A DNA stretch of 64,000 bases from Clostridium massiliamazoniense (GTDB lineage Bacteria; Bacillota; Clostridia; Clostridiales; Clostridiaceae), in NCBI RefSeq assembly GCF_001403635.1, contig NZ_LN879466.1, positions 62,001 through 126,000 of the forward strand, given 5' to 3'. Both the position numbers and the translations under genes were made by a program. The number at the start of each line of letters is the position of its first letter. Within the stretch, counting starts at the first letter, position 1. Shown here piece after piece: positions 1-64,000 of this stretch. The notes beneath the pieces are model-generated. The model was not told the DNA's origin. It did not search any database and saw nothing but the letters and a program-made list of their open reading frames with translations.

Positions 1-224
1 GGGTATACAGTTCTAGTAATTATTTTATCATCTTCTAACTCTCTTAATTGTCTAATTAACATACGTTGATTAGCTTGAGGAAGTTTTTTTTGTAGCTCAC
101 TTAATCTTAGTGGAGACTGCTGAAGTAAACACCATATAATAGCTATTTTCCAACGACCTCCTATAACTGATAATGCCAAATCTTTAGTGGTAAAGTAGGC
201 TCTTTCTTTATAATAAATTGTCAT
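1..224 (-). CDS. HxlR-family transcriptional regulator (partial, 3' end outside window)
   Basis: The reading frame starts at ATG 224, with AAAGGAGTGA just upstream, and runs off the left edge of the window, so only about 74 N-terminal residues are visible. They contain the winged-helix core typical of HxlR proteins: a VIGGRWK segment, a helix with SPLRLSELQKKLP, and NQRMLIRQLRELEDD as the recognition helix region. HxlR-type regulators often respond to formaldehyde, electrophiles or oxidants. The gene is divergent from a glutathione-type formaldehyde dehydrogenase gene, so it probably controls that pair. The family call is firm; the formaldehyde role is inferred from position. Confidence 0.88.
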   Translation of the reverse strand, partial: MTIYYKERAYFTTKDLALSVIGGRWKIAIIWCLLQQSPLRLSELQKKLPQANQRMLIRQLRELEDDKIITRTVY

Positions 225-256
225 GTATTTTCACTCCTTTTATTTATATTATATCT

Positions 257-278
257 ATACTGACAAAAAAGTCAGTAT
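257..278. promoter_or_regulatory. 8-bp inverted repeat, probable HxlR operator
   Basis: ATACTGAC and its exact complement GTCAGTAT are separated by six A residues. The site lies in the divergent promoter region between the HxlR gene and the formaldehyde dehydrogenase gene, 33 bp before the HxlR start codon. Size and symmetry fit a dimeric winged-helix repressor. The binding protein is inferred. Confidence 0.55.
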
Positions 279-367
279 TGTATGATGAATTATACTTTAT
301 TACTATGGAAATATAGATGTCGTATTAAAAAGTTTTATTATGTCTAGAACTTATATAGTTATTCTAG

Positions 368-2408
<2,041 letters not shown>

Positions 2409-2453
2409 TTAATCTTTTTATTACTGTATTAAGAAATAGGAAGATTTACTATT

Positions 2454-2481
2454 AGAGTTAGTGTAAAAGCTAACTCTTTTT
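2454..2481 (+). terminator. Rho-independent terminator after fghA
   Basis: AGAGTTAG pairs with CTAACTCT across an 8-base loop, followed by T residues. Nearly the same hairpin ends the next two genes at 3089 and 4231. Confidence 0.85.
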
Positions 2482-2667
2482 ACTATAGAAAAATAATAAA
2501 ACTAAAATAAAGAAAAAGAATCTTTAATTTTATAATGTGTAGTATTCAATACTCTATCAACTACTTTTCATAATAATCTTAACAAAAATGAACTTGACAT
2601 CATATTATGTAGAATAGATAAGTATTTTACTATCTAAATAAAATGTAATAAGTGATGGAGAAAAGGT

Positions 2668-3069
2668 ATGGAAAAGTTTTGTAGAGTTTGTAATGAGTTT
2701 GCTAGAATATTAGGTGCTGAAATTTTAAGTAAAGACAATAATGTTTGTACAGTAACATTTATGAGAAATATAAATGCAAGAATATTAGGAAGAAGAACAA
2801 GATCCCCATTAGCATTATCAGCATTATTCTCTTTTGAGTGTCCAGATAAATGTGGTAAAACACTTAATTTAGGCGAGACAGTTATACTTCAAGAAGAAAT
2901 AAATAGATTTGTTTCAGCATTAAGACAAAGAGGAATATTAGTAACTGCAATTCATAACCATTGGTTATGTGAGGATCCAAGACTTATGTATATTCATTTT
3001 CAATCAATTGATTGTCCATTAGATTTTGCCAAAAAAGTAGCAGAAGCTTTGAAAGTTTTAAAATGCTAA
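2668..3069 (+). CDS. DUF1259 (LpqO-like) family protein
   Basis: A 133-residue protein matching the DUF1259 pattern: a segment LGETVILQEEINRFVSALRQ, then the diagnostic VTAIHNHWLCEDPRLMYIHF. The clustered histidines in that last motif suggest a metal site, but the biochemical role of the family is not established. No signal peptide is present, unlike the mycobacterial lipoprotein LpqO. The gene stands alone, with GGAG upstream and its own terminator. Confidence 0.75.
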   Translation: MEKFCRVCNEFARILGAEILSKDNNVCTVTFMRNINARILGRRTRSPLALSALFSFECPDKCGKTLNLGETVILQEEINRFVSALRQRGILVTAIHNHWLCEDPRLMYIHFQSIDCPLDFAKKVAEALKVLKC

Positions 3070-3088
3070 AATAAAGTTAAATTTTAAG

Positions 3089-3114
3089 GAGTTAGCGTAA
3101 TGCTAACTCTTTTT
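3089..3114 (+). terminator. Rho-independent terminator
   Basis: GAGTTAGC pairs with GCTAACTC over a 5-base loop, followed by TTTTT. Member of the repeated hairpin set at 2454, 3089 and 4231. Confidence 0.88.
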
Positions 3115-3273
3115 GTTAGACTAAGTTTGTTTGAAATATATAATTAAGTAAAAAATGTGAAATTATATGGATAATATTGTAGTGAAATTAGTTAAAAAAG
3201 GTTATTTAGTAGAATAAGGAACGTAATGACTCTGTGAAGAATATAATATAAAAAAATTATAGGATAGAGGATT

Positions 3274-4191
3274 ATGATAAGTAGAGAAAAATATGTTATG
3301 TCATCACTAGAATTACACCTCTTTTTTGGGAGAATTATGAAGGAACATTCTTTATTTTTAGAGATAGGATTTACTCCTAAAAATAAGAAGTTTTCTAAGG
3401 AGGCTGATAATTATAAGGTAAACTTTGAAAAACTTTTACTAGATGTAGTTAAGATAAGTAATGGAAGGGTTAGAAAATCTGTATTAAATTCTGGAGAAAT
3501 TTTCACTGAATATACTTTGGATGCAGAAAAAAAGACAAGCTATTATACAAATATAGACATTAATTATAAAATAACATCAATGGAGAAAGAGTTAGAGCAT
3601 AGACCTGCTTGTAATATTGATAGTAAGGTAGTGAATTGCGTAAAAAGTATTAATAACAGAGCTATAAAATTGCTAGATGGATTAATAGAGTTTAAAAAAG
3701 AAATCTTACATTGTATGTTAAATTGTAAGTTGTTTACAGTAAATTATCCATTACTTATTGAACACATAATACGAGAGGCAAACTTATATCGTCAATATGT
3801 AAAAAGAATTGAAAATAATGAGGATATAGAGAGGAATGAGGTTAAAAAAAATGAACTATTTTGGAATCGAATTATGATGGAGCATTCTTTGTTTATTAGA
3901 GGATTACTTGACCCTAGTGAAAATAAATTAATAGCTACTTCAAATAAATTTGCAGGAGAGTTCAATGAATTAATTAAAAAGGCGGATAGTGCTACTGAAT
4001 TAACAATGGAAAGTATTACAAATAGTACATTAGCAGAAACAATTAAGTTAAGAGATTTTAAGGAAGCTGGTACAAAGGGGATAGCTGATTGTAAAATAAA
4101 ATCTATAATGTTACCACTTCTTGCTGATCATGTATTAAGAGAAGCAAATCATTATATACGCTTACTAAGAAGTTATGAATGTAATGAGTAA
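3274..4191 (+). CDS. DUF2935 protein, two hemerythrin-like helical repeats
   Basis: A 305-residue helical protein made of two similar halves. Each half opens with an RIM(K/M)EHSLF motif (residues around 21 and 202) and closes with a Glu/Asp-His-X2-Arg-Glu-Ala-Asn motif (LIEHIIREANLYR, LADHVLREANHYI). Conserved Glu and His at helix positions suggest a four-helix, possibly di-iron, bundle as expected for DUF2935; metal binding is inferred. There is no signal peptide or membrane segment. The gene is monocistronic with a terminator at 4231. Confidence 0.8.
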   Translation: MISREKYVMSSLELHLFFGRIMKEHSLFLEIGFTPKNKKFSKEADNYKVNFEKLLLDVVKISNGRVRKSVLNSGEIFTEYTLDAEKKTSYYTNIDINYKITSMEKELEHRPACNIDSKVVNCVKSINNRAIKLLDGLIEFKKEILHCMLNCKLFTVNYPLLIEHIIREANLYRQYVKRIENNEDIERNEVKKNELFWNRIMMEHSLFIRGLLDPSENKLIATSNKFAGEFNELIKKADSATELTMESITNSTLAETIKLRDFKEAGTKGIADCKIKSIMLPLLADHVLREANHYIRLLRSYECNE

Positions 4192-4230
4192 TTATGAAGA
4201 TAGAAAATAAAAATATAGTTAGATTTTAAA

Positions 4231-4259
4231 AGAGTTAGTTTTTATGCTAACTCTTTTTA
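4231..4259 (+). terminator. Rho-independent terminator
   Basis: AGAGTTAG and CTAACTCT form the stem, followed by TTTTT. Third member of the near-identical hairpins in this stretch. Confidence 0.87.
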
Positions 4260-4450
4260 TAGGTAAGTTATAATAAGGATAATTAAATATAAGGTGCAAC
4301 TTCTAAAGATTGAAATAGCTTCAAGATGTTATTAAACTAATATTAGAATATAAAAGAAAATATCTTAAAATAGTGGAGATATAGAATAAAAATTTTATTG
4401 AGATAAAAGATATAATATTTTTAATAGATATATTGAAGGAGAATAAAAAG

Positions 4451-4747
4451 ATGAAATATTTTATAGTAGAAGGAACAATAAAAAATCAACATAAAGTAGA
4501 TGATAAGCTAATGAAGGTACATATGGATTATACTCAAAAAGCAATGAATAAAGGCTTAATATTAATGTCTGGACTTAAAGAGGACATGAGTGGTGGAATA
4601 TTTGTTATGAAATCAGAATCTCTTGAAATTTTAGAAGATTATTTAAATAATGAGCCATTTAAACTTGCTGGAGTACAAGATTATAAAGTTACAGAGTTTT
4701 CAGCTCATTACTTCAATGAAAATCCTAAGGAATGGTTTAATAAGTAA
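4451..4747 (+). CDS. YciI/YCII-like small protein
   Basis: A 98-residue protein with the YCII-related (dimeric alpha/beta barrel) layout: KYFIVEGTI as first strand, an HMDYTQKAMNKGLIL helix, LMSGLKED, GGIFVMKSES, and a final segment NNEPFKLAGVQDYKVTEF. YciI relatives are small, mostly uncharacterised proteins. ATG 4451 is preferred because GAAGGAG lies 9 bases upstream; the in-frame TTG at 4433 lies before that site. A hairpin terminator follows at 4801. Confidence 0.75.
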   Translation: MKYFIVEGTIKNQHKVDDKLMKVHMDYTQKAMNKGLILMSGLKEDMSGGIFVMKSESLEILEDYLNNEPFKLAGVQDYKVTEFSAHYFNENPKEWFNK

Positions 4748-4800
4748 TCCATAGTAGAGGGAAAAGGATTAATTTGCAGTAATTTATTATATGGAAAATG

Positions 4801-4838
4801 AAAAGTTAGAAGTACAGAAAAGTGTTTCTAGCTTTTTT
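4801..4838 (+). terminator. Probable terminator
   Basis: An 11-base arm AAAAGTTAGAA pairs (one G-U) with TTCTAGCTTTT, followed by T residues. It lies 53 bases after the YciI-like gene. The following stretch to 5186 shows no convincing gene. Confidence 0.7.
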
Positions 4839-5186
4839 ATTTTATAAATTAAGATTTAATATTTATGATGAGTGTAATAGAAAAATATTTCTTATTAAAA
4901 AGTGCATTATAGTAAATAAATTTCCATTAAATAATTTGTAAATAAAACTTAATATACTAAAAAAATCATAAATAATTCAATTTGATAGATAAGTATAATT
5001 TTTATAAACTTTGATTAATAAAAGTTTATATTCATATAAATAAAAATGAGGTAGTTATATGAATTCCGGCAATAGTGATTATGTTTTTTATAATATATAT
5101 TTATATATAAATTGTATAAGCAAATTTATAAGTTGAAACAAATATTTTAATTATAAATAATACAAGCTTTTAATGGGAGGAAAGAC

Positions 5187-5339
5187 ATGAATATTAACAT
5201 TAAGTCTAAATTAATAGATTTTATAGTAGAAATCTTAGAGAATTCGGGCATAATAGGAGGATTTTTTATTTTAATCTTTCCATTTCTTTTAATGATTATA
5301 TTAATAAATAAATTTAGTAGATACTTTAAATTGTATTAA
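5187..5339 (+). CDS. Small membrane protein, 50 residues
   Basis: A short frame with GGGAGGAAAG directly before its ATG. The product has an amphipathic N-terminal third (SKLIDFIVEILENSG), then one hydrophobic segment of about 20 residues (GGFFILIFPFLLMIILI) and a basic/aromatic tail. Size and shape are those of single-pass small membrane proteins. I do not recognise a family. The strong ribosome site is the main support. A second tiny frame (18 codons from 5371) follows and is probably not a gene. Confidence 0.5.
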   Translation: MNINIKSKLIDFIVEILENSGIIGGFFILIFPFLLMIILINKFSRYFKLY

Positions 5340-5442
5340 CTATGTAGAGTTTGGAGTGAAGTAATAAATATGAAAATTTTAAATAGATTTAAAGGAAATA
5401 AAAAGATAAAAATATTATTTAAGTAATTAGGAAGTGAGAATT

Positions 5443-5868
5443 ATGAAATGCACTTGGTGTTCAAAAACATTGTCAGAAGAAGAAAAAGAAAAAAAGATTC
5501 ATTGTGGTGAAATCTATGAAAATTTTAATTTTTGTTCTGAAGAACATTTAAAGGAGTTTAATTGTTTTTTAGAGGATGTTAATAAGAATAAAATTAAATT
5601 TTTATTGCTTATTCTTTTAGGTACAATAGGTATTCCAGTGACATCAATAATATATGCAGCTATAAGTAATAATTTAATTCCATGGGGAATGGGTGCTTGG
5701 GGAGGTATAATATTAGGTGGAACATTGATAAGATTTCCTTATTGTACACCTCAAACAAATCAAATATTTGGTGTAAAAAAATCTATTAATATTGCTAGAA
5801 GAATTGGTGGGATTTGTGCAATTGTTGGTATAGTTTGTTTCATTCTATTTCTAATACAAATATTATAA
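5443..5868 (+). CDS. Zinc-ribbon-like membrane protein of unknown function
   Basis: About 141 residues. The N-terminus has CTWCSKTLS and a later HCGE...FNFCSEEH, four cysteines and a histidine that could form a zinc ribbon. It is followed by three hydrophobic segments (roughly residues 50-72, 78-96 and 120-141) separated by a short loop containing RFPYCTPQTN. ATG 5443 is preferred over GTG 5434 because AGGAAG lies just before the GTG. No named function. Confidence 0.7.
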   Translation: MKCTWCSKTLSEEEKEKKIHCGEIYENFNFCSEEHLKEFNCFLEDVNKNKIKFLLLILLGTIGIPVTSIIYAAISNNLIPWGMGAWGGIILGGTLIRFPYCTPQTNQIFGVKKSINIARRIGGICAIVGIVCFILFLIQIL

Positions 5869-5960
5869 TTTTTATTTGATGATTAGAGTTTGCAATACTC
5901 CTATGTTCTAAAGGAAACTCCACTTGAATTAAGTCTACATTTATATTAAAAGTGATTATT

Positions 5961-6010
5961 TCTAACCTTTTTAGCAGTAGCATGACAAAGAAAAGGTTAG
6001 GATATTTTTT
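5961..6010 (+). terminator. Rho-independent terminator
   Basis: TCTAACCTTTT and AAAAGGTTAGGA form the stem with a 19-base loop, followed by a T-rich tail. It ends the transcript of the zinc-ribbon membrane gene. Confidence 0.7.
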
Positions 6011-6155
6011 CTTTATTTAATTTCAGAATATTCATTCAATATTCACTTTAGTTATATGCTAAGTTCACTCATAAGGATGATTATAATGTTATAATCAAGA
6101 CAGAAAAGAGAAAATGATATAGATATAAAATTTATTAATTAAGGAGTGATATAAA

Positions 6156-6329
6156 GTGATAGGAAGAAAAAGTTTAACTGGTGAATTATGTCCAAGCTCG
6201 GGAATATGGAGATCAGAAGGTCATGGGAAAACTGCTATAGCACGAAGACAAGGAGATAAAATGCCTAGACATAGAAACAAAGATGTTATATGGAGAAAGA
6301 TTCAGCACTTACCAAAAAAATTAAAGTAG
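6156..6329 (+). CDS. Small basic protein, possibly YjzC-like
   Basis: A 57-codon frame beginning with GTG, preceded by AAGGAGTGA. The product is basic and contains SLTGELCPSSGIWRSEGHG, RRQGDKMPRHR and VIWRKIQHL. The pattern of a Cys-Pro-X2-Gly-(I/V)-(W/Y) turn, a Gly-Asp-(K/R)-X-Pro step and a final tryptophan recalls the small YjzC family of Firmicutes; I am not certain. A clear terminator follows at 6391. Confidence 0.6.
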   Translation: MIGRKSLTGELCPSSGIWRSEGHGKTAIARRQGDKMPRHRNKDVIWRKIQHLPKKLK

Positions 6330-6390
6330 TTTAAATAAATAAAGAAAGATAATTATGGAACAATACAATTTAATAAATGATAAAAGATGA

Positions 6391-6436
6391 AACTCTATAT
6401 AGATTTGCGTAAAAACAATTCTATGTAGAGTTTTTT
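6391..6436 (+). terminator. Rho-independent terminator (repeated sequence)
   Basis: AACTCTATATAGA pairs with TCTATGTAGAGTT and is followed by Ts. Almost the same hairpin, including the loop, occurs at 19411. Confidence 0.88.
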
Positions 6437-6489
6437 GTGATTAATTATATTCTTAGAACAATATAACTGAATAATTTGGAGGTGGTTAT

Positions 6490-6625
6490 ATGAAAAATAA
6501 TAATTTTGATTACATCTCTCTTAGTATTTTTTAATTTTTATATTTTAAATCACCTTTTATATATTTTACAGATTTTATTTTTATTAGGAATAAATTCAAA
6601 TATGATTAACATAAATTTAAACTGA
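6490..6625 (+). pseudogene. Frameshifted remnant of a small membrane protein
   Basis: GGAGGTGG precedes ATG 6490, but that frame stops after 14 codons. A different frame continues from about codon 7 with a hydrophobic stretch (ITSLLVFFNFYILNHLLYIL) to a stop at 6623. One indel would restore a membrane protein of about 44 residues. Low certainty. Confidence 0.3.
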
Positions 6626-6673
6626 TTTAGTTATAATTAATCTTAAAGTAATATTTACAAGGAGACTTTCTAT

Positions 6674-7111
6674 ATGAATAATAAAAAAGAAATTAATAAA
6701 AGTATTAAATTAAAAGCATATGTAATAGCATATATTACACTTATACCTTTTGGGCTATATAATGCGGCTCTTTGTAGATTGGTCTATGGTTTTTTTGGTG
6801 CTAATTCTAAGTTTATAATTTCACTTTTAGATAGCATACTTATAGGGGTGGCTATTATATTTTTAAGCATAAGAAATATGGAAGAGAAAAGCAATATAAA
6901 TCTCTTAAGAATTATAGGATTTACAATAGTAATGGTGTATCCTGTAATAACATTAATTGCTCAAGTTTTTTCATTATTTGAGTTTAAAGGTATAGTTTTT
7001 GATATAAGTAAACTGTCTATTTTTGATGATACTGCTATTTTTCTTAATATTCCATTGTTTTTAGTAATATTAATTGTAACTGCTATGTTTAATAAAAAAG
7101 TTATTAAGTAA
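6674..7111 (+). CDS. Multipass membrane protein of unknown function
   Basis: A 145-residue protein with four predicted membrane segments (roughly residues 15-35, 44-62, 76-98 and 120-139) and a basic N-terminus and C-terminus, which puts both ends in the cytoplasm. AAGGAG precedes the ATG. I recognise no family and the neighbours do not suggest a role. Confidence 0.65.
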   Translation: MNNKKEINKSIKLKAYVIAYITLIPFGLYNAALCRLVYGFFGANSKFIISLLDSILIGVAIIFLSIRNMEEKSNINLLRIIGFTIVMVYPVITLIAQVFSLFEFKGIVFDISKLSIFDDTAIFLNIPLFLVILIVTAMFNKKVIK

Positions 7112-7159
7112 TAACAAAAAAGATTTTTAATTTAGATAAATAATTTTGATATAAGTTAA

Positions 7160-7339
7160 TATGGATTTGAAGCTTCAACAGTTTTTGATTTAGAAAACTT
7201 AGATGACTTGCTAAATCGAGCTGATGATAACGGTACTTACCTTTCTGACGTTCAATCTTACTATAATGCTAATCAACTTAATATTGTATTAAGTGTTCCT
7301 CATGCTCTTGGAGATTATATTGAAGTAACTTTAAAATAA
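7160..7339 (+). pseudogene. Orphan C-terminal coding remnant
   Basis: An open stretch of 59 codons ending at TAA 7337 but beginning immediately after a stop, with no start codon or ribosome site. The peptide is acidic and protein-like (STVFDLENLDDLLNRADDNG, then SDVQSYYNANQLNIVLSVPH), unlike the random AT-rich flanks. It looks like the tail of a lost gene; the parent was not recognised. The rest of 7340-7714 holds a terminator at 7478 and no gene that I can support. Confidence 0.4.
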
Positions 7340-7477
7340 AAAATAAAGTTTTTTTAAGGAACTTTATAGAGTAGAGATTTAAATAAATAGAATTCAAAAT
7401 TAAAATTTAATATATATAAAATTAATTTTGATAAATCAAATAGTAAAGAAATATTAAATGAGGAAAAACTAGTTTAG

Positions 7478-7514
7478 AAAGATATACATTTTTAAATAAA
7501 AATGTATATCTTTT
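7478..7514 (+). terminator. Hairpin terminator
   Basis: GATATACATTTTTA and TAAAAATGTATATC form a near-perfect stem with a two-base loop and a TTTT tail. Confidence 0.7.
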
Positions 7515-7714
7515 AATATATTTCATTAGTATTATACCTTTAATACATTCGGTTAATCGGTGATTTTTAAATCTAGCAATAATATTATATTTTGGAGGTT
7601 TTTGTGAAAGGGAGATTATGTTGATACATTTAGAAAAAATAAAATAAAGAATATATAAAAATCAATATAGATAAGATATTAGAAAAACTATTAGCTAAGC
7701 TGGTAGATATTTAT

Positions 7715-8134
7715 TTAAAATTCAAATAAATTAAATTTTAAAATCATGAATATTAAAATTAATATATTTATACTATAACTTGATAAAAAGCAAAATGTTT
7801 TTTTTATGTTTATTTTATTAGGCGTTTTACATATATAAATAGAAATTATTGTAAGTATTGAGATTAATAGAAATAAAGATAATATCATAGGTATGTCATT
7901 TATACTAATATCACTTATGTTCAGGTAAAGATCCAAAATTACATTTGAAAGTGCTATAATAAGACCTTCTGTTAAAAATATAACTATACATAATTTCCAT
8001 AAATCTTTAATTTTAAATATATGAAGAAAAAGTATTTGTGAAAATATAGGTATCAATAAAAATAAAAAATAAATAATATAGAAAAAGTAACTCAAAAAAA
8101 TCATTGGAAATATACCTTCAAGAAAAATAGCCAT
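7715..8134 (-). CDS. Hydrophobic membrane protein of unknown function
   Basis: A 139-residue, very hydrophobic protein with four predicted membrane segments. Its ATG at 8134 is preceded by TTTGGAGGG, which supports expression. It contains no recognisable motif. It lies alone on the minus strand, divergent from the large metalloprotease gene. Confidence 0.6.
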   Translation of the reverse strand: MAIFLEGIFPMIFLSYFFYIIYFLFLLIPIFSQILFLHIFKIKDLWKLCIVIFLTEGLIIALSNVILDLYLNISDISINDIPMILSLFLLISILTIISIYICKTPNKINIKKTFCFLSSYSINILILIFMILKFNLFEF

Positions 8135-8336
8135 AAACCCTCCAAATATCTGTAATTTATAATATGTATATTAAATTATATTATAAATTTTATTATCAAT
8201 AAATACATTTATATTAATTAATGATAAATGTTATTAAAATGATGATAAAATGATGTTTTTTTTATTTATTTGTTTTATAAAATTTAAAGTAATTAATAAA
8301 TAGAATATTTAATAGAAGAATAAGAAACTTTATAAA

Positions 8337-8378
8337 AGAAATCTTAGTTGATTTATTTCAACTAAGATTTCTTTTTTT
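8337..8378. terminator. Perfect hairpin, likely bidirectional terminator
   Basis: AGAAATCTTAGTTGA pairs exactly with TCAACTAAGATTTCT around a 6-base loop, with a T7 tail on the plus strand and a shorter T run on the minus strand. It sits between divergent genes, so its use as a terminator or as a leader structure for the metalloprotease gene is open. Confidence 0.65.
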
Positions 8379-8491
8379 ATGGAAAGTACATTAAGAAGAA
8401 AATTTAATGTTTTTTTAAATATATATAAAAAAATTAAGAGATTAGTCGATAAATAGACTATGAGTTTATTTATTTAAAAGGGTGTGAATTT

Positions 8492-11400
8492 ATGGTGAAA
8501 AAGAAAATAACTGCAGTTTTAGCTACTACTATGATGGTAAGTCAATTAAGTCCAATAGCTGTTTATGCAAAGGATATATCTTCTAAGGAAAATGAAGAAG
8601 CTAAAGTTAGTTTAGATAATAACGAGGTTAAAAATAAAGAAGAGAATAAAATTGAGAATAATAAAAGTGAAGAGGAAGATAAAACCGAGGATGAGAAGAT
8701 AGAAGAAGTTCCTGAGGATGAGGATAAAAAGGAAGAAGAGGATTCTGAAAGCAACGAAAATTCTGATGAAAGTTCAGTTACTGAGCCTTATAAGCTTAAA
8801 GGAAGTTTAGAACTTGATATGAATTTTAGTACACCAATAAAGTATAAATCTAGTGAAGACACTAAGATAGATATTCTTATTAAAAATGATAAAGGTTTTG
8901 AGGGGACCATAAGTCTTGGAAGTAATAAAAGTTCAGGAACTATTGATGAAGGCATTGAGTATAACTTAAGAGCTTTAAATGGAAAGAAAAAACCTATTAA
9001 TGGAGAAGAGGAGCTTTCTTTTTATCATCTAAGTATTAATAATTTAGAGCTTGGTAATTATACAGTAGAAATATCAGGTGTGGGGTATGCTAAGGCTGTT
9101 ATTCCTAATATTGAAATACAAAATACTTCAAAAAGAGTTATCTTTGGAACAAGTGATAAGACTGTATTAATGGATAATGAAGGGAAAGAAAATCATAGTG
9201 CTATAAAGGAAGAATATAAGGGGGTATTTCTTTCTGGAGATATTAATGGTGATGGAGCTGTAAATAAGGTAGATTATGACCTTATGAAGGCTGAAATCAA
9301 AAAAGATGATGGAGGGAAAAACTTAGATTTTGACTTAAATAGAGACCAAAAAGTTGATATTACAGATTTATCTTATATTCATACAAACTTAGATAAATCT
9401 TTAGGAAGTGCAGTCATAGTAGATACAAATCCAATAATAAATCCTGATAATGTAAGCATAGATGTTGATACAACAAACATTAATGTTAAAGGAGAAATAA
9501 AGAATATATTAAAGGATAACGGAAGTACTGTAAAATTAGAAACTACGAACAATGCTCCAATAAGTGAAGAGAATCCTATAGCTATTCCTATAAATCTAGG
9601 AAAAACTAGAATGGGAACAACAAAAATGGAAACTGTGATTATAAAGGCACCGGGGGAGAATGCACCATCAAAGGGAAAAGTAGTAATTCCTAAAGGAAAT
9701 GAAGATGGTTCAGATTTAATAGTTGATTTTAATGAAAGTAATACAAAAAAGATATCACAAAAAACAGCAAATGGAGAAGCTCTTGAGGCAATAACTATTG
9801 ACCTTGGAAAACAGGTTGCTGTAAGTGAAGTAACTATAAAGGTTACAGGAGGAAGAGGGAATAAAAACTTAGCAGAAATAGCAAGTGTAGAATTTATAAA
9901 TAATGTTTATAAAGAACTTCCACAACCTAAAATGAATATTCCAGTTATAAATAATTACACAAGTGCAACAGCTGTAGGAAATGAGTTTATGCAATTTAAG
10001 TGGGAACATCAACCTAATGTAACAGCCTATGAACTTAAAGTTGAAAAGCTTAATGATAAAGGAGAAGTTGTTTCAACTAGAAAATATAAGACATCAGAAA
10101 ATTTTTTAAGAATAGAAGGTGACGTGGCGGGTTATGAAATTTATAGAGTGAGTGTTCAATCTTTAAGTGGTGATGAGTGGTCAAGTGGATATAAAGATAA
10201 TCAACAAGGGTATGATGCTTCAAAAGTAGGAAGTACAAACCTTGAAAATAACAGTAATGATAAAGATGGAAAGCCAGATAATGTAGATGAAAATTATAAA
10301 CCACAAGAATGGAATTCTGAAACAGGTAATTTAGAAAGTGGTGCTAGTCAAAATGGAATGTATGGTTCAGATTCAATAATAGAGCTTCAACTTGTACCAG
10401 AAACAGCCCCAGAGGGACCAGAAGGTATAAAGGCAGAAGGGCTTTATAAAGGATTAAAAGTAAATTGGAAAGCACATAAAAAGGCTAAGGATTATGATCT
10501 TTATTATAGAAAGGTTGGAGAAGGAGCATGGACAAAAGCTAATGATCCTAATGAACCTAAGTATGTTGATAGTAATATTGAAAATGATATACCAGATGGA
10601 GTTATAAATTTAAAGCCAAATGAGAAGGAAGACAAGGAGGAACTTATAAGAAATACTTCATATATAATAAAAGGTCTTGATGATGATCAAACTTATGAGT
10701 TAAAGATGACAGCAACAAATCATCATGGAACAGGTGGACTTTCACAAACCTATCTTGGAAGAACTGAGAATCTTATAGGGCCAGAAATGCCCAAATATAA
10801 GCTTATAAATACACCAAAAGTAACATTTGAAAAAGGGGAATCACCTGTTAATGGAATAGTTGATATAGAATATTCTAATTATAGTGTAGCAGATCATCCA
10901 AATGGAATTGAAGATAAATTTGTTATTGTAGATGGTGATTATTCAACATATTGGACATCATTTACATGGAATACATCATATACAAGTTCACCAAAGATTA
11001 CCTTTGATAAAGAGTATGAAATGGATACTTTTATGATAGCAACAAGACTTGATGCAGGATATGGTGGAAATGCTTATGATTATGTTCCTGTTAGATACTT
11101 TGATAGTGAGAAAAATGAATATGTAAATGTAAATGGGCAATATAGTATTCAAAATAGTAATGGAAAAAGATACTATAAAGTAACTTTGGATGAACCTATT
11201 AAAACTAAAGAGTTAAATGTAGCCTTAAGAATACATCCAATGTATGAACCTTTATCAAGTATTAGTGAAATTAAATTTTATAACTATGATAGCTTAGAAA
11301 AAGATGTCGAAGCATTATTTAAAGATGAATTAATGTTAGAGCTTGCAGATGGAGTAACACAAGAAAAGGTAGACTCTCTGAGAGTAAGAGCTAATACAAT

Positions 11401-14400
11401 AGATAGTGCTTCAATGGAATATCATCCAAATAGAAAATTAATCTTAGAGAATATAGAAAGAGCACAGGATATTTTAGATGATATAAACTTAGATCAAAAT
11501 ATTAAAGTACTTAATCCAATGATAATTAATTCAGGTAATACTATAGGACAAAGTAATAACTGGCAGGCTTTAGGTGTTTCAGCTAAGCCGGGGGATAAAG
11601 TTAATGTTTATATAGGTTCAACAAATCCTAATACTAAATTTGAACTTGCAATAACGCAATATTATGCGGAGAGTGGAACAGCTGTAAAGACTTATGATAT
11701 GGAGTTGGTTCCAGGGAAGAATGAAATAACAATTCCAGAATCAGCTTTTCAAATGGATTATGAAAAAGGTGGAAATTTATTCATAAGATTTAAATCAAAT
11801 TATAGGGAAAATGATGTAGTTAAGGTTAGAACAAGTGGAACAACTAAAATACCACATCTTAATTTAAATAAACTTATAAGTGATGAAAGCAAAGAGAAGG
11901 AAAGCAAGGCAATCATAAGAGAATATATAAAAGAGCTTAAAAGTCACGTTTCTAATCTTCCTAAAATGTATCCAAGTAAAGAGGACAAGGAAAATAATAT
12001 TTATACCTATGACCCAATGACATCAATACTTAATAGTACAGAAATTGAGGGAGATAGAATAACTTTATCACTTGCAGCAAATCAAGTTTTAAATGGAATA
12101 ACTTCAGGACTTTCTAGTGAAGATGAACAGGTTGAAAGAGTTTATAAAACTCTTCTTGCTTGGGAACAAATAATGAAAGTTTCTTATTCACAGCAAGGAT
12201 TAATAGAAGCACCAATAGATTTTGACGGGGATGGAGAAATAACAGATAAGGCTTTAGAAACACTTAATGGAAAGAGTGAAAGAGCATTTTATAATCAAAA
12301 TAAGGTTCCACAAAATCGTATTAATATTAAGTATCAAAGAATGTTTACTGGGGCATTTATGTATGCTTCAGGACATCATGTTGGAATAGGTTATGGTTCA
12401 GTACCTTCAATGATGATGGGAGTTCCTTTTAAGGTTAACAGTAATGGTGAACTTATAGATAAAGAAGATGGCTCATTATTTGGATGGGGGATTGGACACG
12501 AGATAGGACATGTTCATGATAGACCAGGATTGACAAAGGCAGAGGTAACAAATAATATACTTCCACTTATAACACAAACATTCAATGATGTTAATGAGTC
12601 AAGATTAGAGGAAGGTACTTACAAGAATACTTATGATAAGGTAACATCCGGTTCTATAGGTGGACCAAGTGGAAGTACAGCACTTGCTATGTATTGGCAA
12701 TTACATCTTGCGTACGATAATAACTACACTTATGAAATGCTTAAATTAAATTCAGATGCAGATATAAATAATGATACCATTTACGCTAAAATTTATAGAG
12801 CAGCTAGAGAAAATGGAGTAGCACAAAATGAAAGTGGCTATAATCAATTTAAACAAAGCTGGATTATGAGAGCATCAGATGCAGCAGGAAAAGATTTAAG
12901 ACCATTTTTCCTAGCTTGGGGAATAGAAGCAAGTCCAAAGACAAATGAATATTTATCTTCAAAGAAATATCCTGTTGAAGAAAAGAAAATACAATATTTA
13001 AATGATTCTGCTAGAAGAAAAAGACTTGCTGCAATAAATTCTAATAATATGGGATTTATTCAAATGGCTAAGGATACAAAGGTTGTGGCTTCTTTTGGAA
13101 CAAGTAAAGATAATTTAGAGGTTCAAAACAATTCTTATTTAAATCAAAAAAATGTTCCATTAAAGCTTTCAGTTAATAAAGATACTGATAAAATTTTAGG
13201 TTATGAAATTATAAGGCAAGAATCAACATCAAATGGAATTAAGGAAGCTGTAGTAGGCTTTGTTGAAAGAGACAAAGAAAGTGTTGATGGAATAACTAAT
13301 TATTCAGATTTAATAGATGGGATGAATAATAAGGTATTCACATATAAAATAAAAGCCTATGACTATGATTTAAATGTAACTAATGAAGTTACTGTTGGTA
13401 CGGTTAAAATTAGACATGATGGAAGTATATCTAAAAATACTTGGAGCTTTGAGAGTAATACTATTGGAGCAAATGATGAGGTTACAGATGATAGTGGTCA
13501 TGGTCAAAGTAATACATCAATAAAAAATATAGCTGATAATGATGTTAATACTGTTTATAGTGCGAAAAGAGGAACTGATAATAACGGAAATATCCAAAAA
13601 GGAGATTTATATATAACTGTTGATCTTGGAAATTCAAGACAAGTAACAGGACTTAAATATAATCCAGGAATTCAACCTAAAAAAAGTCTTTTAAAGAAAT
13701 TATTTGGAAATAAAAAAGAAGAATATGTACCAATCAATAATTATGAAGTTCTTATAAGTAATGATAATAAAACTTGGACAAAGGTCCATTCAGGGAAATT
13801 TGATAGTACAAAAGAAAATACTATTTATTTTAATAAGGCAGGTAATTCATCTAATAGTGAACTTTGGGCAAATAATGCACAGTATATAAAATTAGTTGCA
13901 AAAGGTGTTGACACTATGTCCATTGCAGAATTAGATGTAATTGGACAACCTGGAGATAACATAGAAATTGGACTTTCTTTTGATAAGGTAAATTACAAAA
14001 ATGGATTAGGTAAATTAAGTGCTGATTATGAATATGCCGAAGGTAAGGTAATTCCAAAAGGTTCAATAATAGTAAATGGTGAATATAAGGGAGATCCTGC
14101 TTTTAATATTCCTTTAGTATTAAATGAAAATGATGAAAACTTTGCAATTGAATCTCAAGCAATACTGCTTGCAGAAGTTCCAGAGGGAGCTGAGCTTGGA
14201 GAAGTTACAAGTGGTACTTGGATTTATTGGATAACACCAGAGCAACAAGAAAAGTTTATAAATGCAGAAGCCAATATGGTTGGAAAGAAAATAAAGGCTG
14301 AACTTTATAGATTTAATAGTTTAGATTCAAATAATAAACCTGTAGGTCAAAGATTAGTAAGTGATACTTTCTATTTAGACCTTCCTGAGAATCTAGATAC

Positions 14401-14506
14401 TTTACCAGAAATAAGCTTGAATGGTGGACAAGCTAAAAATAAAAATAAGTCAGTAATAAATATAGATTCAAAACTTATGAATAGTGTTGTAGAAGCAAGG
14501 AAGTAA
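8492..14506 (+). CDS. Secreted M60-family zinc metalloprotease (enhancin-like) with dockerin and carbohydrate-binding modules
   Basis: A 2004-residue exported protein. Residues 1-26 are a signal peptide (cut after VYA), then an acidic Glu/Lys/Ser stretch to about 95. A type I dockerin covers about 244-305, with calcium loops GDINGDGAVNKVD and DLNRDQKVD. Fibronectin III-like and discoidin/F5-8C (CBM32-like) modules follow. The catalytic domain carries HEIGH at 1336-1340 and a glutamate at 1369, fitting the M60 motif HEXXH-X(8,28)-E. A further Fn3-like and F5-8C module lie near 1500-1815. M60 enzymes cut O-glycosylated proteins such as mucins; C. perfringens Zmp proteins are the closest relatives known to me. 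There is no wall-anchor motif, so display probably depends on the dockerin. The next gene is a plausible anchor. Confidence 0.92.
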   Translation: MVKKKITAVLATTMMVSQLSPIAVYAKDISSKENEEAKVSLDNNEVKNKEENKIENNKSEEEDKTEDEKIEEVPEDEDKKEEEDSESNENSDESSVTEPYKLKGSLELDMNFSTPIKYKSSEDTKIDILIKNDKGFEGTISLGSNKSSGTIDEGIEYNLRALNGKKKPINGEEELSFYHLSINNLELGNYTVEISGVGYAKAVIPNIEIQNTSKRVIFGTSDKTVLMDNEGKENHSAIKEEYKGVFLSGDINGDGAVNKVDYDLMKAEIKKDDGGKNLDFDLNRDQKVDITDLSYIHTNLDKSLGSAVIVDTNPIINPDNVSIDVDTTNINVKGEIKNILKDNGSTVKLETTNNAPISEENPIAIPINLGKTRMGTTKMETVIIKAPGENAPSKGKVVIPKGNEDGSDLIVDFNESNTKKISQKTANGEALEAITIDLGKQVAVSEVTIKVTGGRGNKNLAEIASVEFINNVYKELPQPKMNIPVINNYTSATAVGNEFMQFKWEHQPNVTAYELKVEKLNDKGEVVSTRKYKTSENFLRIEGDVAGYEIYRVSVQSLSGDEWSSGYKDNQQGYDASKVGSTNLENNSNDKDGKPDNVDENYKPQEWNSETGNLESGASQNGMYGSDSIIELQLVPETAPEGPEGIKAEGLYKGLKVNWKAHKKAKDYDLYYRKVGEGAWTKANDPNEPKYVDSNIENDIPDGVINLKPNEKEDKEELIRNTSYIIKGLDDDQTYELKMTATNHHGTGGLSQTYLGRTENLIGPEMPKYKLINTPKVTFEKGESPVNGIVDIEYSNYSVADHPNGIEDKFVIVDGDYSTYWTSFTWNTSYTSSPKITFDKEYEMDTFMIATRLDAGYGGNAYDYVPVRYFDSEKNEYVNVNGQYSIQNSNGKRYYKVTLDEPIKTKELNVALRIHPMYEPLSSISEIKFYNYDSLEKDVEALFKDELMLELADGVTQEKVDSLRVRANTIDSASMEYHPNRKLILENIERAQDILDDINLDQNIKVLNPMIINSGNTIGQSNNWQALGVSAKPGDKVNVYIGSTNPNTKFELAITQYYAESGTAVKTYDMELVPGKNEITIPESAFQMDYEKGGNLFIRFKSNYRENDVVKVRTSGTTKIPHLNLNKLISDESKEKESKAIIREYIKELKSHVSNLPKMYPSKEDKENNIYTYDPMTSILNSTEIEGDRITLSLAANQVLNGITSGLSSEDEQVERVYKTLLAWEQIMKVSYSQQGLIEAPIDFDGDGEITDKALETLNGKSERAFYNQNKVPQNRINIKYQRMFTGAFMYASGHHVGIGYGSVPSMMMGVPFKVNSNGELIDKEDGSLFGWGIGHEIGHVHDRPGLTKAEVTNNILPLITQTFNDVNESRLEEGTYKNTYDKVTSGSIGGPSGSTALAMYWQLHLAYDNNYTYEMLKLNSDADINNDTIYAKIYRAARENGVAQNESGYNQFKQSWIMRASDAAGKDLRPFFLAWGIEASPKTNEYLSSKKYPVEEKKIQYLNDSARRKRLAAINSNNMGFIQMAKDTKVVASFGTSKDNLEVQNNSYLNQKNVPLKLSVNKDTDKILGYEIIRQESTSNGIKEAVVGFVERDKESVDGITNYSDLIDGMNNKVFTYKIKAYDYDLNVTNEVTVGTVKIRHDGSISKNTWSFESNTIGANDEVTDDSGHGQSNTSIKNIADNDVNTVYSAKRGTDNNGNIQKGDLYITVDLGNSRQVTGLKYNPGIQPKKSLLKKLFGNKKEEYVPINNYEVLISNDNKTWTKVHSGKFDSTKENTIYFNKAGNSSNSELWANNAQYIKLVAKGVDTMSIAELDVIGQPGDNIEIGLSFDKVNYKNGLGKLSADYEYAEGKVIPKGSIIVNGEYKGDPAFNIPLVLNENDENFAIESQAILLAEVPEGAELGEVTSGTWIYWITPEQQEKFINAEANMVGKKIKAELYRFNSLDSNNKPVGQRLVSDTFYLDLPENLDTLPEISLNGGQAKNKNKSVINIDSKLMNSVVEARK

Positions 14507-14572
14507 TTAGAAAAGTTCTAGTATCACAAAGAATGTTTTAAGCTATGGTTTATTTAGAAAGGGGAATTATTA

Positions 14573-16648
14573 ATGAAAAACACAACTAAAGGTGCAATTG
14601 CTGCAGGTCTTATTGTAACATCAGCATCTATAATATCTTATGCCAATACAGGGGCTTCTAAGAAAAGTAATAGTGATGAAAAGAATAATACGAAATTAGT
14701 TTTAGATGTAAAAAAAGTAGATAGTGATACAGTAAAAGTTTCAATAGATAATATAACTGAAGTTCCAAAGGCACTTCAGTTTAGCATAAAGTTAGAAGGA
14801 AATGTAACGTTAAAAGAAGATGAGAGTAGTATAAGAGACTTAATTAATGAAACTATTTCTAATAGAAAAAGTGCATATGCCACTACTAATACTGTTTTGA
14901 CAGATTACTCTTATAATAGTGCAACTAAAGAAATTGATGTTTTAATAACAGCTACAGATTCTTTGCCAAAGACAGGAAATAAGATTGATATATTTGAGAT
15001 GGATATTAAGCCTACAAAAGCTAAAAAAAGTGGAGCAACAAAATATAAGGTTATTCCTGCTGATGTGAAGGATTTTAAATATGTAAGTAATACTAATAAA
15101 GAATACAGTAATTTAGGAGTTTCTTATGAGGAAAAAGAAATAACAATGAATGAGAGACCAAAAATAGAAAGCACTAAGTCTGCTATAAAGATTATAGAGG
15201 GTGAAACACTAGCTTTAACAGAAGCAACTTTAGGTATTACTATGAGCGATAAGGATGGAGAAACCCCTAAATTAGAAGTTAGACAGCCTTCAAAGGGAGA
15301 TGCTGTAATAACAGAATTTAAGGAAGATTTACCTGGAATTTATGAACTTGAAGCTGTAGCAGTAGATAGCTATGGAGAAAAATCAGAAGCAGTTAAGATA
15401 CAAGTGGCTGTAGAGCTAGATAATACAATAAAGACACCACCAACAATTCTTATCAATGGAAAAGAATTAATTGATATTAAATTAAATGCTGGGGATATAT
15501 TTGAACCATTAAAGGATATAAAAGCAACAGATGTTAAGGGAAGAGATGTAAAAGTAGAGTTAACAGCAGATAAGACAATAAACTTAGATCCAGATGTAGA
15601 TACAATATATACATTAACTTATACAGCGACAGATATTTATGGAAATAAAGCAGTAAAGGCAATAAAGTTAACAGTAATAGCTAATAAAGCACCAATTATA
15701 AATGGCGTTAAGAATCATGTTATAACTGTTGGTGATGTTTTTGATCCAATGAAGGGGATTACAGTAACTGATGAAGATAAAAATTTAAAAGTAGAAGTAG
15801 AAAGTAATTTAAATATAAATATACCAGGTATTTATAAAATTAAATATAAAGTTACTGATACAAAAGGAAAGACTACAAGAGCAGAATCTACAGTAACAGT
15901 AAATCCTAAATTAGGAGTAGTAAATAGTGCGCCAGTAATAATAGCAAATGATAGAACTGTTAAAGTTGGAGATAAGTTTAATCCTCTACAGGGGATAAAA
16001 GCTACAGATAAAGAAGATGGAGAGATTAAGGTTGAACTTGTGGAAAGTACAGTTCCAGTAGATAAAAATGGAATTGTAATAAAGGATGGTAAGTTTACAG
16101 TATCATTAAAAGCTACGGATAAAGAAGGGATAGTTACAACAAAAACAATAATAATAACTGTTGAGAAAAAAGAAATTGATACACCAGAAAATCCAGGAGA
16201 AGTAATTAAGCCAGAAAATCCTACACCAGATAAGCCAGAAGATCCAAATAAACCAGAAAAACCTGAAAATAAACCAGGAGATTCAAATGAATCAGGAAAA
16301 CCTGAAGAGGAAAAACCAGAGGGAGGAAATTCAGGAGATACAACTAATCAAGAGAAACCTGTTGAGGGGAATCAAACTAATCCAGGAAATGATGAAAATA
16401 AAAAACCAGGAGATTCAAATAATTTAGATAAAGTTGAAGAGGGAACTCAAGAAAATCAAAGTAATCAAGGAAATACAGAATCAGGAAAAAAAGAAGAGGG
16501 AACAAAACCTGAAAATGTTGAAGGTGAAAAACAAGAAAGTAAGAAAGAAAAATTGCCTAAAACAGGTGATAAAGGTTTATTAGGAGTTATAGGTACAGGC
16601 TTAGCTGCTATAGGTGGATTATTTATAATAAATAAAAGAAAAAAATAG
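14573..16648 (+). CDS. LPXTG wall-anchored surface protein with possible cohesin-like head and Ig-like repeats
   Basis: A 691-residue surface protein 66 bases after the M60 gene, same strand. It has an N-terminal signal peptide (cut near SYA), then a beta-rich domain of about 160 residues (33-200), opening with strands LVLDVKKV and VKVSIDNI. This fits a cohesin-like fold, but that assignment is my inference. Three or four Ig-like domains follow (about 200-535), each with an AP(V/I)I...VGD.F(D/N)P pattern. A Pro/Glu/Asn-rich wall-spanning linker leads to LPKTGD, a hydrophobic helix and a basic tail: a sortase A signal. Pairing with a dockerin-bearing enzyme encoded next door suggests a scaffold that tethers the protease to the wall. 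Confidence 0.88.
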   Translation: MKNTTKGAIAAGLIVTSASIISYANTGASKKSNSDEKNNTKLVLDVKKVDSDTVKVSIDNITEVPKALQFSIKLEGNVTLKEDESSIRDLINETISNRKSAYATTNTVLTDYSYNSATKEIDVLITATDSLPKTGNKIDIFEMDIKPTKAKKSGATKYKVIPADVKDFKYVSNTNKEYSNLGVSYEEKEITMNERPKIESTKSAIKIIEGETLALTEATLGITMSDKDGETPKLEVRQPSKGDAVITEFKEDLPGIYELEAVAVDSYGEKSEAVKIQVAVELDNTIKTPPTILINGKELIDIKLNAGDIFEPLKDIKATDVKGRDVKVELTADKTINLDPDVDTIYTLTYTATDIYGNKAVKAIKLTVIANKAPIINGVKNHVITVGDVFDPMKGITVTDEDKNLKVEVESNLNINIPGIYKIKYKVTDTKGKTTRAESTVTVNPKLGVVNSAPVIIANDRTVKVGDKFNPLQGIKATDKEDGEIKVELVESTVPVDKNGIVIKDGKFTVSLKATDKEGIVTTKTIIITVEKKEIDTPENPGEVIKPENPTPDKPEDPNKPEKPENKPGDSNESGKPEEEKPEGGNSGDTTNQEKPVEGNQTNPGNDENKKPGDSNNLDKVEEGTQENQSNQGNTESGKKEEGTKPENVEGEKQESKKEKLPKTGDKGLLGVIGTGLAAIGGLFIINKRKK

Positions 16649-16733
16649 TTGAATAGATATATACTTAATAACTTTAGTAAGCATATATTTTATAGCAAGG
16701 GAAAATAAAAGTTATTTATTGTAAAACTATTAT

Positions 16734-16762
16734 AAAAAAAGAGCATTTAAGCTCTTTTTTTT
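16734..16762 (+). terminator. Rho-independent terminator
   Basis: AAAAAAAGAGC and GCTCTTTTTTTT form the stem over ATTTAA. It ends the surface-protein transcript. Confidence 0.85.
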
Positions 16763-16802
16763 ATTATATAATATATGGTAGAATATGTATTTTGGAGGGG
16801 CT

Positions 16803-16958
16803 ATGAAAAATAAAAAAGTAAGTAGTGAGTGGTTTAGATTAGGATTATTATTTGGAGTGACTTTTGGAATAATTTTTCATAAGTTAGCATTAGGAATTAT
16901 CCTAGGAGGATTAATTGGATTAACTATTGATAGATTGAATAAGTCAAAAAAGGAATAG
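16803..16958 (+). CDS. Small glycine-zipper membrane protein, 51 residues
   Basis: TTGGAGGGG precedes the ATG. The product has two short hydrophobic stretches containing Gly-X3-Gly spacing (LGLLFGVTFGIIF and LGIILGGLIGLTI) and a basic tail. No family recognised; the start signal and composition support a real small gene. Confidence 0.6.
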   Translation: MKNKKVSSEWFRLGLLFGVTFGIIFHKLALGIILGGLIGLTIDRLNKSKKE

Positions 16959-17029
16959 TATCCAGAACTTAAAGAGAGTTATATGTAGTTGAGGAATTCC
17001 TAGAGCAATAATTAAAGGAGGGATTTTAG

Positions 17030-17311
17030 GTGAGAATCTATGAGTATATATCTAATCAATTTAGTAAACCTAGTGGGGTGGGTGGAATTATAAGTACATT
17101 TGTGATGAATAAGATAAATAGAAAACTATATGAGAGTGTAATAGAAAACATAGGGGTTAATCTAGATGATAAAGTTTTAGATATAGGTTTTGGTAATGGC
17201 AAACTTATAAATGAGTTAAGTTCAATTACCAGTGGAAAGTTTTATGGCATAGAGCTTTCAGAAGATATGGTTATTTTAAATTTATATTATTTTAAAGAGA
17301 CTTTACAATGA
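17030..17311 (+). pseudogene. Truncated class I SAM-dependent methyltransferase
   Basis: GGAGGGA precedes GTG 17030. The product of 93 residues keeps the N-terminal half of a class I methyltransferase, including motif I (VLDIGFGNGKL) and the acidic motif II strand (FYGIELSEDM), then ends in unrelated residues. Family members usually have about 200 residues, so the catalytic and substrate half is missing. I read it as a 3'-truncated gene; the site of loss is around 17265. Confidence 0.75.
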
Positions 17312-17338
17312 TATTTATCTGAGTTTTAGTGAAAGTTT

Positions 17339-17382
17339 ATAGAATTCCTATATATTTTTATCTGGAATTCTATATTTTTTTT
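17339..17382 (+). terminator. Hairpin terminator
   Basis: ATAGAATTCC pairs with GGAATTCTAT over a 15-base loop, followed by T8. Confidence 0.75.
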
Positions 17383-17408
17383 GTTTGACAAAGATAAAAT
17401 AATACACT

Positions 17409-17455
17409 ACTATATTACTTAGATATATAATAGTTAGATATCTAAGTAATATAGT
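17409..17455. promoter_or_regulatory. 18-bp perfect inverted repeat, probable MarR operator
   Basis: ACTATATTACTTAGATAT (17409-17426) and its exact complement (17438-17455) flank an 11-base AT-rich spacer containing TATAAT. The site is 30 bases before the MATE gene and follows a TTGACA at 17395. The MarR-family gene directly downstream of the exporter is the likely binder. This is inferred from arrangement. Confidence 0.65.
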
Positions 17456-17484
17456 AAAATTATAAATAAGGAAGGTAAATATAA

Positions 17485-18846
17485 GTGAATGAAGAAAATT
17501 ATTATCTAGAAAAGGCACCTATTCTTAAGGCGATAGCTAATCTATCAATTCCATTAATGATAGGAATGTCTGTAAGTGTTATTTACAATATTATAGATGC
17601 ATACTTTATTGGAAGATTGAATAATTTCAATATGATTTCAGCTGCAGGATTAGTATTGCCTATATTTACAATATTAATGGCTTTAGGCAGTTTACTTGGT
17701 GTAGGTTGTGGAACTTATATCTCTAGATTACTAGGGGAATCAAATTATAAAATGATTAAAAATGTATCATCATTTGCATTTTATATGAGTATTATTTTTG
17801 GTATTATTTCTATGATTTTAGGATATTTATTTTTAAATGACTTAGTAGGGATTTTAGGAACTAGCAGTGAGAATTTTCTTTATACTAAGGAATATGCACG
17901 AGTTTTAATTTTAGGAGCACCAATTGTTATACTTAATTTTTCTTTAGAACAATTGGTTAGAGCAGAGGGAGCAGCTAAAGTTTCTATGATTGGTACCGTG
18001 TTAAGTTGTGTTATAAATATAATATTAGACCCTATTTTTATATTATATTTTAATTTAGGGGTAACTGGTGCAGCACTTGGAACTATTATAGCTAATGTGA
18101 TAGCAGTTATTTATTTTATAACTTACATGCTAGGGAAAAAGAGTAATTTAACTATTAATATTAAATATTTTAAGTTTGATAAAGAGATTTTTATGAATAC
18201 TTTTAAAATAGGAATTCCTGTATTTATATTTAGTATGTTTTTAATGGTATCAGGCTTAATTATGAATAATGTTGCTAAGTTATATGGTAGTGATGTACTT
18301 GCAGCTTTTGCAGTACAGTTTAGGGTTACTCAATTACCAGAATTTATTTCTATGGGATTTGCAGAGGGAATAGTTCCGTTAATAGCATTTAACTATGCAG
18401 CTAAAAATAAAGAGAGATTAAAGCAATCAGTACAATATACAATAGCTATAATTATACTTGTTTCAATTGTTATTTCAGGAAGTATCTTTGTATTTAGTAG
18501 CGATATAATGAAGGCTTTCACAATAAATGAAAATGTTATTAGATTAGGTTCATATATAATAAGGGTTGCCTTAATTTCAACATTTATAACTGGAATAACA
18601 ACATTAATAACAGGAATTTTCCAAGGTACAGGAAAGGGAACAGAATCTTTCATTATGTCTATAACTCAAGGAATTTTATTTATTCCACTTTTACTAGGTG
18701 GAAGTTACTTATATGGATTTAAAGGCTTAGTTTGGGCATTACCATTAAGTGAAATAGGTACCTTTCTTATTTCATTAATATTAATGCTTATGTCTAAAAA
18801 AGGAGTTTTTGATAAAAGGAATGAGTTAGCTAGTGAGATGAATTAA
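17485..18846 (+). CDS. MATE-family multidrug efflux transporter
   Basis: A 453-residue protein with twelve predicted membrane segments and the MATE organisation of two related six-helix halves. Visible family features are LSIPLMIGMSVSVIYNIIDAY at the N-terminus, the LGVGCGTYISRLLGE loop, and ALGTIIANVIAVIYF. It would export cationic compounds or drugs using a sodium or proton gradient. The start is GTG with AAGGAAGG upstream. A MarR gene follows, and a long palindrome precedes it, suggesting substrate-inducible control. Confidence 0.92.
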   Translation: MNEENYYLEKAPILKAIANLSIPLMIGMSVSVIYNIIDAYFIGRLNNFNMISAAGLVLPIFTILMALGSLLGVGCGTYISRLLGESNYKMIKNVSSFAFYMSIIFGIISMILGYLFLNDLVGILGTSSENFLYTKEYARVLILGAPIVILNFSLEQLVRAEGAAKVSMIGTVLSCVINIILDPIFILYFNLGVTGAALGTIIANVIAVIYFITYMLGKKSNLTINIKYFKFDKEIFMNTFKIGIPVFIFSMFLMVSGLIMNNVAKLYGSDVLAAFAVQFRVTQLPEFISMGFAEGIVPLIAFNYAAKNKERLKQSVQYTIAIIILVSIVISGSIFVFSSDIMKAFTINENVIRLGSYIIRVALISTFITGITTLITGIFQGTGKGTESFIMSITQGILFIPLLLGGSYLYGFKGLVWALPLSEIGTFLISLILMLMSKKGVFDKRNELASEMN

Positions 18847-18977
18847 TTATATATTGCTTTAAAAATGAAAAATTACTAAAATTATTTTTAATATAGTGGT
18901 GGTATAATAAGGGTATTACTTTAAATTATTTTATGAAGGATAAATTTAAAAATAAAGGATATATAAGAGGTGATAAT

Positions 18978-19409
18978 ATGCATCATGATGAATTTACATA
19001 TCAATATTTTTTTAGGGCAATATCTCATAAACTAAAGTTACTTGGTGATGAAAAGCTCAATAAATATGAGTTAACTCACTATCAAGCGTGGATATTAGGT
19101 TATATAAATATCCATGAAAATGAAGGGATATCTCAAGTTGATTTAGAAAAACAAGTTCAGAGAAAAGGATCATCCATAACTAATATGCTTAAGGTTTTAG
19201 AGAAAAATGGATTTATTATAAGGAAGGTAGATCCAAATGATGAGAGAAAAAAATTAATTTACACCTTACCAAAGGCTAAAGAATTAATAGATGAATTTGA
19301 TAAAATGGTTAATGATATAGAAAAGACAATAACCTTAGGTATGACGGAGAAACAAAAGGCTGAATTGCCTGAATTACTTAAGATAATACTAAAAAATTTA
19401 GAAGATTAA
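18978..19409 (+). CDS. MarR-family transcriptional regulator
   Basis: A 143-residue winged-helix protein. The helix-turn-helix segment ISQVDLEKQVQRKGSSITNML is followed by the wing with the family signature DPNDERKK. ATG 18978 is preferred because AGAGGTGA precedes it; an in-frame ATG at 18933 lacks a ribosome site. Gene order points to control of the MATE exporter through the 17409 palindrome. The inducer is unknown. Confidence 0.9.
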   Translation: MHHDEFTYQYFFRAISHKLKLLGDEKLNKYELTHYQAWILGYINIHENEGISQVDLEKQVQRKGSSITNMLKVLEKNGFIIRKVDPNDERKKLIYTLPKAKELIDEFDKMVNDIEKTITLGMTEKQKAELPELLKIILKNLED

Positions 19410-19410
19410 G

Positions 19411-19456
19411 AAACTCTATATAGAATTGTGTAAAAACATTTCTATATAGAGTTTTT
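19411..19456 (+). terminator. Rho-independent terminator (repeat of the 6391 hairpin)
   Basis: AAACTCTATATAGA pairs with TCTATATAGAGTTT, followed by Ts. The loop TGTAAAAACA is also close to that of the 6391 terminator. Confidence 0.88.
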
Positions 19457-19499
19457 ATGTTATACTTAAAAATTTTCTTTAATCTAAGGGTTTTTTCTA

Positions 19500-19742
19500 T
19501 TATTTTTTTGTTATATCATGTGTTACTTCACCATTTTTAACTGTTAATAAAACAGTATTTTTATCAGTATCACTTAAAACAGAAAGAGAAACTTCTTTTT
19601 TGTAATTGGCCTCTTTAGCTTTATTTACAAGTTCTTTAGTATTATTAACTTTTTCATCATTACCACAACTTACTAAGAAAGTACCTATAGATAAAGTTGC
19701 TAGTAAAGCTAAAATTATTCCATTAATTTTTAATCTATTCAT
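19500..19742 (-). CDS. Small lipoprotein of unknown function
   Basis: An 80-residue protein with an N-terminal signal sequence and lipobox LVSC (Cys26), then a short soluble part with Lys/Glu-rich helix and a predicted beta hairpin (SLSVLSDTDK, TVLLTVKNGEVTH). AAGGGGA precedes the ATG. It would be membrane-anchored on the outer face. No family recognised. Confidence 0.7.
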   Translation of the reverse strand: MNRLKINGIILALLATLSIGTFLVSCGNDEKVNNTKELVNKAKEANYKKEVSLSVLSDTDKNTVLLTVKNGEVTHDITKK

Positions 19743-19911
19743 AGAAAAATTCCCCTTAAAATAGCTAATGTAACTTCATTATAATTTTTATGTAAAATTT
19801 TAACAATTAAATATTTTACATAATAAAAATATTATTAAGCAGTTACTTGTAATATAAATAAGTTAAAAATGCTATAATAAATTAAACTGTTGAAGAATAG
19901 GAGTGTTACAG

Positions 19912-20475
19912 ATGATAGACTTTAAAGTGGGAAATAAATTACCTGATGATTTTTTAGGGGCAGTTCCAGAAGGAATGAGTGGAGTATTTTCAGATAGAAT
20001 AATATTTATATTAAAGATGGAAGATTTAGAAAAAGAAGATATAGAAAACTTTAATAAAAATAGAATAGAAATAGATTTATTAGAAATTAATACATATGAA
20101 TATAAAATAGGAAAGTTATATGCTTTTTCTGTATTAGTTGACGGATTCATAGACAATAGTGAAGTTATGATTGATTTTAGAGTGGAAGATATAGAAGAAA
20201 TAATGCCTACATCATTTAAAGGTGAGGGAGGGATAAAAACTATATTTGCTCTAGTTGATGAAGAGGATAATATATTAGGCTTAAGAGAGTTTAAAATAGG
20301 CACAGAACTTAGTAATATAATTTCAGATAAAGCCTATAAACAAAATCAATGTATGTTCCCTAAGCAAGAAGAAGATAAAAATGATTATGTTCTTTTAGCA
20401 TTTCAAAAATTATTTGAAAATGAACCAGAGGAGAATTTGAAACTATTTTCTATAGGGAAAAGTATAATTCACTAA
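19912..20475 (+). CDS. Conserved-looking cytosolic protein of unknown function
   Basis: A 187-residue acidic soluble protein without signal peptide. ATG 19912 has TAGGAGTG upstream; the in-frame GTG at 19903 lies within that site. Predicted secondary structure is alternating strands and helices, with segments IIFILKMEDLEKEDIENF and ALVDEEDNILGLREFKIG. No motif that I recognise. It converges on the urease operon, with a shared bidirectional hairpin at 20541. Confidence 0.65.
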   Translation: MIDFKVGNKLPDDFLGAVPEGMSGVFSDRIIFILKMEDLEKEDIENFNKNRIEIDLLEINTYEYKIGKLYAFSVLVDGFIDNSEVMIDFRVEDIEEIMPTSFKGEGGIKTIFALVDEEDNILGLREFKIGTELSNIISDKAYKQNQCMFPKQEEDKNDYVLLAFQKLFENEPEENLKLFSIGKSIIH

Positions 20476-20540
20476 ATTTAGTGAATTTATAATAAGATTA
20501 ATTTATTTTTATAAATCAATATAAGTGTTTAGAATAAAAA

Positions 20541-20574
20541 GCTGTACTATAGAAAAGAGAAACTATAGTACAGC
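20541..20574. terminator. Bidirectional terminator between the 19912 gene and ureC
   Basis: GCTGTACTATAG pairs exactly with CTATAGTACAGC over a 10-base loop. The T run is better on the minus strand, so it may serve mainly ureC. The remaining bases to 20744 hold no gene. Confidence 0.75.
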
Positions 20575-20744
20575 CTTATTGAGATATAAAAAGATATAAT
20601 ATTAAGGGTTATTATTGTTGGTCTTTTAAGATTATGTTATAATCTTGAAAGAAACATTTATATATATTTCAAAGTTTTTTATTCCGCAAGATGATTAACA
20701 TGAAGTATTATAAATGTTTTTTTGTGTCTTAAATCACAAATAAA

Positions 20745-22460
20745 TTAATATAAGAAGTATCTTTGTGCCATAGGTAATTCTGAAACAGCCTTACTTGTTA
20801 CTACTTCACCATCTACTTTTACTACATAAGTTTTATGATCTATTGTAACTTTAGGTGTAGCAGTATTTAATTTCATATCATCCTTAGTTAAATTTCTTAT
20901 TCCTTTAACAGGTAATACATTTCTTTGTAAGTTTAATTCTTGTTTTATTCCATTTTCATAAGCTGCTTGTGATACAAAAGTTATACAGTTTTCATTAACT
21001 GCATTTCCATAAGCACCCCACATTTTTCTTAGCATAATTGGACCAGCTGTTGGAATAGAAGCATTCGCATCTCCCATTTTTGAATATGCTATATGACCAC
21101 TTTTAATAACTAGTTTAGGTTTAACACCAAAATAAGCAGGTTTCCAAAGAACTAAATCAGCATATTTTCCTACCTCAATAGAACCAACATATTCTGAAAT
21201 ACCATGAGTTATAGCAGGGTTTATTGTATATTTAGCAATGTATCTTTTGATTCTGTTGTTATCACTGTATTCAGAATCTCCAGCTAATGGACCTCTTTCA
21301 GTTTTCATTTTACTAGCAATTTGCCAAGTTCTTGTTGTAACTTCTCCGATTCTTCCCATAGCTTGAGCATCAGAACTCATCATACTTATAGCACCTAAGT
21401 CATGTAAAATATCTTCAGCAGCAATAGTTTCTTTTCTTATTCTTGATTCAGCAAAAGCTACATCTTCCTCAACTTTTGGATCTAAGTGGTGACAAACCAT
21501 TAACATATCTAAGTGTTCTGGAACAGTATTTAAAGTATAAGGATTTGTTGGAGTTGTTGATGATGGTAATATGTTTTTGTTAGATACCATTGTCATTACA
21601 TCTGGAGCATGCCCTCCACCGGCACCTTCAATGTGATAAGCGTGAATTGTTCTGCCATTTATTGTTTCTAAAGTATTTTCAACGAATCCACATTCATTTA
21701 ATGTATCAGTATGTATTGTTACTTGAACATCATATTGATCACCAGCTTCTAAGGCATAATTTATAGCTGACTTTGTGCTACCCCAGTCCTCATGAACTTT
21801 AAGACCTAAAGCACCAGCTTCTATTTGTTCAGCATTAACTCTAGGGTTAGAACCGCTTCCCTTACCTTGGAACCCAATATTTATAGGCATACCTTCAACT
21901 GCTTTTAACATACGCTGGATATTCCATTTACCAGGAGTACAGTTAACAGCATTTGAACCATTAGCAGGACCTGTTCCACCACCAATTAGAGTAGTAGTAC
22001 CTCCACCAAGAGCAGTTTCTACTATTTCAGGACTTATAAAGTGAACGTGTGTATCTACACCACCAGCTGTAAGAATAAGACCTTCACCAGAAATTGCTTC
22101 AGTACTAACACCAACTATGAAATCTACTTTATCCATTCCATGAGGGTTACCTCCTTTTCCTATTGCAGCAATTTTACCATTTTTTATTCCTATATCTGCT
22201 TTATATATACCAGTATAGTCTATAACAATAACTCCAGTTATAATTAGGTCTACTACAGCTAGATTATCTCTTGTTTCAGTAGAATTTTGCCCCATTCCAT
22301 CTCTTAGAGATTTTCCACCACCAAAGATACATTCATCTCCATATTGAGTAAAATCGTTTTCTATTTGAGCAAATAGTTCAGTATCTGCAAGTCTAATACT
22401 ATCTCCTGTTGTTGGTCCGAATAATTTTGAATAATCTTTTCTATTCATTTTGAAACTCAT
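20745..22460 (-). CDS. ureC: Urease alpha (catalytic) subunit
   Basis: A 571-residue full-length urease alpha subunit, which hydrolyses urea to ammonia and carbamate at a di-nickel centre. Nickel and catalytic residues are in place: HVHF, the carbamylated lysine in [28 protein letters not shown], the flap VCHHLDP and the nickel Asp in [16 protein letters not shown] precedes the ATG. It is last in a ureA-ureB-ureC operon. The sequence appears functional, but no nickel-insertion gene (ureD, E, F or G) lies downstream or anywhere in the window. Confidence 0.97.
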
Positions 22461-22488
22461 AAGTTACACCTCCATAATTAATTTTTCA

Positions 22489-22794
22489 TTAAAGATTTCC
22501 ATCAATGGAATTTTTAAGTCCATAAACTTTTCTTTGACCACCAATATCAATTAATTCAATAGTTTTCTCTTGATTAGCTTCAAATCTAACAGATGTTCCA
22601 CCTGGAATATCTAATCTTTTTCCATAGGCTTTTTGTCTATCAAATTCTAAAATAGAATTTGTTTCATAGAAGTGGTAGTGTGAGCCTACTTGAATAGGTC
22701 TGTCTCCAGTATTTTTTACTTTTATTTTTACTGATTCTTTTCCAGCATTACAAAGTATTTCATCTGATTTTAGAATGTATTCTCCTGGTCTCAT
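22489..22794 (-). CDS. ureB: Urease beta subunit
   Basis: A 101-residue structural subunit with the family start MRPGEYIL, the GDRPIQVGSHYHFYETN motif and RLDIPGGTSVRFE. It packs against alpha and gamma in the urease trimer. AAGGAGGA precedes the ATG, and short gaps to ureA (17 bp) and ureC (28 bp) show one transcript. Confidence 0.96.
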   Translation of the reverse strand: MRPGEYILKSDEILCNAGKESVKIKVKNTGDRPIQVGSHYHFYETNSILEFDRQKAYGKRLDIPGGTSVRFEANQEKTIELIDIGGQRKVYGLKNSIDGNL

Positions 22795-22811
22795 GATTAC
22801 GTCCTCCTTAA

Positions 22812-23114
22812 TTATTGTATTGGATTATGAACTGATATAAGTTTAGTTCCATCTGGGAAAGTTGCTTCTATTTGAATATTAGGAATCATATCAGCAACAC
22901 CATCCATTACATCATTTTTACTTAATATAGTTTGACCATAGGTCATTAAGTATTCTACAGTTTTACCATCTCTAGCTCTTTCAAGCAACTCTTCTGAGAT
23001 TATGGCTACAGCTTCAGGAGCATTAAGTTTTAAACCTCTATCTTTTCTTTTTCTAGCTACATCAGCAGCAACAGAGACAAGTAGTTTTTCTCTTTCTCTC
23101 ATTGTTAAGTTCAT
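22812..23114 (-). CDS. ureA: Urease gamma subunit
   Basis: A 100-residue protein with [39 protein letters not shown] and the C-terminal [14 protein letters not shown], all standard for urease gamma. It is the first gene of the minus-strand operon, with AAAAGGAGGA before its ATG. Confidence 0.96.
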
Positions 23115-23695
23115 GACAATTCCTCCTTTTGATTATTGAATTATAAAATTAGCTTTCACATATGGAAAGGAAAGCATGGACTTATGATAAATTATTTAAA
23201 AATAGATGTAAAATATATAGAGAAACCGATAACATTATAAAAAAATATTATTTTATTCATTATTGGTAAATAGAATAGAGTAAAGAATAACAGATTGATT
23301 AAATTTTAACTAATGAAATACTAAAATGGTTAAAAAGGAAGTATTATCATTAAGAAAACATAGTTTCAATGACAATATTATAAAAAAATAAGTAGAAAAT
23401 TTGTATTTTAAGAAGAAACAAAATTAAATGTTGTTGAAAAGATTAGATTACTATTTATATTTATAGATGTTAATAAATTTAAAGAATTGATTTTTTAATA
23501 AACTTACTATAATATCGAAATTTTATATCGAATTTTGATATAATACAGAAAATAAATAATAATTAATTATATTAATCGTTATAATTTTTATAAATTAAAA
23601 CTTGTATGAATATGAGAAATAATTAGTTTATAGTGATTTTAGTTTAAAAATAAGTAATGTATGAGTAAATTTTACTTAGCATATTGTACTTAAAA
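23115..23695. other. AT-rich leader region upstream of ureA, no gene seen
   Basis: About 580 bases without a convincing reading frame on either strand. It must hold the urease promoter. The only clear structure is the interrupted palindrome at 23512-23541. No urease accessory remnant or transposase fragment was found. Confidence 0.6.
23512..23541. promoter_or_regulatory. Interrupted palindrome upstream of the urease operon
   Basis: ATATCGAAATT (23512-23522) is matched by AATTTTGATAT (23531-23541), with a further ATATCGAATT overlapping the spacer, giving three related half-sites in about 30 bp. It lies about 400 bases upstream of ureA. A regulator site is possible; no known consensus was matched. 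Confidence 0.35.
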
Positions 23696-23700
23696 TAAAA

Positions 23701-23743
23701 AGAGTATATATAAAGAGGAAAAGTTCCTTTTTATATATACTCT
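23701..23743 (-). terminator. Terminator of the MFS transporter gene
   Basis: AGAGTATATATAAA and its partner near 23730-23743 form a long stem; on the minus strand it is followed by TTTTTATTTT. It begins 7 bases past the MFS stop codon. Confidence 0.8.
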
Positions 23744-23749
23744 AATTTT

Positions 23750-24940
23750 TTAAAGTTCTATAGGATTTTTATAAATTCTAGAATAAATTATAATTGCATT
23801 GATGAATAGTAAAGTACTAGTTATAAAGAAAATATATCTTATTCCTATAAAGTCACCAATTTGTCCACCTATAACTGAACCTAAAAACATTCCAATATAT
23901 TGAAAAGTCATGTTAAAGCCTAGAGTCCTAGCAGTTAAGTCTAGAGTAGTCGCTTTTTTTATCATTGAGTTTATTCCAGGGATTATTCCAGCTGTAGTGA
24001 AGCCTAAGATAAATCTTAATATTGCTAATTCATATATGTTAGTAACAAAGGCTTGTGGAATATAAAGTATAGCTGAAGTTAAAACTGAAATAAGTATAAT
24101 TTTTTTTGTTCCTATTTTATCTGACCATTTTCCAAGAACAGGGGAGGCTATCATACTTCCAAGACCTGTTATAGAGAATGTTATACCAGATATTAATGCA
24201 ATATTGTTAATATGTCCAGCTATGCTAACAATATATTCTGTCATCATTGGTTCAATTGAAAATAATGATAATCTAAGTAAAAATCCTGTTGTGAATAGGG
24301 CTATTATTATAGTAGGGTTAGGAATAAGCTTCCAAAACTCTTTAGTGCTAAGATTGGTAGTTGTTATGACTTCAAACTTTTCTTTTACAAAGAAAAGAGT
24401 ACCTATGAATACTATAAATAATAGTGAACCTATAATGAAAAATACAGCTCTTAATCCAAAGGTAGTAGCTAAAAATCCACCTAAGGATGGTCCAATTAAA
24501 GAACCAGAAACAGTTGCAGTTGATAAAACCCCTAAGGCCCAACCAACATGTTTTTTATCAGATTGAGTTGCAACTAATGTTATACAAGTTGATGTATATC
24601 CAGTAACAGCACCTTGAATTATTCTAAGAGCAAGAAGTTCATATACGTTTGTACAAAACCCTGTTAAAAAAATTACTATTCCCATACCTAGACAAGCTCT
24701 TAGAAGTATTGGTTTTCTTCCATACTTATCTGAAACTTTGGCCCAAAGTGGAGAGAATATAGCCGAAACTAAATAAGTAATTCCAAAACATATTCCAGAA
24801 TACACTTCAACAGTTCCTTGATTATGTATACCTAATTGTTTTATATACATAGGTAAGAAGGGGGCTATTTGACTAATACCAATAGCAGTTATAAATGCTC
24901 CGAACCAACATACATACAAATTTCTTTTCCAAATAGGCAT
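23750..24940 (-). CDS. Major facilitator superfamily transporter (multidrug-type)
   Basis: A 396-residue protein with twelve predicted membrane segments. Family motifs include the loop 2-3 signature PLWAKVSDKYGRKPILL and the motif C-like GSLIGPSLGGFLA in helix 5, characteristic of drug:proton antiporters; a second-half SPVLGKWSDKIGTKK repeats the loop motif. AAGGAGATGA precedes the ATG. Substrate unknown. It is separate from the urease genes. Confidence 0.88.
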   Translation of the reverse strand: MPIWKRNLYVCWFGAFITAIGISQIAPFLPMYIKQLGIHNQGTVEVYSGICFGITYLVSAIFSPLWAKVSDKYGRKPILLRACLGMGIVIFLTGFCTNVYELLALRIIQGAVTGYTSTCITLVATQSDKKHVGWALGVLSTATVSGSLIGPSLGGFLATTFGLRAVFFIIGSLLFIVFIGTLFFVKEKFEVITTTNLSTKEFWKLIPNPTIIIALFTTGFLLRLSLFSIEPMMTEYIVSIAGHINNIALISGITFSITGLGSMIASPVLGKWSDKIGTKKIILISVLTSAILYIPQAFVTNIYELAILRFILGFTTAGIIPGINSMIKKATTLDLTARTLGFNMTFQYIGMFLGSVIGGQIGDFIGIRYIFFITSTLLFINAIIIYSRIYKNPIEL

Positions 24941-25449
24941 TTAAATCATCTCCTTACATTTAATTTTTTATTCCTTTAATTATAGATAGTATAATATATT
25001 AATTCCCATAAATACGTCAAATAATGAAGCTAAATATAAAATATATAAATGAAATTAAAAAAATAAATTTAATAATAAATAAGGATAAAAAATGAAAAAT
25101 TATATATTAAAATTAAAAATAATAAAGAATATCATATTTATTTAGTGTCAAAACATTATAGTAATGACACTGAATTTAAGAATTTTGATTTTTTTTAGTC
25201 ATTGTAAAATTTGTATTCAATAGAAATCCCCCCTTTGAGATAAAAAAGTACACATATTATTATAAAAGATTTTTAAAATAGTAGGATAAAACAATAGATA
25301 ATTTTTGTTTTAATAAAGAAAATTGAGGAGAGAGAAAAAAATTAACATAAAAAGTTACTAAAGACTAGTAGAATTTTATTTATATTATTGAACGATATTC
25401 TATTAGTCTTTTTTGAAAGGGAGTGATTTTATTCTGAAAGTACCAAAAT
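24941..25449. other. Gene-free AT-rich stretch with a 28-bp palindromic repeat
   Basis: No supported gene. It contains the 25144-25171 palindrome and, at 25411-25425, an orphan ribosome-site-like AAGGGAGTGATT not followed by a start codon, which looks like the front of a lost gene. Confidence 0.5.
25144..25171. repeat. 28-bp palindromic repeat, copy 1
   Basis: AGTGTCA and TGACACT form the ends of a 28-bp element. A second copy at 31649-31676 matches at 25 of 28 positions, just before a recombinase-like gene. The two copies bound the decayed accessory region. Confidence 0.6.
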
Positions 25450-25764
25450 TTATTTTGATACAGTTCCTTTTTCTTGTTTTAGAAAGTAATTAAATTTAGA
25501 ATTTATTATTATCATTAATAATGGAATTAGAACAACAATAAATATAGTAAAAAAAATCCATATGATTAGAACTAGAGTTCCAATCATATAAAAGGGTAAA
25601 ATTTTATTTAATAAAATTCTTTTTTTAGGGTCTTGGAAATATTGGTATTTAGCAAGGGAAAGAATTTTTAAAATAATATTTATTACATTGAATAATATCA
25701 AAAGAATACAGCATAAATCAAATCTAAAAGGAAAAATTTTTAAGGGAGCATCAATAAGTAACAT
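25450..25764 (-). pseudogene. 5'-truncated copy of the 27287 membrane protein
   Basis: A 104-residue frame with no ribosome site before its ATG. Its residues 24-98 resemble the protein at 27287-27673: a FNVINIILKIL segment, then KKRILL, a hydrophobic pair, and a C-terminal NSKFNYFLK against NAKYNYFIK. The N-terminal membrane segment of the paralogue is lost. It is likely a relic. Confidence 0.5.
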
Positions 25765-25974
25765 GCAAAATATGTTGAGAATTTCTTTTGTTTATAAATA
25801 CTTGGTTCCAAATTTATCCCCTAAATAAATTAGCAAATTTGTACAATAATGGCACAAATAACTTAAAATACAACGTATTTATTTTGAGTGAAAAGAATTT
25901 TTAATAGTAATATATTGAAGATATGTAAATATTAATAGATGAAACTGAATTAATTTAAAAAAAGCATATTAGCC

Positions 25975-26336
25975 AAAATTAATTTGATAAATAACACGAG
26001 TAGTATTAAGTTAGAAAAAATTATTCAAGAAAAGATGTATATAATCAAAAAGGAAAAATAATAAATATAACAAACAATTAGAAATGTAATGATAAAATTA
26101 AAAATTATATGAATCTGACAAAGTCTAAGCAATTAGAAACATTATAATAAATAGAGCAAAAATAGAAAATATAGTTTTAAAAACAATTGATTTTAAGGGA
26201 TTTAAATATGAATCATCTTACGAAAATTGTAAGATTATATTTGAATTTTCATAAAAAATGGTAGATTATTAAAATAGATAAATTAACAAAGGGGATAATA
26301 AAATGAATGAAAAGTCAAAAGAAATTTTAAAAGAAG
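25975..26336 (+). repeat. Long direct repeat, copy 1 (upstream region and first codons of the SUKH gene)
   Basis: About 360 bases that recur at 29200-29548 with high identity and small indels. The repeat covers the promoter region and the first 11 codons of the intact SUKH-3 gene. Its last 80 bases before the gene contain a short protein-like frame ending SSYENCKIIFEFS, possibly the tail of a lost upstream gene. Confidence 0.8.
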
Positions 26337-26911
26337 CTGGATGGTATGAAGGAAGAAATATAGATATAGATGACATTGTAAAGTTTTGTGAAGAAGGAGG
26401 ATATGAGGTTTTTCCTAAAGCAAGGGAATTTTTTAAAGAATTTGGAGATATTATTGTCAAGAAAGATGGATATGATTATCATATATTTAATTTAAAAGAG
26501 GTATTTGCAGGAAGACAATACAATGGATGTCTTTCAAAGGTTATAAGAAAGGTAATAGGAGAAAAGGTACTTCTTATTGGCAATATATATGGATTTATGT
26601 TTGATTTATATATATCAGAATCAGGGAAAATTTATGATGATCAAGCATATTTAGGTGAAAATATATATGAAGCTTGGGATTGTATTTTAGAGACATTATC
26701 TACAGATGAAGATAGAAAAAGATATTTGTTATGGGAGGAAATAGGGTTAAAAGATGCCTTTTGGGAAGCTTATAATGAAGTATATTATGGTGATAAATTA
26801 AGGGAACGAATAATAAATTTACAACAAGAAGGACTTTCTAATAAAGATATAGCAAAAGCGATTAATATGAGAGAAGAATTTGTAGTTAAATTAGCAACTA
26901 AAAATAAATAA
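26303..26911 (+). CDS. SUKH-3 domain protein (immunity-protein superfamily) with C-terminal helical tail
   Basis: A 202-residue soluble protein. The SUKH-3 pattern is visible: AGWYEGRNIDIDDIVKFCEEGGYEVFP, KAREFFKEFGDI, then IGNIYGFMFDLYISESGKIYDD and LGENIYEAWDCILETL. SUKH proteins commonly neutralise toxins from contact-dependent or polymorphic toxin systems. After about residue 160 it has a tail, RERIINLQQEGLSNKDIAKA, that looks like a small helix-turn-helix and recalls tails of Rpn-type nucleases. GGGG at 26291-26294 precedes the ATG. No toxin gene was found nearby. Three broken relatives lie downstream. Confidence 0.75.
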   Translation: MNEKSKEILKEAGWYEGRNIDIDDIVKFCEEGGYEVFPKAREFFKEFGDIIVKKDGYDYHIFNLKEVFAGRQYNGCLSKVIRKVIGEKVLLIGNIYGFMFDLYISESGKIYDDQAYLGENIYEAWDCILETLSTDEDRKRYLLWEEIGLKDAFWEAYNEVYYGDKLRERIINLQQEGLSNKDIAKAINMREEFVVKLATKNK

Positions 26912-26938
26912 AAAGAATCTAACAAAAAATTAATTTAT

Positions 26939-26974
26939 AAAATATCGGTGACTTAAATTTCACCGATATTTTTA
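26939..26974 (+). terminator. Rho-independent terminator
   Basis: AATATCGGTGA pairs exactly with TCACCGATATT over an 8-base loop, followed by T5. It ends the intact SUKH gene. The 290 bases after it show no gene. Confidence 0.88.
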
Positions 26975-27262
26975 TATCAACATATATGGTGAAATAATAA
27001 GAAGTGCTACAATTAAAGAAATATAAAATTCATCTTTTTTGTAATTAAAGAATATTATCTGTTATGCAAGGATGTTTAGATTAGCTTTAATGGTAAATAT
27101 GAAAAAACTTCTTTTATTAAAATAGAGAAGATATAATATTAAATTAGCATAAAAGAATATATAAATCCTTTTAAAGAATAAGTAAGTAACAGAAAAAATG
27201 TAGTTGATGGATATTTGGATAGCTTAAGGTATAGTCAGGATGTTATATTTTTATAGAGAACT

Positions 27263-27285
27263 AAAAAACACCAGCTAAGCTGGTG
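27263..27285 (-). terminator. Terminator of the 27287 gene
   Basis: CACCAGC and GCTGGTG form a tight stem; on the minus strand it is followed by T6. It abuts the stop codon of the membrane protein gene. Confidence 0.82.
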
Positions 27286-27286
27286 A

Positions 27287-27673
27287 TTAGTTATTTTTTT
27301 TAGGTATAAATTTAATAAAATAATTATATTTTGCATTTAAGTAAAGTATAATTACAAAAAAGAGCACTCTAAGAAAAATATTTTGAGTAGAAAACATACT
27401 TATAACTACTAAAAAAACAGAATAAAGTAAAAGAAAAGTATATAATAATACACGCTTTTTAGAAGATAATTTAAATTTTAGGCATATTAATTTAATGCTT
27501 ATATTTACAATGTTAAAAATTAATAAAGGTATTCCGCCTCTAAGAACAATAGAAGGATATGAAAATATTGAAATGCTTACTATTCCTGCAAATAAATAAA
27601 AAAAGTTTAGAATAACTTCTGTCCATAAAAAAAACTTAGATAGTTTTATATATTTTTCATTTGTTAATTCCAT
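27287..27673 (-). CDS. Four-helix membrane protein of unknown function
   Basis: A 128-residue protein with four predicted membrane segments and a charged C-terminus (NYFIKFIPKKNN). AAGGGGA precedes the ATG. A damaged relative lies at 25450-25764 in the same accessory region. Because it is interleaved with SUKH immunity genes it could be another immunity-type membrane protein, but that is speculation. Confidence 0.6.
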   Translation of the reverse strand: MELTNEKYIKLSKFFLWTEVILNFFYLFAGIVSISIFSYPSIVLRGGIPLLIFNIVNISIKLICLKFKLSSKKRVLLYTFLLLYSVFLVVISMFSTQNIFLRVLFFVIILYLNAKYNYFIKFIPKKNN

Positions 27674-27752
27674 AAAAAATCCCCTTAATGTGTTTTTCTT
27701 AAGAATAACATACTAGAAGGAATTAAATCTAGCAAATTAACAAATATTTAAC

Positions 27753-28010
27753 AATGAACCAATTTTTTATTCAGAAGTTATTAGTGAAACTGTAGGTGAA
27801 GCAGCTATATGTGTAGGAATTACATAAGGACATATGCTTAATTTATACATATCAAAATTAGGAAAAGTGTATGATGATCAAGGGCTTTTAGGGAATGATA
27901 TTTATGAAGCATGGGATTATATTTTAGATACTATATCTTCAACTGAACGAAAGCAAAGACGTAAATTATGGGGTGAATTTGGATTAAAAAAACAGTATCA
28001 ATATCAATGA
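27753..28010 (+). pseudogene. Decayed SUKH-3 copy (N-terminus lost, internal stop)
   Basis: The frame aligns with residues 73 onward of the intact SUKH protein: SEVISETVGEA, then a TAA at 27825 where the intact copy has Tyr-Gly, followed by LNLYISKLGKVYDDQGLLGN and EAWDYILDTI. The tail ends early at TGA 28008. There is no start region. Confidence 0.75.
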
Positions 28011-28020
28011 TACTTTTTTT
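27994..28020 (+). terminator. Hairpin terminator
   Basis: AGTATCA pairs with TGATACT and is followed by T7. Part of its left arm recurs after the SUKH relic at 29706. Confidence 0.7.
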
Positions 28021-28107
28021 ATTAGAGAGAAAATTATAAGGAGATAGAGTTGTATAAAGTGTTAAAGCGTTGCTTAGTAATTAAAGCTATATTATATAAA
28101 GTATAGA

Positions 28108-28224
28108 ATGAAGTATCAAAAGTTAAGAGAAGAATTTTTAAATTGGAGTAATAGAAAAAATTATATTAAAATTAAAGACCTTAGAAAGATATATAACAAA
28201 TATGAAAAAAAGGGGGTAGTATAA
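28108..28224 (+). other. Short doubtful frame between SUKH relics
   Basis: A 38-codon frame with a lysine-rich protein-like product (EEFLNWSNRKNYIKIKDLRK) but no ribosome site. An AAGGAG-led 18-codon frame ends just before it in another frame, so this may be one small gene broken by a frameshift. Very uncertain. Confidence 0.25.
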
Positions 28225-28300
28225 TACCTTCAAAAAATGTTATTTTTATAAATTAAACTTAGATGAAAATACTAACATCTAAAAATAAAATTAATGAAGA

Positions 28301-28493
28301 TAATTATAAAAAGCCCTAAAATAAATTAGAGCTTTAAGGAAAACGATATGAAAAATTTTCTAACCTTTTAGAAATTTTACTTTAATAAGTATAGCAAGTA
28401 AAGAAAAAAAGAAGTTGAATTTAGATTAAAATGTTAGTGAATTTGCATGAAAAAATTTATAAAACTTTTTATATTTTTTAATATTGTGGGTAT
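28301..28493 (+). repeat. About 190-bp direct repeat, copy 1
   Basis: Matches 28943-29135 with only scattered differences. It begins with a hairpin (GCCCTAA / TTAGAGC here; perfect AAAGCCCTAA / TTAGGGCTTT in copy 2) and ends near AATATTGTGGGTA. It lies between SUKH relics and has no coding potential that I can see. Confidence 0.8.
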
Positions 28494-28550
28494 AAGAAAA
28501 ATGTATCCATACTTTTTTTAGAAAATACTAAAATTTATTTTGATACAGCA

Positions 28551-28902
28551 AAAATTTATTTAAAAGGGATATTTATAAGAGGGCATAATAAATGTCTTTC
28601 AAAAGATATAAGTGAATTCAGAGGAGAAGAAATATTTCTTATTGGTAATGTACGTGGAGTTATATTGAGTTTATACATATCAGAATAAGGAGAAATTTGT
28701 AACAGTGGAATTATATTTAGGTGAGGATACATATGAAACTTGGGAGTATATTTTAGAGACATTATGTAAAGAGGAATGTAGAAGAAGATATATATTATGG
28801 GAAAGAATAAGGTTAAAAGATATCTTTTGGAAAGCTTATAATGATAAGTTAAGACAAAGAATAATAAAATTGCAACAAGAAGGAGCTTCTAATAAAGTTT
28901 AG
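28551..28902 (+). pseudogene. Decayed SUKH-3 copy with nonsense and frameshift mutations
   Basis: The translation aligns with residues about 68-190 of the intact SUKH protein: CLSKDISEFRGEEIFLIGN, then LSLYISE followed by TAA, a frameshift, and VELYLGEDTYETWEYILETL, ending LRQRIIKLQQEGASNK and an early stop at 28900. The N-terminal third is absent. Confidence 0.78.
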
Positions 28903-28942
28903 TAAAAGTAATTAGTATGAGAGAGCAACTAAAAATGCAAGG

Positions 28943-29135
28943 TAATTATAAAAAGCCCTAAAATAAATTAGGGCTTTAAGGAAAATGACATGGAAAATTT
29001 TCTAACCTTTTAGAATTTTACTTTTAATTAAGTATAGCAAGCAAAGAAAAAAAGAAGTTAAATTTAGATTAAAATGTTAGTGAAATTGTATGAAAAATTT
29101 TTACAAAGCTTTTTATATTTTTAATATTGTGGGTA
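28943..29135 (+). repeat. About 190-bp direct repeat, copy 2
   Basis: Second copy of the 28301-28493 element; it directly follows the 28551 SUKH relic. Its leading hairpin is a perfect terminator-like stem. Confidence 0.8.
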
Positions 29136-29199
29136 CAAAAAATTCATTAAATTTAATCAATAGTATATCAAAAAGATTTATTTAAATAAATTATTAGAT

Positions 29200-29548
29200 A
29201 AAATTAATTTATTAAATAACACGAGTAGTATTAAGTTAGAAAAGATTATTCAAGAGAAGATGTATATAAAAAGGAGAAATGATAAATACAGCAACAATTA
29301 TAAATGTAATGATAAAATTGTATGGGTCTGATAAAGTCTAAGCAATTAGAAACATTATAATAAATAGAGCAAAATAGAAAATATAGTTTTAAAAACAATT
29401 GATTTTAAGGGATTAAAATATGCATCATCTTACGAAAATTGTAAGATTATATTTGAATTTTCATAAAAAATGGTAGATTATTAAAATAGATAAATTATTA
29501 AAGGAGAAAATAAAATGAATGAAGAGTCAAAAGAAATTTTAAAAGAAG
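29200..29548 (+). repeat. Long direct repeat, copy 2
   Basis: Repeats 25975-26336, including the ribosome site and first 11 codons of the SUKH gene, then joins a SUKH C-terminal tail. The region 29136-29199 before it holds nothing recognisable. Confidence 0.8.
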
Positions 29549-29706
29549 TTCATAGAGAAAATTTTGAGGAATATTATCATGGAAAATTATTAAAAAATGA
29601 GATTTTAAAATTACAAGAAGAAGGACTTTCAAATAATGATATTGCAGAGAAGTTTGATTTACGTGAAAAATTTATAATTAAATTATTAAATAAAGAATTT
29701 AATTAA
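29515..29706 (+). pseudogene. SUKH-3 gene with large in-frame internal deletion
   Basis: A 63-codon frame that starts with the same 11 residues as the intact SUKH protein (MNEESKEILKE) and then jumps to the C-terminal tail (EYYHGKLLKNEILKLQEEGL, NDIAEKFDLREKF). About 140 codons are missing, yet the frame and the AAAGGAG site are intact, so a tail-only peptide could still be made. I treat it as a deletion derivative. Confidence 0.65.
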
Positions 29707-29903
29707 ACAAAATAAAAAAACAGTATCAATATGGAAAGAGTTTAATCTGGTAAATCAATAAATATTTATTAAATTAGGACTTTGAGAATATAGAATATAA
29801 AGCTTTAAATGGTAATAAAAAAGAAAAGATATTATAAGAATTAAGCTATTCAAAGAAGAGTATGCGATATAACATTTCTTGAATAGCTATTTTATACTAA
29901 TTT

Positions 29904-30587
29904 TTATTTTATATCTTGGGTTTTAAATAATAAGTTACCTATTAAAATAATTAAAATAGGTATTGTAATTATAATTATTACAGTAGGTATAGTTCTTATT
30001 TCTTTAATTCCATTAGCTATATTCAATGCGGTATTTAACCAAAATACTTGTGATAAGGTAAGGAAAAGACCCATTATAAAAGCTGAAACTACTGTTGACA
30101 TAGTTCCATCTCTTATAATAAGAGGTATAATAAAAACTATACTAGCGATACATAATGAAAATAATATGTTAAATAATATATATGTTATGGTAAAAATGAG
30201 TTCAGATTTATTAAAGGGAACCCCCCAACTATAAAATATTGTATAAATACCACCATTAATAACAAGGTTTGAAATTATTATAATAACACATCCTATTAGA
30301 TATGATAAAAATTTACTACTTAAAACAGAGAATCTATTATGTCCTGACACTATTAAATGAAATATAGTCCTCTTAGAAAATTCGTTACCAATAAACATTC
30401 CAGCAAAAATAGCACAAGCAATTAATGAAAATATTGCTGTAGATTCGTCTAAAAGATTTTCACGTCCTGTGGGATTACCATGAAAATATATAGTAATAGT
30501 ACCTAATATACCAATTAAGAGTAAGGTTGATTTTAACTCTTTACTATATTTAAGCCTATATAACTCAGATTTTAAAAGATTATACAC
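29904..30587 (-). CDS. ABC transporter permease (bacitracin/lantibiotic-export type)
   Basis: A 227-residue membrane protein with six predicted helices and an ABC-2 style arrangement: cytosolic start LLKSELYRLKYSK, and the conserved loop FIGNEFSKRTIFHLIVSGHNR (quoted in two parts it spans residues about 66-86). Its start overlaps the end of the ATPase gene by 8 bases. Such two-gene exporters move peptide antibiotics or provide self-protection; substrate unknown. Confidence 0.85.
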   Translation of the reverse strand: MYNLLKSELYRLKYSKELKSTLLLIGILGTITIYFHGNPTGRENLLDESTAIFSLIACAIFAGMFIGNEFSKRTIFHLIVSGHNRFSVLSSKFLSYLIGCVIIIISNLVINGGIYTIFYSWGVPFNKSELIFTITYILFNILFSLCIASIVFIIPLIIRDGTMSTVVSAFIMGLFLTLSQVFWLNTALNIANGIKEIRTIPTVIIIITIPILIILIGNLLFKTQDIK

Positions 30588-31503
30588 TTGTTATACCCCC
30601 AATACTTTTAAAAAAATAAGACTCTAAGCTATCACCTTTTATCGTTATTTCTTTCGCATATATATTGTTAATAGCTAAACATTTATTTATTTCATCACCT
30701 TTTTCTATATGCTCATATATTTTTAAGGAATTATTTTGAGAAACAATAAAATTTTTAATGTTTAATGAATTTTCTAGTATATTTGAGGCTTTATTTATAT
30801 CATCAACTTTTATAAATAAATGCTTTTTACATTTTTGATCTAATTCTGAAGCGGTTAATTGTTCAACAAGTGTACCATTACTTATTATTCCATAACAGGT
30901 GGCAAGTTTGTGAAGTTCACTAAGGATATGACTTGAAATAATTATTGTAATACCATTCTCTTTATTTAATTTAATTAAAAGTTCTCTAAGTTCTTTAATT
31001 CCAGTTGGATCAAGACCATTTAATGGTTCATCTAAAATTAATAATTCAGGATCTCCAAGTAAAGCAATTGCTAACCCTAAACGTTGTTTCATTCCTAATG
31101 AAAAATTTTTAGCTTTTTTATCACCAATATTATCTAGATTTACAAGTGATAAAACTTTATCGATACAATTTTTATCTGTAATTCCTTTTTGAATTCTCTG
31201 AATTTCAAGATTTTGTTTAGCTGTCATTTCAAGATGCAAAGCTGGAGTCTCTATGATAGAACCAATTTTTTTTCTAGCTAATGATATATTGGCTTCATCC
31301 TCTTTATTAAATAATATTATTTTTCCATCAGTCTTAAAGATTAATCCTGTCAATATTTTAATTAATGTAGTTTTTCCAGCTCCATTTTCACCAATAAGTC
31401 CATAGATTTCTCCACGTCTAACTTTAATATTAATATTATTCAATATTGAAATTTTTTTATATTTTTTATTCAAATCAATAGTTTGACAAATAATTTCAGA
31501 CAA
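30580..31503 (-). CDS. ABC transporter ATP-binding protein (BcrA-like)
   Basis: A 307-residue ATPase with Walker A GENGAGKTT at 38-46, signature NFSLGMKQRLGLA, Walker B LLILDEPLNGLDP and switch histidine in ISSHILSEL. The 70-residue C-terminal extension after the nucleotide domain is usual for the BcrA/DrrA-type exporters. AGGGAGTGA precedes the ATG. It works with the overlapping permease downstream. Confidence 0.92.
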   Translation of the reverse strand: MSEIICQTIDLNKKYKKISILNNINIKVRRGEIYGLIGENGAGKTTLIKILTGLIFKTDGKIILFNKEDEANISLARKKIGSIIETPALHLEMTAKQNLEIQRIQKGITDKNCIDKVLSLVNLDNIGDKKAKNFSLGMKQRLGLAIALLGDPELLILDEPLNGLDPTGIKELRELLIKLNKENGITIIISSHILSELHKLATCYGIISNGTLVEQLTASELDQKCKKHLFIKVDDINKASNILENSLNIKNFIVSQNNSLKIYEHIEKGDEINKCLAINNIYAKEITIKGDSLESYFFKSIGGITSV

Positions 31504-31648
31504 TTTATATCACTCCCTTTATATATACATATTTTACTATGATAGTTGATAATAGTGAAATAATTGTATTTTTTGGAGAATTATATAAATATATTTGATA
31601 ATTTATTATCTAGATTTTTCTAATATAAATTTATAAAATTTATAATTA

Positions 31649-31676
31649 AGTATCAAAAGCTTATAGTAATGACACT
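31649..31676. repeat. 28-bp palindromic repeat, copy 2
   Basis: AGTATCA and TGACACT flank a 14-base centre shared, with two changes, with 25144-25171. It lies 79 bases before the recombinase-like gene, so it could be its operator, a binding site, or an old attachment site. Confidence 0.6.
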
Positions 31677-31754
31677 AGAGCTACATAGATAAATCTAAAT
31701 GAGTTATAATTAAGTAAAGGAAATATGATTTTTAAAAGTAGGAGAATGTGATTT

Positions 31755-32666
31755 ATGAATGATATAATAGATGAAATTTTAAAAAATCATACTTTAATTA
31801 GAGAAAGAAATACGGGGATAACCAGACCTATAGTTTATGATATGGGTGATGGAATAGATATTTATATTAAACAGAACTATAACAATATAGTGCTTTGGGC
31901 CTTTGACAATAAAGAAGATAAATTTATAGATATAGAAAATTCAATATTTAATAAATTAATAAGTGAACTAAGAAAGATAGCTATAAATATTACAGTTGAT
32001 GCTTTTGTTTATTATGTGGAGTTAGATTTAAATAAAATAAAGATAAGCACACAGGACGAGTTGAGCTTAGATAGAAAAAGTAAAAGAAAAATAATAGGAT
32101 ACTGTAGAAATGGTGGTCTTGGATATTTAGAAGAAAATTTGATTGAATTTCAGGAAAAGGTTATTTTAAATGAATATAGGGATGCCATAATATATAGAGA
32201 AAATTTTACAGGTAGGGTGTTAGACAGACCAGTAATAAATGAAGTTTTAAAAGACCTAGAGCCAGGAGATATTTTAGTTATAACAAAGTTGGATAGATTA
32301 GTACTTAATGTTAAGGATGGTATAACTATTTTAGATAAGTTATTCAATAGAAATATAATAGTACATGTGCTTAATGTAGGAATATTAGAGAATAGTAGAA
32401 TGGGAAGATTCTTTATACAAACAATGTTAGCAACGGTTGAAATGGAAAGTACTATGTTAAGAGAAAAAATAAAGGCTGGAAAAATAGTAGCAAAACAAAA
32501 ACCAGACTTTAAAGAAGGAAGACCAAAATTATTTACAGAAGAAGAGATAGAAACGGCCTTAAGTATGTTATTAGTTAATGGTGGGAAATTTAGTTATGAT
32601 AAGGTAGCAGAAATAACTAAAATAAGTAAAAGTACACTTATAAGAGAAAATAAAAAAAGAAAATAG
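31755..32666 (+). CDS. Serine-recombinase (resolvase)-like protein lacking the catalytic serine
   Basis: A 303-residue protein. Residues 1-110 are an extension of unknown fold. From about 112 it follows the resolvase domain: RPVINEVLKDLEPGDILVIT, KLDRLVLN, a GRFFIQTMLATVEMES helix, then GRPKLFTEEEI and a C-terminal helix-turn-helix (YDKVAEITKISKSTLIREN). The N-terminal motif, normally Tyr-X-Arg-Val-Ser, reads Tyr116-Cys-Arg-Asn-Gly120, so the nucleophile is missing, and KLDRLVLN lacks the usual Gly-Arg. It may act as a DNA-binding regulator rather than a recombinase. GTAGGAGA precedes the ATG. The reading frame is intact, which suggests selection. Confidence 0.8.
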   Translation: MNDIIDEILKNHTLIRERNTGITRPIVYDMGDGIDIYIKQNYNNIVLWAFDNKEDKFIDIENSIFNKLISELRKIAINITVDAFVYYVELDLNKIKISTQDELSLDRKSKRKIIGYCRNGGLGYLEENLIEFQEKVILNEYRDAIIYRENFTGRVLDRPVINEVLKDLEPGDILVITKLDRLVLNVKDGITILDKLFNRNIIVHVLNVGILENSRMGRFFIQTMLATVEMESTMLREKIKAGKIVAKQKPDFKEGRPKLFTEEEIETALSMLLVNGGKFSYDKVAEITKISKSTLIRENKKRK

Positions 32667-32735
32667 ATACCTTAATAGTCAGTACTTAATTTGAATATTG
32701 AATATGAATTTTATATAGTAAATAATAAGGGAATA

Positions 32736-32774
32736 AAAAGGGATTGTATCTTAATTAGTTACAATCTCTTTTTT
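32736..32774 (+). terminator. Rho-independent terminator
   Basis: AAAAGGGATTGTA pairs with TACAATCTCTTTT over an 11-base loop with a T tail. Confidence 0.8.
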
Positions 32775-32859
32775 ACTACACTAAACATAATAATTTAATA
32801 ACTTTATTTTAGGGCTAGTTATTTTAGCCTTTTTATCTTTTAAAATTAAAGTAAAATCA

Positions 32860-33000
32860 TTATTTTATCAGAACTAAGCCTTTACTTCTAGCACAAGTAC
32901 ATTCTTTTTCTTCTGTTGTATGAAGACATTGGTATTTAACTTTTTTTGGTGCTTGAATTTCTACAGATTTTTTTTCTTCTTTTTTTTCCTTTGAATTCAT
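32860..33000 (-). CDS. Small cysteine-containing protein, 46 residues
   Basis: AAAGGAG lies 8 bases before ATG 33000. The product is highly charged at the N-terminus (SKEKKEEKKSVEIQ) and ends with YQCLHTTEEKECTCARSKG, whose three cysteines and a histidine could bind a metal. Too short for family recognition, but the start signal is strong. Confidence 0.55.
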   Translation of the reverse strand: MNSKEKKEEKKSVEIQAPKKVKYQCLHTTEEKECTCARSKGLVLIK

Positions 33001-33396
33001 TTTACATGCTCCTTTATTTTATAAATAAGTTAGATAAAATTCTTATATTTGATTATTAATTATATAAAATCACATCTAAATTAGATATCATTTCAGAGCC
33101 ATTATATATTAAGTAATAATTATTATCAATATTGTTAAAATCTTATCAAAACTATAATATTAATAAATTTGAGCTTTTCATTATAGAAATTTATAATATT
33201 AAAGGTATTGTAGGTTATTTATGAATGAAAAACATATATAATCTATAAAAGTATATTTTTAAATTAAAAGCCATTAACCTACTATGATAATGAAATCAAT
33301 ATCATGTTAAGATAAAATGGACAAGCTCTTACAAAGAATATTAATTGAGCTCGAAAATGGATTACTTGGTGATTTAAATTATAGGAGGTATTTTTT
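33001..33396. other. Intergenic region between divergent genes, with an 8-bp inverted repeat
   Basis: No gene seen. GTAGGTTA (33210-33217) and TAACCTAC (33275-33282) could pair across a 57-base AT-rich loop. The region carries the promoters of the small Cys protein and the CAP-domain protein gene. Confidence 0.4.
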
Positions 33397-34125
33397 ATGA
33401 AATATAAAGTTATCACTATGGCACTTATAGTAAGTGCAACATGTTTAGGAGGAGCACAGTTAGGAAGTGTTCAAACTACAAAGGTTAATAATAGTGGGAC
33501 AAGCAATAAAGTAGTAACAACTACTAAACCTGTAAGTAATAATGAAAATAAGGGTGTTAATAATACCAATGTTAATGCTAACGACACTAATAAGAATACT
33601 ACTAATAGTACTAATAAAAATGCTGATAGTAGTAAAAATGAAAACACGAATACAAATACTACTGCAAACAAAACTACTAATAGTGTAGATAGTTCTACTA
33701 AGGCAAATGATTCTACTCAATTTATGGCTCAAGTTGAACAAGCTATCTACAAACAAGTAAATGAACAAAGAGTTAAAGCTGGATTATCTCCATTAAGTTA
33801 TAGTGATACTATGCAAAAGTATGCTAGAATGAAGTCTGAAGATATGGCAAAAAATAATTATTTTGATCATAAAGATAAATCAGGAAAACTTATGGTAGAT
33901 AAAATGAAGGCTGATGGAGTACAATATTCTGCTTGGGGAGAAAATATAGCGTACATATCTGGAATTTCAGATCCAACTGAATTAGCTAATATGTTTATGA
34001 AAAATTGGATGAACTCTCCAGGACATAGAGCAAACATATTATCACCTAACTTTACTTCTATTGGAGTAGGAGTATACAAACAAGGGGATAAAGTTTACGC
34101 TACACAAGAATTTATGAAAAAATAG
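33397..34125 (+). CDS. Secreted CAP-domain (SCP/PR-1-like) protein
   Basis: A 242-residue exported protein: signal peptide 1-20, an Asn/Thr/Lys-rich low-complexity linker to about 105, then a CAP domain. The domain shows VNEQRVKAGLSPLSYS, the histidine in NYFDHKDKSGK, WGENIAYISG, and the second histidine in WMNSPGHRANIL, the usual cavity residues. Bacterial CAP proteins are extracellular or spore-associated; activity is unclear. AGGAGG precedes the ATG and a terminator follows. Confidence 0.92.
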   Translation: MKYKVITMALIVSATCLGGAQLGSVQTTKVNNSGTSNKVVTTTKPVSNNENKGVNNTNVNANDTNKNTTNSTNKNADSSKNENTNTNTTANKTTNSVDSSTKANDSTQFMAQVEQAIYKQVNEQRVKAGLSPLSYSDTMQKYARMKSEDMAKNNYFDHKDKSGKLMVDKMKADGVQYSAWGENIAYISGISDPTELANMFMKNWMNSPGHRANILSPNFTSIGVGVYKQGDKVYATQEFMKK

Positions 34126-34140
34126 GCTAAGAAAAAATAT

Positions 34141-34187
34141 AGCTATACCAAAATTAGAGAAATCTAAGCTTTGGTATAGCTTATTTT
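34141..34187 (+). terminator. Rho-independent terminator
   Basis: AGCTATACCAAA pairs exactly with TTTGGTATAGCT over a 17-base loop, then TATTTTG. Confidence 0.8.
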
Positions 34188-34255
34188 GTTATAATATATT
34201 TTATAAAGTAAAATGAAATAAAGGCAATTATGAAAGACGTAAGGTGGTGAAAATT

Positions 34256-34393
34256 ATGAAGGAAGAAAAAAGAATGTGTCCAGTATGTGGAGAAGTATTG
34301 GAGGAATATGAATATGCCTATGACCATAAGGAAGATGGAAAGAAGTATTATAGATGTAAAGAATGTGGTCATAAAGAAAATATAGTGGAATAA
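34256..34393 (+). CDS. Small zinc-ribbon protein, 45 residues
   Basis: AAGGTGGTG precedes the ATG. The product has CPVCGE near its start and CKECGH near its end, two knuckles of a classic zinc ribbon separated by 22 residues. Function unknown; likely nucleic-acid or protein binding. Confidence 0.72.
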   Translation: MKEEKRMCPVCGEVLEEYEYAYDHKEDGKKYYRCKECGHKENIVE

Positions 34394-34581
34394 TATCTTG
34401 TAAAATGTATTAAACTTATTGTAAAATTAAGTAAAATAATATATAGACTATTATATAAGTTTTGAAAGAAAGTAATATTTAGAGATTAAGAAAGAAATCT
34501 ATCTTATTAAAAAAAAGTATAGTAAAATTAAAACACTAGGCATGATAAAATAATATACTAAAATAAACTAAGGAGAAAAAG

Positions 34582-35214
34582 ATGACTATAAGTGAAATTA
34601 AAAGAGAAGCTAAGTTAATAACAAAAGAAAATGCTAGAAATCCAGTATTAGCATTTTTCTATATATACTTAATACCAGTGCTTTGTGCTGGATCAATAGT
34701 TGCAGCATTAACAGCATTATTTTCTTGGCAGGGAACTACAATTAATTTTAGTTTTATACTTCCAATTATAATGGGTTACTTTTCATTATGGTATGCAAAG
34801 TATGCTATTAATACTATAGGAGGAAGTAGTGTAATACAGGGATCAGCTCCAAGTCAAAATAATTTTTGGGAGTACTTCCCTTATATTGGATTAATGTCTA
34901 TATTAATGTTATTAAATGTAGTTTTAAATGTAAATTTAGCTAATATTATCAACATAATAATATTAATATTAGAAGTAATATTTATGCCAATTCCCTTTGT
35001 CATTGTAATATTAAACAAGGAGAATTCAGGTAGAATAGGTTTAGCTTTAGGAAGTAAATATTTCTTAAGAACTTTAGCATTACAAATAAGATTTATACCA
35101 TTGTATTTTTTAATAGCAATTACTTTTGGTATAGTTGGGATTTTTAAATATACTTATATACAAACAACATTTGCTATATATGCTTTAGATTTAATGAAAA
35201 GAGAAAGTGTATAA
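34582..35214 (+). CDS. Integral membrane protein, possibly DUF975-like
   Basis: A 210-residue protein with a soluble helical start (TISEIKREAKLITKENARNP) followed by about five membrane segments and a late cytosolic helix. The layout of an N-terminal charged helix and several helices resembles DUF975 proteins; this is a weak match. AAGGAGAAAA precedes the ATG and a strong terminator follows. Confidence 0.6.
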   Translation: MTISEIKREAKLITKENARNPVLAFFYIYLIPVLCAGSIVAALTALFSWQGTTINFSFILPIIMGYFSLWYAKYAINTIGGSSVIQGSAPSQNNFWEYFPYIGLMSILMLLNVVLNVNLANIINIIILILEVIFMPIPFVIVILNKENSGRIGLALGSKYFLRTLALQIRFIPLYFLIAITFGIVGIFKYTYIQTTFAIYALDLMKRESV

Positions 35215-35226
35215 GAAAAATATTTT

Positions 35227-35255
35227 GGAGGTTGATTTAATGCAACCTCCTTTTT
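35227..35255 (+). terminator. Rho-independent terminator
   Basis: GGAGGTTG pairs exactly with CAACCTCC over an 8-base loop, followed by T5. Confidence 0.9.
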
Positions 35256-35301
35256 ATGTGTGATAAAATAAGAGTGATAAATATTTAACGGGGGGATGAA
35301 A

Positions 35302-36084
35302 ATGAAAATAAGAAAAATTTTAGCTAGCTTAATAGTAGTTTTAATAATTGCTTCTGGTCTTTATTTCTTTTTTTATAGAAGTAAAACAGTAAGTAATCAA
35401 AAGGAAAAAGTTACTATAAGTGCAGCATCATCTTTGTATGAACCATTAAACAAAATAATAGAGCTCTATGAAAGTAATAATCCAAATATTAAGGTAGATG
35501 TGAATTATGCATCATCATCAACCTTAGAAAGTCAAATTGAAAATGGAGCACCTGTAGATATTTTTATATCTGCAACACCTAAGTATACTAATGAGTTAAT
35601 TAACAAGAATATAATTTCTAAAAATAATGTTAGTAATTTTTTAGGGAATAAGCTTATTTTAGCGAGTTCAGGGACAAATAATGAAAATATTAAGAGTATT
35701 GAAGATTTAAAAAATACCACAGGTAAAATAGCTTTAGGAGATAAAGCAGTTCCGGTAGGACTTTATGGAACTGAAGCTTTAAAAAATTTAGGAGTTTTAA
35801 ATAGTATTTCAAATAGGATAGTATATTGTAAGGATGCTATGTCTATACTTAACTATTTAGAAAAAGGTGAAGTAAACTATGGTGTTATTTATGAAAATGA
35901 ATTAGTTGGAGCAAAAAATGTTAAAAAGGTAGCAGATTTCCCTAGTGATTCTTATAGTAAAATAGTGTATACTATAGCAAATTTAAATGATAAAGAAAAA
36001 ACTACGAAGCTAAAAGAATTTTTACAAGGAAATCAAGCAAAAGATGTATTTAAATCCTATGGATTTGAGGTTGATTTAAAATGA
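35302..36084 (+). CDS. modA: Molybdate ABC transporter, substrate-binding protein
   Basis: A 260-residue periplasmic-type binding protein held by an N-terminal hydrophobic segment; no lipobox cysteine is seen. ModA features include ISAASSLYEPLNKI (oxyanion-binding serines), ENGAPVDIFISAT and DKAVPVGLYGTEAL. It captures molybdate, needed for the nitrate reductase encoded further on. ATG 35302 is preferred because a run of six G bases lies 6 bases upstream, while the ATG at 35296 abuts it. It overlaps modB by 4 bases. Confidence 0.9.
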   Translation: MKIRKILASLIVVLIIASGLYFFFYRSKTVSNQKEKVTISAASSLYEPLNKIIELYESNNPNIKVDVNYASSSTLESQIENGAPVDIFISATPKYTNELINKNIISKNNVSNFLGNKLILASSGTNNENIKSIEDLKNTTGKIALGDKAVPVGLYGTEALKNLGVLNSISNRIVYCKDAMSILNYLEKGEVNYGVIYENELVGAKNVKKVADFPSDSYSKIVYTIANLNDKEKTTKLKEFLQGNQAKDVFKSYGFEVDLK

Positions 36085-36734
36085 TATTAGAGGCTCTTAT
36101 AGTATCATTAAAAGTTGCTATTCCAGCAACTATATTAGTAACTATTGTTGGAGTAATGCTAGGGAGATTACTACGTGGTAAAAGTAATTGGCTAAGTAAA
36201 TTAATAGAAACCTTAATAATGTTACCATTATTTATGCCACCATCACTAATAGGATATGTCATAATAGTAGCTTTAGGAAAGAAAAGCCTCATAGGTGGAT
36301 TTTTATATAATAATTTAGGGTTTTCATTAATATTCACAGTGTATGGTGCTATATTAGCTACATTTGTGGTAGCATTACCAATAATATATGGAACAGTTAA
36401 ATCAGCATTGGCTTCTGTTGATATAGCTTATGAAGAAGCAGCAATGGATTTAGGGGCAACAAAAGCTCAGGCTTTTTACAAAGTAGTACTTCCAATGTGT
36501 TATAAGCAAATAACAGGTGGAGTGATTTTAAGTTTTGCAAGAGCCTTTGGAGAATTCGGAGCTACCATGATGGTAGCAGGAAATATACCAGGTAAAACTC
36601 AAACCATACCCTTAGCATTGTATTATTCTTTTGAATATGGGGACAATACAAAGACCTCAATGCTTGCATTAGTAGTATTAATAATAAGTACAACACTTAT
36701 TTTTATATATAATAAAGTTATTAAAAATAAGTAG
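36081..36734 (+). CDS. modB: Molybdate ABC transporter permease
   Basis: A 217-residue permease with five to six membrane helices and the EAA loop YEEAAMDLGATKAQAFYKVV that contacts the ATPase. FGEFGATMMVAGNIPGKTQT is typical of ModB/CysW. Translation is coupled to modA by an ATGA overlap. No ModC ATPase gene follows; a terminator does. Confidence 0.92.
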   Translation: MILEALIVSLKVAIPATILVTIVGVMLGRLLRGKSNWLSKLIETLIMLPLFMPPSLIGYVIIVALGKKSLIGGFLYNNLGFSLIFTVYGAILATFVVALPIIYGTVKSALASVDIAYEEAAMDLGATKAQAFYKVVLPMCYKQITGGVILSFARAFGEFGATMMVAGNIPGKTQTIPLALYYSFEYGDNTKTSMLALVVLIISTTLIFIYNKVIKNK

Positions 36735-36765
36735 AAAAATTTTAATATAGAAAATCTTATACAAG

Positions 36766-36820
36766 ATAGGGTTTAATTCAGATATGAAAGATTTCCACTG
36801 AATTAAATCCTATTTTATTT
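36766..36820 (+). terminator. Terminator after modAB
   Basis: A 16-base arm beginning ATAGGGTTTAATTCAG pairs with CTGAATTAAATCCTAT (one G-U pair), followed by TTTATTT. A TTAATTCAG core is shared with the dispersed repeat family further on. Confidence 0.78.
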
Positions 36821-36922
36821 CTGAATTAAGTCTTAGTTTATATAATTGATATTATTTAATATAATAAATAGTATAGGAATAGAAGATTTAAAATTAAAGA
36901 AATAGAGAGGAGCGGTTTAAAT

Positions 36923-37222
36923 ATGACAACTAGAGGAGCTATAAAAGAAAGAACTGACCTTAAAATAAAGGAGCCTAAAAGATATAAGGCTGTTATGTAT
37001 AATGATGATTTTACACCAATGGATTTTGTGGTTGATATATTAATGGGGATTTTTAAGAAAAGCGAGGAAGAGGCCTTTAAAATTATGATGACAGTTCATA
37101 ATAATGGGAAAGCAATTGTAGGGATTTACTCTTATGATATAGCAAAGACTAAGGTTGAAGAAGCTGTTGCTATAGCTAGAGAAGAAGGTTATCCTTTTAA
37201 AGTTAAGGTCGAGGAAGCATAG
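36923..37222 (+). CDS. clpS: ATP-dependent Clp protease adaptor ClpS
   Basis: A 99-residue adaptor that delivers N-degron substrates to ClpA. Family features: YKAVMYNDDFTPMDFVVDIL, then MMTVHNNGKAIVGIYSYDIA, containing the N-end residue pocket. GAGAGGAG precedes the ATG. clpA follows after 10 bases, the usual pair. Confidence 0.95.
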   Translation: MTTRGAIKERTDLKIKEPKRYKAVMYNDDFTPMDFVVDILMGIFKKSEEEAFKIMMTVHNNGKAIVGIYSYDIAKTKVEEAVAIAREEGYPFKVKVEEA

Positions 37223-37232
37223 GAGGGTTTTT

Positions 37233-39473
37233 ATGAAAATTTCAGAAATTGTTGCACTTCTTTTTATTAAGGCGGCAGCTTACGCTAAAGAGTGTGGTCA
37301 TGAATATGTCACTCCAGAACATTTGCTTCATGAAATAAGCTTCAATGAAGGTTTTGCTTTAGCTTTTAAGGAGTGTTTAGGAGATGTTGAATTATTAAGA
37401 GCAAATTTAGAACAATATTTAAAAGAAAATTTAGATGTGGTAGAGATAGTAGAGCCACAAATGAGTCATCTAGCTAGTGAGATTTTAACTAATGCAGCAA
37501 TTAAATCAGCTTCAGCGGGAAGAGAAGAAATAGAGCTTATTCATGTAGTTGATGCCATAATGAATTTAGAAGAGAGCTATGCAGCTTATTATATATTAGT
37601 TCAAGGGATTGAGCCTGTTAATTTATTAGCTACAATGATGGAAGTAGAATCTTTCGGTAATAGTAATGATAGTGATAAAGAAGATGTTGAAATAAAAAAT
37701 AGTGATGAAAGGGTTAATCCTTCAAGAGATAAAGATAAGAAGGAACCTTGGGAAGAGTATGTAAGTTCTCTTAATGATATTGCAATGGAAAGTGCTCCTT
37801 TAATAGGAAGAGAAAAAGAACTTGAAAGAACTATGCAAATTCTTTGTAGAAAATATAAAAATAATCCCATTCATATTGGAGAAGCTGGTGTAGGTAAAAC
37901 AGCTATTACCATAGGATTAGCAAGGCTTATAAATGAAGGTAAAGTCCCAGATAAGCTAAAGGGTGCTAAGATATTTTCTTTAGAACTTGGAGATTTATTA
38001 GCAGGAACTCAATATAGAGGAGATTTTGAAAAGAGACTTAAACTTATAATGGAAGGTGTTTCTAAGTTTGAAAAGCCAATTATATATATTGATGAAATAC
38101 ACAATATAGTGGGAGCTGGATCTATAAATGGAGGTTCTTTTGATGCATCAAATATGTTAAAGCCTTATTTAGCTTCAGGAAAAATAAGATTTATAGGAGC
38201 TACAACCTATGATGAATATAATAAGAACTTTGCTAAAAATAAAAGTCTTTTAAGAAGATTTCAAAATATAGATATTAAAGAACCATCCATAGATGAAAGT
38301 ATTCATATACTTAATGGATTAAAAAATTATTATGAGGAATTCCATGGTGTTCAATATACAGAAGAGGCTATAAAACAATCTGTAGTTTTAAGTGATAAAT
38401 ATATAAACGATAGATATTTACCTGATAAAGCTATAGATTTAATAGATGAAGCTGGAGCTTATAGGGTTATGAATCCGAAGGATGGAGAGAGACAGATAGT
38501 AGATATTTCTCTTATAGAAGAAGTACTTTCTAAAATAACTAATGTTCCAAAACAAACTGTTGAAATGGATGAAGTTGAAGAACTATTGCACTTAGAAGAA
38601 AAATTAGATGAAGAAATATTTGGTCAGAAGGAAGCAGCTAGTGAAGTTGTTAATGCAATTAAGTTATCAAGAGCTGGCTTAAATGATGATAATAAACCAA
38701 TTGCATCAATGCTCTTTGTTGGTCCTACAGGTGTAGGAAAAACAGAAATAGCAAAGGTATTATCAAGAACTTTAAATATTGAATTAATAAGATTTGACAT
38801 GAGTGAATATGCAGAGAAACATACTGTGGCTAAGTTAATAGGTGCTCCAGCAGGCTATGTTGGCTATGAAGAAGGTGGTCTATTAACAGATGCAGTTAAG
38901 AAGAATCCACATTCAATACTTCTTCTTGATGAAATAGAAAAGGCACATAGTGATATTTTCAACATATTGCTTCAAGTAATGGATTATGCTACTTTAACAG
39001 ATAATCAAGGTAAGAAAACTGATTTTAGAAATGTAATATTAATAATGACATCTAATGCTGGAGCAAGTAGTGTTGGTAAATCTCTAATAGGTTTTGGAGA
39101 AAGAAGTATCACAAAATCAAGTATAGATGAAGCTGTTAAAAAGACTTTTACACCTGAATTTAGAAATAGATTAAACAAGGTTATAGTATTCAATAGTCTT
39201 AATGAAGAAATGTCAGGAAAAATCATAATGAAGCAATTTAGATTATTAAATGAAAAATTAGCTCATAAAAATGTAGAAGTAGTTCCAACGGAAAATTTAA
39301 TTAAACATATAATAACTAAAGGAACAAGTGAAGAATATGGAGCTAGGGAGATAGTAAGAATAATAAATTCTGAAATAAAATCTAAATTAGTTGATATAAT
39401 ACTTTTTGGAAAACTTAAAAATGGTGGGAAGTGTGTAGTTGATTATAAAGATGGAGAAATAATTTTAAAATAA
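37233..39473 (+). CDS. clpA: ATP-dependent Clp protease ATP-binding subunit ClpA
   Basis: A 746-residue AAA+ unfoldase. An N-domain with the Clp repeat (about 1-145) is followed by a charged linker, AAA module 1 (Walker A GEAGVGKT at 216-223, Walker B IIYIDEIHN) and AAA module 2 (Walker A GPTGVGKT at 497-504, Walker B ILLLDEIEKAH). It unfolds proteins for ClpP; ClpS modifies its substrate choice. AGGAGGG lies before the ATG. Confidence 0.95.
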   Translation: MKISEIVALLFIKAAAYAKECGHEYVTPEHLLHEISFNEGFALAFKECLGDVELLRANLEQYLKENLDVVEIVEPQMSHLASEILTNAAIKSASAGREEIELIHVVDAIMNLEESYAAYYILVQGIEPVNLLATMMEVESFGNSNDSDKEDVEIKNSDERVNPSRDKDKKEPWEEYVSSLNDIAMESAPLIGREKELERTMQILCRKYKNNPIHIGEAGVGKTAITIGLARLINEGKVPDKLKGAKIFSLELGDLLAGTQYRGDFEKRLKLIMEGVSKFEKPIIYIDEIHNIVGAGSINGGSFDASNMLKPYLASGKIRFIGATTYDEYNKNFAKNKSLLRRFQNIDIKEPSIDESIHILNGLKNYYEEFHGVQYTEEAIKQSVVLSDKYINDRYLPDKAIDLIDEAGAYRVMNPKDGERQIVDISLIEEVLSKITNVPKQTVEMDEVEELLHLEEKLDEEIFGQKEAASEVVNAIKLSRAGLNDDNKPIASMLFVGPTGVGKTEIAKVLSRTLNIELIRFDMSEYAEKHTVAKLIGAPAGYVGYEEGGLLTDAVKKNPHSILLLDEIEKAHSDIFNILLQVMDYATLTDNQGKKTDFRNVILIMTSNAGASSVGKSLIGFGERSITKSSIDEAVKKTFTPEFRNRLNKVIVFNSLNEEMSGKIIMKQFRLLNEKLAHKNVEVVPTENLIKHIITKGTSEEYGAREIVRIINSEIKSKLVDIILFGKLKNGGKCVVDYKDGEIILK

Positions 39474-39482
39474 ATTTTAATA

Positions 39483-39513
39483 AAAAGGGTGCTGTATTAA
39501 ATCAGTACCTTTT
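39483..39513 (+). terminator. Terminator after clpA
   Basis: AAAAGGGTGCTG pairs with CAGTACCTTTT over 8 bases, followed by AT-rich sequence. Confidence 0.65.
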
Positions 39514-39535
39514 ATAAATATATTTCGTTATATAG

Positions 39536-39616
39536 GTACAAAATAATGAATCTATATAGCTAGATAAAAGGCAGAGAGGGCGTATCCATAATTTGATACA
39601 TCCTCTTTTATTTTTT
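39536..39616 (+). repeat. Dispersed intergenic element, 3' hairpin module
   Basis: Contains TATATAGCTAGATAAAAGGC followed by a hairpin of AGAGGGCGTATC with GATACATCCTCT and a T-rich tail. Close copies lie at 41172, 47060 and 48855. It can act as a terminator. Confidence 0.8.
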
Positions 39617-39684
39617 TGTAATTTAAGTGTTGCAATAATATGCTATGCTTTCATTATAATGACTAATGATAGGAGAAGTAACAA

Positions 39685-40656
39685 ATGAAGAAAAATTATA
39701 TAATAGGTGCAGTTGTTCTTGCTTGTGCTGTAGTAGCAGCTATAGGTGGCTCAGTTTACTATTATGAAAATGGAAAAAAACTTAGTAGTGGAGTAGTCCA
39801 AAAACAAGGAAAGAATAAAGTAAAAGCTGATAAAGAAATTAGTAAAGATAGTAATACAGAAGTTCATAAGGTAGAAGAAGTTCAAAAGCCAAACACTTTA
39901 TCTAAAACTATAATGGAAATAGATAAGGAAAATTATGATACATACCAATGGTGGAATGCATCAGAAAGTCAGTTGTTAGAGAAGTTAAGTAGTGAAGCTA
40001 AGGAGTATAAAGATGCACAAATTCAATCGATTGTAGATAATGCTAAGGAGATTCCATCTTATCTTATTAGATTAGCTGTAATGCATCCAGAATCAATACC
40101 TTATGTAGCTGGTTATCCAACAAGAAAAGTAAATCAACCAATAAATATAAAACCTTATTATACTCCAGGGAAAATCCCTTTATTTGAGCAATGGGACAAA
40201 CAGTGGGGATATGATCAATATGGAGAAGGACCTTTAGCAACAGACGGGTGTGGACCAACTTCCTTAGCAATGGTAGCAGTAGGATTAACAGGAAATACAT
40301 CAATAAATCCGAAGGTTGTAGCTGATTATAGTGAGACCCATGGAGGCTATGTTCCGGGAGAAGGAACAAGTTGGAGTTTAATGAGTGACTTAAGTCCTCA
40401 CTTTGGAGTTAAGGGAACTAGAATACCTGAGAATCAAGTTATAGATGAGCTAAAAGCAGGACATCCAGTAATAGCAGCTATGGGACCAGGAATTTTCACT
40501 TTAACAGGGCATTTTATGGTATTAACAGGGGTAACACCTGATGGAAAAATAACAATAAATGACCCAGATAGTATAAAATACTCAAATGAAACATGGAATT
40601 TCAATCAAATAGCAACAAGTGCTAGAGCTTATTGGAGTTTTACAAAAATTAATTAG
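39685..40656 (+). CDS. Exported C39-like cysteine peptidase domain protein
   Basis: A 323-residue protein with an N-terminal membrane anchor or signal segment, a charged linker, and a C-terminal peptidase C39-like (papain-fold) domain. The predicted catalytic Cys189 lies in DGCGPTSLAMV, His276 in TGHFMVLTGV, and an Asp/Asn in INDPDS. Likely acts outside the membrane on peptides or cell-wall material; the substrate is unknown. GGAGAAG precedes the ATG. Confidence 0.88.
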   Translation: MKKNYIIGAVVLACAVVAAIGGSVYYYENGKKLSSGVVQKQGKNKVKADKEISKDSNTEVHKVEEVQKPNTLSKTIMEIDKENYDTYQWWNASESQLLEKLSSEAKEYKDAQIQSIVDNAKEIPSYLIRLAVMHPESIPYVAGYPTRKVNQPINIKPYYTPGKIPLFEQWDKQWGYDQYGEGPLATDGCGPTSLAMVAVGLTGNTSINPKVVADYSETHGGYVPGEGTSWSLMSDLSPHFGVKGTRIPENQVIDELKAGHPVIAAMGPGIFTLTGHFMVLTGVTPDGKITINDPDSIKYSNETWNFNQIATSARAYWSFTKIN

Positions 40657-40792
40657 GTAGAAAAAAAGGGAAGTTATTGTTAAAGCTATAATAATTTATA
40701 ACATTTAAAATTTAATATTTTTAGTGCGTTGAATCACATTTTTTTTTAGTATTTAGATGATATTATAAGTTCATAATAAGTGTATACAAACT

Positions 40793-40850
40793 GAAACTTA
40801 ATTCAGATAAAATTTTGACTCTAGCTGAATTTTAGTGGAAGTTATGAAAT
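40793..40850 (+). repeat. Dispersed intergenic element, 5' module
   Basis: CTTAATTCAG, a TTTTGACTCTA segment and CTGAATTTTAG form a small hairpin resembling the 5' modules at 45270, 46920 and 48648. The cupin gene follows, with the 3' module after it. Confidence 0.55.
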
Positions 40851-40886
40851 CCAATAATTAAAGATTTACACAAAGGAGAGTTTGTA

Positions 40887-41171
40887 ATGAAAGTAAATTT
40901 AGAAAAAATAGCAGAATCAAAATCAATGTTAGATAAAAATGAAAGTTTTAAAGTTATGTATTTTGAATTTGAAGAAGGTAAAGGACTTCCAAACCATAGA
41001 CATGATGGTAATGCAACTATACAAGTGATTGATGGAGCAGTAGACTTCAAGTTTGTAGAGGGTGAAGAATTCCTATTAGAAAAAAGTGAATTTTTAGCTT
41101 TTGATGCTAGAAAAGAGCATAACGTAATAGCTAGAAGAAAAAGTAAGGTATTAGTAACTATAGGTCTTTAA
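40887..41171 (+). CDS. Small cupin-domain protein
   Basis: A 94-residue single-domain cupin. The first cupin motif shows NHRHDGNATIQVIDG with metal-type histidines, and the second shows FDARKEHNVIA. The fold probably binds a metal; the substrate or role is unknown. AAAGGAGAG precedes the ATG. It is flanked by pieces of the dispersed intergenic repeat. Confidence 0.85.
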   Translation: MKVNLEKIAESKSMLDKNESFKVMYFEFEEGKGLPNHRHDGNATIQVIDGAVDFKFVEGEEFLLEKSEFLAFDARKEHNVIARRKSKVLVTIGL

Positions 41172-41232
41172 TTATATAGTTAGCTAAAAAGTAAAGAGGA
41201 TGTATCTGTAATCTGATACATCCTCTTTTTTT
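41172..41232 (+). repeat. Dispersed intergenic element, 3' hairpin module (acts as terminator)
   Basis: AGAGGATGTATC (41195-41206) pairs exactly with GATACATCCTCT (41215-41226), followed by a long T run. The segment before it is a diverged form of TATATAGCTAGATAAAAGG. Confidence 0.85.
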
Positions 41233-41281
41233 CTTTGGGAATGAATTTTTTTTATTTTTGTGAAATTTTTTTGTGAATCTT

Positions 41282-41333
41282 TTTTATAAATTGTTTTATA
41301 AATTGTTTTATAAATTGTTTTATAAATTGTTTT
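41282..41333. repeat. 12-bp tandem repeat, four copies plus a partial
   Basis: TTTTATAAATTG is repeated four times in perfect register, followed by TTTT. It lies between the cupin terminator and the end of hcp. Copy number probably varies by strand slippage. Confidence 0.9.
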
Positions 41334-41395
41334 AAAAATAAGTATTTTACAAATTGGGTTTATAAACTTTTTGGGTTTGGGGAAAGAATTAATTT

Positions 41396-43093
41396 TTATA
41401 GGTTAAGGAACATTTTCATATCATCATCAACATTATTGATTCCACCAATTCCAAAGTTTTCAACTAAAACTTTAGCTACATTTGGTGATAAGAATGCTGG
41501 TAATGTTGGTCCTAAATGGATGTTTTTAACTCCAAGGTGTAATAATGATAATAATACTATTACAGCTTTTTGTTCATACCAAGCTATATTGTAATGTAAT
41601 GGAAGTTCATTTACATTATTAAGTTCAAAAGCTTCAACTAATTTTAAAGCAATTAATACTAATGAATATGAGTCATTACATTGTCCAGCATCTAAGACTC
41701 TTGGTATTCCATTTATATTACCTAAGTTTAATTTATTGTATTTGTATTTAGCACATCCAGCTGTTAATATAACTGCATCTTTAGGTAACTTTTCAGCAAA
41801 TTCAGTGTAGTAGTTTCTTGATTTAGCTCTACCATCACAACCTGCCATAACGAAGAAGTTTTTAATAGCACCTGATTTAACAGCATCAACAACTTTATCA
41901 GCTAATTGGAATACTTGATGATGAGCAAATCCACCAACAATAGTTCCATTTTCTATTTCAGTAGGAGCAGCACATTTTTTAGCATGCTCTATAATAGCTG
42001 AGAAGTCTTTTGTTCCATCAGCTTTTTTATCTATATGCTTTAAGCCTTCAAATCCAACAACACCAGTTGTGTAAACTCTATCCTTATAGCTATCTTTTGG
42101 TGGTACTAAACAGTTTGTAGTCATTAATATTGGTCCATTAAAGCTTTCAAATTCTGTTGTTTGTTTCCACCAAGCATTTCCGTAGTTACCTACAAAGTGC
42201 TTGTACTTTTTGAATGCAGGATAGTAGTTAGCTGGTAACATTTCACTGTGAGTATAAACATCTACTCCAGTTCCTTCAGTTTGTTCTAATAATTGTTCCA
42301 TGTCTCTTAAGTCATGTCCACTTATTAAAATAGCAGGGTTTTTACCAACTCCTATATTAACTTCTGTTATTTCTGGATGACCATAGCTTTCAGTATTAGC
42401 TTTATCTAATAATGCCATACCATCAACACCGAATTTACCCATTTCTAAACTTAGTGCAACTAAATCATCAACTGATAATGTACTGTCTAATGTTTTAGCT
42501 AAAGCCATTTGCATATTAGCATCTATTTCACTATTATAATAGTTTAATGCAGCAGCATGTTTTAAATATGCACATAAACCTTTTGCACCATATGTAATAA
42601 GCTCTCTTAAACTTCTTATATCTTCATTTTCAGTAGCTAAAACACCAACTTTAGGAGCTTTTGCTTTCATTTCATCAAGTGTAGAACAAGTGAAAGTAGC
42701 TGCATCGTGTAAATCATTTAAGTTTCCATTAGCTGATTTTATTTGTTCTTTTAAGTATTCTCTTAATATTATTCCAGATTTAATTCTTGAAACGAATATA
42801 TTGTCATCGAAGTTAGCGTTTGTAATTGTAGCAAATAATGATTCAACAACAAAAGTATTAACTTCTTGATTATCTATTCCAACTTTTCTACCTCTTACAG
42901 CAACTTCTGAAATTCCTTTTACAAGATAAACTAAAAGATCTTGAAGACCAGCAAGTTCAGCGTCTTTACCACAAACACCTTTTATTGTACATCCTTTATT
43001 TCCGGCAGTTTCTTGACATTGAAAACAAAACATTTTGTTTAGTTCTTCTTGTGTTAATTTATTTTCTTTATTTCTATTAAAGAATAACCCCAT
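41396..43093 (-). CDS. hcp: Hybrid-cluster protein / hydroxylamine reductase
   Basis: A protein of about 565 residues carrying an N-terminal [4Fe-4S]-type cluster (Cys23, 26, 35, 41; [15 protein letters not shown] then IKGVCG) and later cysteines and glutamates for the hybrid iron-sulfur-oxygen cluster, such as [20 protein letters not shown] and [10 protein letters not shown]. It reduces hydroxylamine or nitric oxide under nitrosative stress. ATG 43093 follows GGAGGACGT; an in-frame ATG at 43108 precedes that site. It complements nitrate reduction encoded at 58.9 kb. Confidence 0.94.
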
Positions 43094-43243
43094 ATTAACG
43101 TCCTCCATTTAATTTATTTTTATTTCATATCCTATAGATATAATATTTTAATCATAATTATAAAAATATTAATTTATTAAATTTAATTTCAAGCGCGAAC
43201 TTGAACACAAGTGATAGTATACAGAAAAATATAAAAAAAATAG

Positions 43244-43257
43244 GTAACATAAGTTAC
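43244..43257. promoter_or_regulatory. GTAAC-N4-GTTAC palindrome upstream of hcp
   Basis: GTAACATAAGTTAC is a perfect inverted repeat 150 bases before the hcp start, in the space between hcp and the divergent PfpI-like gene. From memory this resembles the site proposed for HcpR-type Crp/Fnr regulators of clostridial hcp genes; that match should be treated as tentative. Confidence 0.5.
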
Positions 43258-43350
43258 AAAGAGAAAAATAAATTGTATATTCTAAATTTTTTGTTGAAAA
43301 CTAATAAAGAGTAAATTTAAATAAATTTAAATAAAGAGGAGAGAAGACAA

Positions 43351-44013
43351 ATGGATAAGAAAATTTTATTAGTTGCAACAAGTAGTAATGACATGGCAGG
43401 GCACCCAACAGGATTATGGCTTGAAGAATTAGCTACACCTTATAAAATTTTTAAAGACGAAGGAATTGAGGTGGAAATAGCTTCAATTAAAGGTGGAGAG
43501 GTTCCTTTAGATAAAAATTCTATTCCAGATGGAATTCCAGAAGAGGATAAAGAAATTGCAGATCTTCTTAAGGATACTCAATCAATAAGTGATGTTAAAG
43601 ATAAGTCTTTTGATGCCATTTTATTTGCTGGTGGACATGGTCCATTGCAAGATTTTGTAGGAAATAAAGATGTTCAAAATTTAATATTAGATACTTATAA
43701 ATCAGAGAATATAGTAGCGGCAATATGCCATGGAGTAGTTGCTTTTGTAGACCTTATGGACACTGATGGTATGCATTTTATAAATGGCAAGAAAGTAACA
43801 GCTTTTAGTGATAGTGAAGAAAAATCAGTTAAATTAGATGATTTAGTTCCTTTTGCTTTAGAAAGCAAATTAAAAGAACAAGGTGCTGTATATGAAAAGG
43901 GTGATGACTTTACTCCATATATAGTAATAGACGGGAATATTATAACAGGACAAAATCCTCAATCAAGTGAAGCTTTGGGTAAAAAGATAGTAAGTGAATT
44001 AGAAAAAAAATAA
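43351..44013 (+). CDS. DJ-1/PfpI superfamily protein (Hsp31-like)
   Basis: A 220-residue protein with the class I glutamine-amidotransferase-like fold. The nucleophile elbow is AAICHGVVAF with Cys126, preceded by AILFAGGHGPLQDF; the acidic residue in GLWLEELATP completes the usual site. Relatives are glyoxalase III-type or stress chaperones; which applies here is not clear. GAGGAGAG precedes the ATG. It is divergent from hcp, so a stress role fits. Confidence 0.87.
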   Translation: MDKKILLVATSSNDMAGHPTGLWLEELATPYKIFKDEGIEVEIASIKGGEVPLDKNSIPDGIPEEDKEIADLLKDTQSISDVKDKSFDAILFAGGHGPLQDFVGNKDVQNLILDTYKSENIVAAICHGVVAFVDLMDTDGMHFINGKKVTAFSDSEEKSVKLDDLVPFALESKLKEQGAVYEKGDDFTPYIVIDGNIITGQNPQSSEALGKKIVSELEKK

Positions 44014-44365
44014 ATATTTTAAGAAAATAATAGTGAGTTTCAAAGAAAATAGTATATATTTAATGCATATTTATTTTAATTAAGTATATACAGAATAAAA
44101 AATGTTTTAACTAAATATAAATATATGATATACTAAATATGAAAAAAGTGACTTTTATATTACTAAATCATGAATAATATAAATAAAAAATGAGTTTTAT
44201 TAATAAATTATTAACAAAACTATTGATTATTCTTCTAAAATCGTTTACAATTTAGGTGTAAAGGTTATAAAAAAGATATGTAAAGGTTATGAACATATAC
44301 TCTTAAAGTATTTAAGTGTATATATTTTAAATAGTAAAAAACAAAAGAAGAAAAGAGGATAATTA
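44014..44365. promoter_or_regulatory. pnuC upstream region with palindrome and helically phased direct repeat
   Basis: TTTACA and TGTAAA (44244-44249 and 44257-44262) form an inverted repeat. TGTAAAGGTTAT at 44257-44268 recurs exactly at 44279-44290, a 22-base period or two helical turns. These are likely operator sites for pnuC control. The bound protein is unknown. No gene is seen here. Confidence 0.5.
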
Positions 44366-45175
44366 ATGGAGAGCAATCAGGGGGCTATGAGCCACAAAGG
44401 TTTTTGGGGCAGTTTAAGTACATTTCAAAAGTGGTTTTTTACAGTCTTTATATTAGCAGCTTTATTTTCATTTTTCTCACCAGTATTTATGGGAGAAGGA
44501 TTTTCTAATGTATTTACTGTAATAGGAATTGTAGGATTAATATCATCAATAACTGGAGTATTCACTTCAATTTATCAAGCAAGAGCAGAAATAATAGTTT
44601 ATCCATACTGGATAATTAACACAATTACTTATGCTTATGTTGCTCTAGAAAGTGCATACTATGGTCAAGTAATTCAAAATATATGTTTACTTTTACCTAT
44701 AGAAATTATAGGTCTTATCTCTTGGAAGAAAAACTTAGAAAAGAGTAAAACTAATGAAATAGAAATAAGAAAATTTACAGCAGTAAATTGGGCTATTGCT
44801 ATAATAACTTGTGCTATAGCAACAGTAATCTATTACTACTTCCTAGCTAATTTAGGAAACATATTCCACTCATTATTTGGAATTAATATACCTAATGACC
44901 CAGACCCAATTATGGATTCATTAACTACAATGATAACAGTTTGGGCAATTATCTTAACATCAATGAGATATATTGAACAATGGTGGTTCTGGATATTCTG
45001 TAATATTGGTGTTGTATTATTTATTCAAAGTATAATACAAACTCCACATATAACTGGACCAACTTTAGTTGGTGATATATCAGGAGCTTTAAACTGGATT
45101 CAATACGGTACAGGAGCAATCTACGGATTCTATCTATGGAAAAAGATGTATCGTAAGAGAAGGGCAGAAGCATAG
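44366..45175 (+). CDS. pnuC: Nicotinamide riboside transporter PnuC
   Basis: A 269-residue protein with seven predicted helices and PnuC signatures: GLISSITGVFTSIYQARAEI, YPYWIINTITYAY, and INICLLLP-like IQNICLLLPIEIIGL ahead of a WKKNL turn; the second half ends with NWIQYGTGAIYGFYLWKKMY. It takes up an NAD precursor. AGAGGAT precedes the ATG. A terminator follows; it is a single-gene unit. Confidence 0.93.
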   Translation: MESNQGAMSHKGFWGSLSTFQKWFFTVFILAALFSFFSPVFMGEGFSNVFTVIGIVGLISSITGVFTSIYQARAEIIVYPYWIINTITYAYVALESAYYGQVIQNICLLLPIEIIGLISWKKNLEKSKTNEIEIRKFTAVNWAIAIITCAIATVIYYYFLANLGNIFHSLFGINIPNDPDPIMDSLTTMITVWAIILTSMRYIEQWWFWIFCNIGVVLFIQSIIQTPHITGPTLVGDISGALNWIQYGTGAIYGFYLWKKMYRKRRAEA

Positions 45176-45230
45176 AAAGCTATCTATTTCTAATTTAAAT
45201 ATATAATTTTTCAAATTAACATTAGTTACG

Positions 45231-45260
45231 AGGACTACAGTAAATGTAGTCCTTATTTTT
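45231..45260 (+). terminator. Terminator after pnuC
   Basis: AGGACTACA and TGTAGTCCT form a perfect stem over GTAAA, followed by TATTTTT. Confidence 0.9.
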
Positions 45261-45269
45261 GTATAAGCA

Positions 45270-45365
45270 TAGAATTAATTCAGGTGGGTTTTGACTCTAT
45301 CTGAATCTGAATGCTTAGTAGACATTATCTAGAAGCGTGAAGCTGTTTATTTTTAGAATATATTT
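45270..45365 (+). repeat. Dispersed intergenic element, 5' module
   Basis: AATTCAGGTGGGTTTTGACT followed by ATCTGAAT and TAGAAGC matches the 5' parts of the copies at 46903 and 48628. The stretch 45366-45684 after it holds only a 19-codon frame starting at 45403, probably a relic. Confidence 0.7.
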
Positions 45366-45684
45366 GTTTGATAAAAATAGAATTTTATTAAGGGGAACTT
45401 CTATGAAAGAATTGAAAAAGTTAGTATATATGAAGGGAAAGAAAAGATTAAGAAATTTATGAGGAATTTAGTAAAAATTATGTTGACAAATTTAAAAAGT
45501 GTAGTTAAGTTATAGGAATAAATGATATAATAAATTGGGGTTTAATTTATCTTAAAATCTAGTGATAAACATAATTTTATGATAATCTAATATCTAGATT
45601 TGAATATATTAAACATACTAAACTAAAATTAAGATATTAATTGTTTGAAATAGATTATTTCAGCAAGGGGAGGGCAAAGAAAGT

Positions 45685-46011
45685 ATGATAAGTAAAGAGT
45701 GGTATATGAATAATAATTATAGATACTTATCTGAATTAAGTAAAAGATTAGGTGGAAAATTAATGGGTGATGTTGTAAAAATAGGTGATAGAGAAATTAG
45801 AGTAGAAAAAACAGAAAATGGGTATATACCTAGAATATTTGATACCACAAAAAGATGTGCTTATATAAATATTTTACTTAGAGATGTTAGTGATATAGAT
45901 TTAGACCAAGTGATAGACATAACTTACAATAATATAATAGAAAGGAGTCTGCTTACTAGACAATTAAGAGAAAGAAAAGATTTTAAATATAGTGATATAA
46001 AAATATTTTAA
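45685..46011 (+). CDS. Small soluble protein of unknown function
   Basis: A 108-residue basic protein, preceded by AAGGGGAGGG. It has segments LSELSKRLGGKLMGDVVKIG and YIPRIFDTTKRCAYINILLR and no membrane region. I recognise no family. A long hairpin terminator follows. Confidence 0.65.
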   Translation: MISKEWYMNNNYRYLSELSKRLGGKLMGDVVKIGDREIRVEKTENGYIPRIFDTTKRCAYINILLRDVSDIDLDQVIDITYNNIIERSLLTRQLRERKDFKYSDIKIF

Positions 46012-46014
46012 TAA

Positions 46015-46062
46015 AAACCACTTTTATTATATAAAATTTATTTATATAATGAAGTGGTTTTT
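46015..46062 (+). terminator. Rho-independent terminator
   Basis: AAACCACTTTTATTATATAA pairs with a matching arm ending GAAGTGGTTT over a short AT loop, then Ts. Confidence 0.8.
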
Positions 46063-46256
46063 ATGGTTGAAAAAGAAAAAATAAATATATTAAGAGAATG
46101 ACAAAAAAATATTTAAGTAGTTAAAAAAAGAAGATAATATTACAGAAATATCAAAAAAAAGATTAATAAGTTAAAAAATATTCATTAGACTTTATAAGTA
46201 TGCAGAGTTAAAATAAGTATATCAAAGAAATTAGTGTTAAAAATTAGGGGGATAAT

Positions 46257-46892
46257 ATGAAAAAACTAGCATTGATATGTTCAATAATAGCTTCAGTAAC
46301 TGTATTTGCAGGTTGTGGAGCTAAGGAAGAGTCAAAAGTTGATAATACTTTAAAAGCACCTGTAGTAGAAAGCAATGCTGAGACAGACAATAGCACTACT
46401 AACAATGATGCTACAAGTAATAAAGAAGAGGGGACAGAATCAGAAAGAGAAAAAGATTCTAAAAAACCTGTAAGTAATAAAGAAAATCAAATATCAAATT
46501 CCAATGATGAAAAGAAGGAAGAAGCAAAAGCAGAAGAGGCTATATTATATTATTATGATGCTGAAGTAGATAAGATGAAATCTGAAACTATAAAAGCAGA
46601 GAAAATTGATGAAAACTTAATATTAGAAAAGTTAAAGAGCAAAAAAATGTTAACTAGTGATGTTGCAATAAATAAAATAGATAAGAAAGATAAGGTAGCT
46701 ATAATAGATTTTAATTCAGCCTTCATAAACAGAAACTTAGGTTCAGGGGTTGAAGGAAGTGTATTAAAAGCAGTAACACAAACTTTTATAAGTGGTTTAA
46801 ATTTAGAGAAACTTAAAATAACAGTTGATGGTAAAAATTATGAAAGTGGACATATTATACTAGAAGATAATCACTATTTTGAAAAGGAATAA
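46257..46892 (+). CDS. GerM/GerMN-domain lipoprotein
   Basis: A 211-residue lipoprotein with lipobox FAGC (Cys20), a charged Asn/Lys/Glu linker to about 95, then a GerMN domain: AILYYYDAEVDKM, VAIIDFNSAF, SGVEGSVLKAVTQTF and LKITVDGKNYESGHIIL. GerM domains are found in sporulation and germination proteins and in other envelope lipoproteins. The protein would be attached to the outer face of the membrane. GGGGGAT precedes the ATG. Confidence 0.82.
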   Translation: MKKLALICSIIASVTVFAGCGAKEESKVDNTLKAPVVESNAETDNSTTNNDATSNKEEGTESEREKDSKKPVSNKENQISNSNDEKKEEAKAEEAILYYYDAEVDKMKSETIKAEKIDENLILEKLKSKKMLTSDVAINKIDKKDKVAIIDFNSAFINRNLGSGVEGSVLKAVTQTFISGLNLEKLKITVDGKNYESGHIILEDNHYFEKE

Positions 46893-46902
46893 AATTTTAA
46901 TG

Positions 46903-47120
46903 GACATTGACTTTTATAAAGGTAGACTTAATTCAGGTGGTCTAAATACTTAGTTGTAGTTATTTAGAAGGATGAGGCTGCTTATTTCCTACTTATAGAA
47001 GATAGGAGTATTACAGTCTCTAGTTATCAGATAAATGTATTTTTTCATTTACAGAGATAGATATATAGCTAGATAAAAGGCAGAGAGGATGTATCCGTAA
47101 TTTGATACATCCTCTTGCTT
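46903..47120 (+). repeat. Dispersed intergenic element, near-complete copy
   Basis: Starts with ACTTTTATAAAGGTAGACTT and AATTCAGGTGG, has a variable middle, and ends with ATATATAGCTAGATAAAAGG plus the hairpin AGAGGATGTATC (47084-47095) with GATACATCCTCT (47104-47115). It fills the space between convergent genes. Confidence 0.82.
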
Positions 47121-47159
47121 TTTAGTAAATAAAATTAACTAATATTAAGTTTTTTAATT

Positions 47160-47753
47160 TTAGAATATATATGATACAGTATTTTCTCTTCTAGGTGATG
47201 CCTTAGGAGTTTTATTTTTCTTATGACCAATGATTATTGCATGTGTTGGTATATATCCTTCTGGAATAGAGAATTTATCACTGTATTCTTTAGCTCTATC
47301 TTCATCTAGAGCAAATAGGTATTTTATAAATCCAATCCAGCATGAACCTAAACCAAGTGATTCTGCTGCTAACATCATATTTTGTGAAGCTAAAGCGCAA
47401 TCATCTTGGCTAGTTATATCATTACTATCTCTTGAAATTAATATAGCAGCTGGAGCTTTATAGAATGTATTAAAAGCATCATTATTAGCTTTAGCATTTA
47501 TATGTTTTAATATATCAGGATTTGCAACTTTTTCTTCTCCATACTGTTTTACAGCATTTTTAGTATCTTGGTCTAATTGGTTTAGGACATCTTCATTTTG
47601 AATAACAGTGAAGTGCCAAAGTTGTTTGTTTTTACTGCTTGGAGCATATAAACCTGCTTTTACTATTTCTTTTAATAGAGCTTCATCTACTTTTTCTTCT
47701 GTGAAGACTCTAGTGCTTCTTCTATTTAATATATTATTTATTATTTCATTCAT
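47160..47753 (-). CDS. Nitroreductase family protein
   Basis: A 197-residue FMN-dependent oxidoreductase. Family features: ILNRRSTRVFTEEKVDEALL with the FMN-phosphate arginines, AGLYAPSSKNKQLWHF, DDCALASQNMMLAAESLGLG and SCWIGF. It would reduce quinones or nitro compounds with NAD(P)H. AAAGGAGAAAA precedes the ATG. It is encoded 31 bases after a TetR gene on the same strand, so the regulator probably controls it. Confidence 0.93.
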   Translation of the reverse strand: MNEIINNILNRRSTRVFTEEKVDEALLKEIVKAGLYAPSSKNKQLWHFTVIQNEDVLNQLDQDTKNAVKQYGEEKVANPDILKHINAKANNDAFNTFYKAPAAILISRDSNDITSQDDCALASQNMMLAAESLGLGSCWIGFIKYLFALDEDRAKEYSDKFSIPEGYIPTHAIIIGHKKNKTPKASPRRENTVSYIF

Positions 47754-47784
47754 TTTCTTTTCTCCTTTTCATCATTAGTGTAAG

Positions 47785-48483
47785 TTAGTTAATTTCATTA
47801 TCTTTATAGAGATATTTCTTTAAGAACAATATGTATTCTTTAAGTTCTATATCTATAGGGGAATTATTGATAATTTTATTCATATAGCCTTCAACAGACC
47901 AAGTTAGTATATCTATTAACTTGTTAATATCTACATCATCCTTAAATTTACTCATATCAGCTTTATCAAGAACAAATTTCCAGCCTTCTTCAATGAATTC
48001 TTTCCTTAAATTTTTTACCTTATCTGAGATTTCACTATTATCATCAGAATTAAATCCATTAGTTAATGCAAAAATCATAGGATGTCTTTTTATTATTTTA
48101 TCTCTTTCTAAATTAGAGGACACATCCTCATCTTCAATAGATTCAGATCTTTCTATGAACTTAAACATTTCAGGATGTCTTTTCATTATTTTTATTTTTT
48201 TATATTGATATTCAATGAATATATCAAAGAAATCCCTTTTTTCAGTATCAAGGATTTTTTCAACCTCGTTCATATAGTGCTCATGACAATATTCATATAA
48301 ATATAAATATAATTCTTTTTTTGTATTAAAATAATAAAATAAAGAAGCTTTAGAAATTCCAGCTCTTTTGGCAATAGCATTCATTGAAGTTTTTGTATAT
48401 CCCGTAGATGCAAACTCAGCTAAAGCTGAATTAATAATATTATTTTGCTTTTCTGTAGTAAGCTTAAGAAAAGTGTCATTCAT
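47785..48483 (-). CDS. TetR/AcrR-family transcriptional regulator
   Basis: A 232-residue regulator. The N-terminal helix-turn-helix reads NIINSALAEFASTGYTKTSM, AIAKRAGISKASLFYYFNTK, closely matching TetR members. The C-terminal part is a helical ligand domain. AGAGGTGT precedes the ATG. Two palindromes overlap its promoter, so autorepression with co-control of the nitroreductase gene is likely. Confidence 0.93.
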   Translation of the reverse strand: MNDTFLKLTTEKQNNIINSALAEFASTGYTKTSMNAIAKRAGISKASLFYYFNTKKELYLYLYEYCHEHYMNEVEKILDTEKRDFFDIFIEYQYKKIKIMKRHPEMFKFIERSESIEDEDVSSNLERDKIIKRHPMIFALTNGFNSDDNSEISDKVKNLRKEFIEEGWKFVLDKADMSKFKDDVDINKLIDILTWSVEGYMNKIINNSPIDIELKEYILFLKKYLYKDNEIN

Positions 48484-48507
48484 AATTTAACACCTCTAAA
48501 TTTTTTT

Positions 48508-48558
48508 ATTAACCGTTTCGGTTAATACTAGTATAATTGTTTTGACCAATTTGGTCAA
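48508..48558 (-). promoter_or_regulatory. Promoter with two TetR-type operators
   Basis: ATTAACC-N5-GGTTAAT (48508-48526) and TTGACC-N5-GGTCAA (48542-48558) are perfect palindromes with centres 33 bp apart. On the minus strand the upstream one contains a -35 TTGACC, followed after 17 bases by a TATACT -10 box. Binding would cover the core promoter. Confidence 0.8.
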
Positions 48559-48627
48559 GAGAAGAATATTATGAAATTTATGTTTTAATCTATTAAAAAA
48601 GGGGCCGTATAATTAGCATCTTAATTT

Positions 48628-48912
48628 ACATTACTTTTATAAACGTAGACTTAATTCAGGTGGAGTTTTGACTTCATCTAAATGTTTAGTTGCAGTTATA
48701 TAGAAGCTCAGTACTAAATGAACTGAGTAACTTTCAGTTACCAAATCATAGATTTGGACTGTCAGTCAAATAAAGTTAGTCTGGAAATTTTAGAGATTAT
48801 TATAGAAAAATGTTAGAGCTTCTTTACGTAAGTGAATGATCATAAATGATGAACCTATATAGCTAGATAAAAGGCAGAGAGGATGTATCTGCAATTTGAT
48901 ACATCCTCTAAT
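48628..48912 (+). repeat. Dispersed intergenic element, fullest copy
   Basis: All three modules are present: the 5' part with AATTCAGGTGGAGTTTTGAC; a middle hairpin whose outer arms AGAAGCTC (48702-48709) and GAGCTTCT (48816-48823) pair; and the 3' module with TATATAGCTAGATAAAAGGC and the AGAGGATGTATC / GATACATCCTCT hairpin (48878-48909). Confidence 0.85.
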
Positions 48913-48924
48913 TTTTATTAAATT

Positions 48925-49803
48925 TTACATATAATTATTTACTAAATAATAACATCTTTCCTTAGTAAGTTGAGCTTCTTTTTGAGCTCCTAATATTGGT
49001 GCTATAGAGCCACCGCTATTACTTGTATTTTGAACTTCATTATTTCTATTTTGTATCCATTGGAATTCTTCATTTTGAAGAGTGGATGCTTCTGATGATG
49101 GTAATGTAGTAGATAGCTTGTTCATTATTTTATTAAGCTCTGCATTCCATAGGTTGCATTGAGTTCCGGCATTTTGTAACAATTGAGCATCATCATCATT
49201 CTTTGTTGGCATAGCATTTATTTGCTCTGTTATTCCAGTTAATTGATTTAAATAATAAGACTGTAAGTTTTGTGTTTCTGAAGTATTAGTAGTCTTATTA
49301 TTGGTGTTGTTAACATTGTTATTATTATCATTAACCTTAGTATTATTAGTGTTGTTATTAATAGCTTTGGTAGTGTTAACTGGAACAGCATTATTTTTAC
49401 TAGGAACAGTATTATTAGTAGTGTTATTAGTATTGGTATTATTAGCAATATTAGAATTTTTAGTTGTATTATTTTCTTTATGTTCTGCAGTAGAAGAAGT
49501 AGTAGTTTTATTATCTTTTATGCTATTACTATCATTTAGAGCTTTAGTAGAGTTTGTAGACTCATTAGCTTTAGGTTTATCAATAGTAGTGTCCTCTTTA
49601 GCAGTTGTAGTTTTTTCCTTTGGGGAAACTATGTTATTGCTATCAGCAGGGGTATTAGCTACGCCTTGAGCTACTGGAGAATTTGTAGCCTTAGATACTA
49701 CACTATTTGTATCTAAGCTTTTTTTATTTAAAGTTAAAAATCCTATTATAGCTATTACTATGATTACTATAATAGCGATAACAATTCCTTTTATTGCTTT
49801 CAT
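48925..49803 (-). CDS. Exported LprI-like (DUF1311) domain protein
   Basis: A 292-residue protein with an N-terminal membrane segment (7-27), a long Asn/Thr/Lys-rich linker (about 30-185), and a C-terminal domain with WNAELNKIMNKLSTTL, EFQWIQNRNNEVQ, GSIAPILGAQKEAQ and TKERCYYL. That pattern matches the LprI N-terminal / DUF1311 family, members of which include a lysozyme-inhibiting lipoprotein. The role here is not proven. AAGGAC precedes the ATG. Confidence 0.8.
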   Translation of the reverse strand: MKAIKGIVIAIIVIIVIAIIGFLTLNKKSLDTNSVVSKATNSPVAQGVANTPADSNNIVSPKEKTTTAKEDTTIDKPKANESTNSTKALNDSNSIKDNKTTTSSTAEHKENNTTKNSNIANNTNTNNTTNNTVPSKNNAVPVNTTKAINNNTNNTKVNDNNNNVNNTNNKTTNTSETQNLQSYYLNQLTGITEQINAMPTKNDDDAQLLQNAGTQCNLWNAELNKIMNKLSTTLPSSEASTLQNEEFQWIQNRNNEVQNTSNSGGSIAPILGAQKEAQLTKERCYYLVNNYM

Positions 49804-49836
49804 CTTTAAAGTCCTTTCTTATTAATGACGTCTAAA

Positions 49837-50760
49837 CTAAGTTCTTGAACTCACTTTTTTAGAATCTGAAGTTGGATTTTTGTAAAGAAGTAGTAGTATA
49901 GCAGCTACAGCTATTATTACATATCCAATAACATTTGTTGTACTAGGTAATTTGCCCCATACGAAGAAAGCAAGTATAGCAGAGAAGATTACATCTGTAT
50001 ATCTAAATAGGGCAATATCTCTAGCTGGTGCATATTTATATGCAGTTATTAGTGAAAATTCAACTATAATATAGCAAAGTCCAGCTAAAATTAAATAAAT
50101 AGTAGTGTGAAGAGATAAGTGTTTATAATAAATTATCATAAATGGTAAAAGTATTATTGAAGATACAAAGTTGTAGAAGAAAACTACAGTAACTGGATCA
50201 CATTTATCACCTAAGTATCTCATTGTAGCACTATCTCCACCATTCATTGCAGCTCCTATTAAAGCAGCTATAGATGGAACTAAAACGAATTTACTACTAT
50301 CTGGGTCAACAACAAATATAGCACCAATAAATCCAACGCAGATTAGGAATATTTGCCATAGTTTAACTTTCTCACCAAGGAAAATATAAGAAAATATAAT
50401 AACAAAGAAAATACTTAAATCTTGAATCATAGTAGCATTTGGAACTAATAGATATTGAAGTGCATAAAGATTTAATGTAATACCTACAATTCCAAAAAGG
50501 CTTCTAAGAGATAGACCTAGAATATTTTTTTTAGTTCCGAAAAACATTGCTCTATTATTTTTAAAACCTCTTGTTTTTGCAATGTAGAAAAATGCGAATA
50601 AAGCAGCTATAGAATTTCTATAAACTGTTTTTTCAGCAACAGGAATATGTCCTGCTTTTTTCAGAAGTACTGTTTGTACAGCTAGTGAAAATGCAAAAAC
50701 AAGCATTAAAATTATTCCCTTTCTTTTATTATTCATCATTCCATTTGTCTCATTATACAT
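49837..50760 (-). CDS. DMT-superfamily (EamA) transporter
   Basis: About 307 residues with ten predicted membrane helices in two EamA repeats; typical segments are SLRSLFGIVGITLNLYALQY, the LGEKVKLWQIFLICVGFIGA turn, and ILAFFVWGKLP. ATG 50760 follows GGGAGGTAC; an upstream in-frame start would add 40 residues without a ribosome site. The exported or imported compound is unknown. Confidence 0.88.
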   Translation of the reverse strand: MYNETNGMMNNKRKGIILMLVFAFSLAVQTVLLKKAGHIPVAEKTVYRNSIAALFAFFYIAKTRGFKNNRAMFFGTKKNILGLSLRSLFGIVGITLNLYALQYLLVPNATMIQDLSIFFVIIFSYIFLGEKVKLWQIFLICVGFIGAIFVVDPDSSKFVLVPSIAALIGAAMNGGDSATMRYLGDKCDPVTVVFFYNFVSSIILLPFMIIYYKHLSLHTTIYLILAGLCYIIVEFSLITAYKYAPARDIALFRYTDVIFSAILAFFVWGKLPSTTNVIGYVIIAVAAILLLLYKNPTSDSKKVSSRT

Positions 50761-50988
50761 AAAAAAGTACCTCCCTTTGCAATAAAAGTATAGCATAAAT
50801 TTTAATAAAATATGAATATGAAATGTACAAAATAGAACCAAAGTTAAATTAAGTTCAATAAATAAGGAACTTAGAAACAAATTTAACTTTTTTGCATTTT
50901 ATTTATTTTAATAAAAGTATATAATTTATTAATAGAGGAGTTTTTATATTAAACAAAAGAAATATTATCAAAGGGTGGTTTATGCAAT

Positions 50989-51564
50989 ATGAGTTTAGAA
51001 ATTAAATGTTATGTTGTGGAACTTGATAGTTTTATTAATGATGAGTTTATGATTACCAATAAAGGAGAACTCTTAATCATAAACAAAAAAGGATTAGATA
51101 TTAAAATAGATAAATATAAAGGTGAATACTACCTAGTGCAATATACTGAATTAAAAGATAGTTTGGGAGTAAAGATCTATACATCTGATATAGTAGAAAC
51201 AAAGTATGAAATAGAAGGAAGAGAATATTCATTTATTGGTGAAATTACTCACAAAAAAGGGTGCTATTTCATAGAAAATGATAGCAATACAGTAGCATTA
51301 TGGGATGCCTTATATCATGGAACAGTAATAAATATAGGAAGTAAATATGATAACAAATCCAAATTTAAAAAATTAGAGTTAATAAACAGCAAGGTCCTTA
51401 ATGCTATAGATCAGCGAGAAAAGAAAATAAATGATGCTGTAAAAAAAGAAAGAATAAAATCCATAAGAAAAATGATTAATGAAGGCATAGGAAAACAATT
51501 TATAATAAATATGTATTCAGAAGAAGAGTTTAGAATGGCTATGGATTTAGAAAATAAAATTTAA
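50989..51564 (+). CDS. YopX-like protein
   Basis: A 191-residue soluble protein. Its middle has the YopX pattern: QYTELKDSLGVKIYTSDIVE, YSFIGEITHKKGCYFIEND and a final VALWDAL. YopX proteins are common in phages of Firmicutes but no other phage gene is near, so this may be a domesticated orphan. The C-terminal helix (IRKMINEGIGKQFIINMYSE) resembles the tails seen in the SUKH proteins at 26-29 kb. GGGTGG precedes the region of the ATG. Confidence 0.7.
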   Translation: MSLEIKCYVVELDSFINDEFMITNKGELLIINKKGLDIKIDKYKGEYYLVQYTELKDSLGVKIYTSDIVETKYEIEGREYSFIGEITHKKGCYFIENDSNTVALWDALYHGTVINIGSKYDNKSKFKKLELINSKVLNAIDQREKKINDAVKKERIKSIRKMINEGIGKQFIINMYSEEEFRMAMDLENKI

Positions 51565-51596
51565 CATATTTTAGATTATAAATAGGAGATGGGGAA

Positions 51597-51716
51597 ATGA
51601 GTAATTATAAAGAACGTTTAGAAAGAAGAAGAAAAAGACATAGATATATAATGTTAGCTATAGCTATTGTATTAATAGTAGGTATGCTATCAGTATCATT
51701 TATGGCGGCATTTTAA
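51597..51716 (+). CDS. Small membrane protein with basic N-terminus, 39 residues
   Basis: GGAGATGGGG precedes the ATG. The product has a very basic start (KERLERRRKRHRY) and a single membrane helix (IMLAIAIVLIVGMLSVSFMA). It follows the YopX-like gene by 32 bases and may share its transcript. No family recognised. Confidence 0.6.
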   Translation: MSNYKERLERRRKRHRYIMLAIAIVLIVGMLSVSFMAAF

Positions 51717-51736
51717 CTTAAAGAAAACTTAAGAAG

Positions 51737-51795
51737 AAAAAGACTATATTAAAAGCTCTGATATTTTTTCAACTGCATTTAATATAGTCTTTTTT
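51737..51795. terminator. Bidirectional terminator between convergent genes
   Basis: AAAAAGACTATATTAAA and TTTAATATAGTCTTTTT pair exactly over a 24-base loop, with T runs on both strands. Confidence 0.85.
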
Positions 51796-51799
51796 CTGT

Positions 51800-52342
51800 T
51801 TACTTAGATAAATTAAAGAATGAACCAGAAGCATTATAAACTAATTTCCCATTTGAAATATAAATATCTGTAGGAGAATTATTCACAATTACTTGATAGT
51901 TATTTTTTGCTGAAAGTCCAAGTGCTTCAGGTTCTCTATGGAAACTAATACGGAAGTAATTATCAGGTAATTTTTGAAGCTTATAAACAGGTTTAGTAAT
52001 GGTAATATCATTAACAACATTATTAGAAATAGAAGTTGAAATTTTAAATTTATCTTGTGAGATATTAATATTTGAACTTTGAGATTTATTAATGTTATTT
52101 TGAGTATCTAAGGAACCGATTAAAGAGCCTGTTCTCCAATCACCCATGTAATCATTTATATTTATATTTTCATTATCTGAGTTTATATTTGTAACTACAG
52201 CAGCACTATCTTGATCCATTGAAATATTTTCTCTTTGATTAGCAACAGTTGTAACTTGTTTTTCAGGATGGGCAGTGGAATAAGTAACAGCACCACCTAT
52301 GATTAAGCCTGCTATTATTACAGAAGCTAAAACCTTTTTCAT
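51800..52342 (-). CDS. Exported protein of unknown function
   Basis: A 180-residue protein with a signal peptide (1-24, cut near TAHP), an Asn/Ser-rich region to about 90, then a beta-rich domain (FKISTSISNNVVNDITI, YKLQKLPDNYFRISFH, YQVIVNNSPTDIYISNGK). The last part resembles nothing that I can name. AAGGAGG precedes the ATG. Confidence 0.7.
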   Translation of the reverse strand: MKKVLASVIIAGLIIGGAVTYSTAHPEKQVTTVANQRENISMDQDSAAVVTNINSDNENININDYMGDWRTGSLIGSLDTQNNINKSQSSNINISQDKFKISTSISNNVVNDITITKPVYKLQKLPDNYFRISFHREPEALGLSAKNNYQVIVNNSPTDIYISNGKLVYNASGSFFNLSK

Positions 52343-53043
52343 TTATAAATCCTCCTTAAAAGTAATAATATAGTATATATTATTTTAAATTTTTCTAATT
52401 TTATGCATTTTATATGAGATAAAAACTTTATGGTGTTTTTTATAATATCCATTAGTTAGATTTTAAATGAAGTTCTCTAAAAACTTGTGTCTATTTATCT
52501 CTAATTTATAGAATATTGAAGTATTATATAAGTTATTTATCGAATGAAAAATAATTTATAGTGATCTTATAGTAATTAGTATATATTCCATTTATTAATA
52601 AAACAGGATTAAAGAGGTTAAATATTTATTAATATAACCCATTAGCCTATTAACAATTTTCAAATTAGAATTATTTTTTTCAAATTGATATTTTTATGTT
52701 TAATATTTAAAACAATAGGAAAAAATTAATTACTATATAATATTATTTTGGATAATAGATTGTGAGATAAGCTATTAGATTAATAAGATAGAATTGATCA
52801 TACTTGATGATAATTTATAATAAATATAAAATATAATTAGTAGTAAAAATTATATGATAAGGTAATAGAATAAATTTGAGTATTTCTGGAGTGAGAATTA
52901 ATGTTTAATAATAACTTGTAAAATACTAATAAGAATTATTAAATGTATATAAAAAATAAAGAGAAATTTAGATTGTGAGTTATATTGTTGAAGGGCAGAA
53001 TTCCAAATTTGTTAAAAATAAGTTTAACTAAGAGGGAAAGAAT
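52343..53043. other. 700-base AT-rich region without a recognised gene
   Basis: No frame with a credible start and ribosome site was found on either strand. It separates an exported-protein gene from the Crp/Fnr gene and must hold the promoters of both. Confidence 0.5.
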
Positions 53044-53727
53044 ATGATAAGTAAAGAGGAATTAGAAGAACTAGGAATTTTTAAAGATGTGAATGAGCAC
53101 TCTCTTAATGAAATTTGTGAAAATGGTGAAATTCGTTGTTATCTGAAAGGAAAACATATATTTAGAGATAAAGAAAATATTGATGATGTATATATTGTAC
53201 ATAAAGGTAAAGCGGCTTTGTATAAAATAAATGAATATGGTCAAAAGAAAGTTATATTTATTTTAGGAAAAGGTAGCTTTTTAAATGAAGTAATATTAGA
53301 CTATTTATCATCCTCAATAAATTGTGAGGCTTTTGAAAACTGTGAAATAGTATCCATTAAAAAAGTTAAATTTGTGGAAATAATGGAAAAGGATTTCAAG
53401 ATAACAACATTAGTTATTAATTCTCTAGCTAAAAAAACAAGAAGAATGTATAGACAACTTAAAAATTCCACTTCCTTAAAAATTGAGAAAAAAGTAGCTG
53501 CAAAGCTATGGAAGCTTAGCAAGGACTATGGGAAAAGTGTTGAAGAAGGAACTTTAATAGATTTAGCATTATCTGTTACATATTTATCAGAGATGTTTGG
53601 AACTCCAAGAGAAACTATATCAAGAGCTTTGAAGATATTAGCAAAGGAAGGGTTAATAATTCAAAGAAATAAAAGAATTATAGTAGTAGATAAAGAAAAA
53701 TTAGCTAAATACTTTAAGGGTTTGTAA
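53044..53727 (+). CDS. Crp/Fnr-family transcriptional regulator
   Basis: A 227-residue protein with a cyclic-nucleotide-type beta-roll sensor (about 15-115), a dimer helix, and a winged helix with TYLSEMFGTPRETISRALKI. The recognition helix keeps Arg189, Glu190 and Arg194, the residues with which Crp reads TGTGA. Four cysteines (25, 32, 94, 100) are in the sensor part, so a redox or iron-sulfur signal is possible. It lies directly before asrABC and probably activates it. GAGGGAAAG precedes the ATG. Confidence 0.9.
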   Translation: MISKEELEELGIFKDVNEHSLNEICENGEIRCYLKGKHIFRDKENIDDVYIVHKGKAALYKINEYGQKKVIFILGKGSFLNEVILDYLSSSINCEAFENCEIVSIKKVKFVEIMEKDFKITTLVINSLAKKTRRMYRQLKNSTSLKIEKKVAAKLWKLSKDYGKSVEEGTLIDLALSVTYLSEMFGTPRETISRALKILAKEGLIIQRNKRIIVVDKEKLAKYFKGL

Positions 53728-53737
53728 AAAGATTCCC

Positions 53738-53796
53738 AAAAAGAACTGTGATATTTATCATAGTTCTTTTTTGATTGTTAAATTATAATCAAAGTA
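53738..53796 (+). promoter_or_regulatory. Overlapping terminator hairpin, Crp-type site and asr promoter
   Basis: AAAAAGAACTGTGAT pairs with ATCATAGTTCTTTTT (53738-53771), a terminator-like hairpin after the regulator gene. Its centre is CTGTGA-N6-TCATAG, a Crp-type site centred at 53754.5. TATAAT at 53784-53789 gives a predicted start near 53796, so the site is at about -41.5, the class II activator position. Confidence 0.65.
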
Positions 53797-53846
53797 TAAA
53801 ATTTAGAAATTTTTTAGGGAATAATAAACTTTACATGAGGTGGACT

Positions 53847-54857
53847 ATGGGATTTAGAGTTAACTTAGAAAGTTTGAATAAGGCTTTCAGCGAATTAAGA
53901 AAAGAATATAGAATCTATGCTCCAACAGTTATTGAAGGGGACGGAAGATTTTCAGATACAAATATGGTTAGATACGGAGAAGTAAGCACAGTAGAAGAAA
54001 TAGAGTTTGAAAAAAAAGCTCAATTTTCATATAAAGAAGTGTTACTTCCAATAAGACAAACACTATTCTTCTTTACAGAAAAAGAATGTAAGGAACCAGA
54101 TGTAGATGAGAAGAAAATCTTAATATTTTTAAGAAGCTGTGATATGCACTCATTAATAAGAATAGATGATATATACTTAAGAAATGGATTTGTTGACCCT
54201 TACTATAAAAAGTTAAGAGATAAAGCTAAATTTGTGTTAATTGGATGCGAAAAGAGCTTTGAAAGTTGTTTCTGTGTAGATATGGGAACTAACAAGAGTG
54301 ATAACTATGATGCTTATTTAAAAGTAGTAGGAAATGAAGCTCTAATGGATGTTAAGGATGAAGAGTTATTAAAAGTATTCTCAGATATGGACAAGAAAGA
54401 AGAAAATGTAACTCCAGATTTTGTAACAGAAACAGAAACAAGAGTAAATATTCCAGAGAACTTAGATTTAAGAATAACTAAGTCAGAAATGTGGGATGAG
54501 TATAATGATAGATGTATAGCTTGTGGAAGATGTAACTTCGTATGTCCTACTTGTACTTGCTTCACAATGCAAGATATATTCTATAAAGATAACGCAAAGA
54601 ATGGTGAAAGAAGAAGAGTATGGGCTTCATGTCATGTAGATGGATATACTGATATGGCTGGTGGACATTCATTCAGAAACTCAAAGGGTGAAAGAATGAG
54701 ATTCAAAGTTATGCACAAAGTTTATGACTATAAAAAAAGATGGGGATACAACATGTGCGTAGGATGTGGAAGATGTGATGATATATGTCCTGAGTATATT
54801 TCATTCTCATCAACAATAAACAAATTAGAGAAAGCTATGGAAGAGGTGTCAAAATAA
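53847..54857 (+). CDS. asrA: Anaerobic sulfite reductase subunit A
   Basis: About 336 residues. It carries two [4Fe-4S] ferredoxin motifs near the C-terminus, CIACGRCNFVCPTCTC and CVGCGRCDDICPEY, and transfers electrons within the AsrABC complex that reduces sulfite to sulfide. ATG 53847 follows TGAGGTGG and gives the expected MGFRVNLESLN start; the longer in-frame start at 53775 lies near the promoter. Its stop overlaps the asrB start. Confidence 0.94.
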   Translation: MGFRVNLESLNKAFSELRKEYRIYAPTVIEGDGRFSDTNMVRYGEVSTVEEIEFEKKAQFSYKEVLLPIRQTLFFFTEKECKEPDVDEKKILIFLRSCDMHSLIRIDDIYLRNGFVDPYYKKLRDKAKFVLIGCEKSFESCFCVDMGTNKSDNYDAYLKVVGNEALMDVKDEELLKVFSDMDKKEENVTPDFVTETETRVNIPENLDLRITKSEMWDEYNDRCIACGRCNFVCPTCTCFTMQDIFYKDNAKNGERRRVWASCHVDGYTDMAGGHSFRNSKGERMRFKVMHKVYDYKKRWGYNMCVGCGRCDDICPEYISFSSTINKLEKAMEEVSK

Positions 54858-55651
54858 TGCATAATGAATATATTCCTTTTTTATCAGAGATAAAAGAAGT
54901 TATCAAACATACAGAAAAAGAGTACACATTCAGAATGGAATTCAGAGGAGACGTTAAACCAGGACAATTCTTTGAAGTATCTCTTCCAAAGTTTGGTGAG
55001 GCTCCAATATCAGTTAGTGGTATAGGAGAAGATTACGTTGACTTAACAATAAGAAAAGTTGGTAAGGTTACTAATGAAGTATTTGAAAAATATGTTGGAG
55101 ATAAATTATTCTTAAGAGGACCTTATGGAAATGGTTTTGACTTAGAAAATTATAAGGGAAAAGAAGTAATAATAGTTGCAGGAGGAACTGGGGTTTCACC
55201 AGTTAAAGCTGTTATAGATTATTTTGCAGTTAATCCAAAGGATGCTATAAGATCAACTTTAATAGCTGGTTTTAGATCTCCTAGTGACATGTTATTCTTG
55301 AAAGAAATGGAAAATTGGAAGAAAAATCTTGATACATGCATAATAACAGTTGATGGTGCTGAAGAAGGGTATGAAGGACCAATCGGACTAGTTACAAAGT
55401 ATATACCAGATTTAGAAATAAAGGATAAAGATAATGTACAAGTTATAGTTGTTGGACCTCCAATGATGATGAAGTTTACAGTTATGGAATTTGAAAAGTT
55501 AGGAATAAAAGAAGAAAATATTTGGATTTCACAAGAAAGAAAAATGTGCTGTGGAATAGGTAAATGTGGTCACTGTAAGATGGATGATACTTACATATGT
55601 TTAGATGGACCAGTATTTAATTACACAAAAGGTAAACTTTTAATCGATTAA
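54857..55651 (+). CDS. asrB: Anaerobic sulfite reductase subunit B
   Basis: A 264-residue flavoprotein of the ferredoxin-NADP reductase type. FAD-binding and NAD-binding parts are seen in FLRGPYGNGFD and IIVAGGTGVSPVKAV; the C-terminal cysteine cluster CCGIGKCGHCKMDDTYIC binds [2Fe-2S]. It passes NADH electrons to AsrA. The start shares one base with the asrA stop. Confidence 0.95.
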   Translation: MHNEYIPFLSEIKEVIKHTEKEYTFRMEFRGDVKPGQFFEVSLPKFGEAPISVSGIGEDYVDLTIRKVGKVTNEVFEKYVGDKLFLRGPYGNGFDLENYKGKEVIIVAGGTGVSPVKAVIDYFAVNPKDAIRSTLIAGFRSPSDMLFLKEMENWKKNLDTCIITVDGAEEGYEGPIGLVTKYIPDLEIKDKDNVQVIVVGPPMMMKFTVMEFEKLGIKEENIWISQERKMCCGIGKCGHCKMDDTYICLDGPVFNYTKGKLLID

Positions 55652-55670
55652 TAGAAGGAGGGGACTAATA

Positions 55671-56642
55671 ATGGGAATGGATATTAATACTAAAAAACTT
55701 AAAAAGAATGCTTTCAGAGTTACAAAGCATAGAGGAGTAACTGCTGCAAGAATAAGAGTTCCAGGTGGACAACTTAAAGCTGAACATCTAGGTCAAATTC
55801 AAAAAATTGCTGAAGAGTACGGAAATGGATTAGTAAATATAACTATAAGACAAGGATTCGAAATACCTGGTATAAGCATGAAAGACATGCCTGAAGTTAA
55901 CATAATGCTTCAACCAATTATAGAAGGATTAGATATAAATCAAGAAAATCCAAATGGTGGATATAATGCATCAGGTACAAGAAATGTATCTGCTTGTGTA
56001 GGAAATCAAGTTTGTCCTTTTGCAAACTATGATACTACAAGCTTTGCAAAGAGAATAGAAAAGGAAATATTCCCAAATGATTTACACTTCAAAGTAGCTT
56101 TAACAGGATGTTCAAATGACTGTATAAAAGCTAGAATGAATGATTTTGGAATTATAGGAATGACAGAGCCACAATATGATAGCAATAGATGTGTATCATG
56201 TGGAGCTTGTGTTAGAGTATGTAAGAGAAAATCAACAGGTGCATTAAGTGCTGAAAATTATACAGTTGTAAGAGATCACGAAAGATGTATTGGATGTGGA
56301 GAGTGTGTAGTGGCTTGTCCAACAAGAGCTATGACAAGAAGCAAAGAAAAATACTACAGACTAGTTATTATGGGGAGAACAGGAAAGAAAAATCCAAGAC
56401 TTGCAGAAGATTTCTTAATTTGGGCTGATGAAGAAAGTATTAGAAAAATTATAAGAAATACTTATAAATATGTAACAGAGCATATAGACCGTACAGCACC
56501 AGGTGGAAAAGAGCATATAGGTTACATTATAGATAGAACTGGATTCATGGAATACAAGAAATGGGCTTTAGAAGGTGTTGAACTTTCAGATAAAGCAATA
56601 ATGAAAAATAATGTATACTGGAGCGGAGTAAGATATAAGTAA
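55671..56642 (+). CDS. asrC: Anaerobic sulfite reductase subunit C (siroheme)
   Basis: A 323-residue catalytic subunit. The siroheme-[4Fe-4S] cysteines are in CVGNQVCPFANYDT and ALTGCSNDCIKARMNDFGI. Between the sirohaem parts are two ferredoxin motifs, CVSCGACVRVCK and CIGCGECVVACP. It reduces sulfite to sulfide. AGAAGGAGG precedes the ATG. It ends the operon. Confidence 0.95.
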   Translation: MGMDINTKKLKKNAFRVTKHRGVTAARIRVPGGQLKAEHLGQIQKIAEEYGNGLVNITIRQGFEIPGISMKDMPEVNIMLQPIIEGLDINQENPNGGYNASGTRNVSACVGNQVCPFANYDTTSFAKRIEKEIFPNDLHFKVALTGCSNDCIKARMNDFGIIGMTEPQYDSNRCVSCGACVRVCKRKSTGALSAENYTVVRDHERCIGCGECVVACPTRAMTRSKEKYYRLVIMGRTGKKNPRLAEDFLIWADEESIRKIIRNTYKYVTEHIDRTAPGGKEHIGYIIDRTGFMEYKKWALEGVELSDKAIMKNNVYWSGVRYK

Positions 56643-56686
56643 GTTTGAATTATATCATTTAGTTATTGTAAAAATTTAAAGATAGT

Positions 56687-56727
56687 AATATCCTACAATA
56701 CTTAATTTAGTATTGTAGGATATTTTT
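56687..56727 (+). terminator. Terminator after asrABC
   Basis: AATATCCTACAATACT pairs exactly with AGTATTGTAGGATATT over a 6-base loop, followed by Ts. Confidence 0.92.
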
Positions 56728-56898
56728 GTATATAGATTATTATTTTACTAAGATTTTATTCTTTATAATAACTATTTTAAATAAATTATGAATAAAATAT
56801 ATATTTTTTGTTACCATATTGACATTTTAAGATGGTAATATATTGTTAGTAAATTAAACAACTAAAATAACAACTAAATTTATACAATGGAGGGACAA

Positions 56899-58191
56899 AT
56901 GATAAAAAGAAAAAATGGTGGAAAAACAACAGCTATTATAATTGCTGCATTGGTTGTGGTTGGAATCTGCGTAGGGGGATATTTTTATTCTCAGAGCAAG
57001 AAAACCGTTACTAATAAAGCAACTTTAGGTAAACCATCTAATACTTCTGTTGCTACAGTTGATACAAACAAAACATCAACAGATATAACTAAAGCAACAG
57101 CAACAGAAGCTAAGGGAACTGGAAAGGGAGATGAATATGAGAATGTAGGATACAATCCTACAACTGGTACATCACCTATACTAAATGATGGTAAGGGGCA
57201 GGCCGTAGCTCAAATTAAGTCATCTTATACAAGTGTGCCTGATTTAGGAGCTTCAGCAAATCCTATATCAGAAGCAACTTTAAATCAAATGAAGGCTGGA
57301 TTTAATGCGCCAGACAATCTTGGATATGTAAATCCTATACCAAGTTGGTATAAGCCTAATGAAATCATTCCAGGTGAAAATATAATTGAATCAGCTAACA
57401 GTTATGCTGTTCCTGCTAACCAAGTAGCACTTATGATTTCAGGACATTCACAAATTAAACAAAAAGAAGTATTTTTAGCCTTTGATGATGGTCCAAGTGT
57501 AAATAATACACCTAAAATACTGCAAATACTTAAGAAAAACAATGTACATGCTACATTCTTCTTAATTGGGGATCACTTAAAGAATAATGCAGCTATCCAA
57601 AACATAGTAAGACAAGAAATAATGGATGGAAATGCAGTGGGAGATCACACATTCACTCACCAATTACCACTACTTTATCCAACTATTAATGGAGTATCTA
57701 CAGTAAATGTTCCAGAATTCATGTCACAAATAAATCAATGTAAGGATTTAGAACATTATGTATTAGGACCTCACTTTGATACTAGAATATTAAGACTTCC
57801 AGGTGGATATATGTCAAGGGTTTACTACCATGATCCACATCTAGAAGAATTTAATAAAGCTTTAGACCAAGAAGGATGGACTGCAATGGACTGGACAGCA
57901 GATTCAGGAGTTGCAGCAACTCAAGCACAAATAAGTCCAGAAAAAATGCTTCAATGTTCAACAGAAGGATGGCAGGAAATGCCTCAAGATGTAATCTTAC
58001 TTCATGATGCAGGAGCAAAGGTTGATACAGTTAATGGACTTCAAGGAGTTATAACATTCTTTAAAGATCATGGTTACAAATTCATGGTAATTAAGAATGC
58101 ACCTACTCAATCATTTAAAGATATATCATATACTGATTTCAGTACAGATTCAAACCAAGGTCAAGTAGCAACGACAAAACCTGGGTATTAA
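56899..58191 (+). CDS. Membrane-anchored polysaccharide deacetylase
   Basis: About 430 residues with an N-terminal membrane segment, a Thr/Lys/Asn-rich linker and a NodB-type domain. Motif 1 is LAFDDGPS, motif 2 the metal pair in GDHTFTHQ, motif 3 LRLPGGYMS, and later WTADSG and ILLHDAG supply the last catalytic residues. It would remove acetyl groups from peptidoglycan or another surface glycan. GGAGGG lies before ATG 56899; the ATG at 56887 overlaps that site. Not part of asr or nar. Confidence 0.9.
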   Translation: MIKRKNGGKTTAIIIAALVVVGICVGGYFYSQSKKTVTNKATLGKPSNTSVATVDTNKTSTDITKATATEAKGTGKGDEYENVGYNPTTGTSPILNDGKGQAVAQIKSSYTSVPDLGASANPISEATLNQMKAGFNAPDNLGYVNPIPSWYKPNEIIPGENIIESANSYAVPANQVALMISGHSQIKQKEVFLAFDDGPSVNNTPKILQILKKNNVHATFFLIGDHLKNNAAIQNIVRQEIMDGNAVGDHTFTHQLPLLYPTINGVSTVNVPEFMSQINQCKDLEHYVLGPHFDTRILRLPGGYMSRVYYHDPHLEEFNKALDQEGWTAMDWTADSGVAATQAQISPEKMLQCSTEGWQEMPQDVILLHDAGAKVDTVNGLQGVITFFKDHGYKFMVIKNAPTQSFKDISYTDFSTDSNQGQVATTKPGY

Positions 58192-58237
58192 AAAATATAG
58201 GTACAGAATATTATAATTATTAAATTACTAATTAAAA

Positions 58238-58340
58238 AGCTCTTCATTTCTGAAAAAAGTTGTGTAAATGGAAATTAAACAAAGTAAGTTTGGAAATTTT
58301 AGCAACTATTATTATGGAAGAAATGATAGAGCTTTTTTAT
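58238..58340 (+). repeat. Dispersed intergenic element, middle hairpin module
   Basis: AAGCTCTTCATTTCT at the left and AGAAATGATAGAGCTT at the right can pair, leaving a 70-base loop, with a T6 tail. Arms and centre resemble the modules at 48702 and 62749 although the arm sequences differ. It can act as a terminator for the deacetylase gene. Confidence 0.75.
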
Positions 58341-58451
58341 ATGATAAAGTATTACAAGTAAATTACAATTTACTTAAATATTTGAAATAATGATGCGTTT
58401 CTTTGCCTTATGTAATATAATTTATCAGAGATTTAAGGAGAAATGCGGGGG

Positions 58452-58548
58452 GATTATTATTAATAAGGGGTTAAAGGATATAAGGCAAGTTTTGATTTTT
58501 GCTTTGATGGGTGCGGTCAATACTGGTTTAGAAATATTAGCATTTTAG
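58452..58548 (+). pseudogene. N-terminal remnant of a GtrA-like membrane protein
   Basis: AAGGAG lies just before an open stretch that reads NKGLKDIRQVLIFALMGAVN followed by TGLEILAF and a stop. This looks like the first membrane helix of a GtrA-family protein. The ATG after the ribosome site is out of frame, and the rest of the gene is missing. Confidence 0.4.
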
Positions 58549-58810
58549 TAATGCTTCTATGTATAACTTTCTAAAAAGTATATGAGGGTTAAATTTAGGA
58601 TAAAATACTAAATGTTAATTAATATTTATAGACACTATAACTTATTTTCCTTATTTTGCTTTTTACTTTTTAGAAGTATATCAAATATTTAATTATTTGC
58701 TATAATATGTGATTATACTTTTAAATAATAATTTAATTATAAAGAATTTTTTAAATTTTATTTTATATAGTAGCAATTATATAGGGAAATGTGTTAAAAA
58801 ATAATTAATA

Positions 58811-58847
58811 GTGATTTTTATCACAGTTAAAAGTTAATCAATATGAT
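58811..58847 (+). promoter_or_regulatory. Crp-type palindrome and putative -10 box upstream of the nitrate reductase genes
   Basis: GTGATTTTTATCAC (58811-58824) is a perfect palindrome matching TGTGA-N6-TCACA in its core. TATGAT at 58842-58847 is a possible -10 box; the site then lies about five bases nearer the start than at asr. It is likely bound by the regulator at 53044. Confidence 0.6.
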
Positions 58848-58896
58848 AAGTTTAAAATGATAAATATTTAACAAATAAATGAAAGCAGGGATTGTT

Positions 58897-60972
58897 ATGA
58901 GAAAAGTACAATCAACTTGTAATTACTGTGCGATAGCATGTAATTTAGATTTTTATGTTGAAAATGATAAGATAATAAAAATACTTCCTACAGAGGAGCA
59001 TCCAATAAATTATGGATTCAGCTGTATAAAGGGATTAAATTTAGATAAACAAAATACAATGATTAAAGAACCTAAGGGACCTAAGGTAAGAAACTCAGAG
59101 GGAGTTTTAGAAGAGGTATCTTGGGATAAAGCTTTTGAAGAAACAGCAAAAAGAATTAAAGATATTCAAGCCAAGTATGGTAAAGAAAGTTTTGCTTTCA
59201 TTAGTACAGGACAGCTTGAAACTACAGAAATGGCTCTTATAGGCCATATAGGAAGAACATTTTTAGGTGGAAATGGTGATGGTAACACAAGACTTTGCAT
59301 GGCAACATCAGTAGTTGCACATAAGCAAACTTATGGATTTGATGCACCACCTTATGCATTAAAGGATTTTGAACTTTCAGATACAATATTCCTATTTGGT
59401 GCTAACCCAGTAGTTGCACATCCTGTAATTTGGGGAAAAATAAGAGATAATAAAGATGCTAAAGTAATAGTAGTAGATCCAAGAAACTCAGAAACAGCTA
59501 AAAATGCTCATATATGGGTAGATATTAAACCAAAGGGTGATTTAGCTTTAATCTATACTTTAGCTAATGTTTTAATAGAAAATAATTGGATAGATAAAGA
59601 ATACATTGATGCTCATGTTGATGGTTTTGAAGATTTCAAAGAATTTGTTAAAGAATTCACTTTAGATAAAGTTGAAGAAGGTTCAGGAATTTCTCCAGAA
59701 AGAGTTTTAGAACTTGCTAAAATAATCCATGAAGGAAAGAGAGTTTCTTTCTGGTGGACTATGGGAGTAAACCAAAGTTATCAAGCGGTTAGAACAGCTC
59801 AAGGAATAATGAACTTAGCATTAATTACAGGAAATATGGGCAGACCTGGAACTGGTGGAAACTCAATTACAGGTCAATGTAATGCTATGGGATCAAGATT
59901 ATTCAGTAACACAACAGGACTTTATGGTGGTTCAGATTATACAAATGAAGCTGAAAGAGAAAAGGTTGCTAAGGCTCTTAAAATAGACCCAGCAATGCTT
60001 CCAACTAAACCAACAATACCATATAATCAAATAATAGAAAAAGCTATTTCAGGGGAAATAAAGGCTCTATGGATAATAGCAACAAACCCAATGCATTCAT
60101 GGGTTAATAATTCAAGTTTCAAAAAAGCTGTGGAGAATTTAGATTTATTCATAGTTCAAGATATCTATGATGATACTCATAGTGCTGTATATGCAGATAT
60201 AATGCTTCCAGCAGCTTCAGCTTTAAAGAAAGAAGGGTTCTTAATAAATACAGAAAGAAGATTAACAGGTCTTCAACCAGTCTTAGAAAAACAAGAGGGC
60301 GAAAAGGACGATTTTGATATTTTCCTAGGAGTAGGTAAAGCTTTAGGAATGGGATCAGCTTTAGATGTATGGACAGATAAAAAGAATGTATTCGAGGTAT
60401 TAAGAGCTTGTACAGAAGGACTTCCATGTGATATTTCTGGTGTTGAATATGAAGATTTAATGTTCTCAAAAGGAATACAATGGCCATTAAGAAAAGGTGA
60501 AAAATTAACTTCTAATGAAAGAAGATTATTTGAAGATGGAAAATTTTTCACTCCAAATGGAAGAGCTAAATTATTATTTGAACCAATAGCAGAAAATCCT
60601 TCAGGAAAAACAAAGGAGTTCCCATACTTATTAAATACAGGTAGAGGAACAGTTGGACAATGGCATACTCAAACAAGAACAAGAGAAATAGATTATACAA
60701 CTAATGTTTCAGAAAGAGAGGCATATATCTATATAAATGATGAGGATGCAAAGGCTTTAGGAATAAAAACTAATGACTATGTTAATATAAGTTCAATAAA
60801 TGGTAAAAAATCTAAGTTTATGGCGAAGGTAACTAAAGATGTTAAGAAGGGACAATTATATGCACCGCTTCATTATATTGAAACAAATGTATTAACTCCT
60901 TCAGATTATGACACTTATTCAAAGGAGCCTTCATATAAAACTGTAGCAGTTAATATAGAGATTATTAAATAG
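58897..60972 (+). CDS. narB: Molybdopterin nitrate reductase, ferredoxin-type
   Basis: A 691-residue enzyme of the DMSO-reductase family. The N-terminal [4Fe-4S] cysteines are 8, 11, 15 and 43 (STCNYCAIACN), and Cys134 in TRLCMATSV is the likely molybdenum ligand, as in Nap/NarB types. It reduces nitrate to nitrite in the cytoplasm. ATG 58897 follows GCAGGG and gives a standard N-terminus; the ATG at 58879 has no ribosome site. An iron-sulfur protein and a flavoprotein gene follow, as in the C. perfringens ferredoxin-linked system. A formate dehydrogenase-like role is less likely because the ligand is Cys. Confidence 0.88.
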   Translation: MRKVQSTCNYCAIACNLDFYVENDKIIKILPTEEHPINYGFSCIKGLNLDKQNTMIKEPKGPKVRNSEGVLEEVSWDKAFEETAKRIKDIQAKYGKESFAFISTGQLETTEMALIGHIGRTFLGGNGDGNTRLCMATSVVAHKQTYGFDAPPYALKDFELSDTIFLFGANPVVAHPVIWGKIRDNKDAKVIVVDPRNSETAKNAHIWVDIKPKGDLALIYTLANVLIENNWIDKEYIDAHVDGFEDFKEFVKEFTLDKVEEGSGISPERVLELAKIIHEGKRVSFWWTMGVNQSYQAVRTAQGIMNLALITGNMGRPGTGGNSITGQCNAMGSRLFSNTTGLYGGSDYTNEAEREKVAKALKIDPAMLPTKPTIPYNQIIEKAISGEIKALWIIATNPMHSWVNNSSFKKAVENLDLFIVQDIYDDTHSAVYADIMLPAASALKKEGFLINTERRLTGLQPVLEKQEGEKDDFDIFLGVGKALGMGSALDVWTDKKNVFEVLRACTEGLPCDISGVEYEDLMFSKGIQWPLRKGEKLTSNERRLFEDGKFFTPNGRAKLLFEPIAENPSGKTKEFPYLLNTGRGTVGQWHTQTRTREIDYTTNVSEREAYIYINDEDAKALGIKTNDYVNISSINGKKSKFMAKVTKDVKKGQLYAPLHYIETNVLTPSDYDTYSKEPSYKTVAVNIEIIK

Positions 60973-60995
60973 AGTAAACAATGGAGGACTTAGCT

Positions 60996-61409
60996 ATGAA
61001 AAGAATAAAAATAGATAGAAGCAAATGTGTGGGCTGTTTAACCTGCACATCAGCTTGTATTATTTCACATAAGGCAGAAGAAACAAGAAGTAGAGTAGTA
61101 ATAGATAGTTCAGGAAAATATGCACCTATTTTTTGTAGACACTGTGAGAAACCAGAATGTGTTTTCACATGCATGACAGGGGCTATGCATAAGGATAAAG
61201 AAACAGGTTATGTAACTTATGATAGTAATAAGTGTGCTAGCTGCTACATGTGTATAATGGCTTGTCCTTATGGTGTGTTAAAAGCTGATGATAGAAGTAA
61301 AAAGGAAATAATGAAATGTGATATGTGTCTTTCAACAAAGGAAAAAACACCTCAATGTGTGGCTAAATGTCCAATGCATGCTATAACACTAGAGGAGGTT
61401 GTTGACTAA
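60996..61409 (+). CDS. Four-cluster ferredoxin-like electron transfer subunit
   Basis: A 137-residue protein with ferredoxin motifs at CVGCLTCTSAC, CRHCEKPECVFTC, CASCYMCIMAC and CDMCLSTKEKTPQCVAKC, so three to four [4Fe-4S] clusters as in HycB/DmsB-type subunits. It should feed electrons to the nitrate reductase. GGAGG lies before ATG 60996. It overlaps the next gene by one base. Confidence 0.9.
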   Translation: MKRIKIDRSKCVGCLTCTSACIISHKAEETRSRVVIDSSGKYAPIFCRHCEKPECVFTCMTGAMHKDKETGYVTYDSNKCASCYMCIMACPYGVLKADDRSKKEIMKCDMCLSTKEKTPQCVAKCPMHAITLEEVVD

Positions 61410-62638
61410 TGAGATATGTAGTAATCGGAGCTTCAGCAGCTGGAATAAGTGGAGCTAAAACTTTAAGGGAATTAGATGAAAATGCAGAAATAATTTTAGT
61501 ATCAAAGGATGAATATATCTATTCAAGATGTATTTTGCATCATTATATAAGTGGAGTAAGAACAATAGAGCAACTTGACTTCTCAGAGAAGGATTTCATA
61601 GAAAAGTATAATATACTATGGAAAAAGGGAGTAGAAGTTATTAAATTAAATGATGAAGAAAAAACTTTAACTCTTAGTAATCAAGAAGTTTTAAAATATG
61701 ATAAAGTCCTAATATGTAGTGGAGCTTCATCATTTATACCACCAATAGAAAATTTAAGAACAGCTAATAATGTAGTCGGGCTTAGAAATTTAGATGATGC
61801 AGAAACTATGGTGAAGGTAGGAAAAAAAGTTAAAAGTGCAGTAGTATTAGGTGCTGGACTTGTTGGTATAGATGCAATATCAGGTCTTATGAACTATAAC
61901 TTAAACCTTACTTTAGTAGAAATGGGAGATAGAATATTACCAATACAATTAGATCATTATGCAGCTAAAGAATATGAAAAGAAATTTGAAGAAAAAGGTG
62001 TTAACCTAAGATTAGGAGTAAAGGCAGAAAAGCTTATAGTTGATGAAAATAATAATCCAAAAGCATTACTTCTAAACACAGGAGAAGAAGTTCCTTGTGA
62101 GCTTATAGTTGTAGCAACAGGGGTTCGTTCTAATGTAGCATTCCTAGAAGATAGCAATGTAATTTGTGATAAATTTGGATTAATAATAACTCCAGATGGA
62201 AAAACTAATATTGAAGATGTCTATGGAGCTGGAGATGTAACAGGAAGAAATCCAATATGGCCAACAGCTGTAAAGGAAGGAATAATAGCAGCTTCAAATA
62301 TGTTAGGTGTAAAGCGTGAAATGACAGACTTCTTTGGAAGTAAAAATACAATGAACTTTGTTGGAATTGCAACACTATCTTTAGGAATGGTAGATGCACC
62401 AGAAAATGAAGGTTATGAAGTTGAAATAGAAATGAATGAAAAAGGTTATAAAAAAATCATTCATAAAGAGGGAAAAATCTATGGAGCAATAATACAAGGA
62501 GACTTATCTTACGCAGGTGTCTTAACTCAATTAATAAGAGAAAAAATAGACATCTCAAGAGTTAAAAAACCATTATTCAAAATAGATTATTCAGATTTCT
62601 TTAATATAACAGAAAACTTAGAATATACTTATGAGTAA
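61409..62638 (+). CDS. FAD-dependent NAD(P)H oxidoreductase of the nitrate reductase operon
   Basis: A 409-residue pyridine nucleotide-disulfide oxidoreductase family protein: FAD motif VVIGASAAGISGAK, NAD motif AVVLGAGLVGIDAI, and a second FAD motif DVYGAGDVTG. It has no redox disulfide, as in rubredoxin- or nitrite-reductase-type reductases. It probably passes NADH electrons to the four-cluster protein. It is the last gene of the unit. Confidence 0.9.
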   Translation: MRYVVIGASAAGISGAKTLRELDENAEIILVSKDEYIYSRCILHHYISGVRTIEQLDFSEKDFIEKYNILWKKGVEVIKLNDEEKTLTLSNQEVLKYDKVLICSGASSFIPPIENLRTANNVVGLRNLDDAETMVKVGKKVKSAVVLGAGLVGIDAISGLMNYNLNLTLVEMGDRILPIQLDHYAAKEYEKKFEEKGVNLRLGVKAEKLIVDENNNPKALLLNTGEEVPCELIVVATGVRSNVAFLEDSNVICDKFGLIITPDGKTNIEDVYGAGDVTGRNPIWPTAVKEGIIAASNMLGVKREMTDFFGSKNTMNFVGIATLSLGMVDAPENEGYEVEIEMNEKGYKKIIHKEGKIYGAIIQGDLSYAGVLTQLIREKIDISRVKKPLFKIDYSDFFNITENLEYTYE

Positions 62639-62644
62639 AACCTA

Positions 62645-62673
62645 GGGGGCTGTAGTAATCAGCCCCCATATTT
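62645..62673 (+). terminator. Terminator of the nitrate reductase operon
   Basis: GGGGGCTG pairs exactly with CAGCCCCC over a 7-base loop, then ATATTTTT. It is the most GC-rich hairpin in the window. Confidence 0.93.
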
Positions 62674-62748
62674 TTATACTATAATATATAAGTAGCTGTC
62701 GAGATAGTTATATAGGTGAAAAATGCAGTGACCGTTGAACTAGTAATT

Positions 62749-62922
62749 AGAATATCTTCATTTCTGATATAAAAGTTACGTGAAAAATTTCTAATGTTTG
62801 AACGGAGTGAGTTTTAGAAATTTAGTAACTTTTATAGAAGAAATGTTAGAGATTCTTTACGTAGGTGAGTAGGTCACAAATGATACACCTATATGACTAT
62901 CTAAAAGGCAGCGAGGATATAT
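62749..62922 (+). repeat. Dispersed intergenic element, middle and degenerate 3' modules
   Basis: Outer arms AGAATATCT and AGAGATTCT, inner arms ATAAAAGTTAC (62769-62779) and GTAACTTTTAT (62825-62835) pair. It then continues with CTTTACGTAGGTGAGTAG and a diverged form of the 3' module (ACTATCTAAAAGGCAGCGAGG) that has lost its right hairpin arm. The moeA ribosome site follows. Confidence 0.78.
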
Positions 62923-62945
62923 TATATAAAAAAGGAGTGAGTGGG

Positions 62946-64000
62946 ATGATTTCATTAGAAGAGGCTAAGGCGTTGATTATAGATTCTGTTAAGGTACAGC
63001 AATGTGAAGAAGTTGATATTCTTGAGGGAAGAAGAAGAATTTTAGGGGAAGATATTGTGTCTCCTATAGATAGTCCTCCCTTTGATAGGTCACCTTTAGA
63101 TGGTTATGCTGTTAGGTCAGAGGATTTGAGTTTAGCAAGTGAGGGAAATCCTATAACTTTTAAAGTTATTGATAAGATTTATGCAGGATATGTTAGTTCT
63201 AAAACTATAGGTCCTTTTGAGGCTGTTAGAATTATGACAGGTGCTAAGTTACCAAATGGAGCAGATACTATTGTAAGACAGGAAGTTGTTGAAGTTTTAG
63301 ATGAGAACATTGTTAATATTTCTGTGAAACAGGAACATAATGAAAATGTTATTTTTAAAGGGGAAGATTTTAGAAAGGGAACTTTAATTCTTGAAAAAGG
63401 TGTTATGTTAAATTCTTCTGAGTTAACAGCTATTGCTTCCTTAGGTATAAGAAAAGTTAAGGTTTATAAAAAGCCTGTTGTGGCTATTATAACTACAGGT
63501 GATGAACTTCAAAATCCTGGTGAATCTTTAGGTGAAGGAAAAATTTATAATAGTAATAGAATTTTCTTAAAGACTAGACTAGAGGAACTTGGATGTGAGG
63601 CATTATTCTTCGATTCAGTATGTGATAGTGAGGAAAAAATAATTGAGCTAGTTAAAAAGGCAGAGGAACAAGCTGATATTTTAATTTCTACAGGTGGAGT
63701 ATCTGTTGGGGAAAAAGATATAGTACAAGAATCTGTTAAGAAAGTTGGTTATAAGGTTTTATTTTGGAAGGTTGATATAAAACCAGGTTCACCTATGTTT
63801 GCAGCTATAAGCCCTCAAAATAAGCTTTATGTAGGGCTCTCAGGAACTCCAGTAGCAGCAGCAACCACCTTTGAGCTTACAGTTAGAGGAGCAATAAGTA
63901 AAATGTTAGGTTCTAAGGAGTTAGAGCTTAAAGAAGTAGATGGAATATTACAAGATGAATTTCTTAAGATTTCAAAGAAAAGGAGATTTTTAAGAGTTTA
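62946..64000 (+). CDS. moeA: Molybdopterin molybdenumtransferase MoeA (partial, runs off the window)
   Basis: The frame starts at ATG 62946 after AAAGGAGTGAG and is open to the right edge, giving about 351 residues of a usual 400. Family motifs: PPFDRSPLDGYAVR, VRIMTGAKLPNGADTIV, IITTGDEL and the molybdopterin-binding ISTGGVSVGEKD. It inserts molybdenum into molybdopterin, matching the nearby nitrate reductase and modAB. Further Moco genes may lie just outside. Confidence 0.95.
   Translation, partial: MISLEEAKALIIDSVKVQQCEEVDILEGRRRILGEDIVSPIDSPPFDRSPLDGYAVRSEDLSLASEGNPITFKVIDKIYAGYVSSKTIGPFEAVRIMTGAKLPNGADTIVRQEVVEVLDENIVNISVKQEHNENVIFKGEDFRKGTLILEKGVMLNSSELTAIASLGIRKVKVYKKPVVAIITTGDELQNPGESLGEGKIYNSNRIFLKTRLEELGCEALFFDSVCDSEEKIIELVKKAEEQADILISTGGVSVGEKDIVQESVKKVGYKVLFWKVDIKPGSPMFAAISPQNKLYVGLSGTPVAAATTFELTVRGAISKMLGSKELELKEVDGILQDEFLKISKKRRFLRV

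Follow-up and report, generated by a model that had tools for sequence, protein, structure and literature searches.

Organization of the locus

The window, the whole 64,000-nucleotide stretch of Clostridium massiliamazoniense DNA that was analysed, carries two adjoining genes on its forward strand (Table 1). One marker gene, named asrC by eye, has its best match, at 82% identity, in C. jeddahtimonense, in line with a Clostridium origin. The first-pass annotation had described a dockerin-bearing M60 gene next to an LPXTG gene, and the open reading frames and Pfam domains bear this out. No terminator-like site was found in the gap between the two genes.

Table 1. Features of the gene pair, in coordinates of the window
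Feature	Position	Strand	Basis or description
Gene 1	8492..14506	+	M60 metallopeptidase ORF, 2004 aa, predicted secreted, without wall-anchor signal
Signal peptide, aa 1-26	8492..8569	+	Judged by eye
X-module of X-dockerin dyad, aa 99-223	8786..9160	+	Own profile; C-terminal half aligns with XDoc chains; weak CarboxypepD_reg
Dockerin, two calcium loops, aa 243-307	9218..9412	+	Pfam PF00404, 9e-6
F5/8 type C domain, CBM32-like, aa 809-917	10916..11242	+	Pfam
M60 catalytic domain, aa 1301-1477	12392..12922	+	Pfam
HEIGH zinc motif, aa 1336-1340	12497..12511	+	Sequence and ortholog alignment
Second F5/8-like domain, aa 1704-1782	13601..13837	+	Pfam
Intergenic gap	14507..14572	+	66 bp; ribosome-binding-site-like AAAGGGG
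Gene 2	14573..16648	+	ORF, 691 aa, wall-anchor type protein (LPXTG), putative docking protein
Head with predicted cohesin fold, aa 36-192	14678..15148	+	Fold model, profile comparison, sister head
Ig-like spacer region, aa 195-535 (limits by eye)	15155..16177	+	PF16403
E/K/P/N-rich linker	16178..16531	+	Sequence
LPXTG sorting signal (LPKTG, hydrophobic stretch, basic tail)	16532..16645	+	Pfam PF00746, TIGR01167
Terminator-like hairpin downstream of gene 2	16734..16761	+	

The product of gene 1 matches Pfam Peptidase_M60 (E 1.4e-22), and inside this domain the HEXXH motif is followed by a downstream glutamate, E1351, a candidate third zinc ligand. Sequence matches in the PDB were 7jfs (1.5e-30), 5kdn, 7js4 ("F5/8 type C domain protein") and the glycopeptidases ZmpC and ZmpA, which the catalytic domain thus resembles and which, together with ZmpB, we take to be the M60 glycopeptidases of C. 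perfringens. We infer that the substrate is mucin or another O-glycosylated protein. An acidic low-complexity stretch precedes the X-module, and an fn3 match is weak, falling below the cut-off (23.8 bits versus 25). The protein ends in ...SVVEARK and lacks LPXTG, in keeping with the earlier description of a protease that has no wall anchor. Its C-terminal domain (aa 1823-1975; 13958-14416) is well conserved in the alignment of M60 relatives and has no Pfam match. One relative (G043, locus L161) has an intact head gene and an M60 gene split into two ORFs, of 1273 aa and 320 aa; both the HEIGH motif and the C-terminal domain are missing from the first of these ORFs.

The product of gene 2 begins with a signal and a beta-rich head of 157 aa. 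Ig-like repeats come next, followed by a linker and a sortase-type LPXTG signal complete with hydrophobic stretch and basic tail. The Bact_surface_Ig-like family (PF16403) matches in three stretches (6e-19; best at aa 376-443) and Gram_pos_anchor scores 22.2 bits against a cut-off of 20, as expected from the earlier reading of an LPXTG protein with Ig-like spacers. A second LPKTG lies within the head (14963-14977). None of the 21 other heads in alignment A2 has it there, and it is probably a coincidence.

Elsewhere in the window, ureA-, ureB- and ureC-like genes (20745-23114, minus strand; names assigned by eye) stand with no adjoining ureD/E/F/G-like ORF in the list of ORFs of at least 90 aa. 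A serine-recombinase-like ORF with an N-terminal extension (31755-32666, plus strand; by eye) reads GYCRNGG at what is presumably the usual position of the catalytic serine, and its product may be inactive. Genes for a molybdate-type binding protein and permease (35296-36734, plus strand; by eye) lack an adjoining ATPase gene.

A probable X-dockerin dyad near the N-terminus of the protease

Dockerin_1 matches aa 249-300 of gene 1 (E 9e-6; 26.2 bits versus a cut-off of 22.9). The two loops, DINGDGAVNKVD and DLNRDQKVDITD, both retain what we take to be the usual calcium positions, and Pfam Dockerin_1, with its two F-hand loops, was matched in 22 of 22 dyads. The first-pass annotation had seen a clear type I dockerin here. 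The Dockerin_1 assignment stands, but a preceding X-module-like region had been overlooked, and the docking part is better described as an X-dockerin dyad. Compared with cellulosomal XDoc chains, a profile of the dyad matched 4wi0 (5.9e-7), 4u3s (9.4e-7) and 2b59 (3.5e-5), in an alignment that covers both calcium loops and reaches back over the C-terminal half of the X-module. Plain dockerins score equally well or better against the same profile (2yik, 2.6e-7), so most of the dyad score comes from the dockerin; searched by itself against the PDB, the X-module matched no cellulosomal chain. The X-module of XDoc dyads has been likened to an Ig-like module of carboxypeptidase D (PMC5141474), and weak CarboxypepD_reg matches occur in 11 of the 22 dyads. 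In sequence the dyad of gene 1 appears to resemble a cellulosomal XDoc. Modelling the X-dockerin from its single sequence gave a structure too poor for use (pLDDT 40.5).

The head of gene 2 as a probable divergent cohesin

That the head might be a cohesin had been proposed earlier from its size and beta-rich character, an unrelated fold being the outcome that would speak against it. A single-sequence model of the head, of low confidence (pLDDT 57), has the nine-strand jelly roll of cohesins; cohesin entries fill Foldseek ranks 1-33 and, after structural re-alignment, ranks 1-38, with the C. perfringens structures 2jh2, 2vo8 and 2w1n among the matches. Profile comparison points the same way. 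When heads were compared with cohesins by hhalign, none of 1000 shuffles did as well. A 22-row head alignment scored 27.3, slightly below the 16-row one, with none of 300 shuffles reaching it (maximum 25.4). Two other cohesin sets gave no hhalign match to the heads, and the head of the window compared by itself with cohesins was negative. Sequence homology to cohesins is remote and visible at the family level only (hhalign of the heads; the sister head of G131). The head falls below the cut-off of Pfam PF00963, Pfam and NCBIfam find no cohesin in the whole of gene 2 or in 16 heads, Pfam finds none in five more scaffolds, and PDB sequence searches with head profiles or the G131 head returned no cohesin. 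The model fold, the profile comparison and co-occurrence with the X-module (below) together support the view of the head as a divergent cohesin.

Co-occurrence of head and X-module

Head and X-module were searched separately in the same 206 genomes (family of G001). The head was found in 19 genomes (20 copies) and the X-module in the same 19 (20 copies), with one additional partial X-module match in G003 (E 7e-4). A class-level sample of 391 genomes added one head (G513). Besides the window, 20 loci in 19 genomes have the head gene directly following the M60 gene, and G016 has two such pairs (C2 and C25); in G035 both genes are present at the ends of two contigs. Such repeated occurrence makes the pairing more than chance, and chance neighbourhood was rejected as an explanation. 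Sequence searches after the initial round yielded five of the heads (G131, G142, G169, G185, G513), and all five adjoin an M60 gene with an X-dockerin, which provides an independent check of the pairing. Nine genomes have ten other M60-like places, which are absent from both the X-module and the head matches. A relaxed head search of the 206 genomes (E up to 5) turned up a decayed head in G042, where M60 and head gene fragments adjoin and have decayed together (L258, 6414-7411). The search otherwise returned weak matches, and the five places read looked unrelated. The head was not found in plasmids, viral contigs or genome contigs, the last searched with exact 8-residue patterns.

The anchor of the gene-2 proteins varies. 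LPXTG ends are present in 11 of 22, CWB2 domains replace LPXTG in two (G169, G513), seven have a hydrophobic stretch and basic tail without LPXTG (by eye), and two were assigned to none of these classes. Lengths range from 270 to 953 aa, and in five species the protein, at 270-333 aa, is hardly more than head, linker and tail. What stays constant is the head together with an anchor of one sort or another, as one would expect of a docking protein. These observations also bear on the reading of gene 2 as an independent adhesin, whose head would bind a host or glycan ligand and which would merely be co-expressed with the protease. We consider this decidedly unlikely, given that cohesin entries occupy every one of the top structural ranks for the head model, that the head shares its genomes with the X-module and is absent at M60 paralogues without one, and that the short proteins of the five species offer scarcely anything beyond the head. 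A plain adhesin was rejected for gene 2 on the cohesin-type head and its co-occurrence with the X-module.

A probable one-to-one pairing of socket and protease

The dockerin of the M60 protease could instead bind another cohesin encoded elsewhere in the genome, leaving the head to bind another protein. Twenty relatives were surveyed with two profiles, Pfam Dockerin_1 for dockerins and A6, a broad profile built from 25 cohesins. Of these, 13 genomes have at least one other cohesin and 11 have a dockerin match outside M60 proteins (G031 has 14 dockerin matches in all), as such an arrangement would need. In the remaining nine, dockerins are confined to M60 proteins. Two of these (G016, G025) do have one other cohesin each, but in seven (G007, G024, G035, G040, G056, G169, G513) the M60 dockerin is the sole dockerin match in the assembly and profile A6 finds no other cohesin. 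With no alternative by these profiles in seven of 20 genomes, another cohesin partner was rejected for the M60 dockerin, and we regard it as highly improbable. G131 and G142 carry multi-cohesin scaffoldins and other dockerin proteins alongside the one-to-one pair, and two docking systems may coexist there.

It is also conceivable that the head docks several enzymes in a small mucinolysome, a reading that overlaps with ours in that the M60 protease would be one client of several. Precedent comes from Limousia, a mucin-degrading gut bacterium whose mucinolysome protein cSca5 is described as having the same layout, an N-terminal cohesin and a C-terminal LPXTG, and was modelled to bind many dockerins (PMC12997984). 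Against this, a single clear head was seen in all 21 orthologous scaffolds examined (G185 has a second, weak match, E 0.09), genomes with a lone dockerin exist, and within the 206 genomes the X-module occurs only with this M60, bar the one marginal partial match. We judge the several-enzyme reading unlikely. One head per scaffold and an X-module matching it one to one in the same genomes suggest a dedicated anchor for a single protease rather than a multi-enzyme scaffold. Hence the earlier label of a cellulosome-like device was too strong. Cellulosomes and mucinolysomes have several cohesins per scaffoldin, and the pair falls outside that definition because it has one cohesin and apparently one client; it resembles the anchoring step of a cellulosome. 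Judged from sequence, it looks like a protease dock of one cohesin and one dockerin.

Comparison with known systems and proposed mechanism

In the model for Limousia, cSca5 collects multi-cohesin scaffoldins and many glycoside hydrolases (PMC12997984). Gene 2 is like cSca5 in its N-terminal cohesin-type head and C-terminal LPXTG, and unlike it in combining one cohesin with one protease from adjoining genes and in having the X-dockerin on the enzyme. Limousia also has dockerin-bearing peptidases, and the article's text does not contain the term "M60" (PMC12997984). In C. thermocellum and A. cellulolyticus, XDoc dyads are reported to dock scaffoldins to surface type-II cohesins (PMC5141474). The pair shares with these an X-module-like region plus dockerin, the dyad matching by XDoc profile, and a putative cell-surface cohesin. 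XDoc there is carried by the scaffoldin (C-terminal in CipB), whereas in gene 1 it lies near the N-terminus of an enzyme. The X82 cohesin-dockerin enzyme complexes of C. perfringens are described as having single cohesins, each on a glycoside hydrolase (PMC12997984); single cohesins, pairwise docking and enzymes acting on animal glycans would be common to both, while gene 2 is predicted to be wall-anchored and carries no enzyme. A 2012 survey of M60 proteins lists a dockerin in 2 of 415, and the Clostridium M60 proteins drawn in it are marked "?-anchor", with no anchoring feature (PMC3267712). Open-licence literature, searched by titles and the starts of abstracts, gave no pairing of an M60 protease with a cohesin anchor among the matches listed.

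Taken together, gene 1 and gene 2 very probably form one transcription unit for an M60 protease and a separate cohesin wall anchor that docks its X-dockerin. A single transcript would cover both. Sortase would fix gene 2 to peptidoglycan at LPKTG, and the putative cohesin would be extended from the wall by the Ig-like spacers and linker. The X-dockerin of gene 1, presumably kept in shape by calcium, would plug into this head. An M60 mucin-type peptidase with its F5/8 domains, of a glycan-binding type, would thereby be held on the cell surface with no need for an anchor of its own.

We also lean towards the broader view that the heads are a new, Pfam-invisible cohesin subfamily serving as the private socket of one protease, in which an orthogonal one-to-one lock between X-dockerin and cohesin stays constant while the socket moves among sortase, CWB2 and membrane anchors. 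If this is true, a non-covalent, calcium-held anchor would also let the cell shed its mucinase as calcium drops. The head defines a cohesin-like subfamily missed by the Pfam and NCBIfam models used, the lone-pair genomes offer clean systems for studying specificity, and the pair may serve as an orthogonal display tag. More generally, the pair suggests that cohesin-dockerin docking can act as a plain anchor outside multi-enzyme scaffolds, and it suggests, in a testable way and for one group of Clostridium M60s, how proteases with no anchor of their own may stay on the cell surface.
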